Positions 1-64,000 of a stretch of 64,000 nucleotides of DNA are shown here, piece after piece; position 1 is the first letter of the stretch, and every line of letters begins with the position of its first letter. The notes beneath the pieces were generated by a model. It worked only from the letters and a program-made list of their open reading frames with translations, had not been told where the DNA came from and made no database searches. Source of the DNA: Flavobacteria bacterium MS024-2A (GTDB taxonomy: Bacteria; Bacteroidota; Bacteroidia; Flavobacteriales; Flavobacteriaceae); the NCBI GenBank assembly GCA_905182305.1, contig CAJJBB010000008.1, positions 62,001-126,000 of the forward strand. Direction: 5' to 3'. The translations under genes were made by a program, and so were the position numbers.

Positions 1-2
1 GT

Positions 3-143
3 GCAACTTTAGTTTTTGATTATGAAATTATTAATCAACATAATCAAACAATTTGTTCAGGAACTACTATTTTAGCTTTTTTATCCCCCCTCACTAAGCG
101 GCCTATGCGGTGCCCTGAAATTTTATTAGAAAAATTTAGTTGA
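3..143 (+). CDS. Acyl-CoA thioesterase (hot-dog fold), 3' end only
   Basis: The window opens inside a forward reading frame of 46 codons that ends at the TGA at 141-143. The translated tail has the shape of the last beta strands of YbgC/FcbC-type hot-dog thioesterases: an F-D-Y-E-I strand, an 'ICSGTT' turn, then a strand ending in 'TKRPMRCPE'. These enzymes hydrolyse acyl-CoA thioesters in the cytoplasm. The catalytic Asp lies upstream and is not visible. The stop lies inside the convergent ribD 3' end (8-base overlap). Family assignment rests on a short tail and is moderate. Confidence 0.6.
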   Translation, partial: ATLVFDYEIINQHNQTICSGTTILAFLSPLTKRPMRCPEILLEKFS

Positions 144-1179
144 AATAAATATCCAGTATATCCCCTTCATATATTTCTGTTTGGTTTGAGATTTTTTTTA
201 ATTCAGGGGCCATAATCCCTGTTTTTATTATTTTTTCTGTTTTAAAAACTCTTGCCTCATCCCATAGATTATCTTTAATAAAATACTCTAATGTTCTTAA
301 GCCACCTTCAATAATGATTGATTGAATTTTTAGTTTATAGCATTCTTTTAGGATGTTTTTAATAGAGAATGGAGAAACTATTTTTTGTTCTTTTTTATTT
401 GGTAATAATTGAATGGGGTCTTTAGTGAAAAATAGCGTCGGGATGTTGTCTTGAAATAATTTTGAATTCTTTGGTGTTCGCCTATTTGGATCAATAACGA
501 TCCTTAATGGATTATTTCCTGTCCACTCCCGGGTGGTCAATTCAGGGTTGTCATTAATTACGGTTTGTACACCGACTAAAATTGCTGCCTCTTCACTTCT
601 CCACTTATGAACACGTTGTTTCGAATAGTTATTAGTAATCCAAAATATTTCAGGATTATCCGTTTTTTTTTGAATGGGTGCAATAAAGTTATTTTTAGTT
701 TGTGCCCATTTTAATATAATATAAGGTCTTTTTAAGTTGTGAAATGTAAAAAAACGTCGATTTAAAAAATCCGCTTCTTTTTTAAGTACCCCAACAAGCA
801 CTTCACATCCTGCTTTTTTTAATTTTTCAATTCCTTTTCCTGCAACAAGAGGGTTAGGATCAGTAGATGCAATAACAACTCGTGGAATTTTATTTTTAAT
901 AATTAAATCTGAACAAGGTGGTGTTTCACCAAAATGATTACAAGGTTCTAATGAAACATAAAGGGTGCTTTTGGAGAGAAATTCTTTATTTTGAACATTA
1001 AATATAGCATTTGCTTCTGCATGGGAACTACCTGCTTTTTGATGCCATCCTTCACCTATTATATTGTCCTTATATACAATTACAGAACCAACTAAGGGAT
1101 TAGGAAAAGTTTTTCCTAATCCTTTTTCTGCCATTTTAATACAGCGTTGCATGAAGAAATAGTCTTTTTTATTTTTCAA
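136..1179 (-). CDS. ribD: RibD, bifunctional riboflavin biosynthesis deaminase/reductase
   Basis: RibD deaminates the pyrimidine made from GTP by cyclohydrolase II and then reduces its ribosyl side chain, two steps of riboflavin synthesis. Numbering from the start chosen here, the N-terminal cytidine-deaminase domain has the zinc site HAE at 53-55 with Cys80 and Cys89 (PC...PPC). The C-terminal reductase domain starts near residue 140. The frame is open to a TTG at 1209. A TTG at 1179 gives an N-terminus of the usual length just before the conserved MQRCIKMAEKG segment; the first ATG (1152) would cut into that region. The gene stands alone, divergent from the GNAT gene and convergent with the thioesterase. 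No FMN riboswitch is visible upstream. Confidence 0.9.
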   Translation of the reverse strand: MKNKKDYFFMQRCIKMAEKGLGKTFPNPLVGSVIVYKDNIIGEGWHQKAGSSHAEANAIFNVQNKEFLSKSTLYVSLEPCNHFGETPPCSDLIIKNKIPRVVIASTDPNPLVAGKGIEKLKKAGCEVLVGVLKKEADFLNRRFFTFHNLKRPYIILKWAQTKNNFIAPIQKKTDNPEIFWITNNYSKQRVHKWRSEEAAILVGVQTVINDNPELTTREWTGNNPLRIVIDPNRRTPKNSKLFQDNIPTLFFTKDPIQLLPNKKEQKIVSPFSIKNILKECYKLKIQSIIIEGGLRTLEYFIKDNLWDEARVFKTEKIIKTGIMAPELKKISNQTEIYEGDILDIYFN

Positions 1180-1251
1180 ATCGTAGTATAAATATTTTTT
1201 TTTTGCCAAGAAAATTAAAATTGACTGTAAATTTATAACAAAAATTAAGGA

Positions 1252-1727
1252 ATGAGGATTCGACCAATAGACATTAAAGATAATCGCGAATTATCCATAG
1301 TGATTCGTTCTGTTTTAATTGAAATGGGTGTTCCTAAGACTGGGACGGCTTATGAAGATGAAGAGTTAGATGCGATGTATGAGGCATATCTTGGTCCGAG
1401 AACTGTATATTATGTTGTCACTAAGGAAAAAAAAATTTTAGGGGGCGGGGGTATTGCTCCTTTAAAAGATGGTGATCCTTCAGTTTGTGAGCTTCAAAAA
1501 ATGTATTTTTTACCTAAAGCACGTGGTAAGGGATTTGGCCAAAAGCTGATTGATGCTTGTATTAATTTCGCAAAATCAAATGATTTTAAATTGTGTTACA
1601 TTGAAACGATGCCCAACATGGAGGCTGCTCAAAGATTATATAAAAAGCTTGGGTTTAATTACATTGATCATCCAATGGGAAACACTGGTCATTGTTCATG
1701 TCCAATTTGGATGACAAAATCTTTAAT

Positions 1728-1731
<4 letters not shown>
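1252..1731 (+). CDS. GNAT family N-acetyltransferase
   Basis: A 159-residue single-domain GNAT enzyme that would transfer acetyl from acetyl-CoA to an amine. The acetyl-CoA pyrophosphate loop is clear as ARGKGFGQ at residues 90-97, followed by the helix KLIDACINFA and a C-terminal YKKLGF segment typical of the fold. The substrate cannot be read from sequence. The stop TGA overlaps the prmC start as ATGA (1728-1731), so the two are probably co-transcribed and translationally coupled; similar small GNATs often sit next to prmC in Flavobacteriia. Confidence 0.85.
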
Positions 1732-4588
<2,857 letters not shown>

Positions 4589-4626
4589 AATGTTTTGTAT
4601 GTAACATTTTGTTTAAAAAACACATA

Positions 4627-4660
4627 AATCATTTATTTTTTATGTAAAAAATAAATGATT
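4627..4660. terminator. Perfect 16-bp inverted repeat after ligA, probable terminator
   Basis: AATCATTTATTTTTTA (4627-4642) is followed by TG and its exact reverse complement (4645-4660). The structure lies 38 bases after the ligA stop and just before the next gene. The A/T-only inner stem provides a T-rich strand in either direction, so termination on both strands is possible. The tiny spacer means at least the innermost pairs must open to form a loop. Confidence 0.55.
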
Positions 4661-4663
4661 AGT

Positions 4664-4671
4664 TAATTTTG
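4664..4671 (+). promoter_or_regulatory. Candidate -7 box TAATTTTG upstream of the DUF6913-like gene
   Basis: TAATTTTG matches the Bacteroidota sigma -7 consensus TAnnTTTG. It lies between the ligA terminator palindrome and the ATG at 4682. No TTG is seen at the expected -33 position. The implied leader is only about 4-7 bases. Confidence 0.35.
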
Positions 4672-4681
4672 AAAAATAATA

Positions 4682-5206
4682 ATGGTTAGAATAGTATCTG
4701 ATTTTGTTTTGAAATCACGTTTCAAGAAAAAATTAAAATTATTAACTTCTGTTTCGAAGTCCAATAGAAAAGAGCTTAAATCTATTGTAATTCTTGTTAC
4801 AGGGAATTATGAAGTTAAAGAAACCTTGTTTATAGATTTTGCAAAAGCATTTAAAGTTCCAGCCCAAAATATTACCATTGTGGTTTTTAATAAAAACAAA
4901 ATACCTTTACAGGACACTTTATTAGGACAGCGTATTGAATGTTCAAAAGAAATGATAGATTTTTGGGGAAATTTTCCTCAAAAATTTAATGATTTTTTCA
5001 AAAAAGAAGTTGACTTATTGATCAATTACTTCGATGATAATAGTCTACTTCCTTCCTATGTGAGTATATTTTGTAAAGCAAAATTAAGAGTAGGTTTTTC
5101 TTCAACTCAATATGCTTTGAATGATTTAATTCTAAATGTAAATCCCTCAGATACTGATTTATTTCTTTCTGAATCAACAAAATATTTAAAATCTATTTTA
5201 AAGTAA
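4682..5206 (+). CDS. Conserved flavobacterial protein, DUF6913-like
   Basis: A 174-residue soluble protein with no signal peptide and no recognised catalytic motif. It has a basic N-terminus (VLKSRFKKKLK), a predicted alternating strand/helix pattern, and a conserved-looking centre (IDFWGNFP). In Flavobacteriia a gene of this size lies between ligA and dapA and is usually annotated as DUF6913; I assign the family from size, context and general similarity. It starts after the ligA terminator, has its own candidate promoter, and ends 5 bases before dapA. Function unknown. Confidence 0.75.
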   Translation: MVRIVSDFVLKSRFKKKLKLLTSVSKSNRKELKSIVILVTGNYEVKETLFIDFAKAFKVPAQNITIVVFNKNKIPLQDTLLGQRIECSKEMIDFWGNFPQKFNDFFKKEVDLLINYFDDNSLLPSYVSIFCKAKLRVGFSSTQYALNDLILNVNPSDTDLFLSESTKYLKSILK

Positions 5207-5211
5207 ATAAG

Positions 5212-6096
5212 ATGAATTTAAAAGGCTTGGGAGTTGCTATGATAACTCCATTTAAAAATGATGGTTCAATCGATTTTCAGTCTATCCCGGGAATAATTGA
5301 AAATTTTATTACGGGAAGGGTCGACTATATTGTTATTTTTGGTACAACTGCTGAGGTTGCTTGTTTGACTAATATTGAAAAGAAAGCTGTGATCCAAGCT
5401 GTGACTGAAATTAATCAAAATAAGATTCCTTTAGTAATAGGAATTGGCGGAAATGACACAGTCAAATTACTAAATGAAATCCAGACTTCTGATTTACAAC
5501 ATTTTCAGGCTATATTATCCGTATCTCCTTATTACAACAAACCTTCTCAGGAAGGTATATATCAACACTTTGGTCAACTAGCAAAAGCAAGTCCATTGCC
5601 AATTATTGTTTACAATGTTCCATCTAGAACTGGCAGTGATATTTTTCCAGAAACCTTTTTGCGAATGACAAAAGATTTTGAAAATATTATTGCAATTAAA
5701 GATGCTTCAGGAGACATGCTCCAGGCACAAGAAATCTTAAGAATTTGTCCTCCACATATTCAAGTTATTTCCGGGGACGATTCACTTACATTACCAATGC
5801 TTCTAGCAGGTGCGGTAGGTACTATTTCAGTTTTAGCGAATGCATTACCAGTTCCCTTGTTAAGGATGTTTCATCATGTTGAGAATGGTGAACTCCAAAA
5901 GGCATATAATTTACACTATAGTTTACTAGACATTGTGAATCTAATTTTTGAAGAAGGAAACCCTGTTGGAGTAAAAGCACTCATGGCGTCTATGGATTTA
6001 TGTGAAAAAACAGTTCGACTTCCGCTAATTGAAGCTTCTAGTGATCTTCATGAACGCATTGAGAATACTTTAAAGACCTCTGTTTACTCTAGTTAA
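5212..6096 (+). CDS. dapA: DapA, 4-hydroxy-tetrahydrodipicolinate synthase
   Basis: DapA condenses pyruvate with aspartate semialdehyde at the branch point to lysine and meso-diaminopimelate for peptidoglycan. The 294-residue TIM barrel shows the GTTAE loop (44-48), YYNKPSQEG (107-115), the catalytic Tyr134 and Arg139 in YNVPSRTG, and the Schiff-base Lys163 in AIKDASGD. The GTTAE in place of the common GTTGE is a mild variant. It is probably co-transcribed with the small gene 5 bases upstream. A 75-base gap with a candidate promoter separates it from bamD. Confidence 0.95.
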   Translation: MNLKGLGVAMITPFKNDGSIDFQSIPGIIENFITGRVDYIVIFGTTAEVACLTNIEKKAVIQAVTEINQNKIPLVIGIGGNDTVKLLNEIQTSDLQHFQAILSVSPYYNKPSQEGIYQHFGQLAKASPLPIIVYNVPSRTGSDIFPETFLRMTKDFENIIAIKDASGDMLQAQEILRICPPHIQVISGDDSLTLPMLLAGAVGTISVLANALPVPLLRMFHHVENGELQKAYNLHYSLLDIVNLIFEEGNPVGVKALMASMDLCEKTVRLPLIEASSDLHERIENTLKTSVYSS

Positions 6097-6159
6097 TTTT
6101 GTTTTTAAGATTTTAAAATTGTCTTTTGAATAAAAATTTAAATTCTCATTGTTATTTAG

Positions 6160-6167
6160 TACTTTTG
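6160..6167 (+). promoter_or_regulatory. Candidate -7 box TACTTTTG just before bamD
   Basis: TACTTTTG matches TAnnTTTG and ends only 4 bases before the bamD ATG at 6172. A transcript started at the usual distance would begin at or next to the ATG. No TTG is present at the ideal -33 spacing, so the call rests on the -7 box alone. Confidence 0.35.
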
Positions 6168-6171
6168 CAAG

Positions 6172-6999
6172 ATGAATTTTAAATTGTTTTTTGTTACTAC
6201 CCTAATGTTGTTGTTAATGACGTTAATATCGTGTAGTGATTATCAAAAACTTTTAAATAGTGATGACACCTCTAAAAAGTATAAACAAGCAGAAGTTTAT
6301 TACAATAGCGGAGAATATAGAAAAGCAAATAGACTTTTTGAACAAATCATCCCAAAGTTTAGAGGCAAGCCTCAGTCTCAACGTATTATTTTCTTTTTTG
6401 CAGATTCTTATTTTCAAACAAAAAGATATTACTTAGCTGCCAATCAATATCAGAATTTTGTCAAATCATATCCAAAAAGTGATCGAATTCAAGAAGCTAG
6501 CTTCAAAGCAGCAAAATCTTATTATTATTTATCTCCAAACTTTAGTTTAGATCAGGAGGACACATACACGGCAATTGAAAAACTTCAAGTATTTATTAAT
6601 TTGTATCCTACTACAGAATATTCAGTAGAAGCAAATCAATTGATTAGTGAACTACAGGAAAAATTAGAACAAAAAGATTTTGAAATTGCAAAACAATATT
6701 TTACTATAAGAGATTACAAAGCAGCTATTAAAGCTAGCGATAATTTTATTGCTAGTTTTCCAGGCACTAAATATAGAGAAGAAGCACTTTACACAAAGTT
6801 TAATGCTTCTTATCAAATAGCGACCAATAGTATTTTCTCCTTGAAAAAACAACGCCTTGCTGAATTACAACAACAATTTGACATCATCCTACGTTATTAT
6901 CCTGAAACAGTTTTTTTGAACGATCTAGAAAATAAAATGATTAAGGTGAATTCAGAATTAGAAAAAACACAACCGACCATTTCAAAACTTTCAAAATAA
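6172..6999 (+). CDS. bamD: BamD, outer-membrane assembly lipoprotein
   Basis: BamD is the essential TPR lipoprotein of the BAM complex that inserts beta-barrel proteins into the outer membrane. The 275-residue protein starts with a lipoprotein signal peptide ending in the lipobox L-I-S-C (Cys21). It continues with tandem TPR helices: YYNSGEYRKANRLFEQII near 38, YYLAANQYQNFVKSYP near 84, and further repeats after 140. Length and order fit the Bacteroidota BamD/YfiO family. The next gene, rpoZ, begins 4 bases after the stop, opening a long forward operon. The promoter box 4 bases from the ATG suggests a leaderless message. Confidence 0.93.
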   Translation: MNFKLFFVTTLMLLLMTLISCSDYQKLLNSDDTSKKYKQAEVYYNSGEYRKANRLFEQIIPKFRGKPQSQRIIFFFADSYFQTKRYYLAANQYQNFVKSYPKSDRIQEASFKAAKSYYYLSPNFSLDQEDTYTAIEKLQVFINLYPTTEYSVEANQLISELQEKLEQKDFEIAKQYFTIRDYKAAIKASDNFIASFPGTKYREEALYTKFNASYQIATNSIFSLKKQRLAELQQQFDIILRYYPETVFLNDLENKMIKVNSELEKTQPTISKLSK

Positions 7000-7003
7000 A
7001 TAT

Positions 7004-7333
7004 ATGACTAAGTACAGAGAATCTAAAGCGGCCTTAAACTCAAAAACGTATGATCGTAATATAATTGAGGCACCCACAGAAAATATTTATGAAGCCCTAG
7101 CAATTATAGCCAAGCGTTCCATGCAAATCAATTTGGATATTAAAAAAGAATTGCATGAAAAATTAGAAGAGTTTGCAACTCATAATGACAGTCTAGAGGA
7201 AATTTTCGAAAACAAAGAACAAATTGAAGTGTCTCGTTTTTATGAGCGTTTACCAAAACCTCATGCAATGGCAGTTGAAGAGTGGTTAAATGAAAAAATA
7301 TACCACCGTAACACAGAAGAATCTAACGACTAA
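7004..7333 (+). CDS. rpoZ: RNA polymerase omega subunit, Bacteroidota type
   Basis: A 109-residue protein matching the Bacteroidota form of omega, which binds beta' and assists RNA polymerase assembly. The N-terminal part contains the omega helix segment NIYEALAIIAKRSMQI (about 27-42), the counterpart of the 'RF.LV..A..RA.Q' core in other bacteria. The C-terminal half (ERLPKPHAMAVEEWLNEKIY) is specific to this phylum. It lies between bamD and coaBC with 2-4 base gaps, the usual flavobacterial order. Confidence 0.88.
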   Translation: MTKYRESKAALNSKTYDRNIIEAPTENIYEALAIIAKRSMQINLDIKKELHEKLEEFATHNDSLEEIFENKEQIEVSRFYERLPKPHAMAVEEWLNEKIYHRNTEESND

Positions 7334-7335
7334 GA

Positions 7336-8544
7336 ATGAGCTCGCTAAGCGGTAAAAAGATTTTACTCGGAATTTCGGGAGGAATTGCCGCTTATAAAAC
7401 TCCATTATTAGTGCGTGAATTAATAAAGTTCGGTGCAGAAATTCGTGTTTTAATGACACCATTAGCTAAAGATTTTGTTACTCCACTCACATTATCAGCT
7501 CTTTCAAAAAACCCGGTACTTTCATCCTTTACCAATAATGAACTTGACAACCCAGTATGGAATAACCATGTGGAGTTAGGACTTTGGGCGGACCTTTACA
7601 TTATTGCTCCTGCAACGTCAAATACTCTTTCATCTATGGCACAAGGACGTTGTAATAATTTACTTTTAGCAACCTATCTTTCTGCAAAATGTCCTGTTTT
7701 TGTTGCTCCTGCAATGGATTTAGATATGTATACACATCCATCAAATCAAAAAAACATAAACCTTCTAGCGTCATATGGAAATCAAATATTGCCCGTAGGC
7801 GAAGGAGATTTAGCAAGTGGTCTTGAAGGTAAAGGGAGGATGATGGAGCCCCATCAAATCGCAGAAAACATTATTTCTTATTTTAATCCATCATTACCCC
7901 TAAAAAACAAAAAGGTATTGATTACAGCTGGACCCACTTATGAAGCTATTGATCCTGTGCGCTTTATTGGTAATCATTCTTCAGGTAAAATGGGATTTTC
8001 CCTAGCTAAAGAAGCTGCTGAATTAGGGGCTATAGTAACTTTAATTACAGGTCCTACTGCTCAAATTATTTCACATCCTAACATACTGATAGTACATGTG
8101 TTAAGTACGCAAGAAATGTTTGTTGCTGTTAAGGAATATTATTTAAACACAGACATTGCTATTGCAGCTGCTGCTGTTGCAGACTATAAGCCGGAGACAC
8201 AAGTACTTCAGAAAATAAAAAAGAAAACAAATCTTTTGACATTGAATCTTATTCCTACACAAGATATCCTAGCCTATATGGGATCACATAAAAAAAACCA
8301 ATACCTTATTGGTTTTGCCCTAGAGACTAATAATGCTATAGAAAATGCTAAAGAAAAGTTGTACAATAAAAACTTAGATGGCATTGTTTTAAATTCTCTT
8401 CAAGACTCAGGAGCTGGTTTTTCAGTATCCACTAATAAAATCACATATATTCATGCTAATCAAAGTATTAATAAGTTCCCACTTCAATCAAAATCAGATT
8501 GTGCAAAAGTAATTTTCAAACAAATCTTATCTAATGATGCGTAA
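7336..8544 (+). CDS. coaBC: CoaBC, phosphopantothenoylcysteine synthetase/decarboxylase
   Basis: A bifunctional coenzyme A enzyme of 402 residues. CoaC (1-185, FMN-dependent) decarboxylates and CoaB (190-402) ligates cysteine to phosphopantothenate. Visible landmarks are GISGGIAAYK (12-21), the catalytic His78, PAMDLDM (125-131), ASGLEGKGRM (160-169) and the CoaB motif ITAGPTYE...GNHSSGKMG. Two residues differ from the E. coli enzyme: the PAMN Asn is Asp128 and the catalytic Cys of the ACG..G.GRM loop is Ser161. I think related Bacteroidota share these changes but could not check. The 3' end overlaps the next gene by 11 bases. Confidence 0.95.
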   Translation: MSSLSGKKILLGISGGIAAYKTPLLVRELIKFGAEIRVLMTPLAKDFVTPLTLSALSKNPVLSSFTNNELDNPVWNNHVELGLWADLYIIAPATSNTLSSMAQGRCNNLLLATYLSAKCPVFVAPAMDLDMYTHPSNQKNINLLASYGNQILPVGEGDLASGLEGKGRMMEPHQIAENIISYFNPSLPLKNKKVLITAGPTYEAIDPVRFIGNHSSGKMGFSLAKEAAELGAIVTLITGPTAQIISHPNILIVHVLSTQEMFVAVKEYYLNTDIAIAAAAVADYKPETQVLQKIKKKTNLLTLNLIPTQDILAYMGSHKKNQYLIGFALETNNAIENAKEKLYNKNLDGIVLNSLQDSGAGFSVSTNKITYIHANQSINKFPLQSKSDCAKVIFKQILSNDA

Positions 8545-9424
8545 TTTTATTTTACTTATTTTTCTTAGTTTCTTTAATTTATCTAAATCACAAGAACTGA
8601 ATGCTCAAGTAATTATTAATTCTGATTTAGTGAATCAAACCAATCAACAAATTTTTAAAACTTTACAGCGATCCATAAATGAGTTGATCAATACACAGGT
8701 ATGGACAAATCAAGATTATTTAAATCAAGAAAAAATAACATGTTCTTTTGTTTTTAATTTAACGGGTTATAGTAATGATCTCTTTGAGGCAACCCTTCAA
8801 GTGCAATCTCAACGTCCTATTTTTGATTCAAATTATGATAGCCCAGTTTTGAATTTTTTAGATAATGACATTGTTTTTACATATCAAGAATTCCAACCCT
8901 TATTTTTTAACAGAACAAGTTTTGAATCTAATTTAATTTCACTAATAAGCTATTATGTTTATGTAATTATTGGATTAGATGCAGATAGTTTTAAGTTAAA
9001 TGGAGGATCGCAGTATTATGAAAGTGCACTACAAACTGTTAATTTAGCACAAACTTCTTCTAGAAAAGGTTGGAAGCCCTCGGATGGAACAAAGAATCGT
9101 TTTTGGCTTATTGACGCCTTACGTTCAAATAGCTTTAGAGAATATAGACAAGCACTCTACACTTATCACAGAAAGGGTTTAGATTTTATGACAGACAGTC
9201 CACTTGAAGGTAAAAACCAAGTTATGGTTGCACTCAAGCAGTTAGAACCTTTAAACCAAAGAAGACCCAATAACTTCTTGTTGCAAATGTTTTTTGATTC
9301 CAAAGTTGAGGAAATAATCAATCTATTTGGAGAAGGTCCAAAAGTTAACTTTAAAGAAACTGAAGAGATTCTTAAAAGACTAGCTCCTTTATTTGGCACA
9401 AGATGGAAACAAATTAAAGCCTAA
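8534..9424 (+). CDS. Exported DUF4835 family protein
   Basis: A 296-residue protein with a Sec signal peptide (hydrophobic FILLIFLSFFNL, likely cleavage near SKS-QE). The mature part is rich in aromatic residues and starts with ELNAQVIINSDLVNQTNQQIF, a pattern typical of DUF4835, which sits between coaBC and recN in many Flavobacteriia. The C-terminal part contains NRFWLIDALRS and a Pro/Arg-rich stretch. The function is unknown; a periplasmic location is expected. The start overlaps coaBC by 11 bases (ATGATG at 8534; either ATG could be used), implying translational coupling. Confidence 0.85.
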   Translation: MMRNFILLIFLSFFNLSKSQELNAQVIINSDLVNQTNQQIFKTLQRSINELINTQVWTNQDYLNQEKITCSFVFNLTGYSNDLFEATLQVQSQRPIFDSNYDSPVLNFLDNDIVFTYQEFQPLFFNRTSFESNLISLISYYVYVIIGLDADSFKLNGGSQYYESALQTVNLAQTSSRKGWKPSDGTKNRFWLIDALRSNSFREYRQALYTYHRKGLDFMTDSPLEGKNQVMVALKQLEPLNQRRPNNFLLQMFFDSKVEEIINLFGEGPKVNFKETEEILKRLAPLFGTRWKQIKA

Positions 9425-9467
9425 TTTCCGTATTTTACAATTATATAATTAAACGAAAACAAAAACT

Positions 9468-11120
9468 TTGTTACGTCAGATAAAAATACAAAACTTCGCA
9501 CTTATTGAGGACCTTGAAATTTCCTTTGAGAATGGCATGAGCTGTATCACCGGTGAGACAGGTGCTGGTAAATCGATTCTTTTAGGCGGGTTATCTCTTG
9601 TTTTAGGAAAACGGGCAGACCTTTCCAGTTTACTTGATCTTACTAAAAAGTGTATTGTTGAAGCTTCTTTTGATATTGGATCTTATGATTTAGAAACTTT
9701 TTTTGAAAGATTAGACCTTGATTATGATATACACACTATTTTACGTAGAGAAATTTTACCTCAAAGTAAATCAAGAGCTTTTATTAATGATACTCCAGTT
9801 ACTTTAGATTTATTACAAAAAATCAGTCAAAAACTTCTTGATATTCACTCTCAAAATGATACCCAAACTCTTTTAGAAAAAGACTATCAATTTGAAATTT
9901 TAGATGCCCTAGGTTCCTGTGGAAGCCAATTAAAATCTTATACGGATACTTTAATTGCTTACAAAAAAGTATTAAAAGAATATTCACATTGGGCGACTCT
10001 GAAAAATGAGTCCCAAGATTCATTAGAGCTTCAAAATTTTCTTTTTGATGAATTATCTTCTATTAACTTAAAAGAAGGAATGGAAGACAACTTAGAGAGT
10101 AAAATTTCTTTACTTTCTAATATTGAATATCTTCAAACTTCTCTTTCTCAGAGTATTCATCTTCTAGGTGCTGAATCAACAGGAATTATAGATGGTATTG
10201 TAAAGGTTAGGTCTTTAAGCCAAGGCTTGTCTAAAATTGACTCTAAATATTTATTACTAAATGAACGTATTCAAGATATATCAATTGAAACAGATGATCT
10301 TTTAAATGAATTAAAAATTCAATTGGACCAATTAGAAGCTAACCCACAGGAATTAGAAATACTTCAAGCTCAATTAGATGAAGTAAATACAATGCTTCAA
10401 AAACATAAGGTAACATCTGTATTAGACTTAATTAGTGTAAAAAACAAGTTAGAAAATGAATTACAAGAAACCTTAGATATTGATGGCAAATTAAAAGCTC
10501 TTGTAATTGATAAAAATACTTATGAGGAACGTTTACAAAAACTTGCCTATTCCATTTCTGTTAACCGTAAAAAAGCTATTAAAGTTTTAGAAATTGAGCT
10601 TAAAGAATTAGTAGGAAAGATGGGAATGCCTGATGCAACTTTTAAAATTCAATTAAACCCGACTTCTGAATTTTTATCAAATGGAAAGGACCTTATCTTA
10701 TTTCAGTTTAGTGCAAATAAAGGTGGACAATTTAACTTGCTTAAAAAGGTTGCTTCAGGAGGAGAGCTTTCCAGAATAATGCTTGCCATAAAGTATATCT
10801 TATCACGTTATAAGAAACTACCAACTTTAATATTTGATGAAATTGATACAGGAGTTTCTGGGAAAATCTCTGACAGTATAGCTGATATCATGAAGACTTT
10901 ATCTTGTAAGCTTCAGGTTTTAACTATTACTCACCTGCCACAAGTTGCTGCAAAGGGAAATCATCATTTTAAAGTTAAAAAATCTATGAGTAAGGGTAAG
11001 ACGGTTACTTTGCTAAAAAAATTATCAAATGATGAACGGATTGAAGAAATAGCCATGATGCTATCTGGAAACGAAATCACACCAACGGCAATTGCACACG
11101 CCAAACAATTAATGAATTAA
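9468..11120 (+). CDS. recN: RecN, DNA repair ATPase
   Basis: RecN is an SMC-like ATPase that acts in double-strand break repair. The 550-residue protein has the N-terminal Walker A GETGAGKS (29-36), a long coiled-coil middle (about 150-370), then the ABC signature VASGGELSRIMLA and Walker B LIFDEIDTGVSG. The only start that preserves the conserved N-terminus (LRQIKIQNFALIEDLEI) is a TTG at 9468, so this is a non-ATG start. It follows DUF4835 by 43 bases and precedes fabI by 27 bases. Confidence 0.95.
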   Translation: MLRQIKIQNFALIEDLEISFENGMSCITGETGAGKSILLGGLSLVLGKRADLSSLLDLTKKCIVEASFDIGSYDLETFFERLDLDYDIHTILRREILPQSKSRAFINDTPVTLDLLQKISQKLLDIHSQNDTQTLLEKDYQFEILDALGSCGSQLKSYTDTLIAYKKVLKEYSHWATLKNESQDSLELQNFLFDELSSINLKEGMEDNLESKISLLSNIEYLQTSLSQSIHLLGAESTGIIDGIVKVRSLSQGLSKIDSKYLLLNERIQDISIETDDLLNELKIQLDQLEANPQELEILQAQLDEVNTMLQKHKVTSVLDLISVKNKLENELQETLDIDGKLKALVIDKNTYEERLQKLAYSISVNRKKAIKVLEIELKELVGKMGMPDATFKIQLNPTSEFLSNGKDLILFQFSANKGGQFNLLKKVASGGELSRIMLAIKYILSRYKKLPTLIFDEIDTGVSGKISDSIADIMKTLSCKLQVLTITHLPQVAAKGNHHFKVKKSMSKGKTVTLLKKLSNDERIEEIAMMLSGNEITPTAIAHAKQLMN

Positions 11121-11123
11121 ATG

Positions 11124-11131
11124 TATATTTG
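11124..11131 (+). promoter_or_regulatory. Candidate -7 box TATATTTG before fabI
   Basis: TATATTTG matches TAnnTTTG in the 27-base recN-fabI gap, 16 bases before the fabI ATG. The expected leader is about 10 bases. No convincing TTG is visible at -33, which would lie inside recN. An internal promoter would let the essential fabI be expressed independently of the upstream operon. Confidence 0.35.
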
Positions 11132-11147
11132 ATAACAAATTTTACTA

Positions 11148-11966
11148 ATGAAACATAAAATCTTAGAAGGAAAAAAAGGAATCATTTTTGGAGCTTTAGA
11201 TGATCAATCTATTGCTTGGAAAACTGCAGAGTCAATTGCAGATGCTGGTGGAAAGTTTGTTCTTACGAATGCTCCTGTAGCTCTAAGGATGGGAACTATA
11301 AATACACTAGCAGAAAAAACAGGTTCAAAAGTAATTGCTGCTGATGCAACAAGTATGGATGATTTAAATTCTTTAATAGATCAAGCTCAAGAAATTCTTG
11401 GAGGAAATCTTGACTTTGTTTTACATTCTATTGGTATGTCAGTTAATGTTAGAAAAGGAAAACATTACACTGATTTAAACCATGATTGGATGGCAAAAGG
11501 ATGGGATGTTTCGGCTGTTTCTTTTCATAAATTAATGCAATGCCTTTATAAGAAAGATGCAATGAATTCTTGGGGTAGTATCGTGGCACTTTCATACGTA
11601 GCCGCACAACGTACTTTTCCAAATTATAATGATATGGCTGATAATAAAGCATATTTAGAATCCATAGCTCGTAGTTTTGGATATTTCTTTGGAAAAAACA
11701 AAAAAGTTCGTGTCAATACTATTTCTCAGTCTCCAACCCTCACAACAGCTGGAAAAGGAGTTCAAGGTTTAGATAGCTTTTTGAATTATGCAGAGAAAAT
11801 GTCTCCATTAGGTAATGCTACTGCAAAAGAATGTGCAGACTATACGGTTTCATTATTTTCTGACTACACAAAAATGGTAACTCTTCAAAATTTATTTCAC
11901 GATGGAGGATTTTCTAATGTTGGGGTTAGTCAAGAGGTTATAGACTCCTTAAGTAATTCAGAATAA
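11148..11966 (+). CDS. fabI: FabI, NADH-dependent enoyl-ACP reductase
   Basis: FabI catalyses the last reduction of each fatty-acid elongation cycle and is the target of triclosan-type inhibitors. The 272-residue SDR protein has the N-terminal nucleotide region GIIFGALDDQSIAWK (11-25), HSIGMS (93-98) and the FabI catalytic pattern Y-x6-K as Tyr160 and Lys167 (YNDMADNK). The ending SQSPT...NLFHDGGFSNVG is typical of Bacteroidota FabI. It lies between recN and a YbbR gene, as in relatives. Confidence 0.95.
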   Translation: MKHKILEGKKGIIFGALDDQSIAWKTAESIADAGGKFVLTNAPVALRMGTINTLAEKTGSKVIAADATSMDDLNSLIDQAQEILGGNLDFVLHSIGMSVNVRKGKHYTDLNHDWMAKGWDVSAVSFHKLMQCLYKKDAMNSWGSIVALSYVAAQRTFPNYNDMADNKAYLESIARSFGYFFGKNKKVRVNTISQSPTLTTAGKGVQGLDSFLNYAEKMSPLGNATAKECADYTVSLFSDYTKMVTLQNLFHDGGFSNVGVSQEVIDSLSNSE

Positions 11967-11987
11967 GATTTATAGTAATGAAAAGTT

Positions 11988-12950
11988 ATGCAGTTAAAAA
12001 AAAATGAATTTGAAAAAGTTTTAAGGCAGCTTCCCACGAAGGATCGTTTTAAATTTTTCTTTTTATTTATTTTACTGTCTTTCATTTTTTGGTTTAGCAC
12101 CAAACTTTCAAACACTTATCAGATAGAGCAATCCTTTAGTATTCATTGGAACAATATTCCTAAAGGAATTGTTCTTAATCATGACTCTTCAGAATTAGTC
12201 TTGTCCATTACTGCAAGCGGAATAGAAATATTATGGTACCGTTTGTTTAAAAATAAGATTAATTTAGTTCTCAATAAAAATATCTTTATTGGCAAAGAGG
12301 CTTTTGTTTCAATTGATAATGAGCGTTTTAATATTCAACAACAGTTATTTGATAATACTATTTTAAATCAAATAACAACCCCTGTTATAAAAATAACTTA
12401 TGCAAGGCTAGGTGTTAAAAAAGTTAAAATTACTTCTGACCCCATTCTGAAATTTCGAGCTGGATATCTCAGTGATTCTCCCCTAACCATTAGTCCAGAC
12501 AGCCTATTAGTTAGAGGCTCACAAGATGTATTAGATACCTTGACAATCGTTAAAACAGTTTCTTTTATTATGGAGAATGTTTTTGAATCTTTTCAGAAAG
12601 TTATTGCTTTAGAGAATCTCACTAATCTTCAATTTGATATACAGGAAGTTAATATAAAGCAAGAGGTTTCACGGTATTCAGAAAAACAATTTATACTTCC
12701 GATTGAAATCATAAACATTCCCAAATCTGTTAAAGTAAAATTATTTCCTCCTACGGGAACCTTAAAAGCAACAATGCCATTGACATTACTAAATGGTTTT
12801 AATGCCAGGGACTTTATGTTAGTAGTCGATTATGAATTAATCTTAAAAAATGAATTAACTCACTTACCAATACGATTGGTGAAACAACCCAGTCAAGTGA
12901 AGAAAGTCATTTGGGAACCTAAAACAGTAAATTATCTAATAAGAAAATGA
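11988..12950 (+). CDS. YbbR-like domain protein, membrane anchored
   Basis: A 320-residue protein with a short cytoplasmic basic N-terminus, one membrane helix (FFFLFILLSFIFWFSTKLS, about 24-42) and an extracytoplasmic part made of YbbR-like beta repeats: IEQSFSIHWNNIP near 46, KVKITSDPILKFRAGY near 147, FILPIEIINIP near 235. In Firmicutes YbbR (CdaR) proteins modulate the diadenylate cyclase CdaA. No cdaA is in this window, so that role is only a possibility. The last codons overlap coaE by 4 bases, implying coupling. Confidence 0.75.
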   Translation: MQLKKNEFEKVLRQLPTKDRFKFFFLFILLSFIFWFSTKLSNTYQIEQSFSIHWNNIPKGIVLNHDSSELVLSITASGIEILWYRLFKNKINLVLNKNIFIGKEAFVSIDNERFNIQQQLFDNTILNQITTPVIKITYARLGVKKVKITSDPILKFRAGYLSDSPLTISPDSLLVRGSQDVLDTLTIVKTVSFIMENVFESFQKVIALENLTNLQFDIQEVNIKQEVSRYSEKQFILPIEIINIPKSVKVKLFPPTGTLKATMPLTLLNGFNARDFMLVVDYELILKNELTHLPIRLVKQPSQVKKVIWEPKTVNYLIRK

Positions 12951-13528
12951 AAGTTATTGGATTAACAGGTGGTATTGGTAGCGGTAAAACAACTCTTTTG
13001 AGGTGGTTTGAGACTCAAAATATTCCGTGTTTTGAATCAGATGATGTTGCGAAGACTCTGCTTAATTCTTCACTTAAATCTTTTGTTAGCAAAGCTTTTG
13101 GAAATAACATATACAATTCATCGGGTATATTAGATCGAAAAAAGTTAGCGGCTCGAGTCTTTAATGATCCAAAAGAACTGGCTAAGTTAAACGCAATTGT
13201 TCATCCAGCAGTGGAGAAAGCTTTTAAAGATTTCAGACAAAAATATAAAGAAGATTCGATTATAATTAAAGAAGCTGCTATTTTATTTGAGTCAGGGGGG
13301 TATGAGAATTGTGATGCTATAATCTTAGTTATTGCATCTGAAGAAAGTAGAATTCAAAGAGTTGTAAAGCGAGATAATATCAAAAAAAACGATGTTGAAG
13401 CTAGAATTAAACTCCAGTGGTCAGATGATAAAAAGAAATTGCTATCTGATTATTTAATCCAAAATGAATATCTTGAAACTGCATTAGATCAAGCAAAAAA
13501 AATTCTTAACTCTTTGCTTAATGTTTAA
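12947..13528 (+). CDS. coaE: CoaE, dephospho-CoA kinase
   Basis: CoaE phosphorylates the 3'-hydroxyl of dephospho-CoA, the final step of coenzyme A synthesis. The 193-residue protein has the P-loop GGIGSGKTT (8-16), the substrate segment FESDDVAKTLL (about 29-39), and the lid region HPAVEKAF...KEAAILFESGGY. It overlaps the YbbR gene by 4 bases and completes the CoA pathway begun by coaBC in the same run. It is followed by a 115-base gap. Confidence 0.94.
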   Translation: MKVIGLTGGIGSGKTTLLRWFETQNIPCFESDDVAKTLLNSSLKSFVSKAFGNNIYNSSGILDRKKLAARVFNDPKELAKLNAIVHPAVEKAFKDFRQKYKEDSIIIKEAAILFESGGYENCDAIILVIASEESRIQRVVKRDNIKKNDVEARIKLQWSDDKKKLLSDYLIQNEYLETALDQAKKILNSLLNV

Positions 13529-13643
13529 TTTAAAAGCATTAACATAGTTTTAGGTTTTTTTGTCAATTAAAAAATTGAAATTTGTGTTAAATAATAAATA
13601 ACCAAATTTACATTCTATTAAAAGATGTATTGAGATTAATTAT

Positions 13644-15233
13644 ATGAAGAAGAGTTTATTTATTTCCTTAGTTAGTTTTATGATCATTTCTATCATGGGA
13701 ATTGTTGTGTTACAAGGGTATTGGATATTTTCAGCATGGAATGATAAAGAAAAAGAGTTTTCACTTGCTGTTCAGCAGTCTCTTCAGATTATTGCAGAGG
13801 AAATTCAAGAACGTGAATTGTCAGACTATATAACCACCTATGAAAGTTTAATAGATTCTTTAGAGACTCCTGATGATGCTAGTTTCGCAAGTGTTTTTTT
13901 GTTTTTAGATGAAGACAAAACCAATAACCTTATTTCTTATTATGCATACGGAATATTAGAGGAGGACTACAACATTACTCCCTATTTAGATCCAAAACTT
14001 GGAGATACAATAAAAACTATGACTGATGTAAAACAAGTTAAAAACACAACAATCATTAATAAAAATGATGTTTTTGATCGTGAAAATAATATTGCAAACT
14101 CTATAGAAAAAATTAAGACTATTGACCGCATGAATATTGCAAATCAACGTATTAGAAATGCTTTTAAAGATTACACTTCTAATACTCCAATTCATAAACG
14201 ATTGAATATTGATGAACTTGACTTTGTTTTAAAACGCGAGTTTGATGCAAAGAAGATTGTAACCCCCTACGAATTTGGTATTTATAACGATGGACTTTCT
14301 ACCAAAATCAGATCAAATAACTATGCTGAGGAACAAGAAGGGTTTCGCTATTCAACTCCAATTTTTAACGATAAAAATGCTTTGATTAATTATGAGTTAG
14401 TGGTTTCTTTTCCGCAAAAAGATGGATATGTTTTTTCTTCCATTATAGGCATAGGAGGGTTGACCTTTTTTCTGACTCTTTTTATTGTTTTGGTATCTAG
14501 TAGTGCTCTTTATCAAATCATTCATCAAAAGAAAATTTCAGAGATTAAAACAGATTTCATTAACAATATGTCTCACGAGTTTAAAACACCTATTGCCACG
14601 ATCAGTCTAGCTTTAGATGCCATTTCAAACCCTAAGTCAATTGTAGCTCCAGAAAAAGTAGCAAAATATGTTAAAATGATTAGAGAAGAGAATGGCAGGA
14701 TGCTTTCTCAGGTAGAGAATGTTTTACGTATTTCTCAGTTAGAACGAAGTAACGAAACAATTCAAAGATCATCTCTCAACCTTCATGAAATCGTTCAGGA
14801 TGCCATTCATCATACTGATTTGATTTTTAAAAATAAATCCGGAAAATTACAAACTCAATTTAAAGCATCAAATAGTATAGTGTTTGCAAATAAAAGTCAC
14901 ATGACAAATGTTGTGGTTAATTTATTGGATAATGCTATAAAATATTGTGAAATAAAACCTAGTGTTAAAGTTGAAACTTTAAATGAGGGCAATAATTTTA
15001 TTTTAAAGGTAATAGATAATGGTATAGGTATGACTCCTTTGATTCAAAAGAAAATTTTCGATAAATTTTATCGTGCTACTTCAGGAAATATTCACACTAC
15101 AAAGGGTCATGGACTTGGACTCGCTTATGTTAAACGCATAGTCGATCTTCACAAAGGCCAAATCAATCTAGAAAGTAAAGAAAACGTCGGAACTAAATTT
15201 ATCCTAACCTTTCCAATTAATAAATTCAGATAA
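13644..15233 (+). CDS. Membrane sensor histidine kinase, RprX-like
   Basis: A 529-residue sensor kinase. A first membrane helix (about 5-28) is followed by an extracytoplasmic sensor region to about 260 and a second helix near 265-290 (IIGIGGLTFFLTLFIVLV). The cytoplasmic HisKA H-box SHEFKTPI has its phospho-accepting His at about 310. The HATPase boxes are NLLDNAIKY (about 425), DNGIGM (about 458) and GHGLGLAYVK (about 487). The ligand is unknown. A response regulator follows 22 bases downstream, so the pair forms a two-component system; domain order matches the Bacteroides RprX/RprY pair. Confidence 0.93.
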   Translation: MKKSLFISLVSFMIISIMGIVVLQGYWIFSAWNDKEKEFSLAVQQSLQIIAEEIQERELSDYITTYESLIDSLETPDDASFASVFLFLDEDKTNNLISYYAYGILEEDYNITPYLDPKLGDTIKTMTDVKQVKNTTIINKNDVFDRENNIANSIEKIKTIDRMNIANQRIRNAFKDYTSNTPIHKRLNIDELDFVLKREFDAKKIVTPYEFGIYNDGLSTKIRSNNYAEEQEGFRYSTPIFNDKNALINYELVVSFPQKDGYVFSSIIGIGGLTFFLTLFIVLVSSSALYQIIHQKKISEIKTDFINNMSHEFKTPIATISLALDAISNPKSIVAPEKVAKYVKMIREENGRMLSQVENVLRISQLERSNETIQRSSLNLHEIVQDAIHHTDLIFKNKSGKLQTQFKASNSIVFANKSHMTNVVVNLLDNAIKYCEIKPSVKVETLNEGNNFILKVIDNGIGMTPLIQKKIFDKFYRATSGNIHTTKGHGLGLAYVKRIVDLHKGQINLESKENVGTKFILTFPINKFR

Positions 15234-15255
15234 CCCTCCCTTAAAACAAAAGAAA

Positions 15256-15957
15256 ATGAAAGGTTCAAATAAAAAGATATTAATAGTTGAAGATGATCCG
15301 AATTTTGGAAGTATTTTAAAGGAATACCTGACTATAAACGACTATGATATTACCCTTGCCAAAAATGGTATTGAAGGATTTGAAAAGTTCAAAAAAGATG
15401 ATTTTGATCTTTGTATACTTGATGTTATGATGCCTTACAAGGATGGTTTCACATTAGCAAAAGAAATACGTGAGATAAATGATAGCGTACCTATTTTCTT
15501 TTTGACAGCTAAAAATTTAAAAGATGATGTATTAAAAGGCTTTAAAGTTGGAGGTGATGATTATCTAACCAAGCCATTTGATTCAGAGGTCCTTTTAGCA
15601 AAAATAAAGGCTGTTTTAAACCGCCAATCTCTGCCTGATTTTCCTACAAGTGATGAATTTGAATTTATTTTCAGTGAGTTTTCTTTTAATTCTAAACTTC
15701 GCACCTTAATTCATAATGGTGGTTCAACAATTAAGTTATCTCCCAAAGAAAATCAATTATTACGCTTGCTAGTTATAAACATCAACGATTTACTTACAAG
15801 AGAGGTAGCTTTAAATAAAATTTGGAGAGATGACAACTATTTTACATCCAGAAGTATGGATGTTTATATTGCTAAATTAAGAAAATATTTAGTTGTCGAC
15901 AGGAAAGTTCAGATTTTAAATATTCACGGTGAAGGCTTTCGATTAGTTATCGTTTAG
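15256..15957 (+). CDS. OmpR-family response regulator, RprY-like
   Basis: A 233-residue regulator. The receiver domain has acidic residues at VEDDP, the phosphorylatable Asp56 in LDVMMP, Thr/Ala in FLTAKN and Lys in TKPF. A winged-helix DNA-binding domain (about 135-233) ends with SRSMDVYIAKLRKYL...GEGFRLV, the OmpR/PhoB signature. It is the partner of the kinase just upstream. Its last 11 bases overlap the 3' end of xerD on the opposite strand, leaving no room for a conventional terminator. Confidence 0.93.
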   Translation: MKGSNKKILIVEDDPNFGSILKEYLTINDYDITLAKNGIEGFEKFKKDDFDLCILDVMMPYKDGFTLAKEIREINDSVPIFFLTAKNLKDDVLKGFKVGGDDYLTKPFDSEVLLAKIKAVLNRQSLPDFPTSDEFEFIFSEFSFNSKLRTLIHNGGSTIKLSPKENQLLRLLVININDLLTREVALNKIWRDDNYFTSRSMDVYIAKLRKYLVVDRKVQILNIHGEGFRLVIV

Positions 15958-16855
15958 AACCATCTCTAGGATGAAAACGTTCAATTACACTACGTAAATG
16001 TTGTGTGTCTAAATGAGTATATACTTCTGTAGTAGTAATATTCTCATGTCCCATTAAGATCTGAATGGTTCTTATATCAGCACCATTCTCTAAAAGGTGA
16101 GTTGCAAAAGAATGGCGAAAGGTGTGTGGGCCAATTTTTTTTTTAATATCTGCTTTTAAAGCTAATTGCTTTATAATTGTAAAAATCATTTGTCTGGTTA
16201 AGATTTTGCCATTTCTGTTCAAAAAAACAATATCCTGATAAACTGAATCAATATTTTGTTGTGTTCTGGAATTATTAATATAGAATAATATAAATTTTTT
16301 AGTGAATTTCCCCATAGGGACTAATCTTTGTTTGTTTCCCTTGCCAGTAACCCGAATTAAATTTTCTTGAAAGAATAAATTTGATAAACTCAAATTTACA
16401 AGTTCAGAAACACGAATTCCACTCCCATAGAGCATTTCTAGCATTGCTCTATTTCTAAAGCCTTGAGGGTGTCCTAAATCTATTTGTTCTAACAATAAAT
16501 CTACTTCATTGAGATCTAAAACATCAGGTAATTTTCTGCCTAATTTTGGTGCTTCAATTAGATCAGTTGGGTTAGAGACTCTATATGACTCAAATATCAT
16601 ATAGTCAAAAAAACTTCGTAAGCCAGAAAGTCTTCGAGCTTGGGTATTTGGACTTAATAATTTTGCTGTTTCATAAATGAAGGTTTGGACAGATGACAAA
16701 TCACAATCTATTGGATTTTTAGTGATATTTTCATCAATTAAAAACTTCTCAAAACCAAGAACATCTAATGTGTAGCTTTCTATAGAGCTTTCAGAAAGAC
16801 CTCTTTCAATTTTAAGATACATTCGATAATCTGCAATGGCTTTTTTCCAATTCAC
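15947..16855 (-). CDS. xerD: XerD-type tyrosine recombinase
   Basis: XerC/XerD recombinases resolve chromosome dimers at dif near the divisome. The 302-residue protein has the N-terminal SAM-like core-binding domain and the full catalytic set: Arg148, Lys172, His244, Arg247, His270 and Tyr279. Size and isolation beside housekeeping genes (divergent from aroQ) fit the chromosomal Xer recombinase, not a mobile-element integrase. The choice of XerD over XerC is by overall resemblance only. Confidence 0.9.
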   Translation of the reverse strand: MNWKKAIADYRMYLKIERGLSESSIESYTLDVLGFEKFLIDENITKNPIDCDLSSVQTFIYETAKLLSPNTQARRLSGLRSFFDYMIFESYRVSNPTDLIEAPKLGRKLPDVLDLNEVDLLLEQIDLGHPQGFRNRAMLEMLYGSGIRVSELVNLSLSNLFFQENLIRVTGKGNKQRLVPMGKFTKKFILFYINNSRTQQNIDSVYQDIVFLNRNGKILTRQMIFTIIKQLALKADIKKKIGPHTFRHSFATHLLENGADIRTIQILMGHENITTTEVYTHLDTQHLRSVIERFHPRDGSKR

Positions 16856-16911
16856 TCAGTCTGTTTTATGGGATTCAATCTAATTTATATACTTTTACTA
16901 AAATAATAAAA

Positions 16912-17343
16912 ATGAAGATTAGTATTATTAACGGTCCAAATTTAAATCTTTTAGGTACACGAGAGACTTCAATATATGGGGATCAGTCATTTATGACATA
17001 TTTTGATTCACTTAAACTAAAATTCCCAGAAATTATATTTGACTATTTTCAATCAAATGTCGAGGGCGAATTGATTAATAAACTTCATGAAATTGGTTTT
17101 TCTGCTGATGCAATTTTATTAAATGCAGGAGCATATACCCATACTTCAGTTGCTATTGGTGATGCAATTAAAGCAATAGACTCTTCTGTGATTGAAGTTC
17201 ATATATCGAATACTTTCGCTAGAGAAGATTTTAGACACACCTCTTTTATTACTCCTGTAGCAAAAGGACTAATTATAGGTTTTGGACTAGATTCTTATCG
17301 TCTAGCAGTGGAGAGTGTAAAAAAACAATTTTTCACTAAATAA
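16912..17343 (+). CDS. aroQ: AroQ, type II 3-dehydroquinate dehydratase
   Basis: AroQ dehydrates 3-dehydroquinate in the shikimate pathway to aromatic amino acids. The 143-residue protein shows NGPNLNLLGTRE (7-18), with the flexible-loop Arg17 and catalytic Tyr22, then NAGAYTHTSVAIGDAI and EVHISN with the catalytic His. It is divergent from xerD (56-base gap). A near-match TACTTTTA lies about 20 bases upstream. No other shikimate genes are nearby. Confidence 0.95.
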   Translation: MKISIINGPNLNLLGTRETSIYGDQSFMTYFDSLKLKFPEIIFDYFQSNVEGELINKLHEIGFSADAILLNAGAYTHTSVAIGDAIKAIDSSVIEVHISNTFAREDFRHTSFITPVAKGLIIGFGLDSYRLAVESVKKQFFTK

Positions 17344-17357
17344 TATCATTTTCAAAA

Positions 17358-18821
17358 TTATTTTTTATCAAGACGGTAATTTAAAGGTGGATTACGATTA
17401 CCAAGTAAAGCTTTGTATACGAAATTAGTTCCCCTTCTTTTAGTTAATTCTTCATCAGCTTTTTCAATAATTTCTGGGTTCATAAATAAATCAATAGCTG
17501 TAAGGGTTAGTGTTTTTATTGCTACCATCATTCCTTTTTCACCAATACTAGTTCCTCCCGCAGCAACTGCCTGCCAACTATGAGCTCCTGTTCCTGGCAC
17601 CCATGTAGCGGCACCCATTTCTGTAGTAGGGCGTATCCAACTAATATCGCCCACATCTGTAGAACCGCCATGCCCTTTTTCTGTGATTTTATAGGGTTCT
17701 ATTTCTAGAGCAGATTCTGGAGTTAAGTTTTTAAAGTCATAAGTTTTCATAATAGTAGTTGCAAATTTCTGTTCTTTTTCAGTGTAACTAACCCCTCCTA
17801 CAATTTCAAGATTTGAGTGCATTAATTGTCCAAGCGTTTTATTTGGAAGTTTATTGAAATAGCCTGTGATGATTTCATAGTTTACTTCAGTTTCCGTTCC
17901 CATCGCTGCAGCTTTAGCACTATTAATAACTCGATCAAGCATATTACTACATTCCGTCATATCAGGATGTCTAACGATATAGGCTACCTCAGCTGCTGCT
18001 GGAACAATGTTAGGGGCTTTAGATCCGTCTAAAATCGCATAATGTATTCTAGAATCAGGAGTTACATGTTCACGCATCATATTTATCATATAGTTTAAAG
18101 TTTCCACTCCATCTAAAGCACTTCTTCCTTCCCAAGGAGCTCCAGCTGCATGTGCAGCAATCCCTTTAAATTTAAAACGGATTGCTACTGCTGCTAATGA
18201 AGAATCTGAGTTTGCTGAGTTTCTATCACTTGGATGCCAAGATAATACAGCTGATGCATCATCAAAAAGGCCAGCACGGACCATGTATACTTTTCCACCT
18301 CCACCTTCTTCGGCAGGTGTTCCATAAAGGCGAACTGTTCCAGGTGTCCCCGTATCTTTAAGCCAATTTTTAATATGAATAGCTGCAGCTAATGATCCTG
18401 CTCCAAATAAATGATGACCACAGGCATGACCTGCTGTTTTTCCTTTCAGCATTTTTTTTTCTGGAACTGCTGCTTGTGACATTCCTGGAAGTGCATCATA
18501 CTCTGAAAGTAAAGCGATAATAGGTCCTTCTTTTCCATATTCTGCTATAAATGCAGTTGGCATTCCAGCTACTCCAGAAGTAATAGAAAAGCCTTCTTTT
18601 TTTAATACTTTCCTTAGTAGTGTGCTACTTTTTTCTTCTAAAAACCCCAATTCAGCTAACTCCCAAATATTATTCGCAATATCTTTAAAAGTATCAGAAC
18701 TTTTTTCTATTTCTAAAAGAATTTCTTCTTTACTTGTTGTTAGTTCTTGTGCTGCAGAGTAAAACGAAACAAAGAGCAATATTTTAAAAGTGTATTTGTA
18801 AAGCTGTTTTGTTATAATCAT
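17358..18821 (-). CDS. Exported M20 family amidohydrolase/peptidase
   Basis: A 487-residue zinc hydrolase of the M20 family, closest in style to AbgB/p-aminobenzoyl-glutamate hydrolase-like amidohydrolases. Visible metal and catalytic segments are SEYDALPG (106-113), GHACGHH (131-137) and PAEEGGGG near 170. A dimerisation domain is inserted (AVAIRFKFKGIAAHAAG), and a C-terminal HGGSTDVGDISW carries a late metal ligand. The N-terminus has a Sec signal peptide (FKILLFVSFYSAAQ), so it acts outside the cytoplasm. The substrate is unknown. It is convergent with aroQ. Confidence 0.88.
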   Translation of the reverse strand: MIITKQLYKYTFKILLFVSFYSAAQELTTSKEEILLEIEKSSDTFKDIANNIWELAELGFLEEKSSTLLRKVLKKEGFSITSGVAGMPTAFIAEYGKEGPIIALLSEYDALPGMSQAAVPEKKMLKGKTAGHACGHHLFGAGSLAAAIHIKNWLKDTGTPGTVRLYGTPAEEGGGGKVYMVRAGLFDDASAVLSWHPSDRNSANSDSSLAAVAIRFKFKGIAAHAAGAPWEGRSALDGVETLNYMINMMREHVTPDSRIHYAILDGSKAPNIVPAAAEVAYIVRHPDMTECSNMLDRVINSAKAAAMGTETEVNYEIITGYFNKLPNKTLGQLMHSNLEIVGGVSYTEKEQKFATTIMKTYDFKNLTPESALEIEPYKITEKGHGGSTDVGDISWIRPTTEMGAATWVPGTGAHSWQAVAAGGTSIGEKGMMVAIKTLTLTAIDLFMNPEIIEKADEELTKRRGTNFVYKALLGNRNPPLNYRLDKK

Positions 18822-19014
18822 AGAAAGTATTTTAAAAAAATAAATATTTTAATTTCCAAAACGTTAATTAGTTTTAATTCATGAAAATACTTTATTTCTT
18901 TTAAAAAAGGGGTTTGAATCTTTTTGATTTTTTTTATTAATAGGGGTGAGGATGACGATCTTATAATCTCTTATTTTATGCTTTTGTGTGTTGAATAGTA
19001 TTTAAAATATCTAC

Positions 19015-20403
19015 CTATAAATGAATTACTTCACCATAAGCATCAGCTACCGCCTCCATTACAGCCTCACTCATTGTAGGGTGTGGATGAACAGTTTTTA
19101 GAACTTCGTGACCAGTTGTTTCTAACTTTCTGCCCAATACAGCTTCCGCAATCATATCGGTTACTCCTACACCTATCATATGACAGCCTAACCATTCCCC
19201 ATACTTAGCGTCAAAAATTACTTTCACAAAGCCTTCAGATGTTCCACCAGCCTGAGCTTTTCCAGATGCTGAAAACGGAAATTTTCCTACTTTAATATCA
19301 TACCCCTTTTCTTTAGCTTGGGCTTCGGTAAGTCCAACAGATGCAATTTCTGGGAAACAATAGGTACACCCTGGAATATTCCCATAATCAAGTGCTTCAA
19401 CTGCCATTCCACTAATTTTTTCCACACATAATATTCCCTCAGCAGAAGCTACATGAGCTAGTGCTTGCCCTGATGTTACATCACCAATGGCATAGTATCC
19501 AGGAAGATTGGTTTGGTAAAAGTCGTTTACTAAAATTTTATCACGGTCTATTGCAATGCCTACATTTTCTAGGCCTAAGTTTTCAATATTTGTTTTAATT
19601 CCGACCGCAGAAAGAACAATATCTGTTTTAATTTTTTCTTCTCCTTTCGCTGTTTTTACAAATGCTGTCACTCCTTTTCCTTTAGTATCTACTCCTGTTA
19701 CTTCTGCATTAGTGAGGATGTTAATACCACTCTTTTTGAAGGAACGCTCTAGTTGTTTAGAAACCTCTTCGTCTTCAATAGGAACAATGCGGTCTTGATA
19801 TTCTATAATGGTTACTTCTGATCCCATGGCGTTGTAAAAATAGGCAAATTCAATACCTATTGCACCAGACCCTACGATAATGATTTTTTTCGGCTGTTTA
19901 GGTAAGGTCATAGCTTCACGATAGCCAATAACTTTTTTTCCGTCTTGAGGAAGAGAAGGTAGTTCGCGAGAGCGAGCTCCTGTTGCTATAATTATATTTG
20001 AAGCACTGTATTCTTCTGTTCTATCATTTTGAGTTATACTCACCTTTTTACCTGTAAGAATTTTACCATGCCCTTTTAAGACATCAATTTTATTTTTTTT
20101 CATTAAAAACTGAACTCCTTTACTCATTCCAGCGGCAACATTGCGACTTCGGTTTACAACGGCATCAAAATCCTTATCATATTCTTTAACACTTAAGCCA
20201 TAATCTCCAGCGTGCTTAAGGTATTCGAAAACTTGTGCGGATTTTAAGAGCGCTTTTGTGGGTATACATCCCCAATTTAAACAAACACCTCCTAAACTTT
20301 CTTTTTCTACGATGGCAGTTTTAAAACCAAGTTGTGAGGCACGAATAGCGGTTACGTAACCTCCAGGGCCACTTCCTACTACAATAATATCATATGAACT
20401 CAT
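19015..20403 (-). CDS. lpdA: Dihydrolipoyl dehydrogenase (E3)
   Basis: The E3 flavoenzyme reoxidises dihydrolipoamide in 2-oxoacid dehydrogenase and glycine-cleavage complexes; gcvT at 43.4-44.5 kb encodes one possible partner. The 462-residue protein has the FAD site VVGSGPGGYV, the redox disulphide GGVCLNWGCIPTK, the NAD site GSGAIGIEFA, AIGDVT, and the C-terminal HPHPTMSEAVMEA with the catalytic His-Glu. A TAnnTTTG box lies 22 bases upstream. The 193-base gap before the M20 gene downstream holds nothing recognisable. Confidence 0.95.
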   Translation of the reverse strand: MSSYDIIVVGSGPGGYVTAIRASQLGFKTAIVEKESLGGVCLNWGCIPTKALLKSAQVFEYLKHAGDYGLSVKEYDKDFDAVVNRSRNVAAGMSKGVQFLMKKNKIDVLKGHGKILTGKKVSITQNDRTEEYSASNIIIATGARSRELPSLPQDGKKVIGYREAMTLPKQPKKIIIVGSGAIGIEFAYFYNAMGSEVTIIEYQDRIVPIEDEEVSKQLERSFKKSGINILTNAEVTGVDTKGKGVTAFVKTAKGEEKIKTDIVLSAVGIKTNIENLGLENVGIAIDRDKILVNDFYQTNLPGYYAIGDVTSGQALAHVASAEGILCVEKISGMAVEALDYGNIPGCTYCFPEIASVGLTEAQAKEKGYDIKVGKFPFSASGKAQAGGTSEGFVKVIFDAKYGEWLGCHMIGVGVTDMIAEAVLGRKLETTGHEVLKTVHPHPTMSEAVMEAVADAYGEVIHL

Positions 20404-20425
20404 GAAGTATAATTTAAATTCATTG

Positions 20426-20433
20426 CAAATTTA
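20426..20433 (-). promoter_or_regulatory. Candidate -7 box TAAATTTG for lpdA
   Basis: On the minus strand TAAATTTG (followed by CA) matches TAnnTTTG and lies 22 bases before the lpdA ATG, in the short gap after the msrB stop. A TTG is present but only about 12 bases upstream, closer than the usual 17-20. Confidence 0.35.
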
Positions 20434-20457
20434 CAAAACTGATAACAATTTTAAGTC

Positions 20458-20865
20458 TTATTTCTTCTCCTTTGAGAAATCAATACTGGCAGCATTAACG
20501 CAATACCGTTCTCCTGTAGAAGTTGGACCATCATTAAATAAATGCCCTTGATGTCCACCACAATTAGCACAAACTATTTCTGTACGTAGCATCCCATGGC
20601 TATTGTCTTTTATATATTCTATAGCGTCAGGAAGTGCTGCATCATAAGAAGGCCACCCACAGCTACTGTTGAATTTTGAACCAGAAGTATATAGAGGATT
20701 TCCACAGCCTTTGCAGGTATATGTTCCAGTTTCGTAGTGATCATTGAAAATACCAGTAAATGGAAGTTCAGTTCCCTTCCCTATTAATATCTTAAATTCA
20801 TCACTACTCAATTCTTTCTTCCATTCAGCCTCTGTTTTTGAAATTTTATAAACCTTATTTTTCAT
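20458..20865 (-). CDS. msrB: MsrB, methionine-R-sulfoxide reductase (cytoplasmic)
   Basis: MsrB repairs oxidised methionine (R-sulfoxide). The 135-residue protein has two zinc Cys pairs (Cys51/54, Cys99/102), the resolving Cys69 in CGWPS and the catalytic Cys122 in RYCVN. There is no signal peptide. Its start overlaps the end of the upstream msrB paralogue by 11 bases, so the two are translated from one message. The shared architecture and order suggest a local duplication followed by different targeting. Confidence 0.93.
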   Translation of the reverse strand: MKNKVYKISKTEAEWKKELSSDEFKILIGKGTELPFTGIFNDHYETGTYTCKGCGNPLYTSGSKFNSSCGWPSYDAALPDAIEYIKDNSHGMLRTEIVCANCGGHQGHLFNDGPTSTGERYCVNAASIDFSKEKK

Positions 20866-21349
20866 CTTTTGGAATAAAAGTTAGAGCAGCAGAATTAATA
20901 CAATGACGTTGTCCAGTGGTTTTTTTTGGACCGTCGTCAAACATGTGTCCTAAATGACTCCCACATCTATTACATTTTAATTCTGATCTTGGGTAGCCAA
21001 TTTTATAGTCCACATCATATTCTAAGTTTTCTTCAATTCCTCGATCAAATGATGGCCATCCAGATTTTGAATCATATTTATATTGCGATTCATACAGAGG
21101 TGCTTTACAGCCCCCACAAAGATAAGTTCCTTCTCGTTTATTATCATTTAGTGGTCCTGTATAAGGTCGTTCTGTAGCTGCATGTCTTAAAACGTCATAT
21201 GCTAAAGCGGGTAAGCTTGATTTCCATTCTGCATCTGTTTTAATGATTTTATATATTTTTTTTTGAGCTTTCTTACCTTGAGAATTTCCTCGGCAAGAAA
21301 CTAATAATGCAAAAACTAGTGGTAAAAGGTATTTTTTCATCTTTCTCAA
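20855..21349 (-). CDS. msrB: MsrB paralogue, lipoprotein form
   Basis: A second methionine-R-sulfoxide reductase. The N-terminus is a lipoprotein signal with lipobox L-V-S-C (Cys19), so the enzyme is probably membrane-anchored in the periplasm. Zinc Cys pairs are at 78/81 and 126/129 and the catalytic Cys150 is in RHCIN. Unlike its neighbour, the SGWPS motif carries Ser96 instead of the resolving Cys, so recycling must use another Cys or a direct reductant. The pair would cover both compartments. ATG at 21349 is used; a second ATG three codons on is possible. Confidence 0.9.
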   Translation of the reverse strand: MRKMKKYLLPLVFALLVSCRGNSQGKKAQKKIYKIIKTDAEWKSSLPALAYDVLRHAATERPYTGPLNDNKREGTYLCGGCKAPLYESQYKYDSKSGWPSFDRGIEENLEYDVDYKIGYPRSELKCNRCGSHLGHMFDDGPKKTTGQRHCINSAALTFIPKDEK

Positions 21350-21356
21350 TTTTAAT

Positions 21357-21364
21357 CAAAATTA
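21357..21364 (-). promoter_or_regulatory. Candidate -7 box TAATTTTG before the lipoprotein msrB
   Basis: On the minus strand TAATTTTG matches TAnnTTTG and ends 7 bases before the ATG at 21349, implying a near-leaderless message for the tandem msrB pair. No clear TTG at -33. Confidence 0.35.
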
Positions 21365-21518
21365 GTGATCTTTTTTCTTCTAAAACTTAATGATATAATA
21401 ATTTAGTAGTATGTAAATAAGAGTTTAATAAGTGAACGAATTCTTAATTATAAATCAATCAAGAATAAGTTTATCATATCTTTCGATTTTTATTAAATTC
21501 GATTATTAAAGATTTTTC

Positions 21519-22844
21519 ATGTTTACATTAAAAACTCCTTTAAAAAAAGGGAGTAGAAAATTAATAAATGCTTGGGCTTTTTATGATTGGGCCAATTCGG
21601 TTTATCCATTGGTCATTTCATCAGCAATTTTCCCTGTATACTACGGGTCTTTATTTTCTGAAAATAATATGATTTCTTTTTTTCAATATGAAATAAAGAA
21701 TACAGCCATGATCAGTTTTGTAACTGCGGCTGCCTTTTTAATTGTTGCTGTTATTTCTCCTTTACTTTCTGGAATTGCTGACTATATTGGAAATAAGAAA
21801 CGCTTCATGAAAATCTTCGTATACCTGGGATCCATCTCTTGTGTTGGACTTTATTTTTTTGAATTAGATTCTATTTATTTGGGATTTTTCATTTACTTTT
21901 TGGGTTTAATAGGTTACTGGTCCAGTTTAGTTTTTTATAACTCCTACCTTCCTGACATTGCTTTTAAAGACGAACAAGACCGTGTAAGTGCTCTTGGTTT
22001 TTCGGTCGGCTATGTGGGGAGTGTTCTTTTATTGTTGTCTAATTTAGCTATGGTTATGAAGCCTGATATTTTTGGTATTTCAGGAACTGAAAGTGAAGCT
22101 GCAATGACAGCGATGCGATATTCATTTGTTTCTGCAGGGTTGTGGTGGCTTATTTTTAGTCAAATCTCATTTTATTATTTGCCAAGGGGAAACAGAGAGG
22201 TAAAAGTCACTAAAGATATTTTTTGGAATGGTTATAGAGAGTTGAAGAGTGTTTGGAAATTACTCGAGCACAATACAAGTATTAAACGATTTTTACCTGC
22301 ATTTTTCATTTATAGCATGGCGCTTCAGACAGTTCTTTTAGTAGCAGCCTATTTTGGAGAAGAAGAAATTGATTGGGGAAGTGCTGGAGCCAAAACGACA
22401 GGACTTATTGTGAGTATTCTTTTAATCCAACTTGTGGCTGTTATAGGTGCTATCCTTACGGCAAAAGCTTCTAAATATTTCGGAAACTTGAAGGTCTTAA
22501 TTGTTATAAATCTTATTTGGGCAAGCCTATGTTATTATGCTTATCATATTCACACACCTATTGAGTTTTATACTGTAGCTGGAATGGTAGGAATGGTGAT
22601 GGGTGGGCTTCAAGCTCTTTCACGTTCAACCTATTCTAAACTGATTCCAAAAACAGAAGACACCACATCTTTTTTTAGTTTTTATGGTGTAACAGAAAAA
22701 ATAGCAATTATTATTGGAATGTCCCTATTCGGTGTTATTGATCAAATTACAGGTAGCATGCGAAATGCTATTTTAGTCTTCATGATCTTTTTTATAGCAG
22801 GAGCACTCATGCTCTTTCGCGTTCCACGAAAAAATTTAAGTTAG
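21519..22844 (+). CDS. MFS transporter, UMF1/Atg22-like
   Basis: A 441-residue integral membrane protein with about 11-12 hydrophobic helices. The N-terminal WAFYDWANSVYPLVISSAIFP is the hallmark of the UMF1 branch of the major facilitator superfamily, which is related to the yeast vacuolar amino-acid effluxer Atg22. Later segments include RVSALGFSVGYVGSV and GGLQALSRSTYSKLIP, typical MFS loop signatures. The substrate is unknown. It is divergent from the msrB pair (169-base gap), and its stop overlaps the end of a decayed gene on the minus strand. Confidence 0.88.
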   Translation: MFTLKTPLKKGSRKLINAWAFYDWANSVYPLVISSAIFPVYYGSLFSENNMISFFQYEIKNTAMISFVTAAAFLIVAVISPLLSGIADYIGNKKRFMKIFVYLGSISCVGLYFFELDSIYLGFFIYFLGLIGYWSSLVFYNSYLPDIAFKDEQDRVSALGFSVGYVGSVLLLLSNLAMVMKPDIFGISGTESEAAMTAMRYSFVSAGLWWLIFSQISFYYLPRGNREVKVTKDIFWNGYRELKSVWKLLEHNTSIKRFLPAFFIYSMALQTVLLVAAYFGEEEIDWGSAGAKTTGLIVSILLIQLVAVIGAILTAKASKYFGNLKVLIVINLIWASLCYYAYHIHTPIEFYTVAGMVGMVMGGLQALSRSTYSKLIPKTEDTTSFFSFYGVTEKIAIIIGMSLFGVIDQITGSMRNAILVFMIFFIAGALMLFRVPRKNLS

Positions 22845-23164
22845 TCCCTTACGATAATATCTCCAGACTCTGAAACTTTTGTCATTTGTTTACTAGTATT
22901 CCCTTTACAAAAAACGTCTCCAGAGCCTATAATCGTTGCATTTAAGATTTAGGTAGCATACATGCTAATATCTCCTGAGCCCGAGATTCTAGCTTTTCCA
23001 GTTTTAGCTTTAACATCAACGGCATCTTCTTGATTTTCAACAATTTGATAGGCACTGTAATTCAGACTTCTATTGAATCGTTGATAAAGTTCCATTTCTG
23101 CTTTATGATTTTTCTTTTTACATGATTCAATAAGAGTATTTATTGATTGTTTTTTGTAATTCAA
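22841..23164 (-). pseudogene. Deletion relic: sigma-factor start joined to DUF2807 (head GIN) tail
   Basis: The first about 51 codons (23164 to 23012) read like the N-terminus of an ECF sigma factor: LIESCKKKNHKAEMELYQRF followed by YQIVENQEDAVDV, the usual end of region 2. The frame then switches directly to AKTGKARISGSGDISMYAT, the repeated GSGDI motif of DUF2807 adhesin-like exported proteins. It meets an in-frame TAA at 22949-22951. Past that stop the same frame stays open for 34 more codons (LNATIIGSGDVFCKGN..., SESGDIIV) to the TAA at 22841. The simplest reading is a deletion that fused two genes, followed by a nonsense mutation. Such sigma/DUF2807 clusters lie next to lon in relatives, to my recollection. 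Confidence 0.65.
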
Positions 23165-23353
23165 AATATTTGGTTATATCTATAAGAGAAACTTTTTTTT
23201 TAAGTTGTTACACTTTCTGTTAAGATAGTTTGATGGCATAACTATTGCCGTTGTATACTAAATGATATTGTAAAAGAAGTTTTTCATTAAAGGAGTAATA
23301 AATAATACTCTTAACTTCCTTTAACAGTGACATAATGACTTAAAAAATATAAA

Positions 23354-25816
23354 ATGGCGAAATCTTTTTTTAATGTAGTTGACAACTTGTCACTTCAAGA
23401 TATAGAATCTGAAGCAGATTTAATACCTCTAATGTCCTCAGAAGACGAAGAGGCAATAGCAAATGAATCTCTGCCAGACTCAGTTCCCATTCTGCCACTT
23501 AGAAATACCGTTCTTTTTCCTGGGGTAGTAATTCCTATAACAGCAGGTAGAGATAAATCTATACAGCTTATAAAAGAAGCAAATAAAGCAGATAAAACAA
23601 TTGGTGTTGTAGCTCAAAAAAATAGTGCAGAAGAAGATCCGGGCGCGAAAGACGTTCATGAACTAGGAACAGTAGCACAAATTTTAAGGGTATTGAAAAT
23701 GCCTGATGGAAATACTACAATTATTATTCAAGGGAAAAAGCGTTTTAAAATTAAGAGTATTCTTGAGGAGCAACCATACTTGAGAGCTTCAATTGAAGGT
23801 GTAGAAGATCATATTCCTAAAAAGACAGACAAAGAGTTTATTGCCACTATTGATTCAATAAAAGATTTGGCGCTTCAGATCATTCAAGAAAACCCAAATA
23901 TTCCTTCGGAGGCTTCTTTTGCCATAAAAAATATTCAGACTCCCTCTTTTTTGATCAATTTTGTGTCTTCCAATATGAATGTAAATGTGAAGGAAAAACA
24001 AAAAATTCTTACGGAAGTTAGTCTTCATAAACGTGCTTTAATGTGTCTAAAACACATGAATGAAGAGTATCAAAAGTTGGCTTTAAAAAACGACATACAA
24101 TCTCGTGTTCGAACCGAGATGGATTCCCAGCAGCGAGAATATTTTCTTAACCAGCAAATGAAGACTATTCAGGAGGAGCTTGGGGGAGCATCCTATGAAG
24201 AAGAGGTAGAGGAAATGAAAGCCCGTGCTGCTTTAAAGTTATGGTCAAAAGAAGTCAGTAAGCATTTTGATAAAGAGTTGATGAAAATGCAACGTATGAA
24301 TCCTCAAGTTGCTGAATATTCTATTCAAAGAAATTATTTGGATTTATTTCTAGACCTTCCCTGGAACGAGTTTTCTGCAGATAATTTTGATTTAAAACGA
24401 GCACAAAAAATATTAGATCGAGATCATTTTGGATTAGAAGAAGTGAAAAAACGTATAATAGAGCATTTGGCAGTTTTGAAGCTACGAAATGACATGAAAT
24501 CACCCATACTTTGTTTATATGGACCTCCTGGAGTTGGAAAAACCTCTTTAGGGAAGTCAATAGCAGAAGCTTTAGGGCGAGAATATGTTCGTATTTCTTT
24601 AGGAGGAATGCGTGATGAAGCTGAGATTCGTGGTCATCGAAAAACATATATTGGTGCATTACCTGGTCGAATTATTCAAAGTTTAAAAAAGGCTTGCACC
24701 TCTAATCCTGTTTTTGTGTTGGATGAAATCGACAAATTATCAACTGGAGCACAGGGTGATCCAGCATCAGCACTATTAGAAGTACTCGATCCTGAACAAA
24801 ACGAGACGTTTTATGATAATTTTTTAGAATTAGGATTTGATCTTTCTAAGGTATTATTTGTAGCAACCGCTAATAGTTTAAGTCCAATTCATCCAGCGCT
24901 TCGTGATAGAATGGAGATTATCAACGTTAGTGGATATACACTTGAAGAGAAGACAGGAATTGCACATAAATTTTTATTGCCAAAGCAATTAAAAGAACAT
25001 GGGATGAAGTCTGCACAATTTAAATTAAAAAAATCAGTACTTGATAAAATAGTTGAAAGTTATACTAGAGAATCTGGAGTTAGAGGTTTGGAAAAACAAG
25101 TAGCAAAAGCCGTTAGATATGCCGCTAAGTCTATTGCAATGGAAGAAGATTATAAAATCAATCCTGATTTAGCAGATTTAACAACTATTTTAGGTCCTGC
25201 TAAAGTACATAGAGATTTGTATGAAAACAATCATGTAGCAGGAGTAGTTACTGGTTTAGCATGGACTTCAGTGGGTGGCGACATTCTTTTTATAGAATCT
25301 GCTATTTCTCCAGGGAAAGGTAACTTGAGCATTACAGGGAATCTTGGTAAGATTATGAAAGAGTCAGCTACTATTGCTATGGAATACATTAAGGCTAACG
25401 CAGATTATTTAGGTCTCTCTAGCTTTAAATTCGATGTTTATAATATTCATATTCATGTCCCTGAGGGTGCAACACCTAAAGATGGACCTAGTGCAGGAAT
25501 CACAATGTTAACTTCATTAGTGTCTTTATTTACCCAAATGCGAGTAAAGAAGCACCTTGCAATGACCGGAGAAATAACTTTGCGTGGAAAGGTTTTGCCA
25601 GTAGGAGGAATCAAAGAGAAAATATTAGCTGCTAAAAGATCTAAAATCAAGGAAATCATTCTTTGTGAAGACAACCGTAAGGATATAGAGGAAATTAATA
25701 TTACTTATATAAAGGGTATGACCTTTCGTTATGTTAGAGAAATGAGCGAAGTTTTAACTCATGCAATTACGACTCAAAAAGTATTGCATGCAAAAAATCT
25801 ATTTTCCTCTCAATAG
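23354..25816 (+). CDS. lon: Lon, ATP-dependent endopeptidase La
   Basis: Lon degrades misfolded and regulatory proteins in the cytoplasm. The 820-residue protein has the N-terminal substrate domain ([19 protein letters not shown], about 43-61), the AAA+ Walker [10 protein letters not shown] near 391 and Walker B FVLDEIDK. The protease domain has the catalytic Ser in DGPSAGI (about 713) and the catalytic Lys in [12 protein letters not shown] (about 755). The 189 bases upstream contain no exact TAnnTTTG match, so its promoter is unassigned. It is followed by cmk after 28 bases. Confidence 0.97.
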
Positions 25817-25844
25817 AATGCTAAGTTCCTTGTATTTTTAAAAA

Positions 25845-26513
25845 ATGGAAAAAATTATTGTTGCCATAGATGGTTATGCGGGAACTGGAAAAAGTACCCA
25901 AGCCAAAAGTCTAGCAAAACACTTTGGATGTGTTTATGTGGATACAGGAGCTATGTATCGCGCAGTCACTTATTTTGGTCAACTACAAACAACAGACGGT
26001 AGTATTGATATTAAGTTATTAATTGATTCTTTACCTCAAATTTCAATCTATTTTGAACATACTAAAAATGGCCAGCAAACTTTTTTAAATGGTGAGAATA
26101 TTACAGATTTAATTCGTCAATCTAAGGTAAACAATAAAGTGAGTGATGTTGCTAGTGTTCCTGAAATAAGATCATTTTTAGTTGATATACAAAGGAAAAT
26201 GGGAAGCTCAAAGGGAGTTGTTATGGATGGCCGTGATATTGGTACGATAGTTTTTCCTGAAGCCGATTATAAGTTTTTTCTAATAGCTTCACCCAAAATA
26301 AGAGCCCAACGGCGTTATGAGGAACAACAAAAAGCAGGAATTACCGAAACTTTAGAGGAAGTGCTTACTAATATTACAGCTCGTGATCATCAAGATTCAA
26401 CACGAACATTTACGCCTTTGAAAAAAGCAAAGGATGCCATAGAGATTGATGTAAGTTACATGAGTATTGACGATGTGTTTAATGTATTGATTGAGAGCAT
26501 TGTAAAGCTTTAA
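25845..26513 (+). CDS. cmk: (d)CMP kinase
   Basis: Cmk phosphorylates CMP and dCMP for nucleotide supply. The 222-residue protein has the P-loop DGYAGTGKST (9-18), YVDTGAMYRAVT (about 31-42) and DGRDIGTIVFPEADYKFFL with the conserved GRD nucleoside contact. The RRYEEQ lid and TARDHQDSTR follow. It lies between lon and rpsA; the cmk-rpsA order is widespread in bacteria. It is probably co-transcribed with lon across the 28-base gap. Confidence 0.95.
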   Translation: MEKIIVAIDGYAGTGKSTQAKSLAKHFGCVYVDTGAMYRAVTYFGQLQTTDGSIDIKLLIDSLPQISIYFEHTKNGQQTFLNGENITDLIRQSKVNNKVSDVASVPEIRSFLVDIQRKMGSSKGVVMDGRDIGTIVFPEADYKFFLIASPKIRAQRRYEEQQKAGITETLEEVLTNITARDHQDSTRTFTPLKKAKDAIEIDVSYMSIDDVFNVLIESIVKL

Positions 26514-26586
26514 ATATAATTAGCTTTCTTTATTATTTCAATACTTTATAAGTCATGACATTATTAATAAAAAATAGATAAAATTC

Positions 26587-26616
26587 TTGTTTTTCAATAG
26601 ATTAAGAATATATTTG
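26587..26616 (+). promoter_or_regulatory. Promoter of rpsA (TTG-N19-TATATTTG)
   Basis: TTG at 26587-26589 and TATATTTG at 26609-26616 are separated by 19 bases, an excellent match to the Bacteroidota sigma consensus TTG-N17-20-TAnnTTTG. The start site would be near 26622, giving a leader of about 105 bases before the rpsA ATG at 26727. Confidence 0.65.
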
Positions 26617-26632
26617 CACGCTTTTCAATTGT

Positions 26633-26689
26633 ATGGAAAAACCAAAAAGCACTAAATTTTCACAAACAACTTCTATAAATCGCAATTAA
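26633..26689 (+). CDS. Possible 18-codon upstream ORF in the rpsA leader
   Basis: ATG at 26633 opens an 18-codon frame (MEKPKSTKFSQTTSINRN) that stops with TAA at 26687-26689, wholly inside the predicted rpsA leader and just before the leader hairpin. No family is recognisable. It could be a translated regulatory peptide or chance; the position about 10 bases from the predicted transcript start is the only support. Confidence 0.25.
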   Translation: MEKPKSTKFSQTTSINRN

Positions 26690-26718
26690 GGTTTTCCCGA
26701 TTATAGAATACAAAACCT
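26689..26718 (+). promoter_or_regulatory. Leader hairpin before rpsA
   Basis: AGGTTTT (26689-26695) pairs perfectly with AAAACCT (26712-26718) around a 16-base loop, ending 8 bases before the rpsA ATG. The 3' arm runs into CCTCC (26716-26720), the same sequence as the anti-Shine-Dalgarno core of 16S rRNA. A role in S1 autoregulation is plausible but is inference only. Confidence 0.35.
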
Positions 26719-26726
26719 CCTCGGAA

Positions 26727-28721
26727 ATGGCCAAAAAACCAACCGAAAAAGCTGCAGAAAAAAATTCTGCAACTTCAGCTGCTACTCCAAAAGCACCCGC
26801 TAAAAAAGTCACTGCTACAAAAGCACCTGTTAAAAAAACCACTAAAGCAAAAATCGTAAAGAAAGAAACTTTTAAGGTTAAAGTTGAAGCTACTCCAGTT
26901 GAAGTTGTTTCTGTTGAAACGACACACGATGTTGCTGTAGTAGAAGAATTAAAAGCTTCTAAAGAAGACAATAAAGTTGCACAAGCAGAATTTCTTGACA
27001 CTTTTAACTGGCACAATTATCAAGAAGGAATCGACGTAATTGAAGATAAACAACTTGATGCATTTGAAAAACTTGTTAAAGAAAACTTTGTCGATACATC
27101 AGATGATGATGTAATTGAAGGCGAAGTTGTCTATATGACCGAGCGTGAAGCTATAATTGATATTAATGCAAAGTCAGAAGGCGTTATTTCTTTAAATGAA
27201 TTTCGTTATAATCCAGACTTAAAAGTTGGGGACAAAGTTGAGGTAATTGTTGATATGCGTGAAGATCGCTCAGGTCAATTGGTTTTATCTCACAGAAAAG
27301 CAAGAGTAATTAAAGCATGGGATCGTGTTAATCACGCCCATGACCATGCTGAAATAGTTAGTGGTTTTGTTAAGTGCAGAACAAAAGGAGGAATGATTGT
27401 AGATGTATTTGGCATTGAGGCTTTTTTACCGGGTTCTCAAATTGACGTAAAACCAATTCGAGATTACGATCAATATGTAAACAAAACAATGGAATTTAAA
27501 GTTGTTAAAATTAATCATGAGTTTAAAAATGTTGTTGTTTCACATAAAGCATTAATAGAAGCTGATATTGAAGAACAGAAAAAAGAAATTATTGGCCAAT
27601 TAGAAAAAGGACAAGTATTAGAAGGAACTGTAAAGAATATAACTTCATATGGAGTATTTATTGATCTTGGTGGTGTTGACGGTTTAATCCACATTACAGA
27701 CCTTTCTTGGAGCCGAATCAATCACCCAAGTGAGATTTTAGAATTAGATCAAAAATTAAATGTAGTAATACTTGATTTTGATGATAATAAATCACGTATT
27801 CAATTAGGGCTCAAGCAATTAAGTGAGCATCCATGGGAAAAACTATCGGAAACGCTTAAAGAAGGTGAAAAAGTTAAAGGTAAAGTAGTCGTTATTGCTG
27901 ATTATGGTGCATTTGTTGAAATTGAAGAAGGTGTTGAAGGATTAGTTCACGTTTCTGAAATGTCTTGGTCTACTCACTTACGTTCTGCTCAAGACTTTGT
28001 GAAAGTTGGTGATGAAATAGAAGCAGTTATTTTAACAATTGATCGTGAGTCAAGAAAAATGTCACTAGGAATCAAGCAAATTACCCCAGACCCATGGACA
28101 GACATTACCTCTAAATACCCTATTGGTTCTAAGCATTCAGGACTGGTAAGAAACTTCACTAATTTTGGTGTATTTATTGAGCTTGAGGAAGGTATTGACG
28201 GATTGGTTTATATCTCTGACTTATCTTGGACAAAGAAAGTGAAGCATCCATCTGAGGTTCTTGCTTTAGCAGATAAAATTGATGTAATTGTATTAGAATT
28301 GGATGTAGAAGGTCGTAAATTAAGTTTGGGACACAAGCAAACTAAGGACAATCCATGGGATATATACGAAAAAGAATATGCCTTAGACACTGAGCATAAT
28401 GCTGCTATAACCGAAATTGTAGATAAAGGAGCAACAATTCATTTTAACGATGATATTATTGCCTTTGTACCTTCTCGTCATTTAGAGAAAGAGGATGGAT
28501 CAAAAATCGGAAAGGGAGAAGAAGCTACTTTTAAAATCATTGAATTCAACAAAGAGTTTAAAAGAGTTGTAGCTTCTCACACAGTTTTATTTAAAGAGCA
28601 AGAAATGAAAAATGTGAAGCGAGCAACCAAAAAAATTGCTGCTACAAACTCTGAAAAGTCAACCCTTGGAGATTTAGATGCTCTAGCAAGCTTAAAAGAA
28701 AAAATGGATAATGATAAATAA
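26727..28721 (+). CDS. rpsA: Ribosomal protein S1
   Basis: S1 binds single-stranded mRNA on the 30S subunit. The 664-residue protein has six S1 repeats, beginning near residues 130 (VIEGEVVYMTERE), 212 (VSGFVKCRTKGG), 296 (LEGTVKNITSYG), 382 (KVKGKVVVIADYG), 470 (HSGLVRNFTNFG) and 558. They are preceded by an Ala/Lys/Pro-rich extension (about 1-85) absent from E. coli S1 (557 residues) but of a kind seen in Bacteroidota. The C-terminal tail is Lys-rich. A strong promoter and structured leader lie upstream, and an intrinsic terminator follows. Confidence 0.96.
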   Translation: MAKKPTEKAAEKNSATSAATPKAPAKKVTATKAPVKKTTKAKIVKKETFKVKVEATPVEVVSVETTHDVAVVEELKASKEDNKVAQAEFLDTFNWHNYQEGIDVIEDKQLDAFEKLVKENFVDTSDDDVIEGEVVYMTEREAIIDINAKSEGVISLNEFRYNPDLKVGDKVEVIVDMREDRSGQLVLSHRKARVIKAWDRVNHAHDHAEIVSGFVKCRTKGGMIVDVFGIEAFLPGSQIDVKPIRDYDQYVNKTMEFKVVKINHEFKNVVVSHKALIEADIEEQKKEIIGQLEKGQVLEGTVKNITSYGVFIDLGGVDGLIHITDLSWSRINHPSEILELDQKLNVVILDFDDNKSRIQLGLKQLSEHPWEKLSETLKEGEKVKGKVVVIADYGAFVEIEEGVEGLVHVSEMSWSTHLRSAQDFVKVGDEIEAVILTIDRESRKMSLGIKQITPDPWTDITSKYPIGSKHSGLVRNFTNFGVFIELEEGIDGLVYISDLSWTKKVKHPSEVLALADKIDVIVLELDVEGRKLSLGHKQTKDNPWDIYEKEYALDTEHNAAITEIVDKGATIHFNDDIIAFVPSRHLEKEDGSKIGKGEEATFKIIEFNKEFKRVVASHTVLFKEQEMKNVKRATKKIAATNSEKSTLGDLDALASLKEKMDNDK

Positions 28722-28742
28722 TCATTTGAAATTTTATTATTT

Positions 28743-28775
28743 AAAAAAAAACCCTCCATTAGGAGGGTTTTTTTT
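28743..28775 (+). terminator. Rho-independent terminator of rpsA
   Basis: AACCCTCC (28750-28757) pairs with GGAGGGTT (28762-28769) around the loop ATTA, with an A run before and a T run (to 28775) after. It is a textbook intrinsic terminator 28 bases past the rpsA stop; the A and T runs extend the stem. Confidence 0.9.
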
Positions 28776-28791
28776 ATATTATATAAAACAA

Positions 28792-28799
28792 TACTTTTG
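28792..28799 (+). promoter_or_regulatory. Candidate -7 box TACTTTTG for pyrR
   Basis: TACTTTTG matches TAnnTTTG, 15 bases before the pyrR ATG at 28815. The -33 position falls in the T run of the rpsA terminator, so no TTG is present. The leader would be about 9-11 bases, too short for an attenuator upstream of pyrR. Confidence 0.4.
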
Positions 28800-28814
28800 T
28801 AAAATAGATGAATA

Positions 28815-29357
28815 ATGACACCTAATATTCTTCTTAGCGAGAAAAAAGTAAACATTATGCTAAATCGATTGTGTTGTCAATTGATTGAACGCCATGGTGA
28901 TTTTTCAAATACTATTCTAGTAGGTCTTCAGCCTAGAGGTGTTAATTTATTAGATCAACTTATTGTTCTTTTAAACAATTCGGGAATACATGATTTACAT
29001 ACTGGCAAATTAGATACAACTTTCTTTAGAGACGATTTCAGAAGAAATGAAAGTACACTAAATGCCAAGCCTACTGAAATGGAAGTTAGTATTGAATCTA
29101 AAGATGTAGTACTTATTGATGATGTTTTATTTACAGGAAGAAGTATTCGCTCAGCACTCACTGCTATTGACACCTATGGAAGGCCCAATTCAATTGAATT
29201 ATTGGTTTTAGTGGATCGAAGATTCAGCAGGCATTTACCGATACAACCTGATTATTTGGGCGCACAAATAGATGCATTACAAGGTGATAAGGTAAAGGTA
29301 GTTTGGTCTGATTCACCTTTAAAAAATATTGTTTATTTAGAAAAACACAACGAATGA
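28815..29357 (+). CDS. pyrR: PyrR, pyr regulator/uracil phosphoribosyltransferase
   Basis: A 180-residue phosphoribosyltransferase of the PyrR type, with the PRPP-binding motif VVLIDDVLFTGRS (98-110), an early GLQPRGV loop and the C-terminal VDRRFSRHLPIQPDYLG typical of PyrR. In Bacillus PyrR binds UMP and attenuates the pyr operon; it also has UPRTase activity. Here it heads pyrB with a 4-base overlap, which fits a pyrimidine role. The short predicted leader leaves no space for a PyrR-type antiterminator, so the enzyme role may dominate. Confidence 0.92.
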   Translation: MTPNILLSEKKVNIMLNRLCCQLIERHGDFSNTILVGLQPRGVNLLDQLIVLLNNSGIHDLHTGKLDTTFFRDDFRRNESTLNAKPTEMEVSIESKDVVLIDDVLFTGRSIRSALTAIDTYGRPNSIELLVLVDRRFSRHLPIQPDYLGAQIDALQGDKVKVVWSDSPLKNIVYLEKHNE

Positions 29358-30292
29358 AAACCTTAAGTGTTTCCCATCTTCTTGGCATAAAGTACCTCAA
29401 AGAGGAAGATTTACATTTAATTTTTGAAACATCTATCCATTTCAAAGAGGTTATAAATAGACCTATTAAAAAGGTGCCTAGTCTTCGTGATATTACTATA
29501 GCAAACTTGTTTTTTGAAAATAGTACGCGAACAAAACTATCTTTTGAATTAGCAGAAAAAAGACTTAGTGCCGATGTGCTTAATTTTTCAGCTACTCAAT
29601 CTTCATTAACTAAAGGAGAAACATTAGTAGATACAGTCAATAATATTTTAGCTATGAAAGTTGATATGGTTGTGATGCGGCATCCAAATCCAGGAGCGGC
29701 TCACTTTTTATCTAAACAAGTAAATTCATGTATTATTAATGCTGGTGACGGTACTCATGAACATCCTACACAAGCCTTGTTGGATGCTTTTTCGCTTCGC
29801 GAAAAGTTTGGAGATTTATCCGGTAAGCGAATTGCAATTGTTGGAGATATTTTACACTCAAGGGTAGCTTTATCTAACATATATGCCCTTAAAATGTTAG
29901 GGGCTGAAGTGCGATTGTGTGCTCCAAAATCATTACTCCCAAAACATATTGAAGCTCTTGGGGTTACTGTTTCTTTTGATTTGATGCAGGTTCTCAATTG
30001 GTGTGATGCAGCCAATATTCTTAGAGTTCAAAATGAACGTATGAAATTAAGTTATTTTCCAACCACTAGAGAATATAGTCAAGCATTTGGATTAACTTTT
30101 GAACGCTTGAATCAGTTGCGAAAAGAAATTGTAATACTACATCCAGGACCTGTAAATAGAGGCGTTGAAATCACTAGTGAAGTAGCTGACTCTCCTCATG
30201 CAATAATTCTTGATCAAGTTGAGAATGGTGTGGCTGTTAGAATGGCTGTAATTTATTTATTAGCTTCTAAACTAAACATACCCATTTCATGA
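29354..30292 (+). CDS. pyrB: PyrB, aspartate carbamoyltransferase catalytic chain
   Basis: PyrB joins carbamoyl phosphate and aspartate, the committed step of pyrimidine synthesis. The 312-residue protein has the carbamoyl-phosphate loop ENSTRTKLSFE with S57-T58-R59-T60, HPTQALLDAFS in the centre and HPGPVNRG near the C-terminus, all diagnostic. No pyrI regulatory chain follows. It overlaps pyrR by 4 bases at its start and the next small gene by 4 bases at its end, so translation is tightly coupled. Confidence 0.96.
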   Translation: MKTLSVSHLLGIKYLKEEDLHLIFETSIHFKEVINRPIKKVPSLRDITIANLFFENSTRTKLSFELAEKRLSADVLNFSATQSSLTKGETLVDTVNNILAMKVDMVVMRHPNPGAAHFLSKQVNSCIINAGDGTHEHPTQALLDAFSLREKFGDLSGKRIAIVGDILHSRVALSNIYALKMLGAEVRLCAPKSLLPKHIEALGVTVSFDLMQVLNWCDAANILRVQNERMKLSYFPTTREYSQAFGLTFERLNQLRKEIVILHPGPVNRGVEITSEVADSPHAIILDQVENGVAVRMAVIYLLASKLNIPIS

Positions 30293-30603
30293 TCTACTTG
30301 GAAGAAAATCAAATAGTATTTTGTAGGTCAGCTGATTTTTTAAAAGAAGAAAGAACTCTTTTAATTCAGCTAAAAGAAGAAAGCGGAAAGGATTTAATCA
30401 TAGATTGTTCCAGCGATATTTTACCATTAACAGTATTAAAATCTATAGAATCATTTCAAAGAAATTCTAACTATTGTTTTGTTATTGTTATCCCTTTAGG
30501 AATGAAACATTCTTATCCTTCTCAATGGGTAGTTGTGCCCACTAAAAAAGAAGCCTTAGATTTTATTACTTTCGAACAAATGCAGCGTGATTTAGGTTTA
30601 TAA
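30289..30603 (+). CDS. Small conserved protein between pyrB and rnz, unknown function
   Basis: A 104-residue soluble protein with no signal or membrane segment. The pattern is strand-rich with a DLIIDCSSDILPLTVLKSIESF stretch (about 35-56) followed by a hydrophobic strand FVIVIP; the spacing recalls STAS-like alpha/beta domains, but this is weak. It overlaps pyrB by 4 bases and ends one base before rnz, so it belongs to the same operon. I recall a gene of this size beside rnz in other Flavobacteriia. Not recognised beyond that. Confidence 0.6.
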   Translation: MIYLEENQIVFCRSADFLKEERTLLIQLKEESGKDLIIDCSSDILPLTVLKSIESFQRNSNYCFVIVIPLGMKHSYPSQWVVVPTKKEALDFITFEQMQRDLGL

Positions 30604-30604
30604 T

Positions 30605-31513
30605 ATGATACAATTAACAATTTTAGGATGTCATTCTGCAACACCAAGAGAAAATAAACATACCACATCTCAATTATTGGAAGTAAAAGGACACCTTTTC
30701 TTAATTGATTGCGGAGAAGGAACTCAAATTCAATTAAGAAAAACTAAAGTTAAATTTTCACGTATTCAACATATTTTTATTTCACACTTGCACGGAGATC
30801 ATTTTTATGGTTTAATTGGATTGATTAGTACCTTTAGGCTTTTGGGAAGAACATCACCTCTCACTATTTATGGACCCATTGGTATTAAAGAAATTATTAC
30901 ACTTCAGTTAAAACATGCAAAATCATGGACTAATTACCCACTTCTTTTTCACGAATTATCTTCAAAAACTAGTGAAGTCATTTTTGAAGATAAATCTATA
31001 CGAATTGAAACCTTACCCCTTGATCATAGAATATACACTAATGGTTTTTTATTTTCAACAGTGACTACCAAACGAAAGATTAATGCAAATAAGTTGACTC
31101 CTTTTAATTTGAAACCTTTTCAATTTCAACAATTACAAGAAGGAGAATCTATTATCTTAGATGACGGGAAAGTATTGGAAAATGAAGTTTATACTATTGA
31201 TCCAGAAGGATTAAAAAGGTATGCTTATTGTAGCGATACTGCTTATTTTGAGCCTTTAATTCCCCTTATAAAAGAAGTAGATTTATTATACCATGAGTCC
31301 ACATTTTTAGAAATAAATAGTGAATTAGCAAAAAAAACAAAACATAGTACCGCTTTACAAGCTGCTACAATAGCTAATAAAGCAATGGTTAAAAAATTAA
31401 TATTAGGACATTTTTCAAATCGATATCCTGATAAAAAAATATTTATTGAAGAGGCATCTAAAGTATATGAAAATGTCATTTTAGCTGAAGATCTTAAAAC
31501 TTTTTCCATTTAA
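30605..31513 (+). CDS. rnz: Ribonuclease Z
   Basis: RNase Z cleaves the 3' trailer of tRNA precursors that lack an encoded CCA, such as the tRNA-Ser at 60.56 kb in this window. The 302-residue metallo-beta-lactamase-fold protein has the zinc motif H61-x-H63-x-D65-H66 (SHLHGDH), CGEGTQIQLRK near 36-46, LDHRIYTNGF, CSDTAY with a metal Asp, and the C-terminal GHFSNRY with the last His ligand. Length fits the bacterial short form. It is the fourth gene of the pyrR run. Confidence 0.95.
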   Translation: MIQLTILGCHSATPRENKHTTSQLLEVKGHLFLIDCGEGTQIQLRKTKVKFSRIQHIFISHLHGDHFYGLIGLISTFRLLGRTSPLTIYGPIGIKEIITLQLKHAKSWTNYPLLFHELSSKTSEVIFEDKSIRIETLPLDHRIYTNGFLFSTVTTKRKINANKLTPFNLKPFQFQQLQEGESIILDDGKVLENEVYTIDPEGLKRYAYCSDTAYFEPLIPLIKEVDLLYHESTFLEINSELAKKTKHSTALQAATIANKAMVKKLILGHFSNRYPDKKIFIEEASKVYENVILAEDLKTFSI

Positions 31514-31540
31514 AAGAAATGGATTATAACTTATAGAAAA

Positions 31541-32188
31541 ATGAAAGAAGAAGATTTAGGTCATTTACGAAAAACCTATCTGAAGGGCTCTTTAGGACCC
31601 AAAGATATTAAAGACAATCCCATTTCTTTTTTTAAAGAATGGTTTAAACAAGCCGAGCAGTCTTCTGAAATTGAAGAAGCAAACGCAATGACCCTATCAA
31701 CTTTAGGTTTGGACAATTTTCCGAAAGGAAGAGTTGTTCTTTTAAAATCTTTAACTGAAGAAGGTTTTGTTTTCTACACTAACTATCAAAGTGAAAAAGC
31801 ATTAGCTTTAGAGCATCATTCTAAAGTTGGAATTTCTTTTTTTTGGCCTATTTTAGAGCGACAAGTTATTATTAAAGGCGAAGCTTTTAAACTTGCTGCT
31901 GAAGTTTCGGATACTTACTTTAAAAGCCGTCCAAAAGGAAGTCAAATAGGGGCCATTGTTTCGGACCAAAGTAAAGTTATTACGGATCGTTCTATTATTG
32001 AAGCTAAACTAGAGGCTTTAGAAATCGAGTATGCTAATAAAAATATTGAACGCCCAGATCATTGGGGAGGATATTTGGTCAAGCCTATAAGTATTGAATT
32101 TTGGCAAGGGCGTCCAAATCGACTTCATGACAGAATCCGCTGTCAACTACAAGGCGAATTTTGGAATATTGAACGTTTAGCACCCTAG
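31541..32188 (+). CDS. pdxH: PdxH, pyridoxamine 5'-phosphate oxidase
   Basis: PdxH oxidises pyridoxine or pyridoxamine phosphate to the cofactor PLP using FMN. The 215-residue length is normal. Conserved segments include the N-terminal LRKTYLKGSL, ANAMTLSTLG, GRVVLLKSL...GFVFYTNYQS for FMN binding, RPKGSQIGAIVSDQS, and the C-terminal GGYLVKPISIEFWQGRPNRLHDR. It follows rnz by 27 bases and precedes the SixA-like gene by 3 bases. Several PLP enzymes, such as ThrC, are encoded nearby. Confidence 0.95.
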   Translation: MKEEDLGHLRKTYLKGSLGPKDIKDNPISFFKEWFKQAEQSSEIEEANAMTLSTLGLDNFPKGRVVLLKSLTEEGFVFYTNYQSEKALALEHHSKVGISFFWPILERQVIIKGEAFKLAAEVSDTYFKSRPKGSQIGAIVSDQSKVITDRSIIEAKLEALEIEYANKNIERPDHWGGYLVKPISIEFWQGRPNRLHDRIRCQLQGEFWNIERLAP

Positions 32189-32191
32189 ATT

Positions 32192-32671
32192 ATGAAAGAA
32201 TTGATTCTTTTACGTCATGCAAAATCATCTTGGGAATATGCTGTTTCAGATCTCAATCGACCTCTAATTGAAAAGGGAATCAAAAGAATTATAAATGTGG
32301 CTTCACTAAGTGCTTCGGTTTTCCAAAATCAAGAAGTTTTTTTTTCTAGTCCAGCCAATCGTGCTATTCATACTACAACTATTTTGATGAATGCAATGAA
32401 TATTAATTTTCAAAAACTTCAGATTTGTGAATCATTATATACATTTGATTCGGAACGATTACTATCGTTTATACATCAAATAGATAACTCATTTTCAAAA
32501 GTAGTTTGCGTAGGTCATAATCCTGCTTTTAGTAATATAATTTCCTATTTAAGCGATACTACAGTAGTGAATTTACCAACTGCTGCTTGGGCAAAAATAG
32601 TTTTTGATGTTTCTGAATGGGGAAATATCAAAAACGGAATTTGTAGTTTAGGTCTTCCTAAAGAAATTTAA
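32192..32671 (+). CDS. SixA-like histidine phosphatase
   Basis: A 159-residue member of the histidine phosphatase (phosphoglycerate-mutase-like) superfamily in the small SixA form. The phospho-accepting His9 lies in LLRHAKSSW, the second catalytic His in CVGHNPAFS, and arginines in FSSPANRAIHTT complete the pocket. SixA in E. coli removes phosphate from histidine-phosphorylated proteins; the target here is unknown. It sits 6 bases before ppk, so a link to phosphate or polyphosphate metabolism is possible but inferred from position only. Confidence 0.85.
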   Translation: MKELILLRHAKSSWEYAVSDLNRPLIEKGIKRIINVASLSASVFQNQEVFFSSPANRAIHTTTILMNAMNINFQKLQICESLYTFDSERLLSFIHQIDNSFSKVVCVGHNPAFSNIISYLSDTTVVNLPTAAWAKIVFDVSEWGNIKNGICSLGLPKEI

Positions 32672-32677
32672 AATAAT

Positions 32678-34726
32678 ATGGTACCAAAGGATATTTTTAT
32701 CAATCGTGAAATAAGTTGGCTTGATTTTAATGCGAGAGTTCTTCAAGAGGCAGCAGACACAGGAGTTCCACTTCTAGAGCGATTACGATTTATTGGGATT
32801 TTTTCAAATAATTTAGATGAGTTTTTTCAAGTGCGTTATGCAACCGTTCAGCGGATTGCGCAATCTGAAAAATCAGGTAAAAAGGTTTTTGGAGGTAAAA
32901 GTGCCAAAGAATTATTGAAATCAATAACTCAAAAAGTCATTGAGCAGCAAAAAGAAACTAATAAAATTCTTTCGGACATAGAAAATGAGTTAGAAAATGA
33001 AAACATTTATTTTGTGAATGAAAATAATGTACTGTTGGAGCATAAAGATTTTTTGAAAGAGTATTTTATTCAAAAAGTTAGTCCTGCTTTAATGACCATT
33101 ATTATTTCTGATGATTTACCTCAAGATTTTTCAAATAATCATGCATTTCTAGCTGTTAAGCTTTTTTTTGAATCACCTAAACCTCAAAATAAATATGCCT
33201 TAATTGAGATTCCAACAGAGTTGGATCGTTTTATCGTTTTACCTTCTATTAAAGACAAGCAGTTTGTTATGATTTTAGATGATCTTATACGGTTTCATTT
33301 TGAGCTTATTTTTAATTCTTTTGAATACAGAATTATTGAGTCTCACATGATTAAAGTGACTCGGGATGCAGAGCTTGATATGGAAGGTGATGTATCAAAT
33401 AGTTACATTAATAAAATTGTTAAAAGTGTTAAGGACCGTTTTTTGGCAGAGCCAGTTAGAATGGTTTATGATAAGAATATAGCAATTGACACCCTGGAAA
33501 TAGTGAAAAAAATTTTAGGGATGGATAATACTGATAGCCATATTCCAGGAGGTCGATACCATAACCGAAAGGATTTCATGAGCTTTCCGCAGTTAAACAG
33601 AAATGATCTTCAATATGGTAAACGAAATCCTATTCCAGTGCCTGGATTATCACTTGAAAAAAGTATTTTTAAGGCTATTGATAAGAAGGATTATCTTTTA
33701 TACACTCCCTATCATAGCTTTTCGTTTGTAATTAAATTTTTAAGAGAAGCTGCTTTAGATCCAGAGGTTTCAAATATATTCATAACCATTTATCGTTTAT
33801 CAAAGTTATCGAATGTTGCAAGTTCTTTAATAAATGCAGCAAAAAACGGTAAAAAAGTATTGGTGCAAATTGAATTACAAGCACGTTTTGATGAAACTAA
33901 TAATATTATCTATGCAGAACAAATGCAAGCGGCTGGGGTAGAGCTTATTTTTGGTATTCCGGGCTTAAAAGTACATTCTAAAATTTGTTTAGTTGAAAAA
34001 ATTAGCCAAGGAGTCAAAAAACGATACGGTTTTATTAGTACAGGAAACCTAAATGAGGATACTGCTAAAATTTACACAGATTATACCCTTTTTACTTCAA
34101 ATGAAAAAGTATTAAAAGAGGTCAATAAGGTCTTTAATTTTCTTCAGGTTCATTATAAGCTCAAAAAGTATAAACATCTCATAGTTTCTCCTCACTATAC
34201 TCATGCAGCCTTGGTGAGGATGATCAATAAAGAAATTGAAAATAAAAAAGCAGGTTTATCTGCGGGTATAAAATTGAAATTAAACGCGATAACTAATTTC
34301 TCAATGATACAAAAATTGTATGAAGCAAGTAAGGCAGGTGTTTCTATTCAAATGGTTGTTAGAGGTATTTGTTGTCTAATACCCGGTGTGAAAGGTATGA
34401 GTGAGAATATTGAGGTAATTAGTGTGATTGACCGTTATTTAGAACATCCTAGGGTCTATATTTTTGAAAACGGAGGGAAACGAAAAGTGTACATTTCTTC
34501 TGCAGATTTTATGACTCGTAATATTGAAAATCGAGTAGAAGTTGCTGTGCCTATATATGACACTTCGTTACAGCAACAAATTTTAGATGTATTTGATATT
34601 ACATGGAAAGATAATCATAAAGCCAGAATCATAAATAAATATCCTCAAAATCAGTTTAAAAAGGCATCAGGTGAAAATGTTCGTTCTCAATGGGCAATCT
34701 ATGATTATTATAATAATCAATTGTAG
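32678..34726 (+). CDS. ppk1: Polyphosphate kinase 1
   Basis: PPK1 reversibly polymerises the terminal phosphate of ATP into polyphosphate. The 682-residue protein has the N-terminal FINREISWLDFNARVL motif, the catalytic domains, and both histidines of the family: His433 in KVHSKICLV, the autophosphorylated residue, and His590 in EHPRVYIF, matching His435 and His592 of E. coli. It is followed after 2 bases by the exopolyphosphatase gene, the classical ppk-ppx pairing. Confidence 0.96.
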   Translation: MVPKDIFINREISWLDFNARVLQEAADTGVPLLERLRFIGIFSNNLDEFFQVRYATVQRIAQSEKSGKKVFGGKSAKELLKSITQKVIEQQKETNKILSDIENELENENIYFVNENNVLLEHKDFLKEYFIQKVSPALMTIIISDDLPQDFSNNHAFLAVKLFFESPKPQNKYALIEIPTELDRFIVLPSIKDKQFVMILDDLIRFHFELIFNSFEYRIIESHMIKVTRDAELDMEGDVSNSYINKIVKSVKDRFLAEPVRMVYDKNIAIDTLEIVKKILGMDNTDSHIPGGRYHNRKDFMSFPQLNRNDLQYGKRNPIPVPGLSLEKSIFKAIDKKDYLLYTPYHSFSFVIKFLREAALDPEVSNIFITIYRLSKLSNVASSLINAAKNGKKVLVQIELQARFDETNNIIYAEQMQAAGVELIFGIPGLKVHSKICLVEKISQGVKKRYGFISTGNLNEDTAKIYTDYTLFTSNEKVLKEVNKVFNFLQVHYKLKKYKHLIVSPHYTHAALVRMINKEIENKKAGLSAGIKLKLNAITNFSMIQKLYEASKAGVSIQMVVRGICCLIPGVKGMSENIEVISVIDRYLEHPRVYIFENGGKRKVYISSADFMTRNIENRVEVAVPIYDTSLQQQILDVFDITWKDNHKARIINKYPQNQFKKASGENVRSQWAIYDYYNNQL

Positions 34727-34728
34727 TA

Positions 34729-35610
34729 ATGAAAATTAAAAAATATGCCGCAATTGATATTGGTTCTAATGCAGTTAGAATTTTAGTAACTAATGTGGTT
34801 TCTTATAAAAAAAAGACAGTTTTTTTAAAAAATGCTCTTGTTAGAGTTCCGATTCGTTTAGGACAAGATGCTTTTACAAATGGAAATATTTCTGATAAGA
34901 ATATCAAAAGAATGATAAAATCTATGAAGGCTTTTAAGTTACTTATGGAGGTTCACGGGGTAAAAGATTATTTAGCTTTTGCAACTTCGGCGCTAAGAGA
35001 TGCCAAGAATGGTTCATATTTAGTTGAAAAAGTACTTAAAAAATCAGGAATTAAAATAGAAATTATTGATGGGAAAAAAGAAGCTAAAATAATTTCTAAT
35101 ACGAATGTTTTTGATACTATTAATAAAGAAAAAACGTTTCTCTATGTTGATATAGGTGGTGGAAGTACTGAATTTAGTATTTTAATTAATGGAAAACGAA
35201 ATCAATCAAAATCATTTAAAATAGGAACTGTTAGGCTACTTAATTCAAAAGTGGAACAAGTCACTTTGGATGAAGCCGAAACATGGGTGAGAAGGCACAC
35301 TCTCATGCACGAAAGAATATATTTATTAGGAACAGGAGGAAATATTAACAAGCTACATAAGATCGCCAATATCAATGATAATAGCCCTATAAGCTACTTA
35401 ACTTTAAAAGCACTTTATAATCAATTAGATGCGCTTACTTATGAAGAGCGAATCGTTGATCTCGGGCTAAATCCAGATCGTTCTGATGTGATTTTACTAG
35501 CAGCAAAATTATTCATTAAAATCCTTAATTGGAGTGGTGCCAAAGATATTTATGTTCCTAAAGTAGGCCTTTCAGATGGAATGATACGTGAACTTTATAA
35601 AAGAAAATAA
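34729..35610 (+). CDS. ppx: Ppx/GppA family exopolyphosphatase, short form
   Basis: A 293-residue Ppx/GppA phosphatase with the two ASKHA-fold domains: AAIDIGSNAVRILV (8-21), ATSALRDAKNG with the phosphate-binding segment, YVDIGGGSTEFSIL, and LLGTGGNINKL. It lacks the C-terminal HD-like domains of E. coli Ppx (513 residues), as in many Bacteroidota and actinobacterial forms. It should hydrolyse polyphosphate or (p)ppGpp terminal phosphate. It is the last gene of the pyrR-ppx run and convergent with dnaX after 22 bases. Confidence 0.92.
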   Translation: MKIKKYAAIDIGSNAVRILVTNVVSYKKKTVFLKNALVRVPIRLGQDAFTNGNISDKNIKRMIKSMKAFKLLMEVHGVKDYLAFATSALRDAKNGSYLVEKVLKKSGIKIEIIDGKKEAKIISNTNVFDTINKEKTFLYVDIGGGSTEFSILINGKRNQSKSFKIGTVRLLNSKVEQVTLDEAETWVRRHTLMHERIYLLGTGGNINKLHKIANINDNSPISYLTLKALYNQLDALTYEERIVDLGLNPDRSDVILLAAKLFIKILNWSGAKDIYVPKVGLSDGMIRELYKRK

Positions 35611-35632
35611 CTACTTTTTTAGTTTCACTAAG

Positions 35633-36391
35633 TTAAAAATCTAATTTAAATGTTTTTCTGAGGGTATCTAAAACTGGATTGATCTTCAGTAAATGCTGAT
35701 ATTTTTCTGGAGAAGAAAAAATAGTTTCTTCTTTTATGTTTTCTGAGATACCAATTGAAATACTTAAAATTTGATTGTTCAGGTGGTTTCTTAAATACGG
35801 CAATAGTTTTTCCATTTCCTTAATTAACTCACTTTTGTTCATTTCATTAGCAACCTCAAAGCTAACTTGAAAATTATCTGCAAGTACAGGACTATTCATG
35901 AATAATATTGAAGCCATATTACTTTTTCCATCATTTTTTATATTTTCAATATATTGTTTCCAAAGAAGATCAAGATCTTCTTGTTTAAAAGGATCTTGTG
36001 GGAGTTCAGAAACTTTTACAGTTGACTTATTTTTTTCTATAACTGCTTTTTTTAAAGCGATACTAGAAAGTGAAAACCCAGAAACAGGTATTTTTATAAA
36101 TTTCTTCTTAGCAACAGGAATTGTAGCATTGATTTTTTTTTCTTTTTTACTTGGAATTTCAGGTATTATTTTATTGACAATAGAAGTTGACTCATTCTCT
36201 TGTGACGGGTAGTTTTTAACTTCGCTTTTAACAGGCTCTATTTGATGTGTTTTTTGTTCTTCTTTTTTAAGAATTAATGAATTTTTTGGAATTACATTGG
36301 TAGAAGCTTTTTTTAAAGTCGGTAGGGAAGAATCTAGAGTATATTCTGAGTTAGAGTATTTTTTATATTCACTCGAGGGAATTATGAATTC
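35633..36391 (-). CDS. dnaX: dnaX -1-frame extension (tau C-terminal region)
   Basis: This frame has no start codon of its own near its beginning but is completely open for 252 codons after a -1 slip at the A run, from GAA at 36391-36389 to the TAA at 35633-35635. It begins EFIIPSSEYKKYS, directly continuing the conserved NGEKKK end of the zero frame. A low-complexity Lys/Pro/Ser linker follows, then a folded domain from about PQDPFKQEDLDLLWKQYIENI to LRKTFKLDF, the C-terminal region seen in flavobacterial DnaX. Fused length would be about 608 residues. An A11 instead of A10 would place both parts in one frame. Confidence 0.8.
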   Translation of the reverse strand, partial: EFIIPSSEYKKYSNSEYTLDSSLPTLKKASTNVIPKNSLILKKEEQKTHQIEPVKSEVKNYPSQENESTSIVNKIIPEIPSKKEKKINATIPVAKKKFIKIPVSGFSLSSIALKKAVIEKNKSTVKVSELPQDPFKQEDLDLLWKQYIENIKNDGKSNMASILFMNSPVLADNFQVSFEVANEMNKSELIKEMEKLLPYLRNHLNNQILSISIGISENIKEETIFSSPEKYQHLLKINPVLDTLRKTFKLDF

Positions 36392-37458
36392 TTTTTTTTT
36401 TCTCCATTAAAATGGAGTGAAGCAAGTTGCATTAAATAAAGTTCAACATGAACCCTTTTGTTTTGACAATTTCTATATTCAACTTCGCAACAATTAATTA
36501 ATTTAATAGCGTCTAAAATATAGTTGGATGATAGTGTTGCGGTAGCTGAAGTATACTCTTCTTTAACACTCGAACTTACTTCCATTAGTAAAAGGGTTTT
36601 AGGATCTTTTGCGAGCATTAAATTCCTGAAATGATCTCCTAATCCACTTATGAACTGCAAACTGTCTATTCCGCGCTGTAATAAGGTGTCATAGGTTGTT
36701 AAAACACCAGGGATGTCGTTTTGAAAAAATAACTTCCCAAAGCTAGTATAGGTTTGATGGTCTAAAACATTTAAATTATTTGCAACACCACTAACTGACA
36801 AATTACCTTGGGTAAAACTCACCATTCGGTCAAAGATTGAGAGTGCATCTCGCAAAGCACCTTCTGCTTTTTGAGCAATCAAATACAAAGCATCTTCTTC
36901 AAATACTAAGTTTCTTTTATTAGCAATCTTAATGAGATAGTTTTTTATGTCTTCAATAGAAATCCGCTTGAAATCATAGACTTGGCAACGAGATAATACG
37001 GTGGGTATAATTTTATTTTTTTCGGTGGTTGCTAGAATGAAGATAGCATGTTTTGGTGGCTCCTCAAGTGTTTTTAAAAAAGCATTGAAGGCAGAAGTAG
37101 AGAGCATATGTGCCTCATCAATGATGTATATTTTATGAGTACCAATTTGGGGAGGTATTCTAACTTGATCATTTATTTTTCTAATATCCTCTACTGAATT
37201 ATTAGAAGCGGCATCTAATTCAAAAATATTGAATGAAGAATCGTTATCTATCGAGGTGGTTGCACTATTAATTTGCTTTGCAAGTATTCTAGCACATGAA
37301 GTTTTACCTACTCCTCTTGGACCACAAAAAAGAAGTGCTTGTGCAAGTTGATTGGTTTCCAAGCTATTTTGGAGTGTTCTTGTAATACTTTCCTGTCCTA
37401 CCACTTCATCAAAAGTACTAGGTCTATATTTTAAAGCAGACACAACAAATGTTTCCAT
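36382..37458 (-). CDS. dnaX: DnaX, DNA polymerase III gamma/tau, zero-frame (gamma-like) product
   Basis: DnaX is the clamp-loader ATPase of the replicative polymerase. The 358-residue zero-frame product has Walker A GPRGVGKTS (46-54), Walker B/DEAH IYIIDEAHML, the sensor segment ATTEKNKIIPTVLSRC and the lid/collar domains. It stops right after NGEKKKNS. The zinc-binding Cys cluster of E. coli DnaX after the P-loop is absent, as in other Bacteroidota. The frame opens at a TTG (37467), but the ATG at 37458 (METFVVSA) gives the family's N-terminus. The stop lies two codons after an A_AAA_AAG heptamer. Confidence 0.93.
   Translation of the reverse strand: METFVVSALKYRPSTFDEVVGQESITRTLQNSLETNQLAQALLFCGPRGVGKTSCARILAKQINSATTSIDNDSSFNIFELDAASNNSVEDIRKINDQVRIPPQIGTHKIYIIDEAHMLSTSAFNAFLKTLEEPPKHAIFILATTEKNKIIPTVLSRCQVYDFKRISIEDIKNYLIKIANKRNLVFEEDALYLIAQKAEGALRDALSIFDRMVSFTQGNLSVSGVANNLNVLDHQTYTSFGKLFFQNDIPGVLTTYDTLLQRGIDSLQFISGLGDHFRNLMLAKDPKTLLLMEVSSSVKEEYTSATATLSSNYILDAIKLINCCEVEYRNCQNKRVHVELYLMQLASLHFNGEKKKNS
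36391..36417 (-). promoter_or_regulatory. Candidate -1 frameshift site of dnaX
   Basis: Reading the minus strand, an A10 run (36401-36392) and G form the heptamer A_AAA_AAG at 36397-36391 in the zero frame, the same slippery site as E. coli dnaX. Immediately upstream is a perfect hairpin CTCCAT-TTTA-ATGGAG (36417-36402) whose 3' arm gives an SD-like GGAG 4 bases before the heptamer. Downstream only a weak ATTCA/TGAAT stem is visible. The zero-frame stop follows two codons later. Confidence 0.6.
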
Positions 37459-37464
37459 AATGTA

Positions 37465-37472
37465 CAAATATA
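37465..37472 (-). promoter_or_regulatory. Candidate -7 box TATATTTG just before dnaX
   Basis: On the minus strand TATATTTG matches TAnnTTTG and ends 6 bases before the preferred dnaX ATG at 37458, so the transcript would start at or next to that ATG. It also overlaps the alternative TTG start, arguing against that start. No TTG at -33. Confidence 0.4.
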
Positions 37473-37548
37473 TAAATCAGATTAAAGTTTATGACTTTTA
37501 GGGTATGCTTATTCCATTATAATTATTAACAAATAACTAACTTTACCG

Positions 37549-37838
37549 AGCAGGCCATCTTATCGCTCTTTTCTTTGGAAGAGAGAGGAAAGTCCGGACA
37601 CCACAGAACGGCATAGCGGGTAACACCCGCCCTTTGAAAGAAGCGGACTAGTGCAACAGAAAGCAAGTACAGTTAGGCTGTAGTGAAACCAGGTAAACTC
37701 TATGCGGTGCAACGCCAAGTAAATCTACAATTAAGAGTTGTTTCGCTCAATGTAGAAGGGTAGGCGGCTTGAATGTAGGAGTAATTTTACATCTAGATAA
37801 ATGATAAGACTCGACAGAATCCGGCTTATCGGCCTGCT
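37549..37838 (+). ncRNA. rnpB: RNase P RNA, bacterial type A
   Basis: The catalytic RNA of RNase P, which matures tRNA 5' ends. The conserved core GAGGAAAGTCCGGACACC is at about 37584-37602 and its P4 partner ACAGAATCCGGCTTAT near 37815-37830. The termini pair perfectly (AGCAGGCC at 37549-37556 with GGCCTGCT at 37831-37838), which sets the ends at about 290 nt. GGGTAACACCCGCC forms an inner helix. A near-consensus TAACTTTA (37538-37545) may be the -7 box. A T tract (37838-37844) follows directly as terminator and overlaps the rsmD stop on the other strand. Confidence 0.93.
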
Positions 37839-37842
37839 TTTT

Positions 37843-38370
37843 TTATTTAAAGAAGGAAAAGACACTTCCTCCATAAGTTCTTGAAAAATCAAAACCTTGA
37901 CCTGCTGAAAGGTCAATAAAGACACTGTGCTCTAGAATAATAAGGCCAGATTCATTTAATGATTTTTTAGCTTCAAGAATTAAAACAAAATATGCTTCTG
38001 CATCCCATTCATAGGGGGGATCACCAAAAATAATATCATAGTGACTTGTTTTTTTTTCAAGGAATGAAATAGAATCACATTGTGATGAATCTATAGATAA
38101 CCCTAGGTCGATTGCAGTTTTTTTTATGAAATTTACGCAGTGACGATTCTGATCTATTGCGGTTATATTTGCTACTCCCCTGGAAGCAAACTCATAACTT
38201 ATATTACCTGTTCCAGAAAAAAGATCTAAAACATGAAGGGAATTAAAATTTAAACGGTGTTGTAAAATATTAAACAATCCCTCTTTTGAACGATCAGTTG
38301 TCGGGCGAACAGGTAGTTTTTTAGGAGCTAAAATGCGCCTTCCTTTATGAGAGCCTGAGATAATCCTCAT
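37843..38370 (-). CDS. rsmD: RsmD, 16S rRNA m2G966 methyltransferase
   Basis: RsmD methylates G966 of 16S rRNA with SAM. The 175-residue protein starts MRIISGSHKGRRI, the family's N-terminal signature. It has the SAM loop LDLFSGTGNIS and the catalytic DPPY (FGDPPYEWD). Its stop codon lies in the rnpB terminator T tract. The start touches the stop of the upstream DUF3822 gene by one base, so rsmD is co-translated with the genes at 38.4-39.8 kb, the usual flavobacterial order. Confidence 0.93.
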   Translation of the reverse strand: MRIISGSHKGRRILAPKKLPVRPTTDRSKEGLFNILQHRLNFNSLHVLDLFSGTGNISYEFASRGVANITAIDQNRHCVNFIKKTAIDLGLSIDSSQCDSISFLEKKTSHYDIIFGDPPYEWDAEAYFVLILEAKKSLNESGLIILEHSVFIDLSAGQGFDFSRTYGGSVFSFFK

Positions 38371-39146
38371 TAACTAAAATATTGAGATAAAAAAGGCGCG
38401 TTATGATTTTGTATCGCTTGACTTGATATAATTTCATCTTCATGAAAGTATATGTTTTCATGATAATTTTTTACAGCCTTATAATAGGAGTTAAAAAGTA
38501 TTATTTTTCCTAAAAAAATAAATTCAAAGGAGTTTGTTTCAAGTTCAAATTGTTCTATCACAAAGAAAACATAGTAGAGAAAATCATCTTCGTTTTTTAT
38601 TAAAAAGGAATTGTAGAATAATAAACATTCATTTTTCATTAAAAAAACATCTACTTTTTCTTTTTGTAAATGAACATAAAGTTGAGTTTTATTTTCAGAT
38701 CTTATATTAAGCTCGTGAACTAAGTTATAAAGAAGGGAGTTATAATGAATTTCCTCATAATTGTTTTTATTTGTTTCTAAAATTGATTCTATTTCCTTGG
38801 GATAGGAATAAACATTTACTTTTTCCGATTCTTTTAATATATCGTGAATAAAAACATCATTTTGAGAAGAAGTCTTATAATGACTTAAATATCTCTTTTT
38901 TTGTGAATCATCATAAAGTGTTTGAGGCACAAAAGTTGAAGGGTGAGAAAAATGTATTATGCTTATGGCCTTAAAGTTTTTTTTCGGGTAATAATTAATA
39001 AATTTATCAAAAGCAGGTTTAAAGTCTGAATTTTGATTATTCGTTGGTAAAAAATCCACTTTAGATTTGGTACAAAAAGAAAATCCATTCACAAAGATGT
39101 GAATGGATAACTCATTATGTTGTATTATTTTATTATTGTTTGGCAT
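38370..39146 (-). CDS. DUF3822 family protein
   Basis: A 258-residue soluble protein of unknown function. The N-terminus NELSIHIFVNGFSFCTKS is the DUF3822 signature, and the alternating pattern (YVHLQKEKVDVFLMKNECLLFYNSF in the middle) suggests an actin/ASKHA-like fold, though no nucleotide motif is obvious. The frame is open to an ATG at 39170, but the ATG at 39146 gives the family's usual N-terminus. It overlaps the end of the upstream gene by 14 bases and is followed by rsmD, an arrangement common in Flavobacteriia. Confidence 0.82.
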   Translation of the reverse strand: MPNNNKIIQHNELSIHIFVNGFSFCTKSKVDFLPTNNQNSDFKPAFDKFINYYPKKNFKAISIIHFSHPSTFVPQTLYDDSQKKRYLSHYKTSSQNDVFIHDILKESEKVNVYSYPKEIESILETNKNNYEEIHYNSLLYNLVHELNIRSENKTQLYVHLQKEKVDVFLMKNECLLFYNSFLIKNEDDFLYYVFFVIEQFELETNSFEFIFLGKIILFNSYYKAVKNYHENIYFHEDEIISSQAIQNHNAPFLSQYFS

Positions 39147-39780
39147 CAAAAATAGTTGGCCAGTTCCCATTTGTACTTACTTTTGATAAAGAACCTAAAA
39201 CAATTTCAGGCCCATTCACACCATCTACAGCAATTGTTTCCTGCTCTTGCGTAATTAAATCTATATTTTGGTCAAAAAGGACAATATTTTTAGATATTTT
39301 AACTTCAAAAACAGGGACTTTATATCCGTTTTTATTAATTATTTCAGAAGCAATTTTAAACATACTGTCTTGTACCCCTTCAATAGGAATGTAGGCCATT
39401 TTCCTATAATGTTCTGAAGTTCCAAATAAAGAATCTTTTACAGAAACCGTTCCTAAAGTATCAATGACAACAACTTCACGTAACATATCAATTCTGTAAA
39501 TTCTGTCATATTCAAGATACGAAGAATCACGTTTTTCAATTAGAGTAAATATACCTTCGTCAACAAATTTGATTAAGCTATCAAAATTATTAGAATAAAT
39601 TCCGGTTACGTCTTTATGTGCAATTTGAGCTGTTCTAATATCTTTCAAACGATTGATTACTTTGGCGTAACGCTCGTTTTTAATTTGATTAAATTTAAGG
39701 GGTCCGTTAACTGAGTCATAAATCTGATACGCAAAAAAGAATGATGCTAACCAAAGTACAATTTGAATGCCTATTTTCAT
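39133..39780 (-). CDS. Membrane-anchored conserved protein, unknown function
   Basis: A 215-residue protein with a single N-terminal membrane helix (IGIQIVLWLASFFFAYQIYDSV, about 3-24). The remainder, probably periplasmic, begins with a charged segment resembling a pilin-like helix: QIKNERYAKVINRLKDIRTAQIAHKDVTG. The Y..NFDSLI and GNWPTIFDAKQ stretches look conserved. It heads the minus-strand run with DUF3822 and rsmD. Not assigned to a named family; the AQ..H.D.TG.Y...FD pattern occurs in Bacteroidota proteins of unknown role. Confidence 0.7.
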   Translation of the reverse strand: MKIGIQIVLWLASFFFAYQIYDSVNGPLKFNQIKNERYAKVINRLKDIRTAQIAHKDVTGIYSNNFDSLIKFVDEGIFTLIEKRDSSYLEYDRIYRIDMLREVVVIDTLGTVSVKDSLFGTSEHYRKMAYIPIEGVQDSMFKIASEIINKNGYKVPVFEVKISKNIVLFDQNIDLITQEQETIAVDGVNGPEIVLGSLSKVSTNGNWPTIFDAKQ

Positions 39781-39804
39781 TAGTTGATTTTATTTATTAT
39801 AAGA

Positions 39805-39812
39805 CAAAACTA
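39805..39812 (-). promoter_or_regulatory. Candidate -7 box TAGTTTTG for the 39780-38370 minus-strand run
   Basis: On the minus strand TAGTTTTG matches TAnnTTTG, 24 bases before the ATG at 39780, in the 93-base divergent gap with the helicase gene. No TTG at the ideal -33 spacing. Confidence 0.3.
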
Positions 39813-39873
39813 CAATTTTTTTTGAATCAGAAAAGTATTTAAAATGATTTATATTTAGCACTTTAACTACTCC

Positions 39874-41304
39874 ATGACTCCCGAAAAATTTCATTCCGAA
39901 CTTGAAGCAAGTTTTCCATTTACACCAACTACTTCACAAAGTAAATGGTTTCCTGAGATTACCAAATTTATTTTTTCAAAAGAAAAAAACAATGCCTTTT
40001 TATTAACCGGTTATGCAGGTACAGGAAAAACTACCCTAATAGGTTCTTTAGTAAACCAATTAAAATTAACTGATTATAAGGCTGTTTTAATGGCACCAAC
40101 AGGAAGAGCTGCTAAAGTAATGTCAACTTATTCTAAGTTTTCTGCACGAACAATTCACAAACAAATTTATTATCCAAAGCCCGAGTCTGGAGGTAAGATG
40201 CAGTTTCAATTAAAAGTCAATAAATTTAGAAAAACCATTTTTATAATTGATGAAGCCTCAATGATTGGTGATGATCGTCAGAATGCTAAACTTTTTGAAA
40301 ATGGATCCTTACTTCATGATGTGGTTCAGTATGTTAGCACAGGTGATCAATGTAAATTGATTTTTGTAGGCGATCCCGCTCAGTTGCCCCCAGTACATTT
40401 AAATATAAGTCCTGCACTTGATTTAGACGAGTTAACACAATTCCATTTCGATAAGGTTTTTAGTATTCAGCTAGAGGCTGTTGTTCGTCAAGCTCAGGGA
40501 TCAGGAATTCTTCACAACGCAACACTTTTAAGAAATCAATTGAATAATCAATTATATGATTCTTTTAAATTTGAGGTAAGTGGCTACAATGACTTATTAT
40601 ATACAAATAATGGTATGGATCTTTTTGAAGCAATAGAGAATGCCTTTAGAGACTCAGGAACCGACCAAACGGTTTTTATTGTTCGTTCTAACAAGCGTGC
40701 AAACATTTATAATGAAAATATACGAAAAAGAATATTAGGTCTCGAGGATGATCTGTCTGTTGGAGATCAGCTTATGGTAGTTAAGAATAATTATTTTTGG
40801 CTTGCACCCGAGTCTAAACCAGGCTTTATTGCTAATGGTGATGTGGTTCAAGTAGAGTCCATTCAAATGCGAAAAGAAATTTATGGTTTTGCCTTTGCTG
40901 AAGTCACAGTTAGATTAGTTGATTATCCTGAAGAAGAATCTTTTGATACAGTTTTGCTTTTAGAGACGCTCACTTCAGTAACACCTTCACTTTCTTTTGA
41001 AGATGGAAATCTTTTGTATCAAGAGGTTTTAAAGGATTATGCTTCTGAAAAATCAAAATATAAAAAATTTTTAAAAGTTAAATCTAATAAGTTTTTTAAT
41101 GCTCTTCAAGTAAAGTATTCTTATGCAGTTACTTGTCATAAATCACAAGGAGGGCAGTGGGAAAATGTATTTATAGAAAAACCTTATTTACCTGATGGAC
41201 CAGATAAAGACTATCTTAGGTGGCTCTATACAGCTATGACACGTGCAAAAAAACAATTATTCCTTATCGGTTTTCCCGATGGAGATTTTGATATTATTGA
41301 ATAA
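39874..41304 (+). CDS. RecD-like ATP-dependent DNA helicase (SF1)
   Basis: A 476-residue superfamily 1 helicase with Walker A GYAGTGKTT (46-54), APTGRAAKVM (motif Ia), Walker B IIDEASMIGD, GDPAQLPPV (motif III), and the C-terminal UvrD_C_2 segment SYAVTCHKSQGGQW ... YTAMTRAKKQL. It lacks the long N-terminal region of Deinococcus RecD2, so it is a compact flavobacterial form; 5'-3' polarity is expected but not shown. It ends 2 bases before the acyltransferase gene and is divergent from the 39780 gene. Confidence 0.88.
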   Translation: MTPEKFHSELEASFPFTPTTSQSKWFPEITKFIFSKEKNNAFLLTGYAGTGKTTLIGSLVNQLKLTDYKAVLMAPTGRAAKVMSTYSKFSARTIHKQIYYPKPESGGKMQFQLKVNKFRKTIFIIDEASMIGDDRQNAKLFENGSLLHDVVQYVSTGDQCKLIFVGDPAQLPPVHLNISPALDLDELTQFHFDKVFSIQLEAVVRQAQGSGILHNATLLRNQLNNQLYDSFKFEVSGYNDLLYTNNGMDLFEAIENAFRDSGTDQTVFIVRSNKRANIYNENIRKRILGLEDDLSVGDQLMVVKNNYFWLAPESKPGFIANGDVVQVESIQMRKEIYGFAFAEVTVRLVDYPEEESFDTVLLLETLTSVTPSLSFEDGNLLYQEVLKDYASEKSKYKKFLKVKSNKFFNALQVKYSYAVTCHKSQGGQWENVFIEKPYLPDGPDKDYLRWLYTAMTRAKKQLFLIGFPDGDFDIIE

Positions 41305-41306
41305 TT

Positions 41307-41849
41307 ATGAGGCAAACTTTTTCTATATGGTTTTTTAACCAAATCTTAAATTGGAAAATGACAGGAACTTTTCCTACCCTTCCAAAATATATTGTAGCTG
41401 TTGTTCCACACACTAGTTGGGTAGATTTAATACTTGGTATAATTGTTAGAAATATTTCTGGTGAAAGTATTAATTTTGTAGGTAAAAAAGAATTATTTGG
41501 CCCATTAACGGGGTGGTTCTTTAGAGCTTTAGGTGGCGCGCCAATTGATCGCTCAGGAAATAAAGGATCAGTAGATTCAATGGTTGCAGTATTTGATGCA
41601 CATACTAAGTTTAGAATAGCACTTGCACCAGAAGGAACTCGAAAAAAAGTAACCCAGTTAAGAACTGGGTTTTATCATATTGCCAAAAGACTACAGATAC
41701 CTATAGTTCCAATTTCATTTGATTATGAAAATAAAAAGGTTGTAATACATCCGATTTTTAATACATCAAAAGATGAAAAAAAAGACATCGCCACTTTAGA
41801 GTATATTTTTAAAGGAGTTGGAGGTTACTCTAAGGAAAATAGTTTTTAA
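41307..41849 (+). CDS. 1-acyl-glycerol-3-phosphate acyltransferase family protein (PlsC-like)
   Basis: A 180-residue lysophosphatidate-acyltransferase-like protein. The catalytic HX4D motif is HTSWVD (His35-Asp40). The substrate segment is FRALGGAPIDRSG, and APEGTRKK provides the EGTR motif. The short length and H-T-S-W-V-D form match small Bacteroidota acyltransferases acting in phospholipid or ornithine-lipid synthesis. It follows the helicase by 2 bases. Its stop directly abuts the yebC stop on the other strand. Confidence 0.87.
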   Translation: MRQTFSIWFFNQILNWKMTGTFPTLPKYIVAVVPHTSWVDLILGIIVRNISGESINFVGKKELFGPLTGWFFRALGGAPIDRSGNKGSVDSMVAVFDAHTKFRIALAPEGTRKKVTQLRTGFYHIAKRLQIPIVPISFDYENKKVVIHPIFNTSKDEKKDIATLEYIFKGVGGYSKENSF

Positions 41850-42566
41850 CTATTCTTGAATTTCAAGTCCATGATAAACTTGTTGAACATCATCATCTTC
41901 TTCAATTTTTTCAATGAGCTTTATGACTTCTTGTTGGGCATCTTTATCAAGTAGTTTGGTGATTTGCGGAATACGTTCGAAGCTAGAAGAAAGAATTTTA
42001 AAAGATCGATTTTCCAATTCTTTTTGTAAAACCCCAAAGTTCTCAAAGGGAGCATAGAGCAGCATTCCATCTTCATCAATAAAAACTTCTTCTACACCAA
42101 AATCTATAAATTCTAATTCAATTTCTTCAGCATCAAGACCTGAAGGGTCAATTCTAAAATTACAAGTTCTATCAAACATGAACTCCACAGAACCTGAGGT
42201 GCCTAAATTTCCGTTTGCTTTATTAAAAAAAGATCTAATATTTGCTACAGTTCTATTATTATTGTCTGTTGCCGTCTCAACTAGTATGGCAACTCCATGA
42301 GGAGCATATCCTTCAAATAAAACCTCTTTAAAGTTTTTAGTGTCCTTGTCAGATGCTTTTTTAATAGCACGCTCAATATTTTCTTTAGGCATGTTTGCTG
42401 CTTTTGCATTTTGTATAACAGCACGCAGTCTTGAGTTATTGTCTGGATCGGCTCCACCTTCTTTAACAGTCATTACAATATCTTTACCTATTCGGGTAAA
42501 GGTTTTAGCCATTGCAGACCAACGTTTCATTTTTCTAGCTTTTCTAAACTCAAAGGCTCTACCCAT
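41850..42566 (-). CDS. YebC/PmpR family protein
   Basis: A 238-residue YebC family member, starting MGRAFEFRKARKMKRW and carrying IVMTVKEGGADPDNNSRL and AKAANMPKENIERAI, both diagnostic. The middle segment GYAPHGVAILVETATDNNNRTVANIRS is also conserved. The family was long annotated as transcriptional regulators; more recent work on homologues points to a translation role at proline-rich stretches (TACO1-like). Either role is possible here. It follows the RmlD-like gene by 22 bases. Confidence 0.92.
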   Translation of the reverse strand: MGRAFEFRKARKMKRWSAMAKTFTRIGKDIVMTVKEGGADPDNNSRLRAVIQNAKAANMPKENIERAIKKASDKDTKNFKEVLFEGYAPHGVAILVETATDNNNRTVANIRSFFNKANGNLGTSGSVEFMFDRTCNFRIDPSGLDAEEIELEFIDFGVEEVFIDEDGMLLYAPFENFGVLQKELENRSFKILSSSFERIPQITKLLDKDAQQEVIKLIEKIEEDDDVQQVYHGLEIQE

Positions 42567-42588
42567 TTTTTTTAGCTAAAATAAAAAA

Positions 42589-43419
42589 TTAATGTTGTTT
42601 TCGAATCTCAGGAAGACAAAGATCATTTATTACATCTATATAGGAGGGAGTTAAATGATTTGGAAGCCTATTTTTTTTAGGTAAAGTAGCAAGGTATCTA
42701 ATAGTGTTTGAAGTATAGACTTGTTTGTATATTCCTGGATTAAAATGTCTTTTTTCAACAATCATTTTTATGAAATCATGATGAGAAATTAAATCTGAAC
42801 TTCCCAAATGATATAATCCTGTTTTTTTTTTATTAATTAAATAGTGAATTTGTTGACTCAACCTGATGTCACTATTAACATTAATTATGGTATTAGGGAA
42901 TACTTCGATGAATTTATTTTTTTTTACTGCTTCATCAATTTCAAGTGTTCTTGGGGCATTTAGTCCAAAAATCATCGGTAAACGTGCAATAATATATTTA
43001 CCAACTAATAAGCGAAATAACTTATTTTCAATTTTTATTTTAAAATGACCATATTTACTCTCGGAAAGTGTTTTATCGTATTCGTAAGAAGGAAAATGCC
43101 GGAAGGAATCAAAGACATTGGCTGAGGATAAAAAAAGTATTCTACAGTTTTTATCTTTAATGTAATCAACTATTTGCTCATGGGCTTCTACTTGCGCATT
43201 AAAATTTCCACGTAAAGCAGAAATAATTAATTTGGGTTTCACCTCTTTTAAAATTGGTTCTACAGAATCCCTCTCAACATCAAAAGAAAAAAAATGTTGA
43301 TTTTTAGCATATATAGTCTTTGTATGGAAGGTTGCAAAGGTTTTGTAAAATGGTGCAAGTTCTTTGTATAAACAATTTCCAATAAATCCACTTCCTCCTA
43401 AAATTAAAATTGATTTCAA
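42589..43419 (-). CDS. RmlD-like NAD(P)-dependent reductase/epimerase
   Basis: A 276-residue extended SDR protein. The Rossmann loop is ILGGSGFIGNCL (5-16), an FLSSANVFDS strand precedes the active site, and KYGHFK supplies a YxxxK pair, followed by ARLPMIFGLNAP. It resembles dTDP-4-dehydrorhamnose reductase, but no other rhamnose genes are nearby, so the substrate is open. It lies 4 bases after gcvT and 22 bases before yebC, suggesting a gcvT-RmlD-yebC operon, an order also seen in related flavobacteria to my recollection. Confidence 0.78.
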   Translation of the reverse strand: MKSILILGGSGFIGNCLYKELAPFYKTFATFHTKTIYAKNQHFFSFDVERDSVEPILKEVKPKLIISALRGNFNAQVEAHEQIVDYIKDKNCRILFLSSANVFDSFRHFPSYEYDKTLSESKYGHFKIKIENKLFRLLVGKYIIARLPMIFGLNAPRTLEIDEAVKKNKFIEVFPNTIINVNSDIRLSQQIHYLINKKKTGLYHLGSSDLISHHDFIKMIVEKRHFNPGIYKQVYTSNTIRYLATLPKKNRLPNHLTPSYIDVINDLCLPEIRKQH

Positions 43420-43423
43420 ATAC

Positions 43424-44509
43424 TTAAGGCTTTATGAAAGGAAGATTCACGACTTGTGCGGCACATTTTTTTTCTCTAATTAGTACTCCAATATTACTCC
43501 CCGGAGACGAAAATTCTTTCGTAATATATCCCAAGCCAATTCCTTTTTTTAAAAGAGGCGATTGAGTTCCTGACGTAACCTTTCCAATAATGATTCCTTC
43601 TGAGTCTATAATTGAATATCCAGATCTTGGAATTCCACGGTCATTCATTTCAAAACCTACTAGTTTTAGTGACGTTCCATTTTTCTTTTGTTCTGCTAAA
43701 TATTTACCGTTTATTGGATTGGTTTCTGGTTTTGTTACCCAGCTTAAGCCAGCAGCAATGGGGGAACTTGTATCATTAATTTCGTTTCCATAGAGACAGT
43801 ATCCCATTTCTAATCGCAAGGTGTCTCTAGCCGCTAGTCCAACTGGAATAATATTATAGTTTTTTCCAGCTTCCATGATAGCTTTCCAAACTTTTGGTGC
43901 TTCTTTTGCAGGAATATAGATTTCAATTCCTCCAGCACCCGTATAGCCTGTTGTAGCAATTAATGTGTTTTCTATTCCTGCAAAAGTATCTGTAGAATGT
44001 GCATAAAAGGGCAGTGATTCTAGCGATACTTTTGTTAATTTCTGCATAGCTTTTAATGCACAAGGCCCCTGAATAGCTAAAAGTGCTATTTCCTCTGATT
44101 TATTTTCTAAAGTAGCACCAAAAATTTCATTTTGTTCCTTTAGCCATTCCCAATCTTTTTCAATATTGGATGCATTCACTACCAAAAGATAAAGTTCTTC
44201 TTCCAACCGGTAAACAATTAAATCATCAACAATACCTCCCATTTTGTTGGGGAAATAGTTGTATTGTGCTTTTCCAAGAATTACTTTCGAAATATCATTA
44301 CTGCAAACATATTGAAGTAACGCAAGTGATTTGTTACCAGAGACATAAAATTCTCCCATGTGTGATACATCAAAAACCCCAACACTTGATCTTACCGCTA
44401 AATGTTCTTTTGTTACTCCGCTATACTGAACAGGCATTTCATAGCCTCCAAAGGAAGTCATTTTAGCGTTCAATTCTAAATGTGTTGTGTAGAGTGTGGT
44501 TTTTTTCAT
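43424..44509 (-). CDS. gcvT: GcvT, glycine cleavage system aminomethyltransferase
   Basis: The T protein moves the aminomethyl carbon from the H protein to tetrahydrofolate. The 361-residue protein shows the N-terminal TTLYTTHLELNAKMTSFGGYEMPVQY, SVGVFDVSHMGEF, GYTGAGGIEIY with the catalytic Asp region nearby, GLAARDTLRLEMGYCLYG, and a C-terminal barrel domain. LpdA at 19-20.4 kb can serve as the shared L protein; gcvP and gcvH are not in the window. No glycine riboswitch is visible in the 22-base divergent gap with the aminopeptidase gene. Confidence 0.95.
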   Translation of the reverse strand: MKKTTLYTTHLELNAKMTSFGGYEMPVQYSGVTKEHLAVRSSVGVFDVSHMGEFYVSGNKSLALLQYVCSNDISKVILGKAQYNYFPNKMGGIVDDLIVYRLEEELYLLVVNASNIEKDWEWLKEQNEIFGATLENKSEEIALLAIQGPCALKAMQKLTKVSLESLPFYAHSTDTFAGIENTLIATTGYTGAGGIEIYIPAKEAPKVWKAIMEAGKNYNIIPVGLAARDTLRLEMGYCLYGNEINDTSSPIAAGLSWVTKPETNPINGKYLAEQKKNGTSLKLVGFEMNDRGIPRSGYSIIDSEGIIIGKVTSGTQSPLLKKGIGLGYITKEFSSPGSNIGVLIREKKCAAQVVNLPFIKP

Positions 44510-44531
44510 AAGTTCATACTTTAATTAAATT

Positions 44532-46163
44532 ATGCTTCAAATAAGAATTACCCTGATCTTTAAAACACTTTATTTTTGTTTATCATTTTTATTTTTTGGA
44601 ATAATATCAGCACAAAAGTCTGAACTTTCCACGGAATTTCATAAAAATAATAGGCAACAATTACGTGAAAAACTTCCAAATAATAGCGTTGCTGTATATT
44701 TTTCTGCACCTGTTCGTAATCGTGCTAATGATGTTGATTTTGAATACCATCAGGACCCTAATTTTTACTATTTGACAGGTTGGGAGGAGCCCCACGCAGT
44801 TTTACTTGTTTACAATACTCCCCAAACCGATGAACAAGGCACGTATAATGAAAAACTTTATGTGCGTGATCGAGATGCTAGAAATGAGATGTGGAATGGT
44901 CGTCAATTAGGTGTTTCAGGTGCATTAAAAATGGGATTTGATCGTGTTGTTAGTAAAATAGAGTTTAGTAAACAGGCATTGGATTTTGATCGTTTTGACA
45001 CAGTATTGATGTTTGATTTTAAAAATGATGTCCGAAATAGAGATAATGATACGAGTGATTTATATGATTTACAAAAACATTTCAAGAAACAGATTAATTA
45101 TCCTGATGATTTTGATGCTGCTCGCTACAGATTATACCAACAAATTAGAACTGTGAATAAAGAAGAGGTTCCTAGTTTGAAAAGAAGAATTTCTCATATG
45201 ATTACCAACGATAAAACTCTTGAGGATGATCCTGTAATTCGAGATTTTTTACAAACAGATGAAAAGACTGTATTAACGGATTTAAAGACTCGTAGTGCCT
45301 TTTTGTTAAAGGATTATAATTTTGACATTGACCAGTTGTCTTATATTATGGCTAGTTTAAGAGAAAAAAAATCGCCTGAGGAGATAATACTGCTTAAAAA
45401 AGCAATTAGAATTTCTACACAAGGTCAGATAGAAGTTATGAAAGCCATACATCCTGAAATGACGGAAAGAGAAGTACAAGGTATTCATCAGCTTGTTTTT
45501 AAGATTTATGGTGCCGCACATGAAGGGTATCCTTCTATTGTTGGTGCAGGTGATAACGCCTGCGTATTGCATTATGTTACCAACGATAAAACTGATTTAA
45601 AAAAACAACTTATTTTAATGGATTTGGGAGCAGAATATAAGGGCTATACTGCAGATGTAACCAGAACAATACCTGTGTCGGGAATTTTCTCTCCAGAACA
45701 ACGAGCGCTTTATCAGATTGTGTACGATGCTCAAACAGCTGGTATTAATGCTGCTATTAATGGAGCAACTTTTAGAGCAGTCTCAGAAGCAACCAATGAA
45801 GTGGTTCAAAAAGGATTATTAGCTCTTGGACTTATTGAAAAAAAAGAAGAGTATAGACGATATTTACCACATGGAATTTCTCATCATATTGGCTTAGATG
45901 TTCATGATCCTGGGCTTTATGATAAATTATCCCCTTCAATGGTTATTACTGTAGAACCTGGTATTTATATTCCCGAGGGAAGTCCATGTGATCCTAAGTG
46001 GTGGAATATTGGGATCCGTATCGAAGATGATATTTTAATTACAGAAACGGCTCCTGTTAATTTGTCATCTAATGCACCAAGAAGTTGGAAAGGTATTGAA
46101 GCTATGATGGCCAAGAAAAGTGCTTTAGATAATTTTGTGCTTCCTGAATTAAGTATTGATTAA
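44532..46163 (+). CDS. Exported Xaa-Pro aminopeptidase (aminopeptidase P, M24B)
   Basis: A 543-residue metallopeptidase that removes N-terminal residues before proline. It has a Sec signal peptide (KTLYFCLSFLFFGIISAQ), an aminopeptidase P N-terminal domain (VAVYFSAPVRNRANDVDFEY...FYYLTGWEEP) and a pita-bread catalytic domain. The metal ligands are visible: Asp in LMDLGAEYKGYTADVTRT (two), His in GISHHIGLDVHD, Glu in TVEPGIYIP and Glu in GIRIEDD. It probably acts in the periplasm on peptides. Its stop overlaps the thrC 3' end by 4 bases. Confidence 0.92.
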   Translation: MLQIRITLIFKTLYFCLSFLFFGIISAQKSELSTEFHKNNRQQLREKLPNNSVAVYFSAPVRNRANDVDFEYHQDPNFYYLTGWEEPHAVLLVYNTPQTDEQGTYNEKLYVRDRDARNEMWNGRQLGVSGALKMGFDRVVSKIEFSKQALDFDRFDTVLMFDFKNDVRNRDNDTSDLYDLQKHFKKQINYPDDFDAARYRLYQQIRTVNKEEVPSLKRRISHMITNDKTLEDDPVIRDFLQTDEKTVLTDLKTRSAFLLKDYNFDIDQLSYIMASLREKKSPEEIILLKKAIRISTQGQIEVMKAIHPEMTEREVQGIHQLVFKIYGAAHEGYPSIVGAGDNACVLHYVTNDKTDLKKQLILMDLGAEYKGYTADVTRTIPVSGIFSPEQRALYQIVYDAQTAGINAAINGATFRAVSEATNEVVQKGLLALGLIEKKEEYRRYLPHGISHHIGLDVHDPGLYDKLSPSMVITVEPGIYIPEGSPCDPKWWNIGIRIEDDILITETAPVNLSSNAPRSWKGIEAMMAKKSALDNFVLPELSID

Positions 46164-47461
46164 CGCTCGCGTAAATAGGATTTAAGCTGCTGATAAGTCT
46201 TAATAGGAATGCTATTGTTAGTTCGCTCTAGAATAGATTTTAATCTATTTGGAACCTCAATTGTTGTTTTTAGTGTACTCTCAACAATGTCAGCAAACTT
46301 TATTGGGTGTGCAGTTTCAAAGAAGATTCCATAATACGATTCATCAGTACTTTTTAAAAATTCTTTCAGCCCTAGATACCCTATAGCTCCATGTGGATCA
46401 GGTATATAAGAAGAAATTTTATAAATTTCTTTCATAGCTTTTTTAGTTTGTGAATCGGAATAATGATAACCACTCAATACTTTTTTAATTTTAAAAAGAT
46501 CATTATCAAAAATTTTTTGAATACGAATAAAATTACTAGGGTCTCCAACATCCATAGCATTTGAAATCGTTGACTTTGATTTTTTAGGAGAATACGTTCC
46601 AGAATTTAAATAATTAGGAACCGTATCGTTAATATTTGTACTAGCAATTAAATGATCAATAGGTAGGCCCATTTGCTGTGCCACTAATCCAGCACAAATA
46701 TTCCCAAAGTTTCCACTTGGCACTGAAATCACAAGTTTTTCTTCTGGATTGGGTCTATTTTTATATGCTATAAAATAATAGAACATTTGCGAAAGCCACC
46801 TTGCTATATTGATAGAATTTGCAGAAGTTAATTCTATTTCATTAATCAATTCAGAATCTATAAAAGCACTTTTTACCATATCTTGGCAATCGTCAAATGT
46901 GCCATCTACTTCAAGTGCAGTTATGTTTTCTCCTAAGGTGGTAAGTTGTTTTTCCTGAATGGCACTGACTTTCCCCTTGGGATAAAGAATAACGACATTA
47001 ATTCCTTCTACTTTATAGAAGCCATCTGCAACTGCTCCACCTGTATCTCCAGAAGTTGCCACTAGTATGGTTAAGTTTTTATTTGATTTAATTTCGTTTG
47101 CGTAGTTAAGACAACGAGCCATAAATCTTGCTCCAACATCTTTAAAAGCAAGAGTTGGTCCATGAAAAAGTTCTAAAGTTGCTATTTTATCATTTATTGG
47201 AACAATAGGGAAGTCAAATATTAGTGTATCTACTATAATTTCTCTTAATTTATTTTTTGAGATTTCGTTTCCCACGAATGGATGTATCACTTCAAATGCT
47301 ATTTCATGATTTGAATAAGAGCTTATATTTTGGATGAATTTTTCTGAAAGTTTGGGAATGTTTTCAGGAAAATATAGACCTCTGTCTGGAGCTAAACCTT
47401 TTCTAACTGCATCTAAAAAAGAAACTTTATTAGAATTGTAATTTAAACTATGATATTTCAT
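46160..47461 (-). CDS. thrC: ThrC, threonine synthase
   Basis: ThrC converts O-phosphohomoserine to threonine with PLP. The 433-residue protein has the PLP lysine Lys107 in LAFKDVGARFM, the phosphate loop SGDTGGAVADGF, and SGNFGNICAG in the C-terminal half. It is the last gene of thrA-thrB-thrC; its ATG overlaps the thrB stop by 4 bases. PLP would be supplied by PdxH, encoded at 31.5 kb. Confidence 0.95.
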   Translation of the reverse strand: MKYHSLNYNSNKVSFLDAVRKGLAPDRGLYFPENIPKLSEKFIQNISSYSNHEIAFEVIHPFVGNEISKNKLREIIVDTLIFDFPIVPINDKIATLELFHGPTLAFKDVGARFMARCLNYANEIKSNKNLTILVATSGDTGGAVADGFYKVEGINVVILYPKGKVSAIQEKQLTTLGENITALEVDGTFDDCQDMVKSAFIDSELINEIELTSANSINIARWLSQMFYYFIAYKNRPNPEEKLVISVPSGNFGNICAGLVAQQMGLPIDHLIASTNINDTVPNYLNSGTYSPKKSKSTISNAMDVGDPSNFIRIQKIFDNDLFKIKKVLSGYHYSDSQTKKAMKEIYKISSYIPDPHGAIGYLGLKEFLKSTDESYYGIFFETAHPIKFADIVESTLKTTIEVPNRLKSILERTNNSIPIKTYQQLKSYLRER

Positions 47462-48387
47462 AATGAATTAATAATTTTAATTCCCTCTTCATTAATTTTA
47501 GAAACATGCACTTCATATTCGATGTCTAAATCATCAAATTGTGTTTTCATTGCATTTCCAACTTCTATAGCGGTTTTCATTCCTTTTGAAAGTGCATAAA
47601 TAGATGGACCGGAACCAGAAATACCACTTCCAAGAGCCCCTGTATTAATAGCTGCTGCTTTAACTTCTTCAAATTTTGGTATGAGCATTGCACGAAAAGG
47701 TTCAATGATTTTATCTTTCATACTTCGTGAAAGAAGTTCGTAATCATTTGTGTAAAGTGCACTTACAAAAGCACCTAAATTACCCCATTGTTCAACTGCT
47801 TTTTCTAAAGGAACAGTTTGTTTTAAAATTGCTCTAGAGTGTATTGTTTTTAATTCAATTTTAGGATGAATTATTGTAGCAACTAAGTCGGGTGGACTCG
47901 GAAGTTTTATAACATCTAAAGATTTGTTAGAGCGAACCAAAGTAAAGCCACCTAATAGAACTGGCGCTAAATTGTCTGCATGTTTTGCACCACTCGCTAA
48001 AACCTCTCCTGCCATTGCGAATTGAATAAGTTCTTTACGTGAGTAGGGTGCGCCCAATAGATGGTTTACTGCGAAAACTGCTCCGGCAGCACTAGCAGCA
48101 CTACTACCAATACCACTTCCAGGTTTTATTTTTTTGTCAATATCAATTCTAAAACCATAGGATGATTTAAAGGTTTTTAATAATGACAAAACAGCAACAC
48201 TAGCAACATTTTTTAAGGGATCTGTCGGAAGTTCTTGTCCGGTAATCGATCCAATTGTTACGCCAGGTGATTCTGTTTTTGTTACGCGCATAATATCCCC
48301 AATTGGTTCTAAACAAAAACCTAGAACATCAAAACCACAGGAAACATTGGCAACACTGGCTGGTGCAAAAATTTCTATTTGATCCAT
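47458..48387 (-). CDS. thrB: ThrB, homoserine kinase
   Basis: ThrB phosphorylates homoserine, and belongs to the GHMP kinase family. The 309-residue protein has the ATP loop PGSGIGSSAASAAGAVFAVN in the N-terminal third, an early APASVANVSCGFDVLG segment, and the C-terminal GALGSGISGSGPSIYAL motif. It lies 3 bases after thrA and overlaps thrC by 4 bases, so the three enzymes are made from one message. Confidence 0.95.
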   Translation of the reverse strand: MDQIEIFAPASVANVSCGFDVLGFCLEPIGDIMRVTKTESPGVTIGSITGQELPTDPLKNVASVAVLSLLKTFKSSYGFRIDIDKKIKPGSGIGSSAASAAGAVFAVNHLLGAPYSRKELIQFAMAGEVLASGAKHADNLAPVLLGGFTLVRSNKSLDVIKLPSPPDLVATIIHPKIELKTIHSRAILKQTVPLEKAVEQWGNLGAFVSALYTNDYELLSRSMKDKIIEPFRAMLIPKFEEVKAAAINTGALGSGISGSGPSIYALSKGMKTAIEVGNAMKTQFDDLDIEYEVHVSKINEEGIKIINSL

Positions 48388-48390
48388 TTT

Positions 48391-50847
48391 TTAACGTTTT
48401 CCAATTCTTATGATATCGCCAAAAATTCCAGCAGCAGTAACTTCAGCCCCTGCTCCAGCACCTTTTACTATTAAAGGTTGACTGTTATATCTATTTGTAT
48501 AAAATAAAATAATATTATCACTGCCCTCGAGGTTATAAAAATCATGATTAGATTTAATTTCTTGTAGGCCTACACTTGCTTTTCCGTTTTCTAATTGTGC
48601 AACATACTTTAATCGCGCCCCTTTTTCATCTGCTTTAGCAAGAATAGCTTGAAAATGTTCTTCATTTTTATTAATCATTTTGTAGAATGCTTCATTTGAG
48701 GTTGTATTAAGCACATCCTGAGGAAGGAAACTTTTATTTGAAATATGCTCAAGCTCAAGTGGAAAACCACTTTCGCGTGCTAAAATCAATATTTTTCTAG
48801 CCACGTCAATACCACTCAAGTCAATCTTAGGATCCGGCTCTGTATAACCTTCTTCTTGAGCTTTTTGTACAATATCTTTAAATAGTGTTTCACGAGTAAA
48901 ATTATTAAACACAAAATTTAAACTTCCAGATAGTATAGCTTGAATTTTTAAAATTTCATCCCCTGAGGCTATTAGATTATTTAAAGTATCAATAACAGGT
49001 AATCCTGCTCCTACATTAGTTTCGAATAAAAAGGGTGTTCCAAATCTTCTAGCTGTTTTTTTAAGGTCGTTATAATTCATCAAAGAGCTTGCACAGGCAA
49101 TTTTATTACATGTTACAACTCCTATGTTATGAGCTAAGTATCGACCGTATTCATTTGCAATCTTTTCATTTGCAGTATTATCCACAAAAATGCTATTTCG
49201 TAAGTTGAGAGTCTTGATATAGTTGAAAAAAACTTCTCTATCCGCATTAACAGAACTTTTTTTTAATTGTTCCTTCCAGTTATCTAACTCTATGTGCTCG
49301 TTATTTAAAAGCATTTTCTTAGAATTAGATAGCGCTATAACACGAATTTTTAAACTTAAGTGCTCCAATAAGTAAGCCTTTTGGTTGTTAATTTGTTCAA
49401 TTAATTTTCCTCCAACATTCCCAACACCAGTTATAAATAAATTTAGTTCTTTGGATTGTTCTTCAAAAAAACTCTCATGAATTGTGTTTAGAGCTTTTTG
49501 AGTATTTTTTTTAGTGATTATAATCGATATATTCCTTTCAGATGCACCTTGAGCAATAGCTCTAATATTAATATTATTAGCTCCTAGGCTACTAAATAAT
49601 TTTCCGCTAATTCCCTGATGGTCTTTCATTCGATCACCAACAACAGCAATATTTGTCATATTAGATTCTAAAACAGCAGGGGCTACTTTATTTAAAGAAA
49701 TTTCAAAAGCAAAATGTTCATCAATAACTTTTTTTGCAATTTCGGCATCTTCAGAGCGAACACCTAAGCAAATAGAGTGTTCAGATGATGCTTGAGTAAT
49801 CATAATAATATTAATTTTTTTTAATGATAAACATTCAAACAAACGTTTTGAAAATCCAGGAATACCAATCATTCCACTTCCTTCAAGGCTAATTAGTGCT
49901 ACATTCTCAATGTGACTTACACCTTTTACTATTGATCCATTATTTTCTTTATTAGTTCCATTTGAATTAATAATAGTTCCAGCGGCATTAGAATCAAAAG
50001 TATTTTTTATGAGTAAAGGTATTTTCTTTTCAATAATAGGCTGAAGGGTAGGAGGGAATATAACCTTTGCGCCAAAATGTGAAAGTTCCATGGCTTCTTG
50101 ATAAGATAGCTTAGGAATGGGCTGTGCTTGTGCAACTAATTTAGGGTGAGCTGTGAACATTCCGCTCACATCTGTCCATATTTCTAAAGAAGTTGCATCA
50201 ATATAATTCGCAAGTAAAGCTGCGGTATAATCAGAACCGCCTCTCCCAAGAGTAGTTATATTACCGTCTTTGTCTGAAGCAATAAATCCAGGTACGAGTG
50301 TAACTTTAGAAGTGACTTTAGATAGAATTGAGTTTGTTTGTGCTTGACTTTTAGAATGGTTTACAACTTCTTTTTCATTAACTTCACTGGTGAATATTAA
50401 TTCACGGGCGTCTTTTAGACTCGAGTTAATTCCGCTATTTTTCAACACTTCATTGATAAGGACACTAGAAAGAATCTCACCATAACTCGTTATTTTAGAA
50501 TGACTCTTTGAGGTAAGCTCTTTTAGATTACAGATGGATTCTAAAATAGCTTCTAAATCGTTTAAATTTGATTTTAAAAAGCTAATGATTTCACTTTGCT
50601 TGTTAATGGAAATAAAAGAGGTAATAATGCCTAGGTGTCTTTCTTCAATCTTGGACAAGTGATTTTTATAATTATCATTTCCTTTACAAGCCATGTGTGC
50701 CATCTCATCCAGGAGATTGGTTATCCCACTTAATGCAGAAACAACGACAATTATCTTTTGATCAGTTAAACTTTTTATAATCTCAACTACGTGTTCTAAA
50801 CTTTCAGAATTAGCAACCGAGGTACCACCAAACTTTAAAACCTTCAT
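48391..50847 (-). CDS. thrA: ThrA, aspartokinase/homoserine dehydrogenase fusion
   Basis: An 818-residue bifunctional enzyme for the first and third steps from aspartate to threonine. The aspartokinase part starts MKVLKFGGTSVANSESL, with TLGRGGSDYTAALLA and WTDVSGMFTAHP. Two ACT regulatory domains follow (about 310-450: IGIPGFSKRLFECL..., AVVGDRMKDHQGISGKLF). The homoserine dehydrogenase part begins near 460 (LFITGVGNVGGKLIEQI) and includes TARRFGTPFLFETNVGAGLPV. Feedback control by threonine through the ACT domains is expected from the family. No attenuator leader peptide is visible. Confidence 0.95.
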   Translation of the reverse strand: MKVLKFGGTSVANSESLEHVVEIIKSLTDQKIIVVVSALSGITNLLDEMAHMACKGNDNYKNHLSKIEERHLGIITSFISINKQSEIISFLKSNLNDLEAILESICNLKELTSKSHSKITSYGEILSSVLINEVLKNSGINSSLKDARELIFTSEVNEKEVVNHSKSQAQTNSILSKVTSKVTLVPGFIASDKDGNITTLGRGGSDYTAALLANYIDATSLEIWTDVSGMFTAHPKLVAQAQPIPKLSYQEAMELSHFGAKVIFPPTLQPIIEKKIPLLIKNTFDSNAAGTIINSNGTNKENNGSIVKGVSHIENVALISLEGSGMIGIPGFSKRLFECLSLKKINIIMITQASSEHSICLGVRSEDAEIAKKVIDEHFAFEISLNKVAPAVLESNMTNIAVVGDRMKDHQGISGKLFSSLGANNINIRAIAQGASERNISIIITKKNTQKALNTIHESFFEEQSKELNLFITGVGNVGGKLIEQINNQKAYLLEHLSLKIRVIALSNSKKMLLNNEHIELDNWKEQLKKSSVNADREVFFNYIKTLNLRNSIFVDNTANEKIANEYGRYLAHNIGVVTCNKIACASSLMNYNDLKKTARRFGTPFLFETNVGAGLPVIDTLNNLIASGDEILKIQAILSGSLNFVFNNFTRETLFKDIVQKAQEEGYTEPDPKIDLSGIDVARKILILARESGFPLELEHISNKSFLPQDVLNTTSNEAFYKMINKNEEHFQAILAKADEKGARLKYVAQLENGKASVGLQEIKSNHDFYNLEGSDNIILFYTNRYNSQPLIVKGAGAGAEVTAAGIFGDIIRIGKR

Positions 50848-50866
50848 ATGATTTTAGTTAAAATTC

Positions 50867-50884
50867 AAATGTTAGTAAACATTT
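50867..50884 (-). promoter_or_regulatory. Small hairpin in the thrA leader
   Basis: AAATGTT and AACATTT form a perfect 7-bp stem around a 4-base loop, 20 bases before the thrA ATG and inside the predicted leader. No T tract follows, so it is not a terminator. It may be an operator or a translation element, or chance in AT-rich DNA. Confidence 0.25.
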
Positions 50885-50901
50885 AATTATTTAAATAAGT
50901 G

Positions 50902-50930
50902 CAAAAATAGTCAAATGAATTCGCAACAAA
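50902..50930 (-). promoter_or_regulatory. Promoter of the thrABC operon (TTTG-N17-TATTTTTG)
   Basis: On the minus strand TTTG (50930-50927) and TATTTTTG (50909-50902) are 17 bases apart and fit the Bacteroidota promoter pattern. The start site would be near 50896, with about 50 bases to the thrA ATG. Confidence 0.5.
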
Positions 50931-51000
50931 TAATTTTTAAAATAAAAATAAAAATGATAAATAGTAGATCAAAAATAGCTAATTATTAAAGGAGAAAATT

Positions 51001-53547
51001 TCAGGAAGGTATTTCTGTTTTTCTAGTAACCTCAAGCTTGAGAGCATCTTCTTTTTCATTTTTGTCAATAATTATTTTGTCTTGTTCTTTAAGGGTATTA
51101 TTCACAACATTTTCAGCTATCAAATCCTCTACATGCTTTTGAATTGCCCTGTTTAGTGGTCTGGCACCAAATTTACTGTCATATCCTTTTTCGGCAATAA
51201 AATCTTTAGCTGAATCTGTTACTGAAATTTCATAACTTAATTTCTGAACACGCTCAATAAGCTTAACGAGTTCAATATCTACAATTAAACGGATGTCTTT
51301 TGGCTCTAGGGCGTTGAAAATAACAATATCATCAATTCTGTTCAAGAATTCTGGTGAAAAGGTTTTTTTTAATTCTTTTTGAATAACTCCTTTTTCGATT
51401 TCTGAAGATTGTGCTTTTTGTGAAGCGGTTTCAAATCCTAGTCCAGAACCAAAATCTTTTACTTGACGAGCTCCAATATTGGAGGTCATTATAATAATGG
51501 TGTTTTGGAAATCAACTTTTCTTCCCAAACTATCAGTTAAAAAGCCATCATCTAGCACTTGAAGTAACATATTGAAAATATCTGGATGCGCTTTTTCAAC
51601 TTCATCTAAAAGTATCACAGAATAGGGTCTACGTCTAACTTTCTCGCTTAATTGTCCTCCCTCTTCATATCCCACATATCCAGGAGGTGCTCCAACTAGC
51701 CGTGAAACAGCAAATTTTTCCATATATTCACTCATATCTATTCGAATCAAATTTTCTTCAGACTCAAATATTTCTGAGGCAAGTATTTTAGCTAATTGTG
51801 TTTTACCAACTCCTGTTTGACCTAAGAATATAAAAGATCCTATGGGCTTGTCCGGTGCTTTGAGTCCAGCACGATTTCGTTGAATAGCCTTCACCACCTT
51901 TTCAATTGCATCTTTTTGACCAATTAGTTTTTTACCAATTAACCCAGAGAGTTTTGAAAGTTTATTTTTTTCAGACTTTACGATTTTGTTAACAGGAACA
52001 TTAGTCATCATAGAAACAACATCTGCGATATTGTCTTCGTTTACTGTTACTCTATTAAGCTTAGAATCTTCTTGCCAGCGTTCTTGTGCTTCAATTAATA
52101 AACGTTCTACGCGTTTTTCATCATCTCTTAGTTTTGCAGCCTCTTCATATTTTTGTTTTTTAACAACGGTGTTTTTTGATTCTCTTACCTCTTCAAGTTG
52201 CTTTTCAAGATCAACAATTTCTTTAGGCACACTCATGTTCTTGATATTTACTCGCGAGCCAGCTTCATCGAGAGCATCAATGGCTTTATCAGGTAAGAAA
52301 CGATCTGACATATAACGACTGGTAAGATCTACACAAGCTTTTAATGATTCATGTGTATAATTTACGTTGTGATGAATTTCATACTGTTCTTTAATGTTTT
52401 CAAGTATTTCAAGAGTTTCTTCTGGGGAAGTTTCTTCAACCAGAACTTTTTGAAAACGCCTTTCTAAAGCACCGTCTTTTTCAATGTGTTGGCGGTACTC
52501 ATCTAAGGTTGTTGCACCAATACATTGAAGTTCTCCTCGTGCTAGTGCAGGTTTAAACATATTGGAAGCATCTAAACTTCCTGTAGCACCTCCCGCTCCA
52601 ACAATAGTGTGTATTTCATCAATAAATAAAATGATATTTTCATTTTTTTCAAGCTCATTCATAACAGCTTTCATACGTTCTTCAAACTGACCACGGTACT
52701 TTGTACCAGCAACTAAACTAGCAAGGTCTAATGTCACTACTCGTTTATTGTATAAAACTCTTGATACTCTTTTTTGAATTATACGCAGAGCAAGCCCTTC
52801 TGCAATAGCAGATTTACCTACCCCTGGTTCTCCAATTAAAAGCGGATTGTTTTTCTTTCTCCTGCTTAATATTTGAGAAACTCGTTCAATTTCTTTTTCT
52901 CTACCAACAACAGGGTCTAATTTATCTTGTTCGGCCAATACGGTGATATCACGACCAAAGTTATCTAGAACAGGTGTTTTTGATTTCTTTTGATTTTTAC
53001 GGTCAGAAGTAGGTGTAAATAAATTTTCTTTATCTTCTCCTTCATTACTTTTTTCATCAGGAAAAGATGTAGCCTCAATGTCTTGATAATTATCTGTATC
53101 ATTTGCCATCATTAATTTGAATTGTTCCTTTACTACATCATAATCTACATTTAATTTTGTCAATAATTTTGTTGTTGGATCATTTTCATTTCTTAGAATA
53201 CAAAGCAATAAATGCACAGTATTAATCAATTCACTTTGAAACAGCTTTGCCTCTAAAAAAGTCGTTTTTAGAGCTCGTTCAGCCTGTCTCGTTAAATGAA
53301 GATTTTTTTTATCATTAAGTAGTTGTGTGTCGTTAAGTGCCGCAGGATTTAGTATTTCAACTTTGCGTCTTAATTCCTCTAGATTAACTTCAACAGCGTT
53401 AAAAATATCAATTGCTTTTCCTCCACCATCTCTTAAAATCCCAAGCATCAAATGTTCGGTACCAATAAAACTGTGGCCCAAGCGAAGTGCTTCTTCTTTA
53501 CTGAACGCAATCACATCTTTTACACGTGGTGAAAAATTATCATCCAT
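51001..53547 (-). CDS. clpC: ClpC, AAA+ unfoldase of the Clp protease
   Basis: ClpC unfolds proteins and feeds them to ClpP. The 848-residue protein has the double Clp N-domain ([29 protein letters not shown]... and TRQAERALK...), Walker A of D1 GEPGVGKS, a UVR-containing middle domain ([22 protein letters not shown]), Walker A of D2 GQTGVGKT, and the ClpP-docking LGF tripeptide region ([10 protein letters not shown]). The middle domain distinguishes it from ClpA. It is divergent from gyrA with a 217-base gap. clpP is not in this window. Confidence 0.95.
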
Positions 53548-53764
53548 AACTTTATATTTTTTTAAACTTATCTCAAAAAGCAGACCAATGTTTAATGATC
53601 TATGCTAATAGACAAAAAATTATTAAGACTTCAAAAGGCTAGCGCTAAATATTTATGAAAAAAAGGGGTAAATTTAATGTTGATAATTTTAATAATTATC
53701 AGGCTGTAATATGCTATTTTTTGTGTTGTGTTTCCTTATTTTAGCCTTTATATAAATATATTAT

Positions 53765-56260
53765 ATGAGCGAAATAGATAAGATTATTCCAATTAATATT
53801 GAGGATGAAATGAAGTCGGCTTACATTGACTATTCAATGTCTGTCATAGTGTCACGTGCCCTGCCTGATGTTAGAGACGGCTTGAAACCCGTTCATCGTC
53901 GCGTTCTTTTTGGCATGCATGAGCTGGGTATTCGTTCGAATACAGCTTATAAAAAATCTGCACGAATTGTTGGAGAAGTATTAGGTAAGTATCACCCCCA
54001 CGGTGACAGTTCTGTCTATGACACTATGGTTCGTATGGCACAAGAGTGGAGTTTACGATATTTATTGGTTGACGGGCAAGGTAATTTTGGATCAGTTGAT
54101 GGTGATAGTCCAGCTGCTATGAGATATACAGAGGCGCGTATGCGTAAGATTTCAGAAGATTTAATGGCAGATATCGACAAGGAAACAGTTGATTTACAAC
54201 TGAATTTTGATGATACTTTAAAGGAACCAACTGTTTTGCCTACACGTGTTCCTAATTTATTGATAAATGGAACTTCTGGAATTGCTGTTGGAATGGCTAC
54301 CAACATGCCACCACACAATTTAACAGAGGTAATTGATGGAACTATTCAATTTATTGATGATAACGACATCACAATTGAACAGTTAATCCAAACAATTAAA
54401 GCTCCTGATTTTCCTACAGGAGGAACTATCTATGGTTATGAGGGGGTTCGTGAGGCTTTTCTCACTGGAAGGGGAAGAGTAGTGATTAGAGCGAAAGCTA
54501 ATATTGAAGAGGTTAAGGGACGTGAATGCATTATTGTCACTGAAATTCCTTATCAAGTAAATAAAGCTGAAATGATTCGTAAGACCGCAGAGATGGTCAA
54601 TGATAAAAAAATCGAGGGTATTAGTTCTATTCGAGATGAGTCAGACAGAAATGGAATGCGTGTCGTTTATATCCTGAAGCGAGATGCAATTCCTAATATT
54701 GTTTTAAACAAGCTATATAAATACACTGCCCTACAATCTTCTTTTAGTGTTAATAATATTGCATTGGTAAAAGGACGTCCACAGTTGTTGAATCTTAAAG
54801 AAATGATTCTTCATTTTGTTGAGCACCGTCATGATGTGGTAGTAAGAAGAACTAAATTCGAACTTCGAAAAGCAGAAGAGCGTGCACATATTTTAGAAGG
54901 GTTAATTATAGCATCAGACAATATTGATGAAGTTATTTCTATTATTAGAGCATCTGATAGTCCAGATTTAGCGCGTGAAAATTTAATTAAACGTTTTGAG
55001 CTTACTGAAATTCAGGCTAAAGCCATTGTTGAAATGCGTCTAAGACAACTTACTGGTCTTGAACAAAATAAACTTCGTTCAGAATTCGATGCTTTATTAA
55101 TTACTATTTCAGATTTAAAGGACATTTTAGATAAAAAAGATCGAAGAATGACCATCATCAAAGATGAGCTACTTGAGATAAAAGAAAAGTATGGGGATGA
55201 GCGTCGCTCAATAATTGAATATGCTGGAGGAGAATTTAGTATGGAAGATATGATTCCGGATGATAATGTAGTTATAACTATTTCTCATGCAGGATATATT
55301 AAAAGAACTCCTTTAACAGAATATAAAACACAAAATAGAGGTGGGGTTGGTCAAAAAGCATCAACAACTCGAGATGAAGACTTCCTTCAAGATTTATTTG
55401 TTGGAACCAATCACCAATATATGTTGTTTTTTACCCAAAAAGGAAAATGTTTTTGGATGCGGGTTTATGAAATACCTGAAGGCTCTAAGACAGCTAAGGG
55501 TCGTGCCATTCAGAATTTGATTAATATTGAGCAAGATGATAAAGTTCAGGCTTTTATTTGTACTCAAGATTTAAAGGACGAAGAATACATAAATAATCAT
55601 TACGTGATAATGGCCACTAAGAAAGGACAAGTGAAGAAAACTTCTTTAGAACAATATTCACGTCCTCGAGCAAATGGAATAAACGCTATTACTATAAAAG
55701 ACGATGATGAACTTTTGGAAGCTAAATTAACCAACGGTAATAGTCAGGTTATGTTGGCTGTTAAATCAGGAAAAGCTATTCGTTTTGAAGAAAGTAAAAC
55801 ACGCCCAATGGGTCGTGGTGCATCAGGAGTTCGTGGAATTACTTTAGCAGACGCAAAAGATGAAGTAGTAGGAATGATTGCCGTAAATGATATGGAGGCA
55901 AATATTTTGGTGGTTTCAGAAAATGGCTACGGGAAACGCTCAAGTCTCGAAGATTATAGAATTACAAACCGAGGTGGAAAAGGCGTAAAAACAATTTCTA
56001 TCACCGACAAGACTGGAAAGTTAGTTTCTATTAAAACAGTCACAGATACTGATGATCTCATGATTATTAATAAATCAGGCATTGCTATACGAATGGAAGT
56101 AGCTAGCCTCAGAGTAATGGGTAGGGCAACACAAGGAGTGCGTTTAATTAATTTAAAAGGGAATGACACTATTGCAGCTGTTGCAAAAGTAATGAAAGAT
56201 GATGACCCTATCGAAGATGTTCCTGACGCTGAAAATGATGATGGCACTATTATTGAATAA
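53765..56260 (+). CDS. gyrA: DNA gyrase subunit A
   Basis: GyrA cuts and rejoins DNA in gyrase. The 831-residue protein has the breakage-reunion domain with catalytic Tyr121 (RYTEARM) and a C-terminal beta-pinwheel ([15 protein letters not shown] onward, several [10 protein letters not shown]-type blades) ending in an acidic tail. The quinolone-resistance-determining region [13 protein letters not shown] keeps Ser82 and Asp86, the counterparts of E. coli Ser83 and Asp87, so no classical gyrA resistance substitution is present. A TPR gene follows 26 bases later. Confidence 0.96.
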
Positions 56261-56286
56261 TATTTCATAACAATTATAACTATACG

Positions 56287-57510
56287 ATGAAAAAAAACAT
56301 AACCTTAATTTTTATTTTATTTGTCACTTTTTCTTTTGGACAGAAAAAAGAGATTAAAAAAGCAACTAAATTATTTAATGCTGGAGATATTCAAGGTGCA
56401 ACAGATTTATTGGAGTCTAGTGCTTCTTTATTTGAAGTTGCAGACGCTAAAAATTTGAATAAGAAGACTTATTTAGAAGCTCAAATTGATCAAGCAAATA
56501 AAAATTTTTCTGCTGCTTTTGAAAAATTTACTGCCTTTAAAGCTGCTAACGGTGTTAATGCTAATTATGACAATCAAGTGCAGTTATTAACTTCAGATAT
56601 TGTTAATAGTGCTATTGAAGATAATGCTGAAAAACGTTTCAGTGAAGCGGCGGTTAAATTATATTTAGCATATCAAATAAATCCTGAAGTTAACAAGGAC
56701 TATTTGTATTATGCAGCTTCTAGTGCTGTGAATGCCACTGAATTTGAAATCTCTTTATCATACTACCTAAAGTTAAAAGAAATTAATTATGACGGAATCA
56801 CAAAACAATATTTAGCCAAATCTGTTGCAACAGGAGAAGATGTTGAGCTTACTGAATCTGAATTTGACCTTTATAAAAAAACAAATGATTATTCAGATTT
56901 TAGAGAAGAAAGTACTGAATCAAAGCTTCCTGAAATCATAAAAAACATCGCTTTAATATATGTTCAGTTAGGAGATAATGAAAAAGCAATGGCAGCTGTT
57001 AAAGAAGCAAGAAAAGATGATCCAAAAGATTTAAATCTTATTTTGTCAGAAGCAAACCTTTACCTTGGTTTAAATCAAAACGAACGTTTTGAGGGTTTAA
57101 TGAAACAGGCTATTGAACAAGATCCAAATAATGCTACTCTTTATTATAATATTGGTGTAGTAAATGCAAAAGCTGGTCATGTAGAAAGTGCCAGAGATTA
57201 TTATGAAAAAGCAATTGAACTTGATGAAAATTTTGAATCAAGTTATTTAAATTTAGTTTCTCTTATTTTAGAATCTGAAAGTCCAATTAGAGAAGAGATG
57301 GAGGGATTAGGTCGAAGCTCTGCAGATAATAAGCGATACAATGTTTTGACTAAAAAACTTGACGATCTTTATAAAGAATGCGTTCCTATATTAGAAAAAC
57401 TCATTTCAATAAGTCCTAAAAATGATGGTGCTATTAATACTTTAATGAATATTTATGGAACATTGGGAAATACAGAAGGATATAAGAATATGAAAAAATT
57501 ATTAGAATAA
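56287..57510 (+). CDS. Exported TPR protein downstream of gyrA
   Basis: A 407-residue protein with a Sec signal peptide (ITLIFILFVTFSFGQ) and tandem TPR repeats along its length: EIKKATKLFNAGDIQGATDLL near 18, IALIYVQLGDNEKAMAAVKEARKDDP near 218, ATLYYNIGVVNAKAGHVESARDYYEKAIELDENF near 285. It is a periplasmic scaffold-type protein of unknown partner. Flavobacteria commonly carry a TPR gene right after gyrA. It ends with a strong terminator shared with the convergent NlpC/P60 gene. Confidence 0.85.
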   Translation: MKKNITLIFILFVTFSFGQKKEIKKATKLFNAGDIQGATDLLESSASLFEVADAKNLNKKTYLEAQIDQANKNFSAAFEKFTAFKAANGVNANYDNQVQLLTSDIVNSAIEDNAEKRFSEAAVKLYLAYQINPEVNKDYLYYAASSAVNATEFEISLSYYLKLKEINYDGITKQYLAKSVATGEDVELTESEFDLYKKTNDYSDFREESTESKLPEIIKNIALIYVQLGDNEKAMAAVKEARKDDPKDLNLILSEANLYLGLNQNERFEGLMKQAIEQDPNNATLYYNIGVVNAKAGHVESARDYYEKAIELDENFESSYLNLVSLILESESPIREEMEGLGRSSADNKRYNVLTKKLDDLYKECVPILEKLISISPKNDGAINTLMNIYGTLGNTEGYKNMKKLLE

Positions 57511-57531
57511 CGATTAATTTTACCACATCAT

Positions 57532-57560
57532 AAAAAAGCCCTCTATGTGAGGGTTTTTTT
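57532..57560. terminator. Bidirectional terminator between the TPR and NlpC/P60 genes
   Basis: CCCTC (57539-57543) pairs with GAGGG (57549-57553) around TATGT, flanked by an A run before and a T run after, so it can terminate on both strands. The last two bases of the NlpC/P60 stop lie in the T run. Confidence 0.85.
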
Positions 57561-58308
57561 ATATTACCTTTTTAATTATCCTTAATTTATGAGAGTGTTG
57601 TTGAGTCTCAATATTATAGATGCCTGTTTGATCTACACGGTCAATTCTAACATTGCCATGTGCATGTAAAATATGATGATTTTGAAGAAGTAATCCTACA
57701 TGTATTATATTTCCTTCATCATCATCAAAAAATGCAAGGTCACCCGGCTCACTTTCATCAATAAAACTAAGAGTTTCGCCAAGTAATGACTGCTGTGATG
57801 CATCTCTTGGGATATTGTAGCCATTAATTCTATAGGTCATTTGGGTAAGTCCAGAGCAATCAATCCCCATGGGAGTTTTCCCACCCCATAAATATGGTGT
57901 GTTTAAGTACAAAGAAGCTATTTTAAGTAAGTTGCTTTTTTCTTTTTTACCAGTAGTTTGAGATCCTTGATAGATATGTTTTAAATGAGAACTAGCCTTC
58001 ACATTACTTCCTAATACCAAAGCGATTAATTCATTGTTTTGGGTTTCCAAATAATCAATAAGCTGAGTTGCATAACTTGGGGTTTCTACTCCCACTTTTT
58101 TTGCAATGGACTCTTCGATTGCATGACTTTGTTTATTGTCAATCCATCCGGTATAAGAATCTATAAGGGTAGTGATTTGAAGCCACTCTTTTTTAGTTCC
58201 AATAATCTTAAAACAGTCACCATAGAGAAGTTGTGAGACCATTTCACTTCGATGGTTATTTTCTTTTCGCATCGGAACGATACTTAAATGACAAATGCCG
58301 TATTCCAA
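57559..58308 (-). CDS. NlpC/P60 cell-wall hydrolase with SH3-like domain
   Basis: A 249-residue peptidoglycan endopeptidase. The N-terminal half is SH3-like (SIVPMRKENNHRSEMVSQLLYGD...WLQITT), and the C-terminal NlpC/P60 domain carries the catalytic Cys in GIDCSGLTQMTY, the His in NIIHVGLLL and a third residue in HILHAHGNVRID. GGKTPMGIDCSG is the usual GG.T..GIDCSG motif. No clear signal peptide is seen, as in several Bacteroidota homologues. It is divergent from the 7TM-HD gene. Confidence 0.92.
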   Translation of the reverse strand: MEYGICHLSIVPMRKENNHRSEMVSQLLYGDCFKIIGTKKEWLQITTLIDSYTGWIDNKQSHAIEESIAKKVGVETPSYATQLIDYLETQNNELIALVLGSNVKASSHLKHIYQGSQTTGKKEKSNLLKIASLYLNTPYLWGGKTPMGIDCSGLTQMTYRINGYNIPRDASQQSLLGETLSFIDESEPGDLAFFDDDEGNIIHVGLLLQNHHILHAHGNVRIDRVDQTGIYNIETQQHSHKLRIIKKVI

Positions 58309-58352
58309 AATATTATTTTTAACAAAAACTAGTTACACATTTTAGTGAATCA

Positions 58353-58360
58353 CAAAAATA
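58353..58360 (-). promoter_or_regulatory. Candidate -7 box TATTTTTG for the NlpC/P60 gene
   Basis: On the minus strand TATTTTTG matches TAnnTTTG, 44 bases before the ATG at 58308. Just upstream lies the short palindrome AAGGA-N7-TCCTT (58361-58377), which could be an operator in the divergent gap. Confidence 0.3.
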
Positions 58361-58424
58361 AGGATTTTAAGTCCTTAAAACATTGAACTACTATCAAAAT
58401 AGCCAACTTCACATTTAGATTGTG

Positions 58425-58432
58425 TAGTTTTG
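58425..58432 (+). promoter_or_regulatory. Candidate -7 box TAGTTTTG for the 7TM-HD gene
   Basis: TAGTTTTG matches TAnnTTTG and lies 17 bases before the GTG at 58450 that I prefer as start. It would fall inside the coding region if the upstream ATG at 58420 were used, which supports the GTG start. Confidence 0.3.
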
Positions 58433-58449
58433 AAAAACAAATAGTAACA

Positions 58450-60498
58450 GTGAAGTCCTTTTGGAAATATATAATATCGCAACAAAATATAATATATAAG
58501 TCCTTACTTATATTATCTAGTTCAATTCTGATTCTATATCTTTTTCCTTTAGGAGGTCAATTCAAATACGAGTTTCAAAAAGGTAGGGCTTGGCAGTATC
58601 CAACCTATTATGCCCCTTTTGAGTTTTCTATATTAAAGTCAGAGGTAGAAATAAAAGCAGATAGGGAAGAAGCTTTAAGATCATTAAAACCTTATTTGAG
58701 AAGTGACCTTAAGGTTAAGGGGGCTGTTTTAAGTAGATATTCAGATGAATTTAACCGATTTTTCTCTGATATTAAAAATCCTATTATTTCTGATAGTCTT
58801 TATTATTTTGGTGAAGCTATTTTGAATAGAATTTATAAATACGGAGTTTTACCACCAAATTACATTCACCAGGGAAATACATCAATACTTCTTATTCAAG
58901 ATAATATAGAAATTACTCTTACTATTGATCAATTATTTAAGTCTGATACTCTTTTTGAAAAATTAGCTTTGTGGCTTTCTGACTCAGAATTTTTAATTTA
59001 TTCAGAAGTATTTAACAATCTCTTTTTTGAGCTAATAACTCCTAATGTCCTACCTGACAAAACTTTTGGACAAAACGCAGAAAAAGAAGCATTAAATAGT
59101 CTATCCTTATCTAGAGGTATAATTTCAATGGGTGAATTAATTATTGCTGAAGGAGAAGCGGTAGATGAAGAGAATTTTGAAGTTTTAAGCTCCCTACGGA
59201 AAGAATTTTCATTACAAAAAGATGACGATCAAAATTCAATATGGATATTGGGAGGCTATTCTATTTTAATTTTATTAACTTTTTCCTTACTTCTTCTTTT
59301 TTTAGACAAGTACCGTCCCTCCATTTTTGTGAACAATAGAAAGTTGACGTTTATTTTTTTCAATATAGTTTCTGTTATTGTGGCAACTACTTTAATCATC
59401 AAATATGATACGGCTTATGTTTTTGCAATGCCGCTATGTATTCTACCTTTAATTATTAAAGCTTTTTTTGATGCACGTTTAGGACTTTTTACCCACGTAC
59501 TTACTGTATTATTAATAGGATTTCTAGTTCCAAATAGCTTTGAATTTGTATTTCTTCAAATTCTTGCTGGAATCATTACTATTCAAACAGTAACAAGACT
59601 TTACAAGCGTGCTAATTTATTTATTTCTGTTGGTCAAATCGTATTAGTTTACTTAATAGGGTATGTTGCGTTTACCACTATACAAGAAGGTACTTTGTTA
59701 AAGATTGATCTTGGTGTCATAGCCTTGTTTTTATTGAATGGTTTATTAATGCTTTTTGTTCAACCCTTGATTTATATTTCTGAAAAAATATTCGGTTTGG
59801 TATCAGATGTGTCGCTCTTAGAACTTTCGGACACAAATTCTAGATTACTAAAAGAACTTTCAGACAAGGCTCCAGGCACTTTTAATCATTCTCTTCAAGT
59901 TGCCAATCTGGCAGAAGCTGCAGCTAACGAGATTGGAGCTAATACACTTTTGGTTAGAGTGGGTGCTCTATACCATGATATAGGTAAATTAAAGAACCCT
60001 GCATACTATTCTGAAAATCAAATTGGAATGGTTTCTCCTCATGATGAATTATCGCCTAAGCAAAGTGCTGAAATAATTATCGATCATGTCTTAGATGGAA
60101 TTATTATAGCCCAAAAAAATAATATCCCAGATAGAGTAATTGATTTTATAAGAACTCACCATGGTACTTCGACTGTATATTATTTTTATAAGAAACAAGA
60201 AGAATTAGACGGAGAGAACACCAATATAAAAGATTTTCAATATCATGGTCCTAAGCCTTTTTCAAAAGAAACGGTAATTTTAATGATGGCAGATTCTGTA
60301 GAAGCTGCCTCTAAAAGCTTAAAGAATCCAGATGTTAATCAATTGCAAGGATTTATTGAGAAAGTAATCGATGGTAAAATGAAGGAGCAACAATTTAATG
60401 CCTCTAATATTACTTTATTCGAAATAGAAAAAGTTAAGAAAGTCTTATTTAAGAAATTAATTAATGTTTATCAGCTTAGGATAGAATACCCTGAATAA
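58450..60498 (+). CDS. 7TM receptor with intracellular HD hydrolase (7TMR-HD, PgpH-like)
   Basis: A 682-residue membrane protein with one N-terminal helix (LLILSSSILILYLFPLGG), an extracytoplasmic 7TMR-HDED domain, seven helices between about 275 and 455, and a cytoplasmic HD domain with LYHDIGKLKNP and THHGT. In Firmicutes such proteins (PgpH) degrade cyclic di-AMP; the same activity here is inference. Together with the YbbR gene at 12 kb it hints at c-di-AMP signalling, although no cyclase is in view. The frame is open to an ATG at 58420; GTG at 58450 gives the family's N-terminal length. Confidence 0.88.
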   Translation: MKSFWKYIISQQNIIYKSLLILSSSILILYLFPLGGQFKYEFQKGRAWQYPTYYAPFEFSILKSEVEIKADREEALRSLKPYLRSDLKVKGAVLSRYSDEFNRFFSDIKNPIISDSLYYFGEAILNRIYKYGVLPPNYIHQGNTSILLIQDNIEITLTIDQLFKSDTLFEKLALWLSDSEFLIYSEVFNNLFFELITPNVLPDKTFGQNAEKEALNSLSLSRGIISMGELIIAEGEAVDEENFEVLSSLRKEFSLQKDDDQNSIWILGGYSILILLTFSLLLLFLDKYRPSIFVNNRKLTFIFFNIVSVIVATTLIIKYDTAYVFAMPLCILPLIIKAFFDARLGLFTHVLTVLLIGFLVPNSFEFVFLQILAGIITIQTVTRLYKRANLFISVGQIVLVYLIGYVAFTTIQEGTLLKIDLGVIALFLLNGLLMLFVQPLIYISEKIFGLVSDVSLLELSDTNSRLLKELSDKAPGTFNHSLQVANLAEAAANEIGANTLLVRVGALYHDIGKLKNPAYYSENQIGMVSPHDELSPKQSAEIIIDHVLDGIIIAQKNNIPDRVIDFIRTHHGTSTVYYFYKKQEELDGENTNIKDFQYHGPKPFSKETVILMMADSVEAASKSLKNPDVNQLQGFIEKVIDGKMKEQQFNASNITLFEIEKVKKVLFKKLINVYQLRIEYPE

Positions 60499-60513
60499 TT
60501 ATAATAAAAAAGA

Positions 60514-60544
60514 TTGTTTTGTTATTAGGGAACACTTACTTTTG
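60514..60544 (+). promoter_or_regulatory. Promoter of tRNA-Ser (TTG-N20-TACTTTTG)
   Basis: TTG at 60514-60516 and TACTTTTG at 60537-60544 are 20 bases apart; transcription would start near 60550, a few bases before the tRNA 5' end at 60558. Confidence 0.6.
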
Positions 60545-60557
60545 CTTTCCATTATTA

Positions 60558-60641
60558 GGAGAGGTGCCAGAGTGGTAATGGAGCAGATTGCTAATCTGTC
60601 GACGGGTAACTGTCGCCAGGGTTCGAGTCCCTGTCTCTCCG
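60558..60641 (+). tRNA. tRNA-Ser (GCT anticodon)
   Basis: An 84-base class II tRNA. The acceptor GGAGAGG pairs with TCTCTCC (one G-T pair), the anticodon stem CAGAT/ATCTG holds the loop TTGCTAA with anticodon GCT, a long variable arm (GACGGGTAACTGTC) is present, and the T arm is CAGGG-TTCGAGT-CCCTG. The discriminator is G60641. CCA is not encoded, so RNase Z and a CCA-adding enzyme are needed. Confidence 0.95.
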
Positions 60642-60654
60642 CGATAGAGTCCTG

Positions 60655-60680
60655 AAAGCCCAGTTTTTTCAGGGCTTTTT
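60655..60680 (+). terminator. Terminator after tRNA-Ser
   Basis: AAAGCCC (60655-60661) pairs with GGGCTTT (60672-60678) and is followed by T residues. An alternative stem CCTGAAA/TTTCAGG overlaps it, so two competing hairpins are possible. Confidence 0.7.
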
Positions 60681-60731
60681 CATTTCAGTTGCCTGTAGAG
60701 TTGCCTTTTCTCTGTTTTTGCAATCATCAAT
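60669..60731 (-). other. Possible remnant of an integrase C-terminus beside tRNA-Ser
   Basis: The minus strand is open for 20 codons ending in ATLQATEMKKP and a TGA at 60669-60671; a stop lies upstream at 60732. Tyrosine integrases of tRNA-targeting elements often read toward the tRNA with their last codons next to it. The direct repeat AGTTGCC-TGTAG-AGTTGCC (60687-60705) lies inside. No catalytic motif survives, so this is a weak call. Confidence 0.2.
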
Positions 60732-60824
60732 CTAATATCCCAAATTTAGCGGTTTAATTTTTGAGTATCTTTAAGTATTCGAATAAAAATCTAATTCAAT
60801 TTACATGATGTATATACTAACCAG

Positions 60825-60852
60825 GCATAGATAGCCTTAATCCCTGCTATGC
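60825..60852 (+). repeat. Hairpin-forming inverted repeat upstream of the HUH gene
   Basis: GCATAG (60825-60830) and CTATGC (60847-60852) form a perfect 6-bp stem (plus one G-T pair) with a 16-base loop, 16 bases before the HUH gene ATG. Single-strand hairpins are the substrate type of HUH nucleases, so a nicking-site role is possible; this is inference from position. Confidence 0.3.
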
Positions 60853-60868
60853 TCTAAACTCAACCAAA

Positions 60869-61237
60869 ATGAACTTAGCTAATGAATACGCAAGCTTACT
60901 CCAACAATTTCAATGGAACTACTTCATCACCTGTAGAACTCCATATAAGATCCACACAATGACAGTGAGGAACTGGATCACTAAACTCCTCAAGGCATCT
61001 AATAAGGTGGAACAGACATTCTATGTATCAGAGAGAGACAAGGGAGATTATAATAACCTGCATGTACATATGCTTATTGGCACTAATACAGACATGACCT
61101 ATAAAGAAGTTAAGTATGGACTTGGGAATGTTTCTGTAGGAGACTATCAACCAGTCTATGATAACGAAGAGGTTTGTAAATATGTCTCTAAGCATATAGG
61201 TAAAGATGTGGACTATGACATTGTATTTAAAAGCTAA
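60869..61237 (+). CDS. Small HUH endonuclease, Rep-like (replication initiator family)
   Basis: A 122-residue single-domain protein with the order of rolling-circle Rep proteins: a first strand WNYFIT (17-21), a two-histidine strand NLHVHMLIG (His65, His67, the HUH metal motif), and a later helix CKYVSKHIGKD with Tyr105 and Lys108 in the YxxK spacing of single-tyrosine Reps. It would nick and covalently join single-stranded DNA if active. Base composition is visibly richer in G+C than its neighbours, with many C-ending codons, suggesting transfer. It lacks any helicase domain and sits alone beside tRNA-Ser. An IS200 transposase is less likely because the DHVHLL context and the Q-helix are absent. 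Confidence 0.6.
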   Translation: MNLANEYASLLQQFQWNYFITCRTPYKIHTMTVRNWITKLLKASNKVEQTFYVSERDKGDYNNLHVHMLIGTNTDMTYKEVKYGLGNVSVGDYQPVYDNEEVCKYVSKHIGKDVDYDIVFKS

Positions 61238-61325
61238 AAGTTTCTATCCAGCATTAATCCAAACACAGGGGCATAAGTTTTAGAAAACGGTTTTTCAATT
61301 GAAAGATGAGTATAGGATTTGATAG
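61234..61325 (-). pseudogene. Possible remnant of an outer-membrane beta-barrel C-terminus
   Basis: Between the HUH gene and the methyltransferase the minus strand encodes a short tail, IKSYTHLSIEKPFSKTY followed by APVFGLMLDRNF and TAG (61234-61236). Alternating hydrophobic residues and a terminal Phe are characteristic of the last strand of outer-membrane barrels. No start or upstream body remains. The stop overlaps the HUH gene stop. It may be chance. Confidence 0.3.
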
Positions 61326-61337
61326 TTATGAGTTTTA

Positions 61338-62057
61338 TTAATTCTTCTCAAAAATCATACAGTGTTGCCAAGGAAGATTATCAATGTTTTCTTTTAACTT
61401 CAAACCAGCCGCTTTCATTTCTGCAACAGATTGTTTTTCAGTCATTTTATGAATTTTTTTAATTGGAACATTTGAGTCTTCACCTTTATATTCTATTAAA
61501 AAAAGTAGTCCATTAGGTTTTAAAGCATTTTTGATAGACTCAATCATTTCAACAGGATAATTAAATTCATGATAGACATCTACTAGCAAAATTTTATCAA
61601 GCGAGTTTTTGGGCAAATTGATACTTTTCTCAGACCCAAGGACTGTCTTAACGTTAGAGACCCTTTTTGATCTTTTTTTTAGTTCAATAGCCTCCAACAT
61701 TTCGGGTTGAATATCGACTGCATAAACCAAACCATTTTCAGCCAATGGAGCCATCTTAAAGACATGATATCCAGAACCTGCGCCAATATCTGCAATAGTA
61801 TCATCAGTTTTAATTTCCATGTTTTTGATCAATGAAGAAACATCTTCTTCTATTTCTCTATCTGACCTCTCTAACCAATTAATTCCTTGAAATCCCATTA
61901 CGTAGGCAATTTCTCTTCCCATATACCATTTTCCTATGCCATTATAATCACCTCTTTTATAGGTATATTTTGTATCGTTGTTATCTGCTTGTGCAATTGA
62001 TTCATTTGCAGTTAAAAAGCAACTAATAAAGATTATAAGAATAGAGAAGTTTTTCAT
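61338..62057 (-). CDS. Class I SAM-dependent methyltransferase with signal peptide
   Basis: A 239-residue protein with a Rossmann methyltransferase domain: SAM loop IADIGAGSGYHVFKM (about 88-102), acidic VYAVDIQPEM after strand 2, LDKILLVDVYHEFNYP after motif III, and LLFLIEYKGED. The N-terminus is a Sec signal peptide (ILIIFISCFLTANESIAQ), which would place it outside the cytoplasm, away from SAM. Similar exported-looking methyltransferases occur in Bacteroidota; either the signal is real and the fold has another use, or the leader is a membrane anchor. The substrate is unknown. Confidence 0.8.
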   Translation of the reverse strand: MKNFSILIIFISCFLTANESIAQADNNDTKYTYKRGDYNGIGKWYMGREIAYVMGFQGINWLERSDREIEEDVSSLIKNMEIKTDDTIADIGAGSGYHVFKMAPLAENGLVYAVDIQPEMLEAIELKKRSKRVSNVKTVLGSEKSINLPKNSLDKILLVDVYHEFNYPVEMIESIKNALKPNGLLFLIEYKGEDSNVPIKKIHKMTEKQSVAEMKAAGLKLKENIDNLPWQHCMIFEKN

Positions 62058-62124
62058 AAGATGAAATTAAATCAAATTTGACTAATCTGAGTCAAAACGT
62101 AAAATGTTTTTCTTTTACACCAAT

Positions 62125-62180
62125 GGGTTCGAGAACTGAATCGTCTCGGGTACAAGAACCCTTGTTAATCATTTGATTTT
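62125..62180 (+). other. tRNA-3'-end-like relic
   Basis: GGGTTCGAG (62125-62133) is identical to the T-loop segment of tRNA-Ser (60620-60628) and is followed by a hairpin CGAGA/TCTCG, CGGGTAC, and a weak AACCC...GGGTTTTT terminator-like stem (62158-62191). This is the layout of sequence at the 3' edge of tRNA genes in this phylum. The rest of a tRNA is not present. It may mark an old attachment or tRNA deletion site. Confidence 0.25.
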
Positions 62181-62224
62181 CAGGGGTTTTTCTTCTAAAA
62201 TTTGATCTATGTATTTATCTAATC

Positions 62225-62266
62225 CCCATCAATTGAATCTCCATTTGAATTTACTGAATTGATGGG
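62225..62266. repeat. Perfect 10-bp inverted repeat
   Basis: CCCATCAATT (62225-62234) and AATTGATGGG (62257-62266) are exact reverse complements around a 22-base spacer. There is no T tract. It could be a stem-loop, an operator or the end of an old element. Confidence 0.5.
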
Positions 62267-62309
62267 TAATTAACCTCATCAAAAAAAATTCTTTCATAAT
62301 ACAAAAATA

Positions 62310-62335
62310 ACGTTTTCTATTTATTGACGTTTTCT
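62310..62335 (+). repeat. Two 9-bp direct repeats ACGTTTTCT
   Basis: ACGTTTTCT occurs at 62310-62318 and 62327-62335, 17 bases start to start, about 50 bases upstream of the next promoter box. Tandem direct repeats in such a position can be activator sites; the regulator is unknown. Confidence 0.35.
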
Positions 62336-62380
62336 GTTATAAAAATCATGCACAGGAAGCAAACGAAAGAGAGATACATT

Positions 62381-62388
62381 TATCTTTG
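62381..62388 (+). promoter_or_regulatory. Candidate -7 box TATCTTTG
   Basis: TATCTTTG matches TAnnTTTG. It overlaps the first possible TTG start (62386) of the downstream frame, so translation must begin later, at TTG 62401 or 62404. Confidence 0.35.
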
Positions 62389-62403
62389 GTGAAAATATTC
62401 TTG

Positions 62404-63114
62404 TTGAAAAAGATATTCAAAATTTTAGTGCTGTCAGTGCTTACGCTTATTATTCTCCTTGTGCTGTTCTGTGGCGCTTTTTATTTTACTTACAATGAAG
62501 AGGTCCCATCGGGAAAACAAGGTGTAGCTGCCGATAAGTTAGCCTATAAAATGCTTAATGCTTTGAACTATGAAGCTTATAAAGAAACCAATTTCCTTGC
62601 CTGGACTTTTAGAGGAAAGCATCACTACCAGTGGTCTAAAAATCAAAACCGCTGTAGTGTTCAATGGGACGATTTTACAGTTCAATTGGATCTTAAAAAC
62701 AAACACAATTCAACAGTATCAGTTGGTGGACAACCCTATTCTGGAAAAGAAAAAGAGCAGTTAATCAGTAAGGCATTGGCCTATTTCAATAATGATTCTT
62801 TTTGGCTAGTTGCACCTTATAAGGTATTTGATGTTGGAGTAGAGCGACGCTTGGTGAAACAAAAAGATGGATTTGATGCGCTTTTAGTTACCTATACTTC
62901 TGGCGGCACTACCCCTGGAGATTCTTATTTATGGCATTTAGATGAGCAGGGAATCCCAACCTCGTATCAGATGTGGGTACAAATCATTCCAGTTCAAGGC
63001 ATTTCTGCTAGTTGGGAACAATGGGTTACAACTGAAAGTGGGACCCAATTGCCCCGTTTTCACAAACTTCTTTTTCTTGATATAATAATGAGTTCCATTC
63101 AAGCAACAAAGTGA
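62404..63114 (+). CDS. Membrane-anchored protein, unknown function
   Basis: A 236-residue protein with an N-terminal hydrophobic segment (FKILVLSVLTLIILLVLFCGAFYF, about 4-27) and a soluble remainder rich in aromatic residues (NFLAWTFRGKHHYQW, CSVQWDDFTVQLDL, DSYLWHLDEQGIPTSYQMWVQIIP). The frame has no ATG near its start; TTG at 62404 gives a natural MKKIFKIL N-terminus and avoids the promoter box. Mature part likely periplasmic. Not assigned to a family. A terminator-like hairpin follows 62 bases after the stop. Confidence 0.7.
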   Translation: MKKIFKILVLSVLTLIILLVLFCGAFYFTYNEEVPSGKQGVAADKLAYKMLNALNYEAYKETNFLAWTFRGKHHYQWSKNQNRCSVQWDDFTVQLDLKNKHNSTVSVGGQPYSGKEKEQLISKALAYFNNDSFWLVAPYKVFDVGVERRLVKQKDGFDALLVTYTSGGTTPGDSYLWHLDEQGIPTSYQMWVQIIPVQGISASWEQWVTTESGTQLPRFHKLLFLDIIMSSIQATK

Positions 63115-63176
63115 CTTTTCGTTTTACTATTTAAAACTAAAGGTTAATCCTAACAACTATCTTATCCTCAACTAAT

Positions 63177-63211
63177 AATGCCTCTAATTAACTTTAGTGG
63201 CGTTTTCTTTT
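63177..63211 (+). terminator. Probable terminator after the 62404-63114 gene
   Basis: AATGCCTCTAA (63177-63187) pairs with TTTAGTGGCGTT (63193-63204) with one mismatch and one G-T pair around a short loop, then TTTTCTTTT. The element is 62 bases past the stop. Confidence 0.6.
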
Positions 63212-63316
63212 AAACCACAGGCATATCATCTTCAGTAAGTTCAGGAAGAAAAAAACCCAGTAGAGATATCGAAGAGTTTCATATATTTATAGAATATTAA
63301 CTATAAATCAATTAAA

Positions 63317-64000
63317 ATGAAAAAATTATTATTATCAATTTTATTATTAGGTACAATTTCATTAAATGCTCAATATTGTTTGTTTTTAGACATTAAAGCA
63401 GAGAATCCCGAAATGGTTGTATCAGCAATTTCTACTGCAATGAATACTGAATGGGGTAAGAATATTCAAGGAACAAAGTCATTATTTGCATATGCTATTA
63501 ATGGATCAACTGAGTCTACACATTCACTTCAAATATGCTTTCCTAATGAAGAGGCTTTTGAACAAGCTTTTATGTCTTATGGTCAATCACTTGAGGCACA
63601 ATTACTCTTGGATGGTAAACTTGCAGAATTTTCTGTTGCTATTTCTCAGTCGTTAAATACACCTATTTGGTACAATGGGGAAGATTGGGCTGAAGATAAT
63701 GTTTTCATGCTTTACCAAATGGATGTATCAAACCCAAGCTTATACTTAAAGGAATTTAAAAGCTTCTCCCAAAAAATGGCAAAAAAGTTAGGATATGAAG
63801 ATAGTTCCTATGGCTTAGCATATCCAATAGTGGGTAAAAATGCAGACTTTACTCATTTTGTATGGATTGGATCTCCTGACATCAAAACTGCTCTTTCAAA
63901 TACTAAAAAAATGTTTTCTGATCCTGCATTTGCAGAATTTTCTAGGAAAGTATCAGGTGTGAGAAAAGTCGTTAATACTATAATGTCAGTACGTGTTATG
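63317..64000 (+). CDS. Exported protein of unknown function, 3' end beyond the window
   Basis: An ATG at 63317 opens a frame that is still open at 64000 (228 codons). It has a clear Sec signal peptide (MKKLLLSILLLGTISLNAQ, cleavage after NAQ). The mature part seems to hold two similar halves, about 20-120 and 130-228, each starting with a short hydrophobic strand (CLFLDIKAENPEMVV; VFMLYQMDVSNPSLYL) and containing an S/T..H or F..F strand later, as in dimeric alpha-beta barrel domains; this repeat is a visual impression. Family unknown. A near-match TATATTTA lies about 35 bases upstream. Confidence 0.7.
   Translation, partial: MKKLLLSILLLGTISLNAQYCLFLDIKAENPEMVVSAISTAMNTEWGKNIQGTKSLFAYAINGSTESTHSLQICFPNEEAFEQAFMSYGQSLEAQLLLDGKLAEFSVAISQSLNTPIWYNGEDWAEDNVFMLYQMDVSNPSLYLKEFKSFSQKMAKKLGYEDSSYGLAYPIVGKNADFTHFVWIGSPDIKTALSNTKKMFSDPAFAEFSRKVSGVRKVVNTIMSVRVM

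Follow-up and report, generated by a model that had tools for sequence, protein, structure and literature searches.

The dnaX gene of Flavobacteria bacterium MS024-2A, on the minus strand of the 64-kb stretch of DNA analysed here (the window), is divided between two overlapping reading frames, the break falling at a run of ten A's (A10). The split is real and conserved, and very probably functional. We consider it probable that this dnaX is a working gene from which a single locus supplies two clamp-loader proteins, and that the slip joining the two frames is mainly transcriptional and occurs on the A10 run.

Two overlapping frames at the dnaX locus

The zero frame of dnaX begins with the ATG at 37458 and ends two codons past a G-A10-G sequence, whose last G lies at 36391. 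The −1 frame runs uninterrupted from 36391 to 35636, with its stop at 35635-35633, and is closed upstream by a TAA at 36409-36407. The frame shift is therefore confined to the 22 nt from 36406 to 36385, and the entire A10 run lies inside them. The features of the locus, with the basis of each in parentheses, are as follows.

36382..37458, minus strand: zero frame of dnaX, the clamp-loader part, a short gamma-like product of 358 residues (ORF and profile matches)
35633..36391, minus strand: −1 frame of dnaX, the tau C-terminal part, 252 codons (ORF, NF011531 match, and selection in the −1 frame that is strong from codon 159 and weaker before)
36392..36401, minus strand: A10 run, proposed slip site (sequence and conservation in the genus)
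36391..36397, minus strand: zero-frame A_AAA_AAG heptamer, where ribosomes might shift by −1 (sequence)
36385..36406, minus strand: 22-nt zone of obligatory frame change (between the last −1-frame stop and the zero-frame stop)
36382..36384, minus strand: TAA terminating the zero-frame product (sequence)

A sequence-only reading of this DNA had described a zero frame that ends two codons after A_AAA_AAG (36397-36391) and a −1 frame of 252 codons carrying the tau C-terminal region. The coordinates agree with this, as do the matches to the NCBIfam gamma/tau model NF011531. The zero-frame N part covers positions 1-370 of the model (E 1.9e-161, 539 bits) and the −1-frame C part positions 404-612 (E 2.2e-21, 76 bits), each singly below a cut-off of 685 that is set for the whole protein, and the two are consecutive segments of one model. 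The N part was also recognized by TIGR02397 (366.8 bits, cut-off 250), by the Pfam domain III model PF12169 at residues 228-347 (21.8 bits, slightly below its cut-off of 24.4) and, over residues 4-289, by clamp-loader gamma/tau chains in the PDB. The C part had no Pfam match at E≤1. Its only PDB relatives by sequence were two Rab chains at E 0.9, which we judged to be noise. An RNase P RNA of class A (RF00010, 210.9 bits; 37547-37844, plus strand) lies immediately upstream of dnaX and is encoded on the opposite strand.

Conservation of the split in the genus

A search of 38 genomes of the genus gave 32 complete dnaX loci and one that was cut (G023); the remaining five genomes had weak matches only, taken as paralogues. 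A split with tau in the −1 frame is found in 23 of the 32 loci, the window's among them, and each of these belongs to a separate genome; the other nine loci are fused. The run is A10 in 31 loci and A11 in one (L028). All 23 split loci carry A10 followed by G, with A_AAA_AAG intact, and the closest relative (96% identity) is split identically to the window. Among the nine fused loci, eight have A10 and L028 has A11; when one A is removed from L028, a stop follows two codons later (by eye). The proposal that the usual roles are reversed, with the short form as the default product and tau requiring a shift, is supported, and the comparison with close relatives that the same reading had called for shows the split and the heptamer conserved in those loci.

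That reading had also named a mutation or a miscounted homopolymer as alternatives, and held that reads or relatives with A11 and a single frame would refute it. Such a relative exists in L028, but this is a minority state (1/32), the eight other fused loci being fused at A10. An assembly error, by which the true run would be A11 and dnaX one open frame, gains some plausibility from the facts that a single A changes the frame and that L028 is both A11 and fused. However, the identical A10 and split recur in 23/32 loci, each in another genome, the split is also present in single-contig relatives such as G379 (L150) and G292 (L217), and zero-frame stops lie nearer to the run than to control positions. 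We regard an assembly error as extremely improbable, and mutation or miscounting as very unlikely given 23 split loci with the same A10-G. Homopolymer error and pseudogene were both set aside on the basis of relatives with the same split and of protein-type selection on the C part.

As controls we followed other A10 runs on the coding strand in the window through their homologues. With the window counted, A10 was found in 3/30 homologues of an rmlD-like gene and 2/30 of an XerC/D-type recombinase, against 31/32 for dnaX, so that the conservation of the dnaX run is above chance. These control runs lie at 16135-16144 and 42822-42831, in the XerC/D-type recombinase and the rmlD-like gene; they are not conserved in the genus and their ORFs are unbroken, which suggests that slippage is tolerated or modest in this genome and that such runs are not strictly avoided. 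Four homologues of the rmlD-like gene in the genus (L442, L448, L450, L455) have one stop inside the match. A further run, T10 at 1195-1204, lies where a minus-strand ORF begins, but the start of this ORF is doubtful.

Selection on the C part

Seven pairs of split genus loci, chosen among 253 possible pairs, gave dN/dS values of 0.12-0.40 for the C part in the −1 frame. The last 94 codons, from codon 159 onward, showed values of 0.08-0.12 in 7/7 pairs; for the linker formed by the first 158 codons the ratio, computable in five of the seven pairs, was 0.14-0.70. The window's own closest pair had a linker value of 0.70, and over its whole C part the differences at codon positions 1-3 numbered 32, 21 and 32. 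By its dN/dS values the −1 part evolves as protein, weakly in the linker and clearly in the last 94 codons.

The boundary in selection coincides with an in-frame ATG at 35917 (codon 159), which opens an ORF of 94 residues. Both the ATG and the much stronger selection from this codon on than before it would be expected if the second frame were a separate, independently started gene, the other possibility of this kind being a decaying remnant. Against this, the codon is Met in only 3/23 split genus loci, so that a separate start at codon 159 is not conserved; the C part matches the tau end of NF011531; and fused relatives carry it within one protein. Stronger selection late in the C part would likewise be expected if a folded tau end followed a linker. 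We therefore think a separate gene or a remnant very improbable.

The A run across the phylum

Loci of dnaX were gathered from the genus, family, order, class and phylum, together with 80 named contigs and 140 hand-picked regions. Out of 347 loci with a dnaX profile match, 282 were kept after removal of 44 by locus number, 12 duplicates, four at contig edges, three short and two truncated. The 44 (L001 and L104-L146) are by their labels mostly from other phyla, although L105 is labelled Rikenellaceae and the phylum may also include L106 (Melioribacter) and L107 (Ignavibacteriaceae). Fused genes number 156 among the 282 loci, and of the split ones 111 require a −1 shift and 15 a +1 shift; these ratios are not frequencies, since the 140 regions were picked by hand with split family members favoured.

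In a stretch from −30 to +120 nt around the end of the domain III match, an A run of at least nine was present in 254/282 distinct loci and was exactly A10 in 202. Control stretches, all within the same genes, had such a run in 2/1410 cases in the N part and 5/282 in the C part. The run was still present in 17 of the 30 loci with a GC content of at least 0.50. In 73 loci added by the searches for further +1-type genes described below, which lie outside the 282 and partly repeat them, it was found in 45 fused, 24 split −1 and one short locus, and three fused loci had no such run. Among the Bacteroidota, fused dnaX genes that lack a run of nine A's at the boundary include L205, L296, L297, L301, L306, L318, L077 and L085, among others.

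The placement of stops was examined after widening the stretch to +150 nt, which gave 256 run-carrying loci. In the fused carriers (n=139), a stop within five codons was present in the frame reached by adding one A in 131 loci (control 41%) and in the frame reached by losing one A in 109 (control 37%). The split −1 carriers (n=107) had a zero-frame stop within five codons in 97 (control 35%), and an early stop in the third frame, reached by losing one A, in only 61 (control 43%). As stops follow soon after the run in the slipped frames, a slip of one A could swap the short and the long product in either layout. The run itself occurs in phases 0, 1 and 2, and the next base is G, T or C.

The sequence-only reading had placed its emphasis on A_AAA_AAG. 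This holds for the split loci of the genus (23/23), but across the sample what is conserved is the run itself, about ten A's long, whatever its codon phase and with a varying next base, which points instead to the alternative offered there, transcriptional slippage. With the sample thinned by genus and the window's genus left out, G follows a phase 1 run in 15/24 split −1 loci versus 34/95 fused (Fisher p 0.02). The corresponding counts for phases 0 and 2 were 8/14 and 16/26 versus 2/8 and 4/13 (p 0.20 and 0.10); a G in these phases after A10 would not complete A_AAA_AAG, yet it is common there too.

Signals for ribosomal frameshifting

If tau were produced by programmed −1 ribosomal frameshifting at the A_AAA_AAG within the run, the A10 transcript would remain unaltered. 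In favour of such a mechanism, the heptamer is intact in all 23 split genus loci, and −1 is the dominant direction among the run carriers of the phylum sample (split −1 in 107 and split +1 in 10), which is as expected from ribosomal shifting too and weighs against a transcriptional slip. However, the accompanying signals were not found in the window. The 70 nt after the run fold at −4.3 kcal/mol with z near 0 and hold no 3′ hairpin, and after the zero-frame stop z was 0.12, 0.51 and −0.28 at 50, 70 and 100 nt, with no stem-loop stimulator. In signals of the E. coli type, a Shine-Dalgarno-like (SD-like) stimulator is spaced about 10 nt upstream of the −1 site, and SD pairing is regarded as playing little part in Bacteroidia. 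In the window no such element was found at about 10 nt, the nearest GGAG ending only 4 nt before the heptamer (by eye). The closest relative, L010, gave −3.2 kcal/mol and z −1.84 at 50 nt after the stop.

Downstream structure was no clearer when the run carriers were taken as groups. Over the 70 nt after the run, the split genus loci (n=23) had a mean z of −0.50 with two below −2, compared with −0.10 and two in an upstream control. All split −1 loci (n=107) had a mean of −0.45 with 11 below −2 (upstream −0.30 with 13; 200 nt further on −0.08 with five), and fused loci (n=139) −0.41 with 18 (upstream −0.19 with eight; 200 nt further on −0.13 with seven). For this 70-nt stretch there was thus no clear signal, only a slight excess in the fused genes.

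Several relatives that lack the run do look ribosomal, which again favours such shifting. L282 and L284, from a family (f7) of the window's order, have no run of nine and carry CCA AAA AAG TAG, that is, A_AAA_AAG followed by TAG, with the −1 frame open for 210-214 codons. Their stem-loops within 50 nt reach −26.5 and −20.3 kcal/mol with z −7.4 and −2.6 (−4.3 and −0.6 over 70 nt), and the signal looks like an E. coli-type ribosomal layout with reversed roles. In L039 and L040, from the best-matching other genus of the window's family (g21), dnaX is split at GAA AAG TAA, an A_AAG followed by TAA, without an A run and with the −1 frame open for about 220 codons. This suggests ribosomal shifting there; a hint of structure was seen in L039 only (z −2.7 at 100 nt) and none in L040.

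Five loci on Bacteroidales or Bacteroidetes MAG contigs (L089, L092, L094, L097, L098) show yet another layout, with tau in the +1 frame and no A run at the boundary. Their zero frame ends in GYN AGG CAA TCR CRG GWG ... stop; the AGGCAATC core within it is invariant, even though their C parts are 25-43% identical in 9/10 pairs and 60% identical in one. The +1-frame overlap contains no ATG, GTG or TTG in L092 and L094, and a GTG or ATG in L089, L097 and L098. The AGGCAATC site of this group is a candidate +1 frameshift site. Searches for further members, in partly overlapping sets of 295, 64 and 400 genomes, gave none above 66% identity among the matches listed.

Proposed mechanism

Since the run occurs in all three codon phases, both slip directions are represented and the window has no 3′ hairpin, we favour transcriptional slippage; we infer that the locus yields both DnaX proteins and that slipping is chiefly of this kind. 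Transcripts with A10, made without a slip, would yield the gamma-like protein of 358 residues. RNA polymerase would sometimes insert one extra A on the run, and the resulting A11 transcripts would be read straight through into tau, of about 610 residues. Ribosomal −1 shifting at A_AAA_AAG may contribute some tau. As the chief source of tau, however, it seems unlikely to us, taking into account the missing hairpin, the GGAG too close to the heptamer, and the retention of the run also where codon phase and next base give no A_AAA_AAG. Against our picture stand, besides the dominant −1 direction and the intact heptamer, the split without a run in L039 and L040, the modest share of split −1 genes with an early third-frame stop, the weak linker selection and the codon-position differences in the window's closest pair, and the two A10 runs in unbroken ORFs.

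Frame changes across the tree

On a FastTree phylogeny of the N parts, with the run excluded, fused and split states were exchanged at least 44 times on all branches, and at least 34, 23 and 10 times with branches below support 90, 95 and 99 collapsed; these counts come from one single-gene tree, which can overcount, and from a sample that favoured split family members. Shuffled labels gave a mean of 93 exchanges on all branches and 73 at support 90. Among the 31 genera with at least two loci, four, the window's included, are mixed for fused and split loci.

A wider reading, which we put forward tentatively and with some doubt, is that polymerase slippage on a conserved A10 determines the ratio of short to long DnaX in most Bacteroidota. 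Because slipping would be efficient, the default product could drift nearly freely, and the tree would record at least 23-34 changes in whether tau is in frame. Lineages that lack the run would maintain the two products differently, one family by an E. coli-like heptamer with stop and hairpin, and a Bacteroidales group by a +1 site around AGGCAATC.

Relation to known dnaX systems

Two-ORF dnaX genes are already published. The parts of Antonov et al. (2013, PMC3711429) drawn on here describe 17 such genes from 12 genera, for which transcriptional realignment was inferred, with slipping in both directions as a criterion. A poly-A run lies at the frame transition in 12 of the 17, nine with ten A's (species in their Supplementary Figure S3). 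As in the window, tau requires a −1 frame change at the DNA level, and the window has the elements of this type: a clamp-loader part and a tau C part in overlapping frames, −1 at the DNA level, poly-A at the transition, conservation across species and protein-type selection on the C part. The two-ORF genes named in those parts are from Chloroherpeton and two Chlorobium species, whereas the window is from a flavobacterium. As a two-ORF dnaX it adds a member to a known kind, and to this the present analysis adds the conservation of the run across the phylum and the repeated flipping of the frame.

According to the corresponding parts of PMC1088944 and of Atkins et al. (2016, PMC5009743), Thermus thermophilus dnaX uses transcriptional slippage on A9. 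It shares with the present case an A run and close stops in the slipped frames, the latter seen here in fused Bacteroidota relatives; the two differ in that tau occupies the zero frame in Thermus and the −1 frame in the window. E. coli dnaX, with its −1 ribosomal frameshift (PMC5009743, PMC3711429, in the parts used), has in common with the window A_AAA_AAG and a single gene giving a short and a long clamp-loader subunit. It differs in that the roles are reversed in the window, in which no 3′ hairpin and no well-spaced SD-like element was found. The same parts of Atkins et al. state that roles seem reversed in 'many fewer bacteria', that with an efficiency near 50% one nucleotide can reverse them, and that there was considerable controversy over E. 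coli gamma before its role was settled. In the open-licence literature, as judged by title and the start of the abstract among the matches listed, no study that surveyed the Bacteroidota for the A10 run, for frame flipping or for the +1 site was found, so the evidence that none exists is weak.

Where dnaX is found split in a flavobacterial genome, it should not be annotated as a pseudogene or cut back to gamma. The relatives, some with one layout and some with the other, together with the few that look ribosomal, form a natural experiment on the different recoding means by which two products may be kept, and one that bears on whether the short form of the clamp-loader subunit is selected for.
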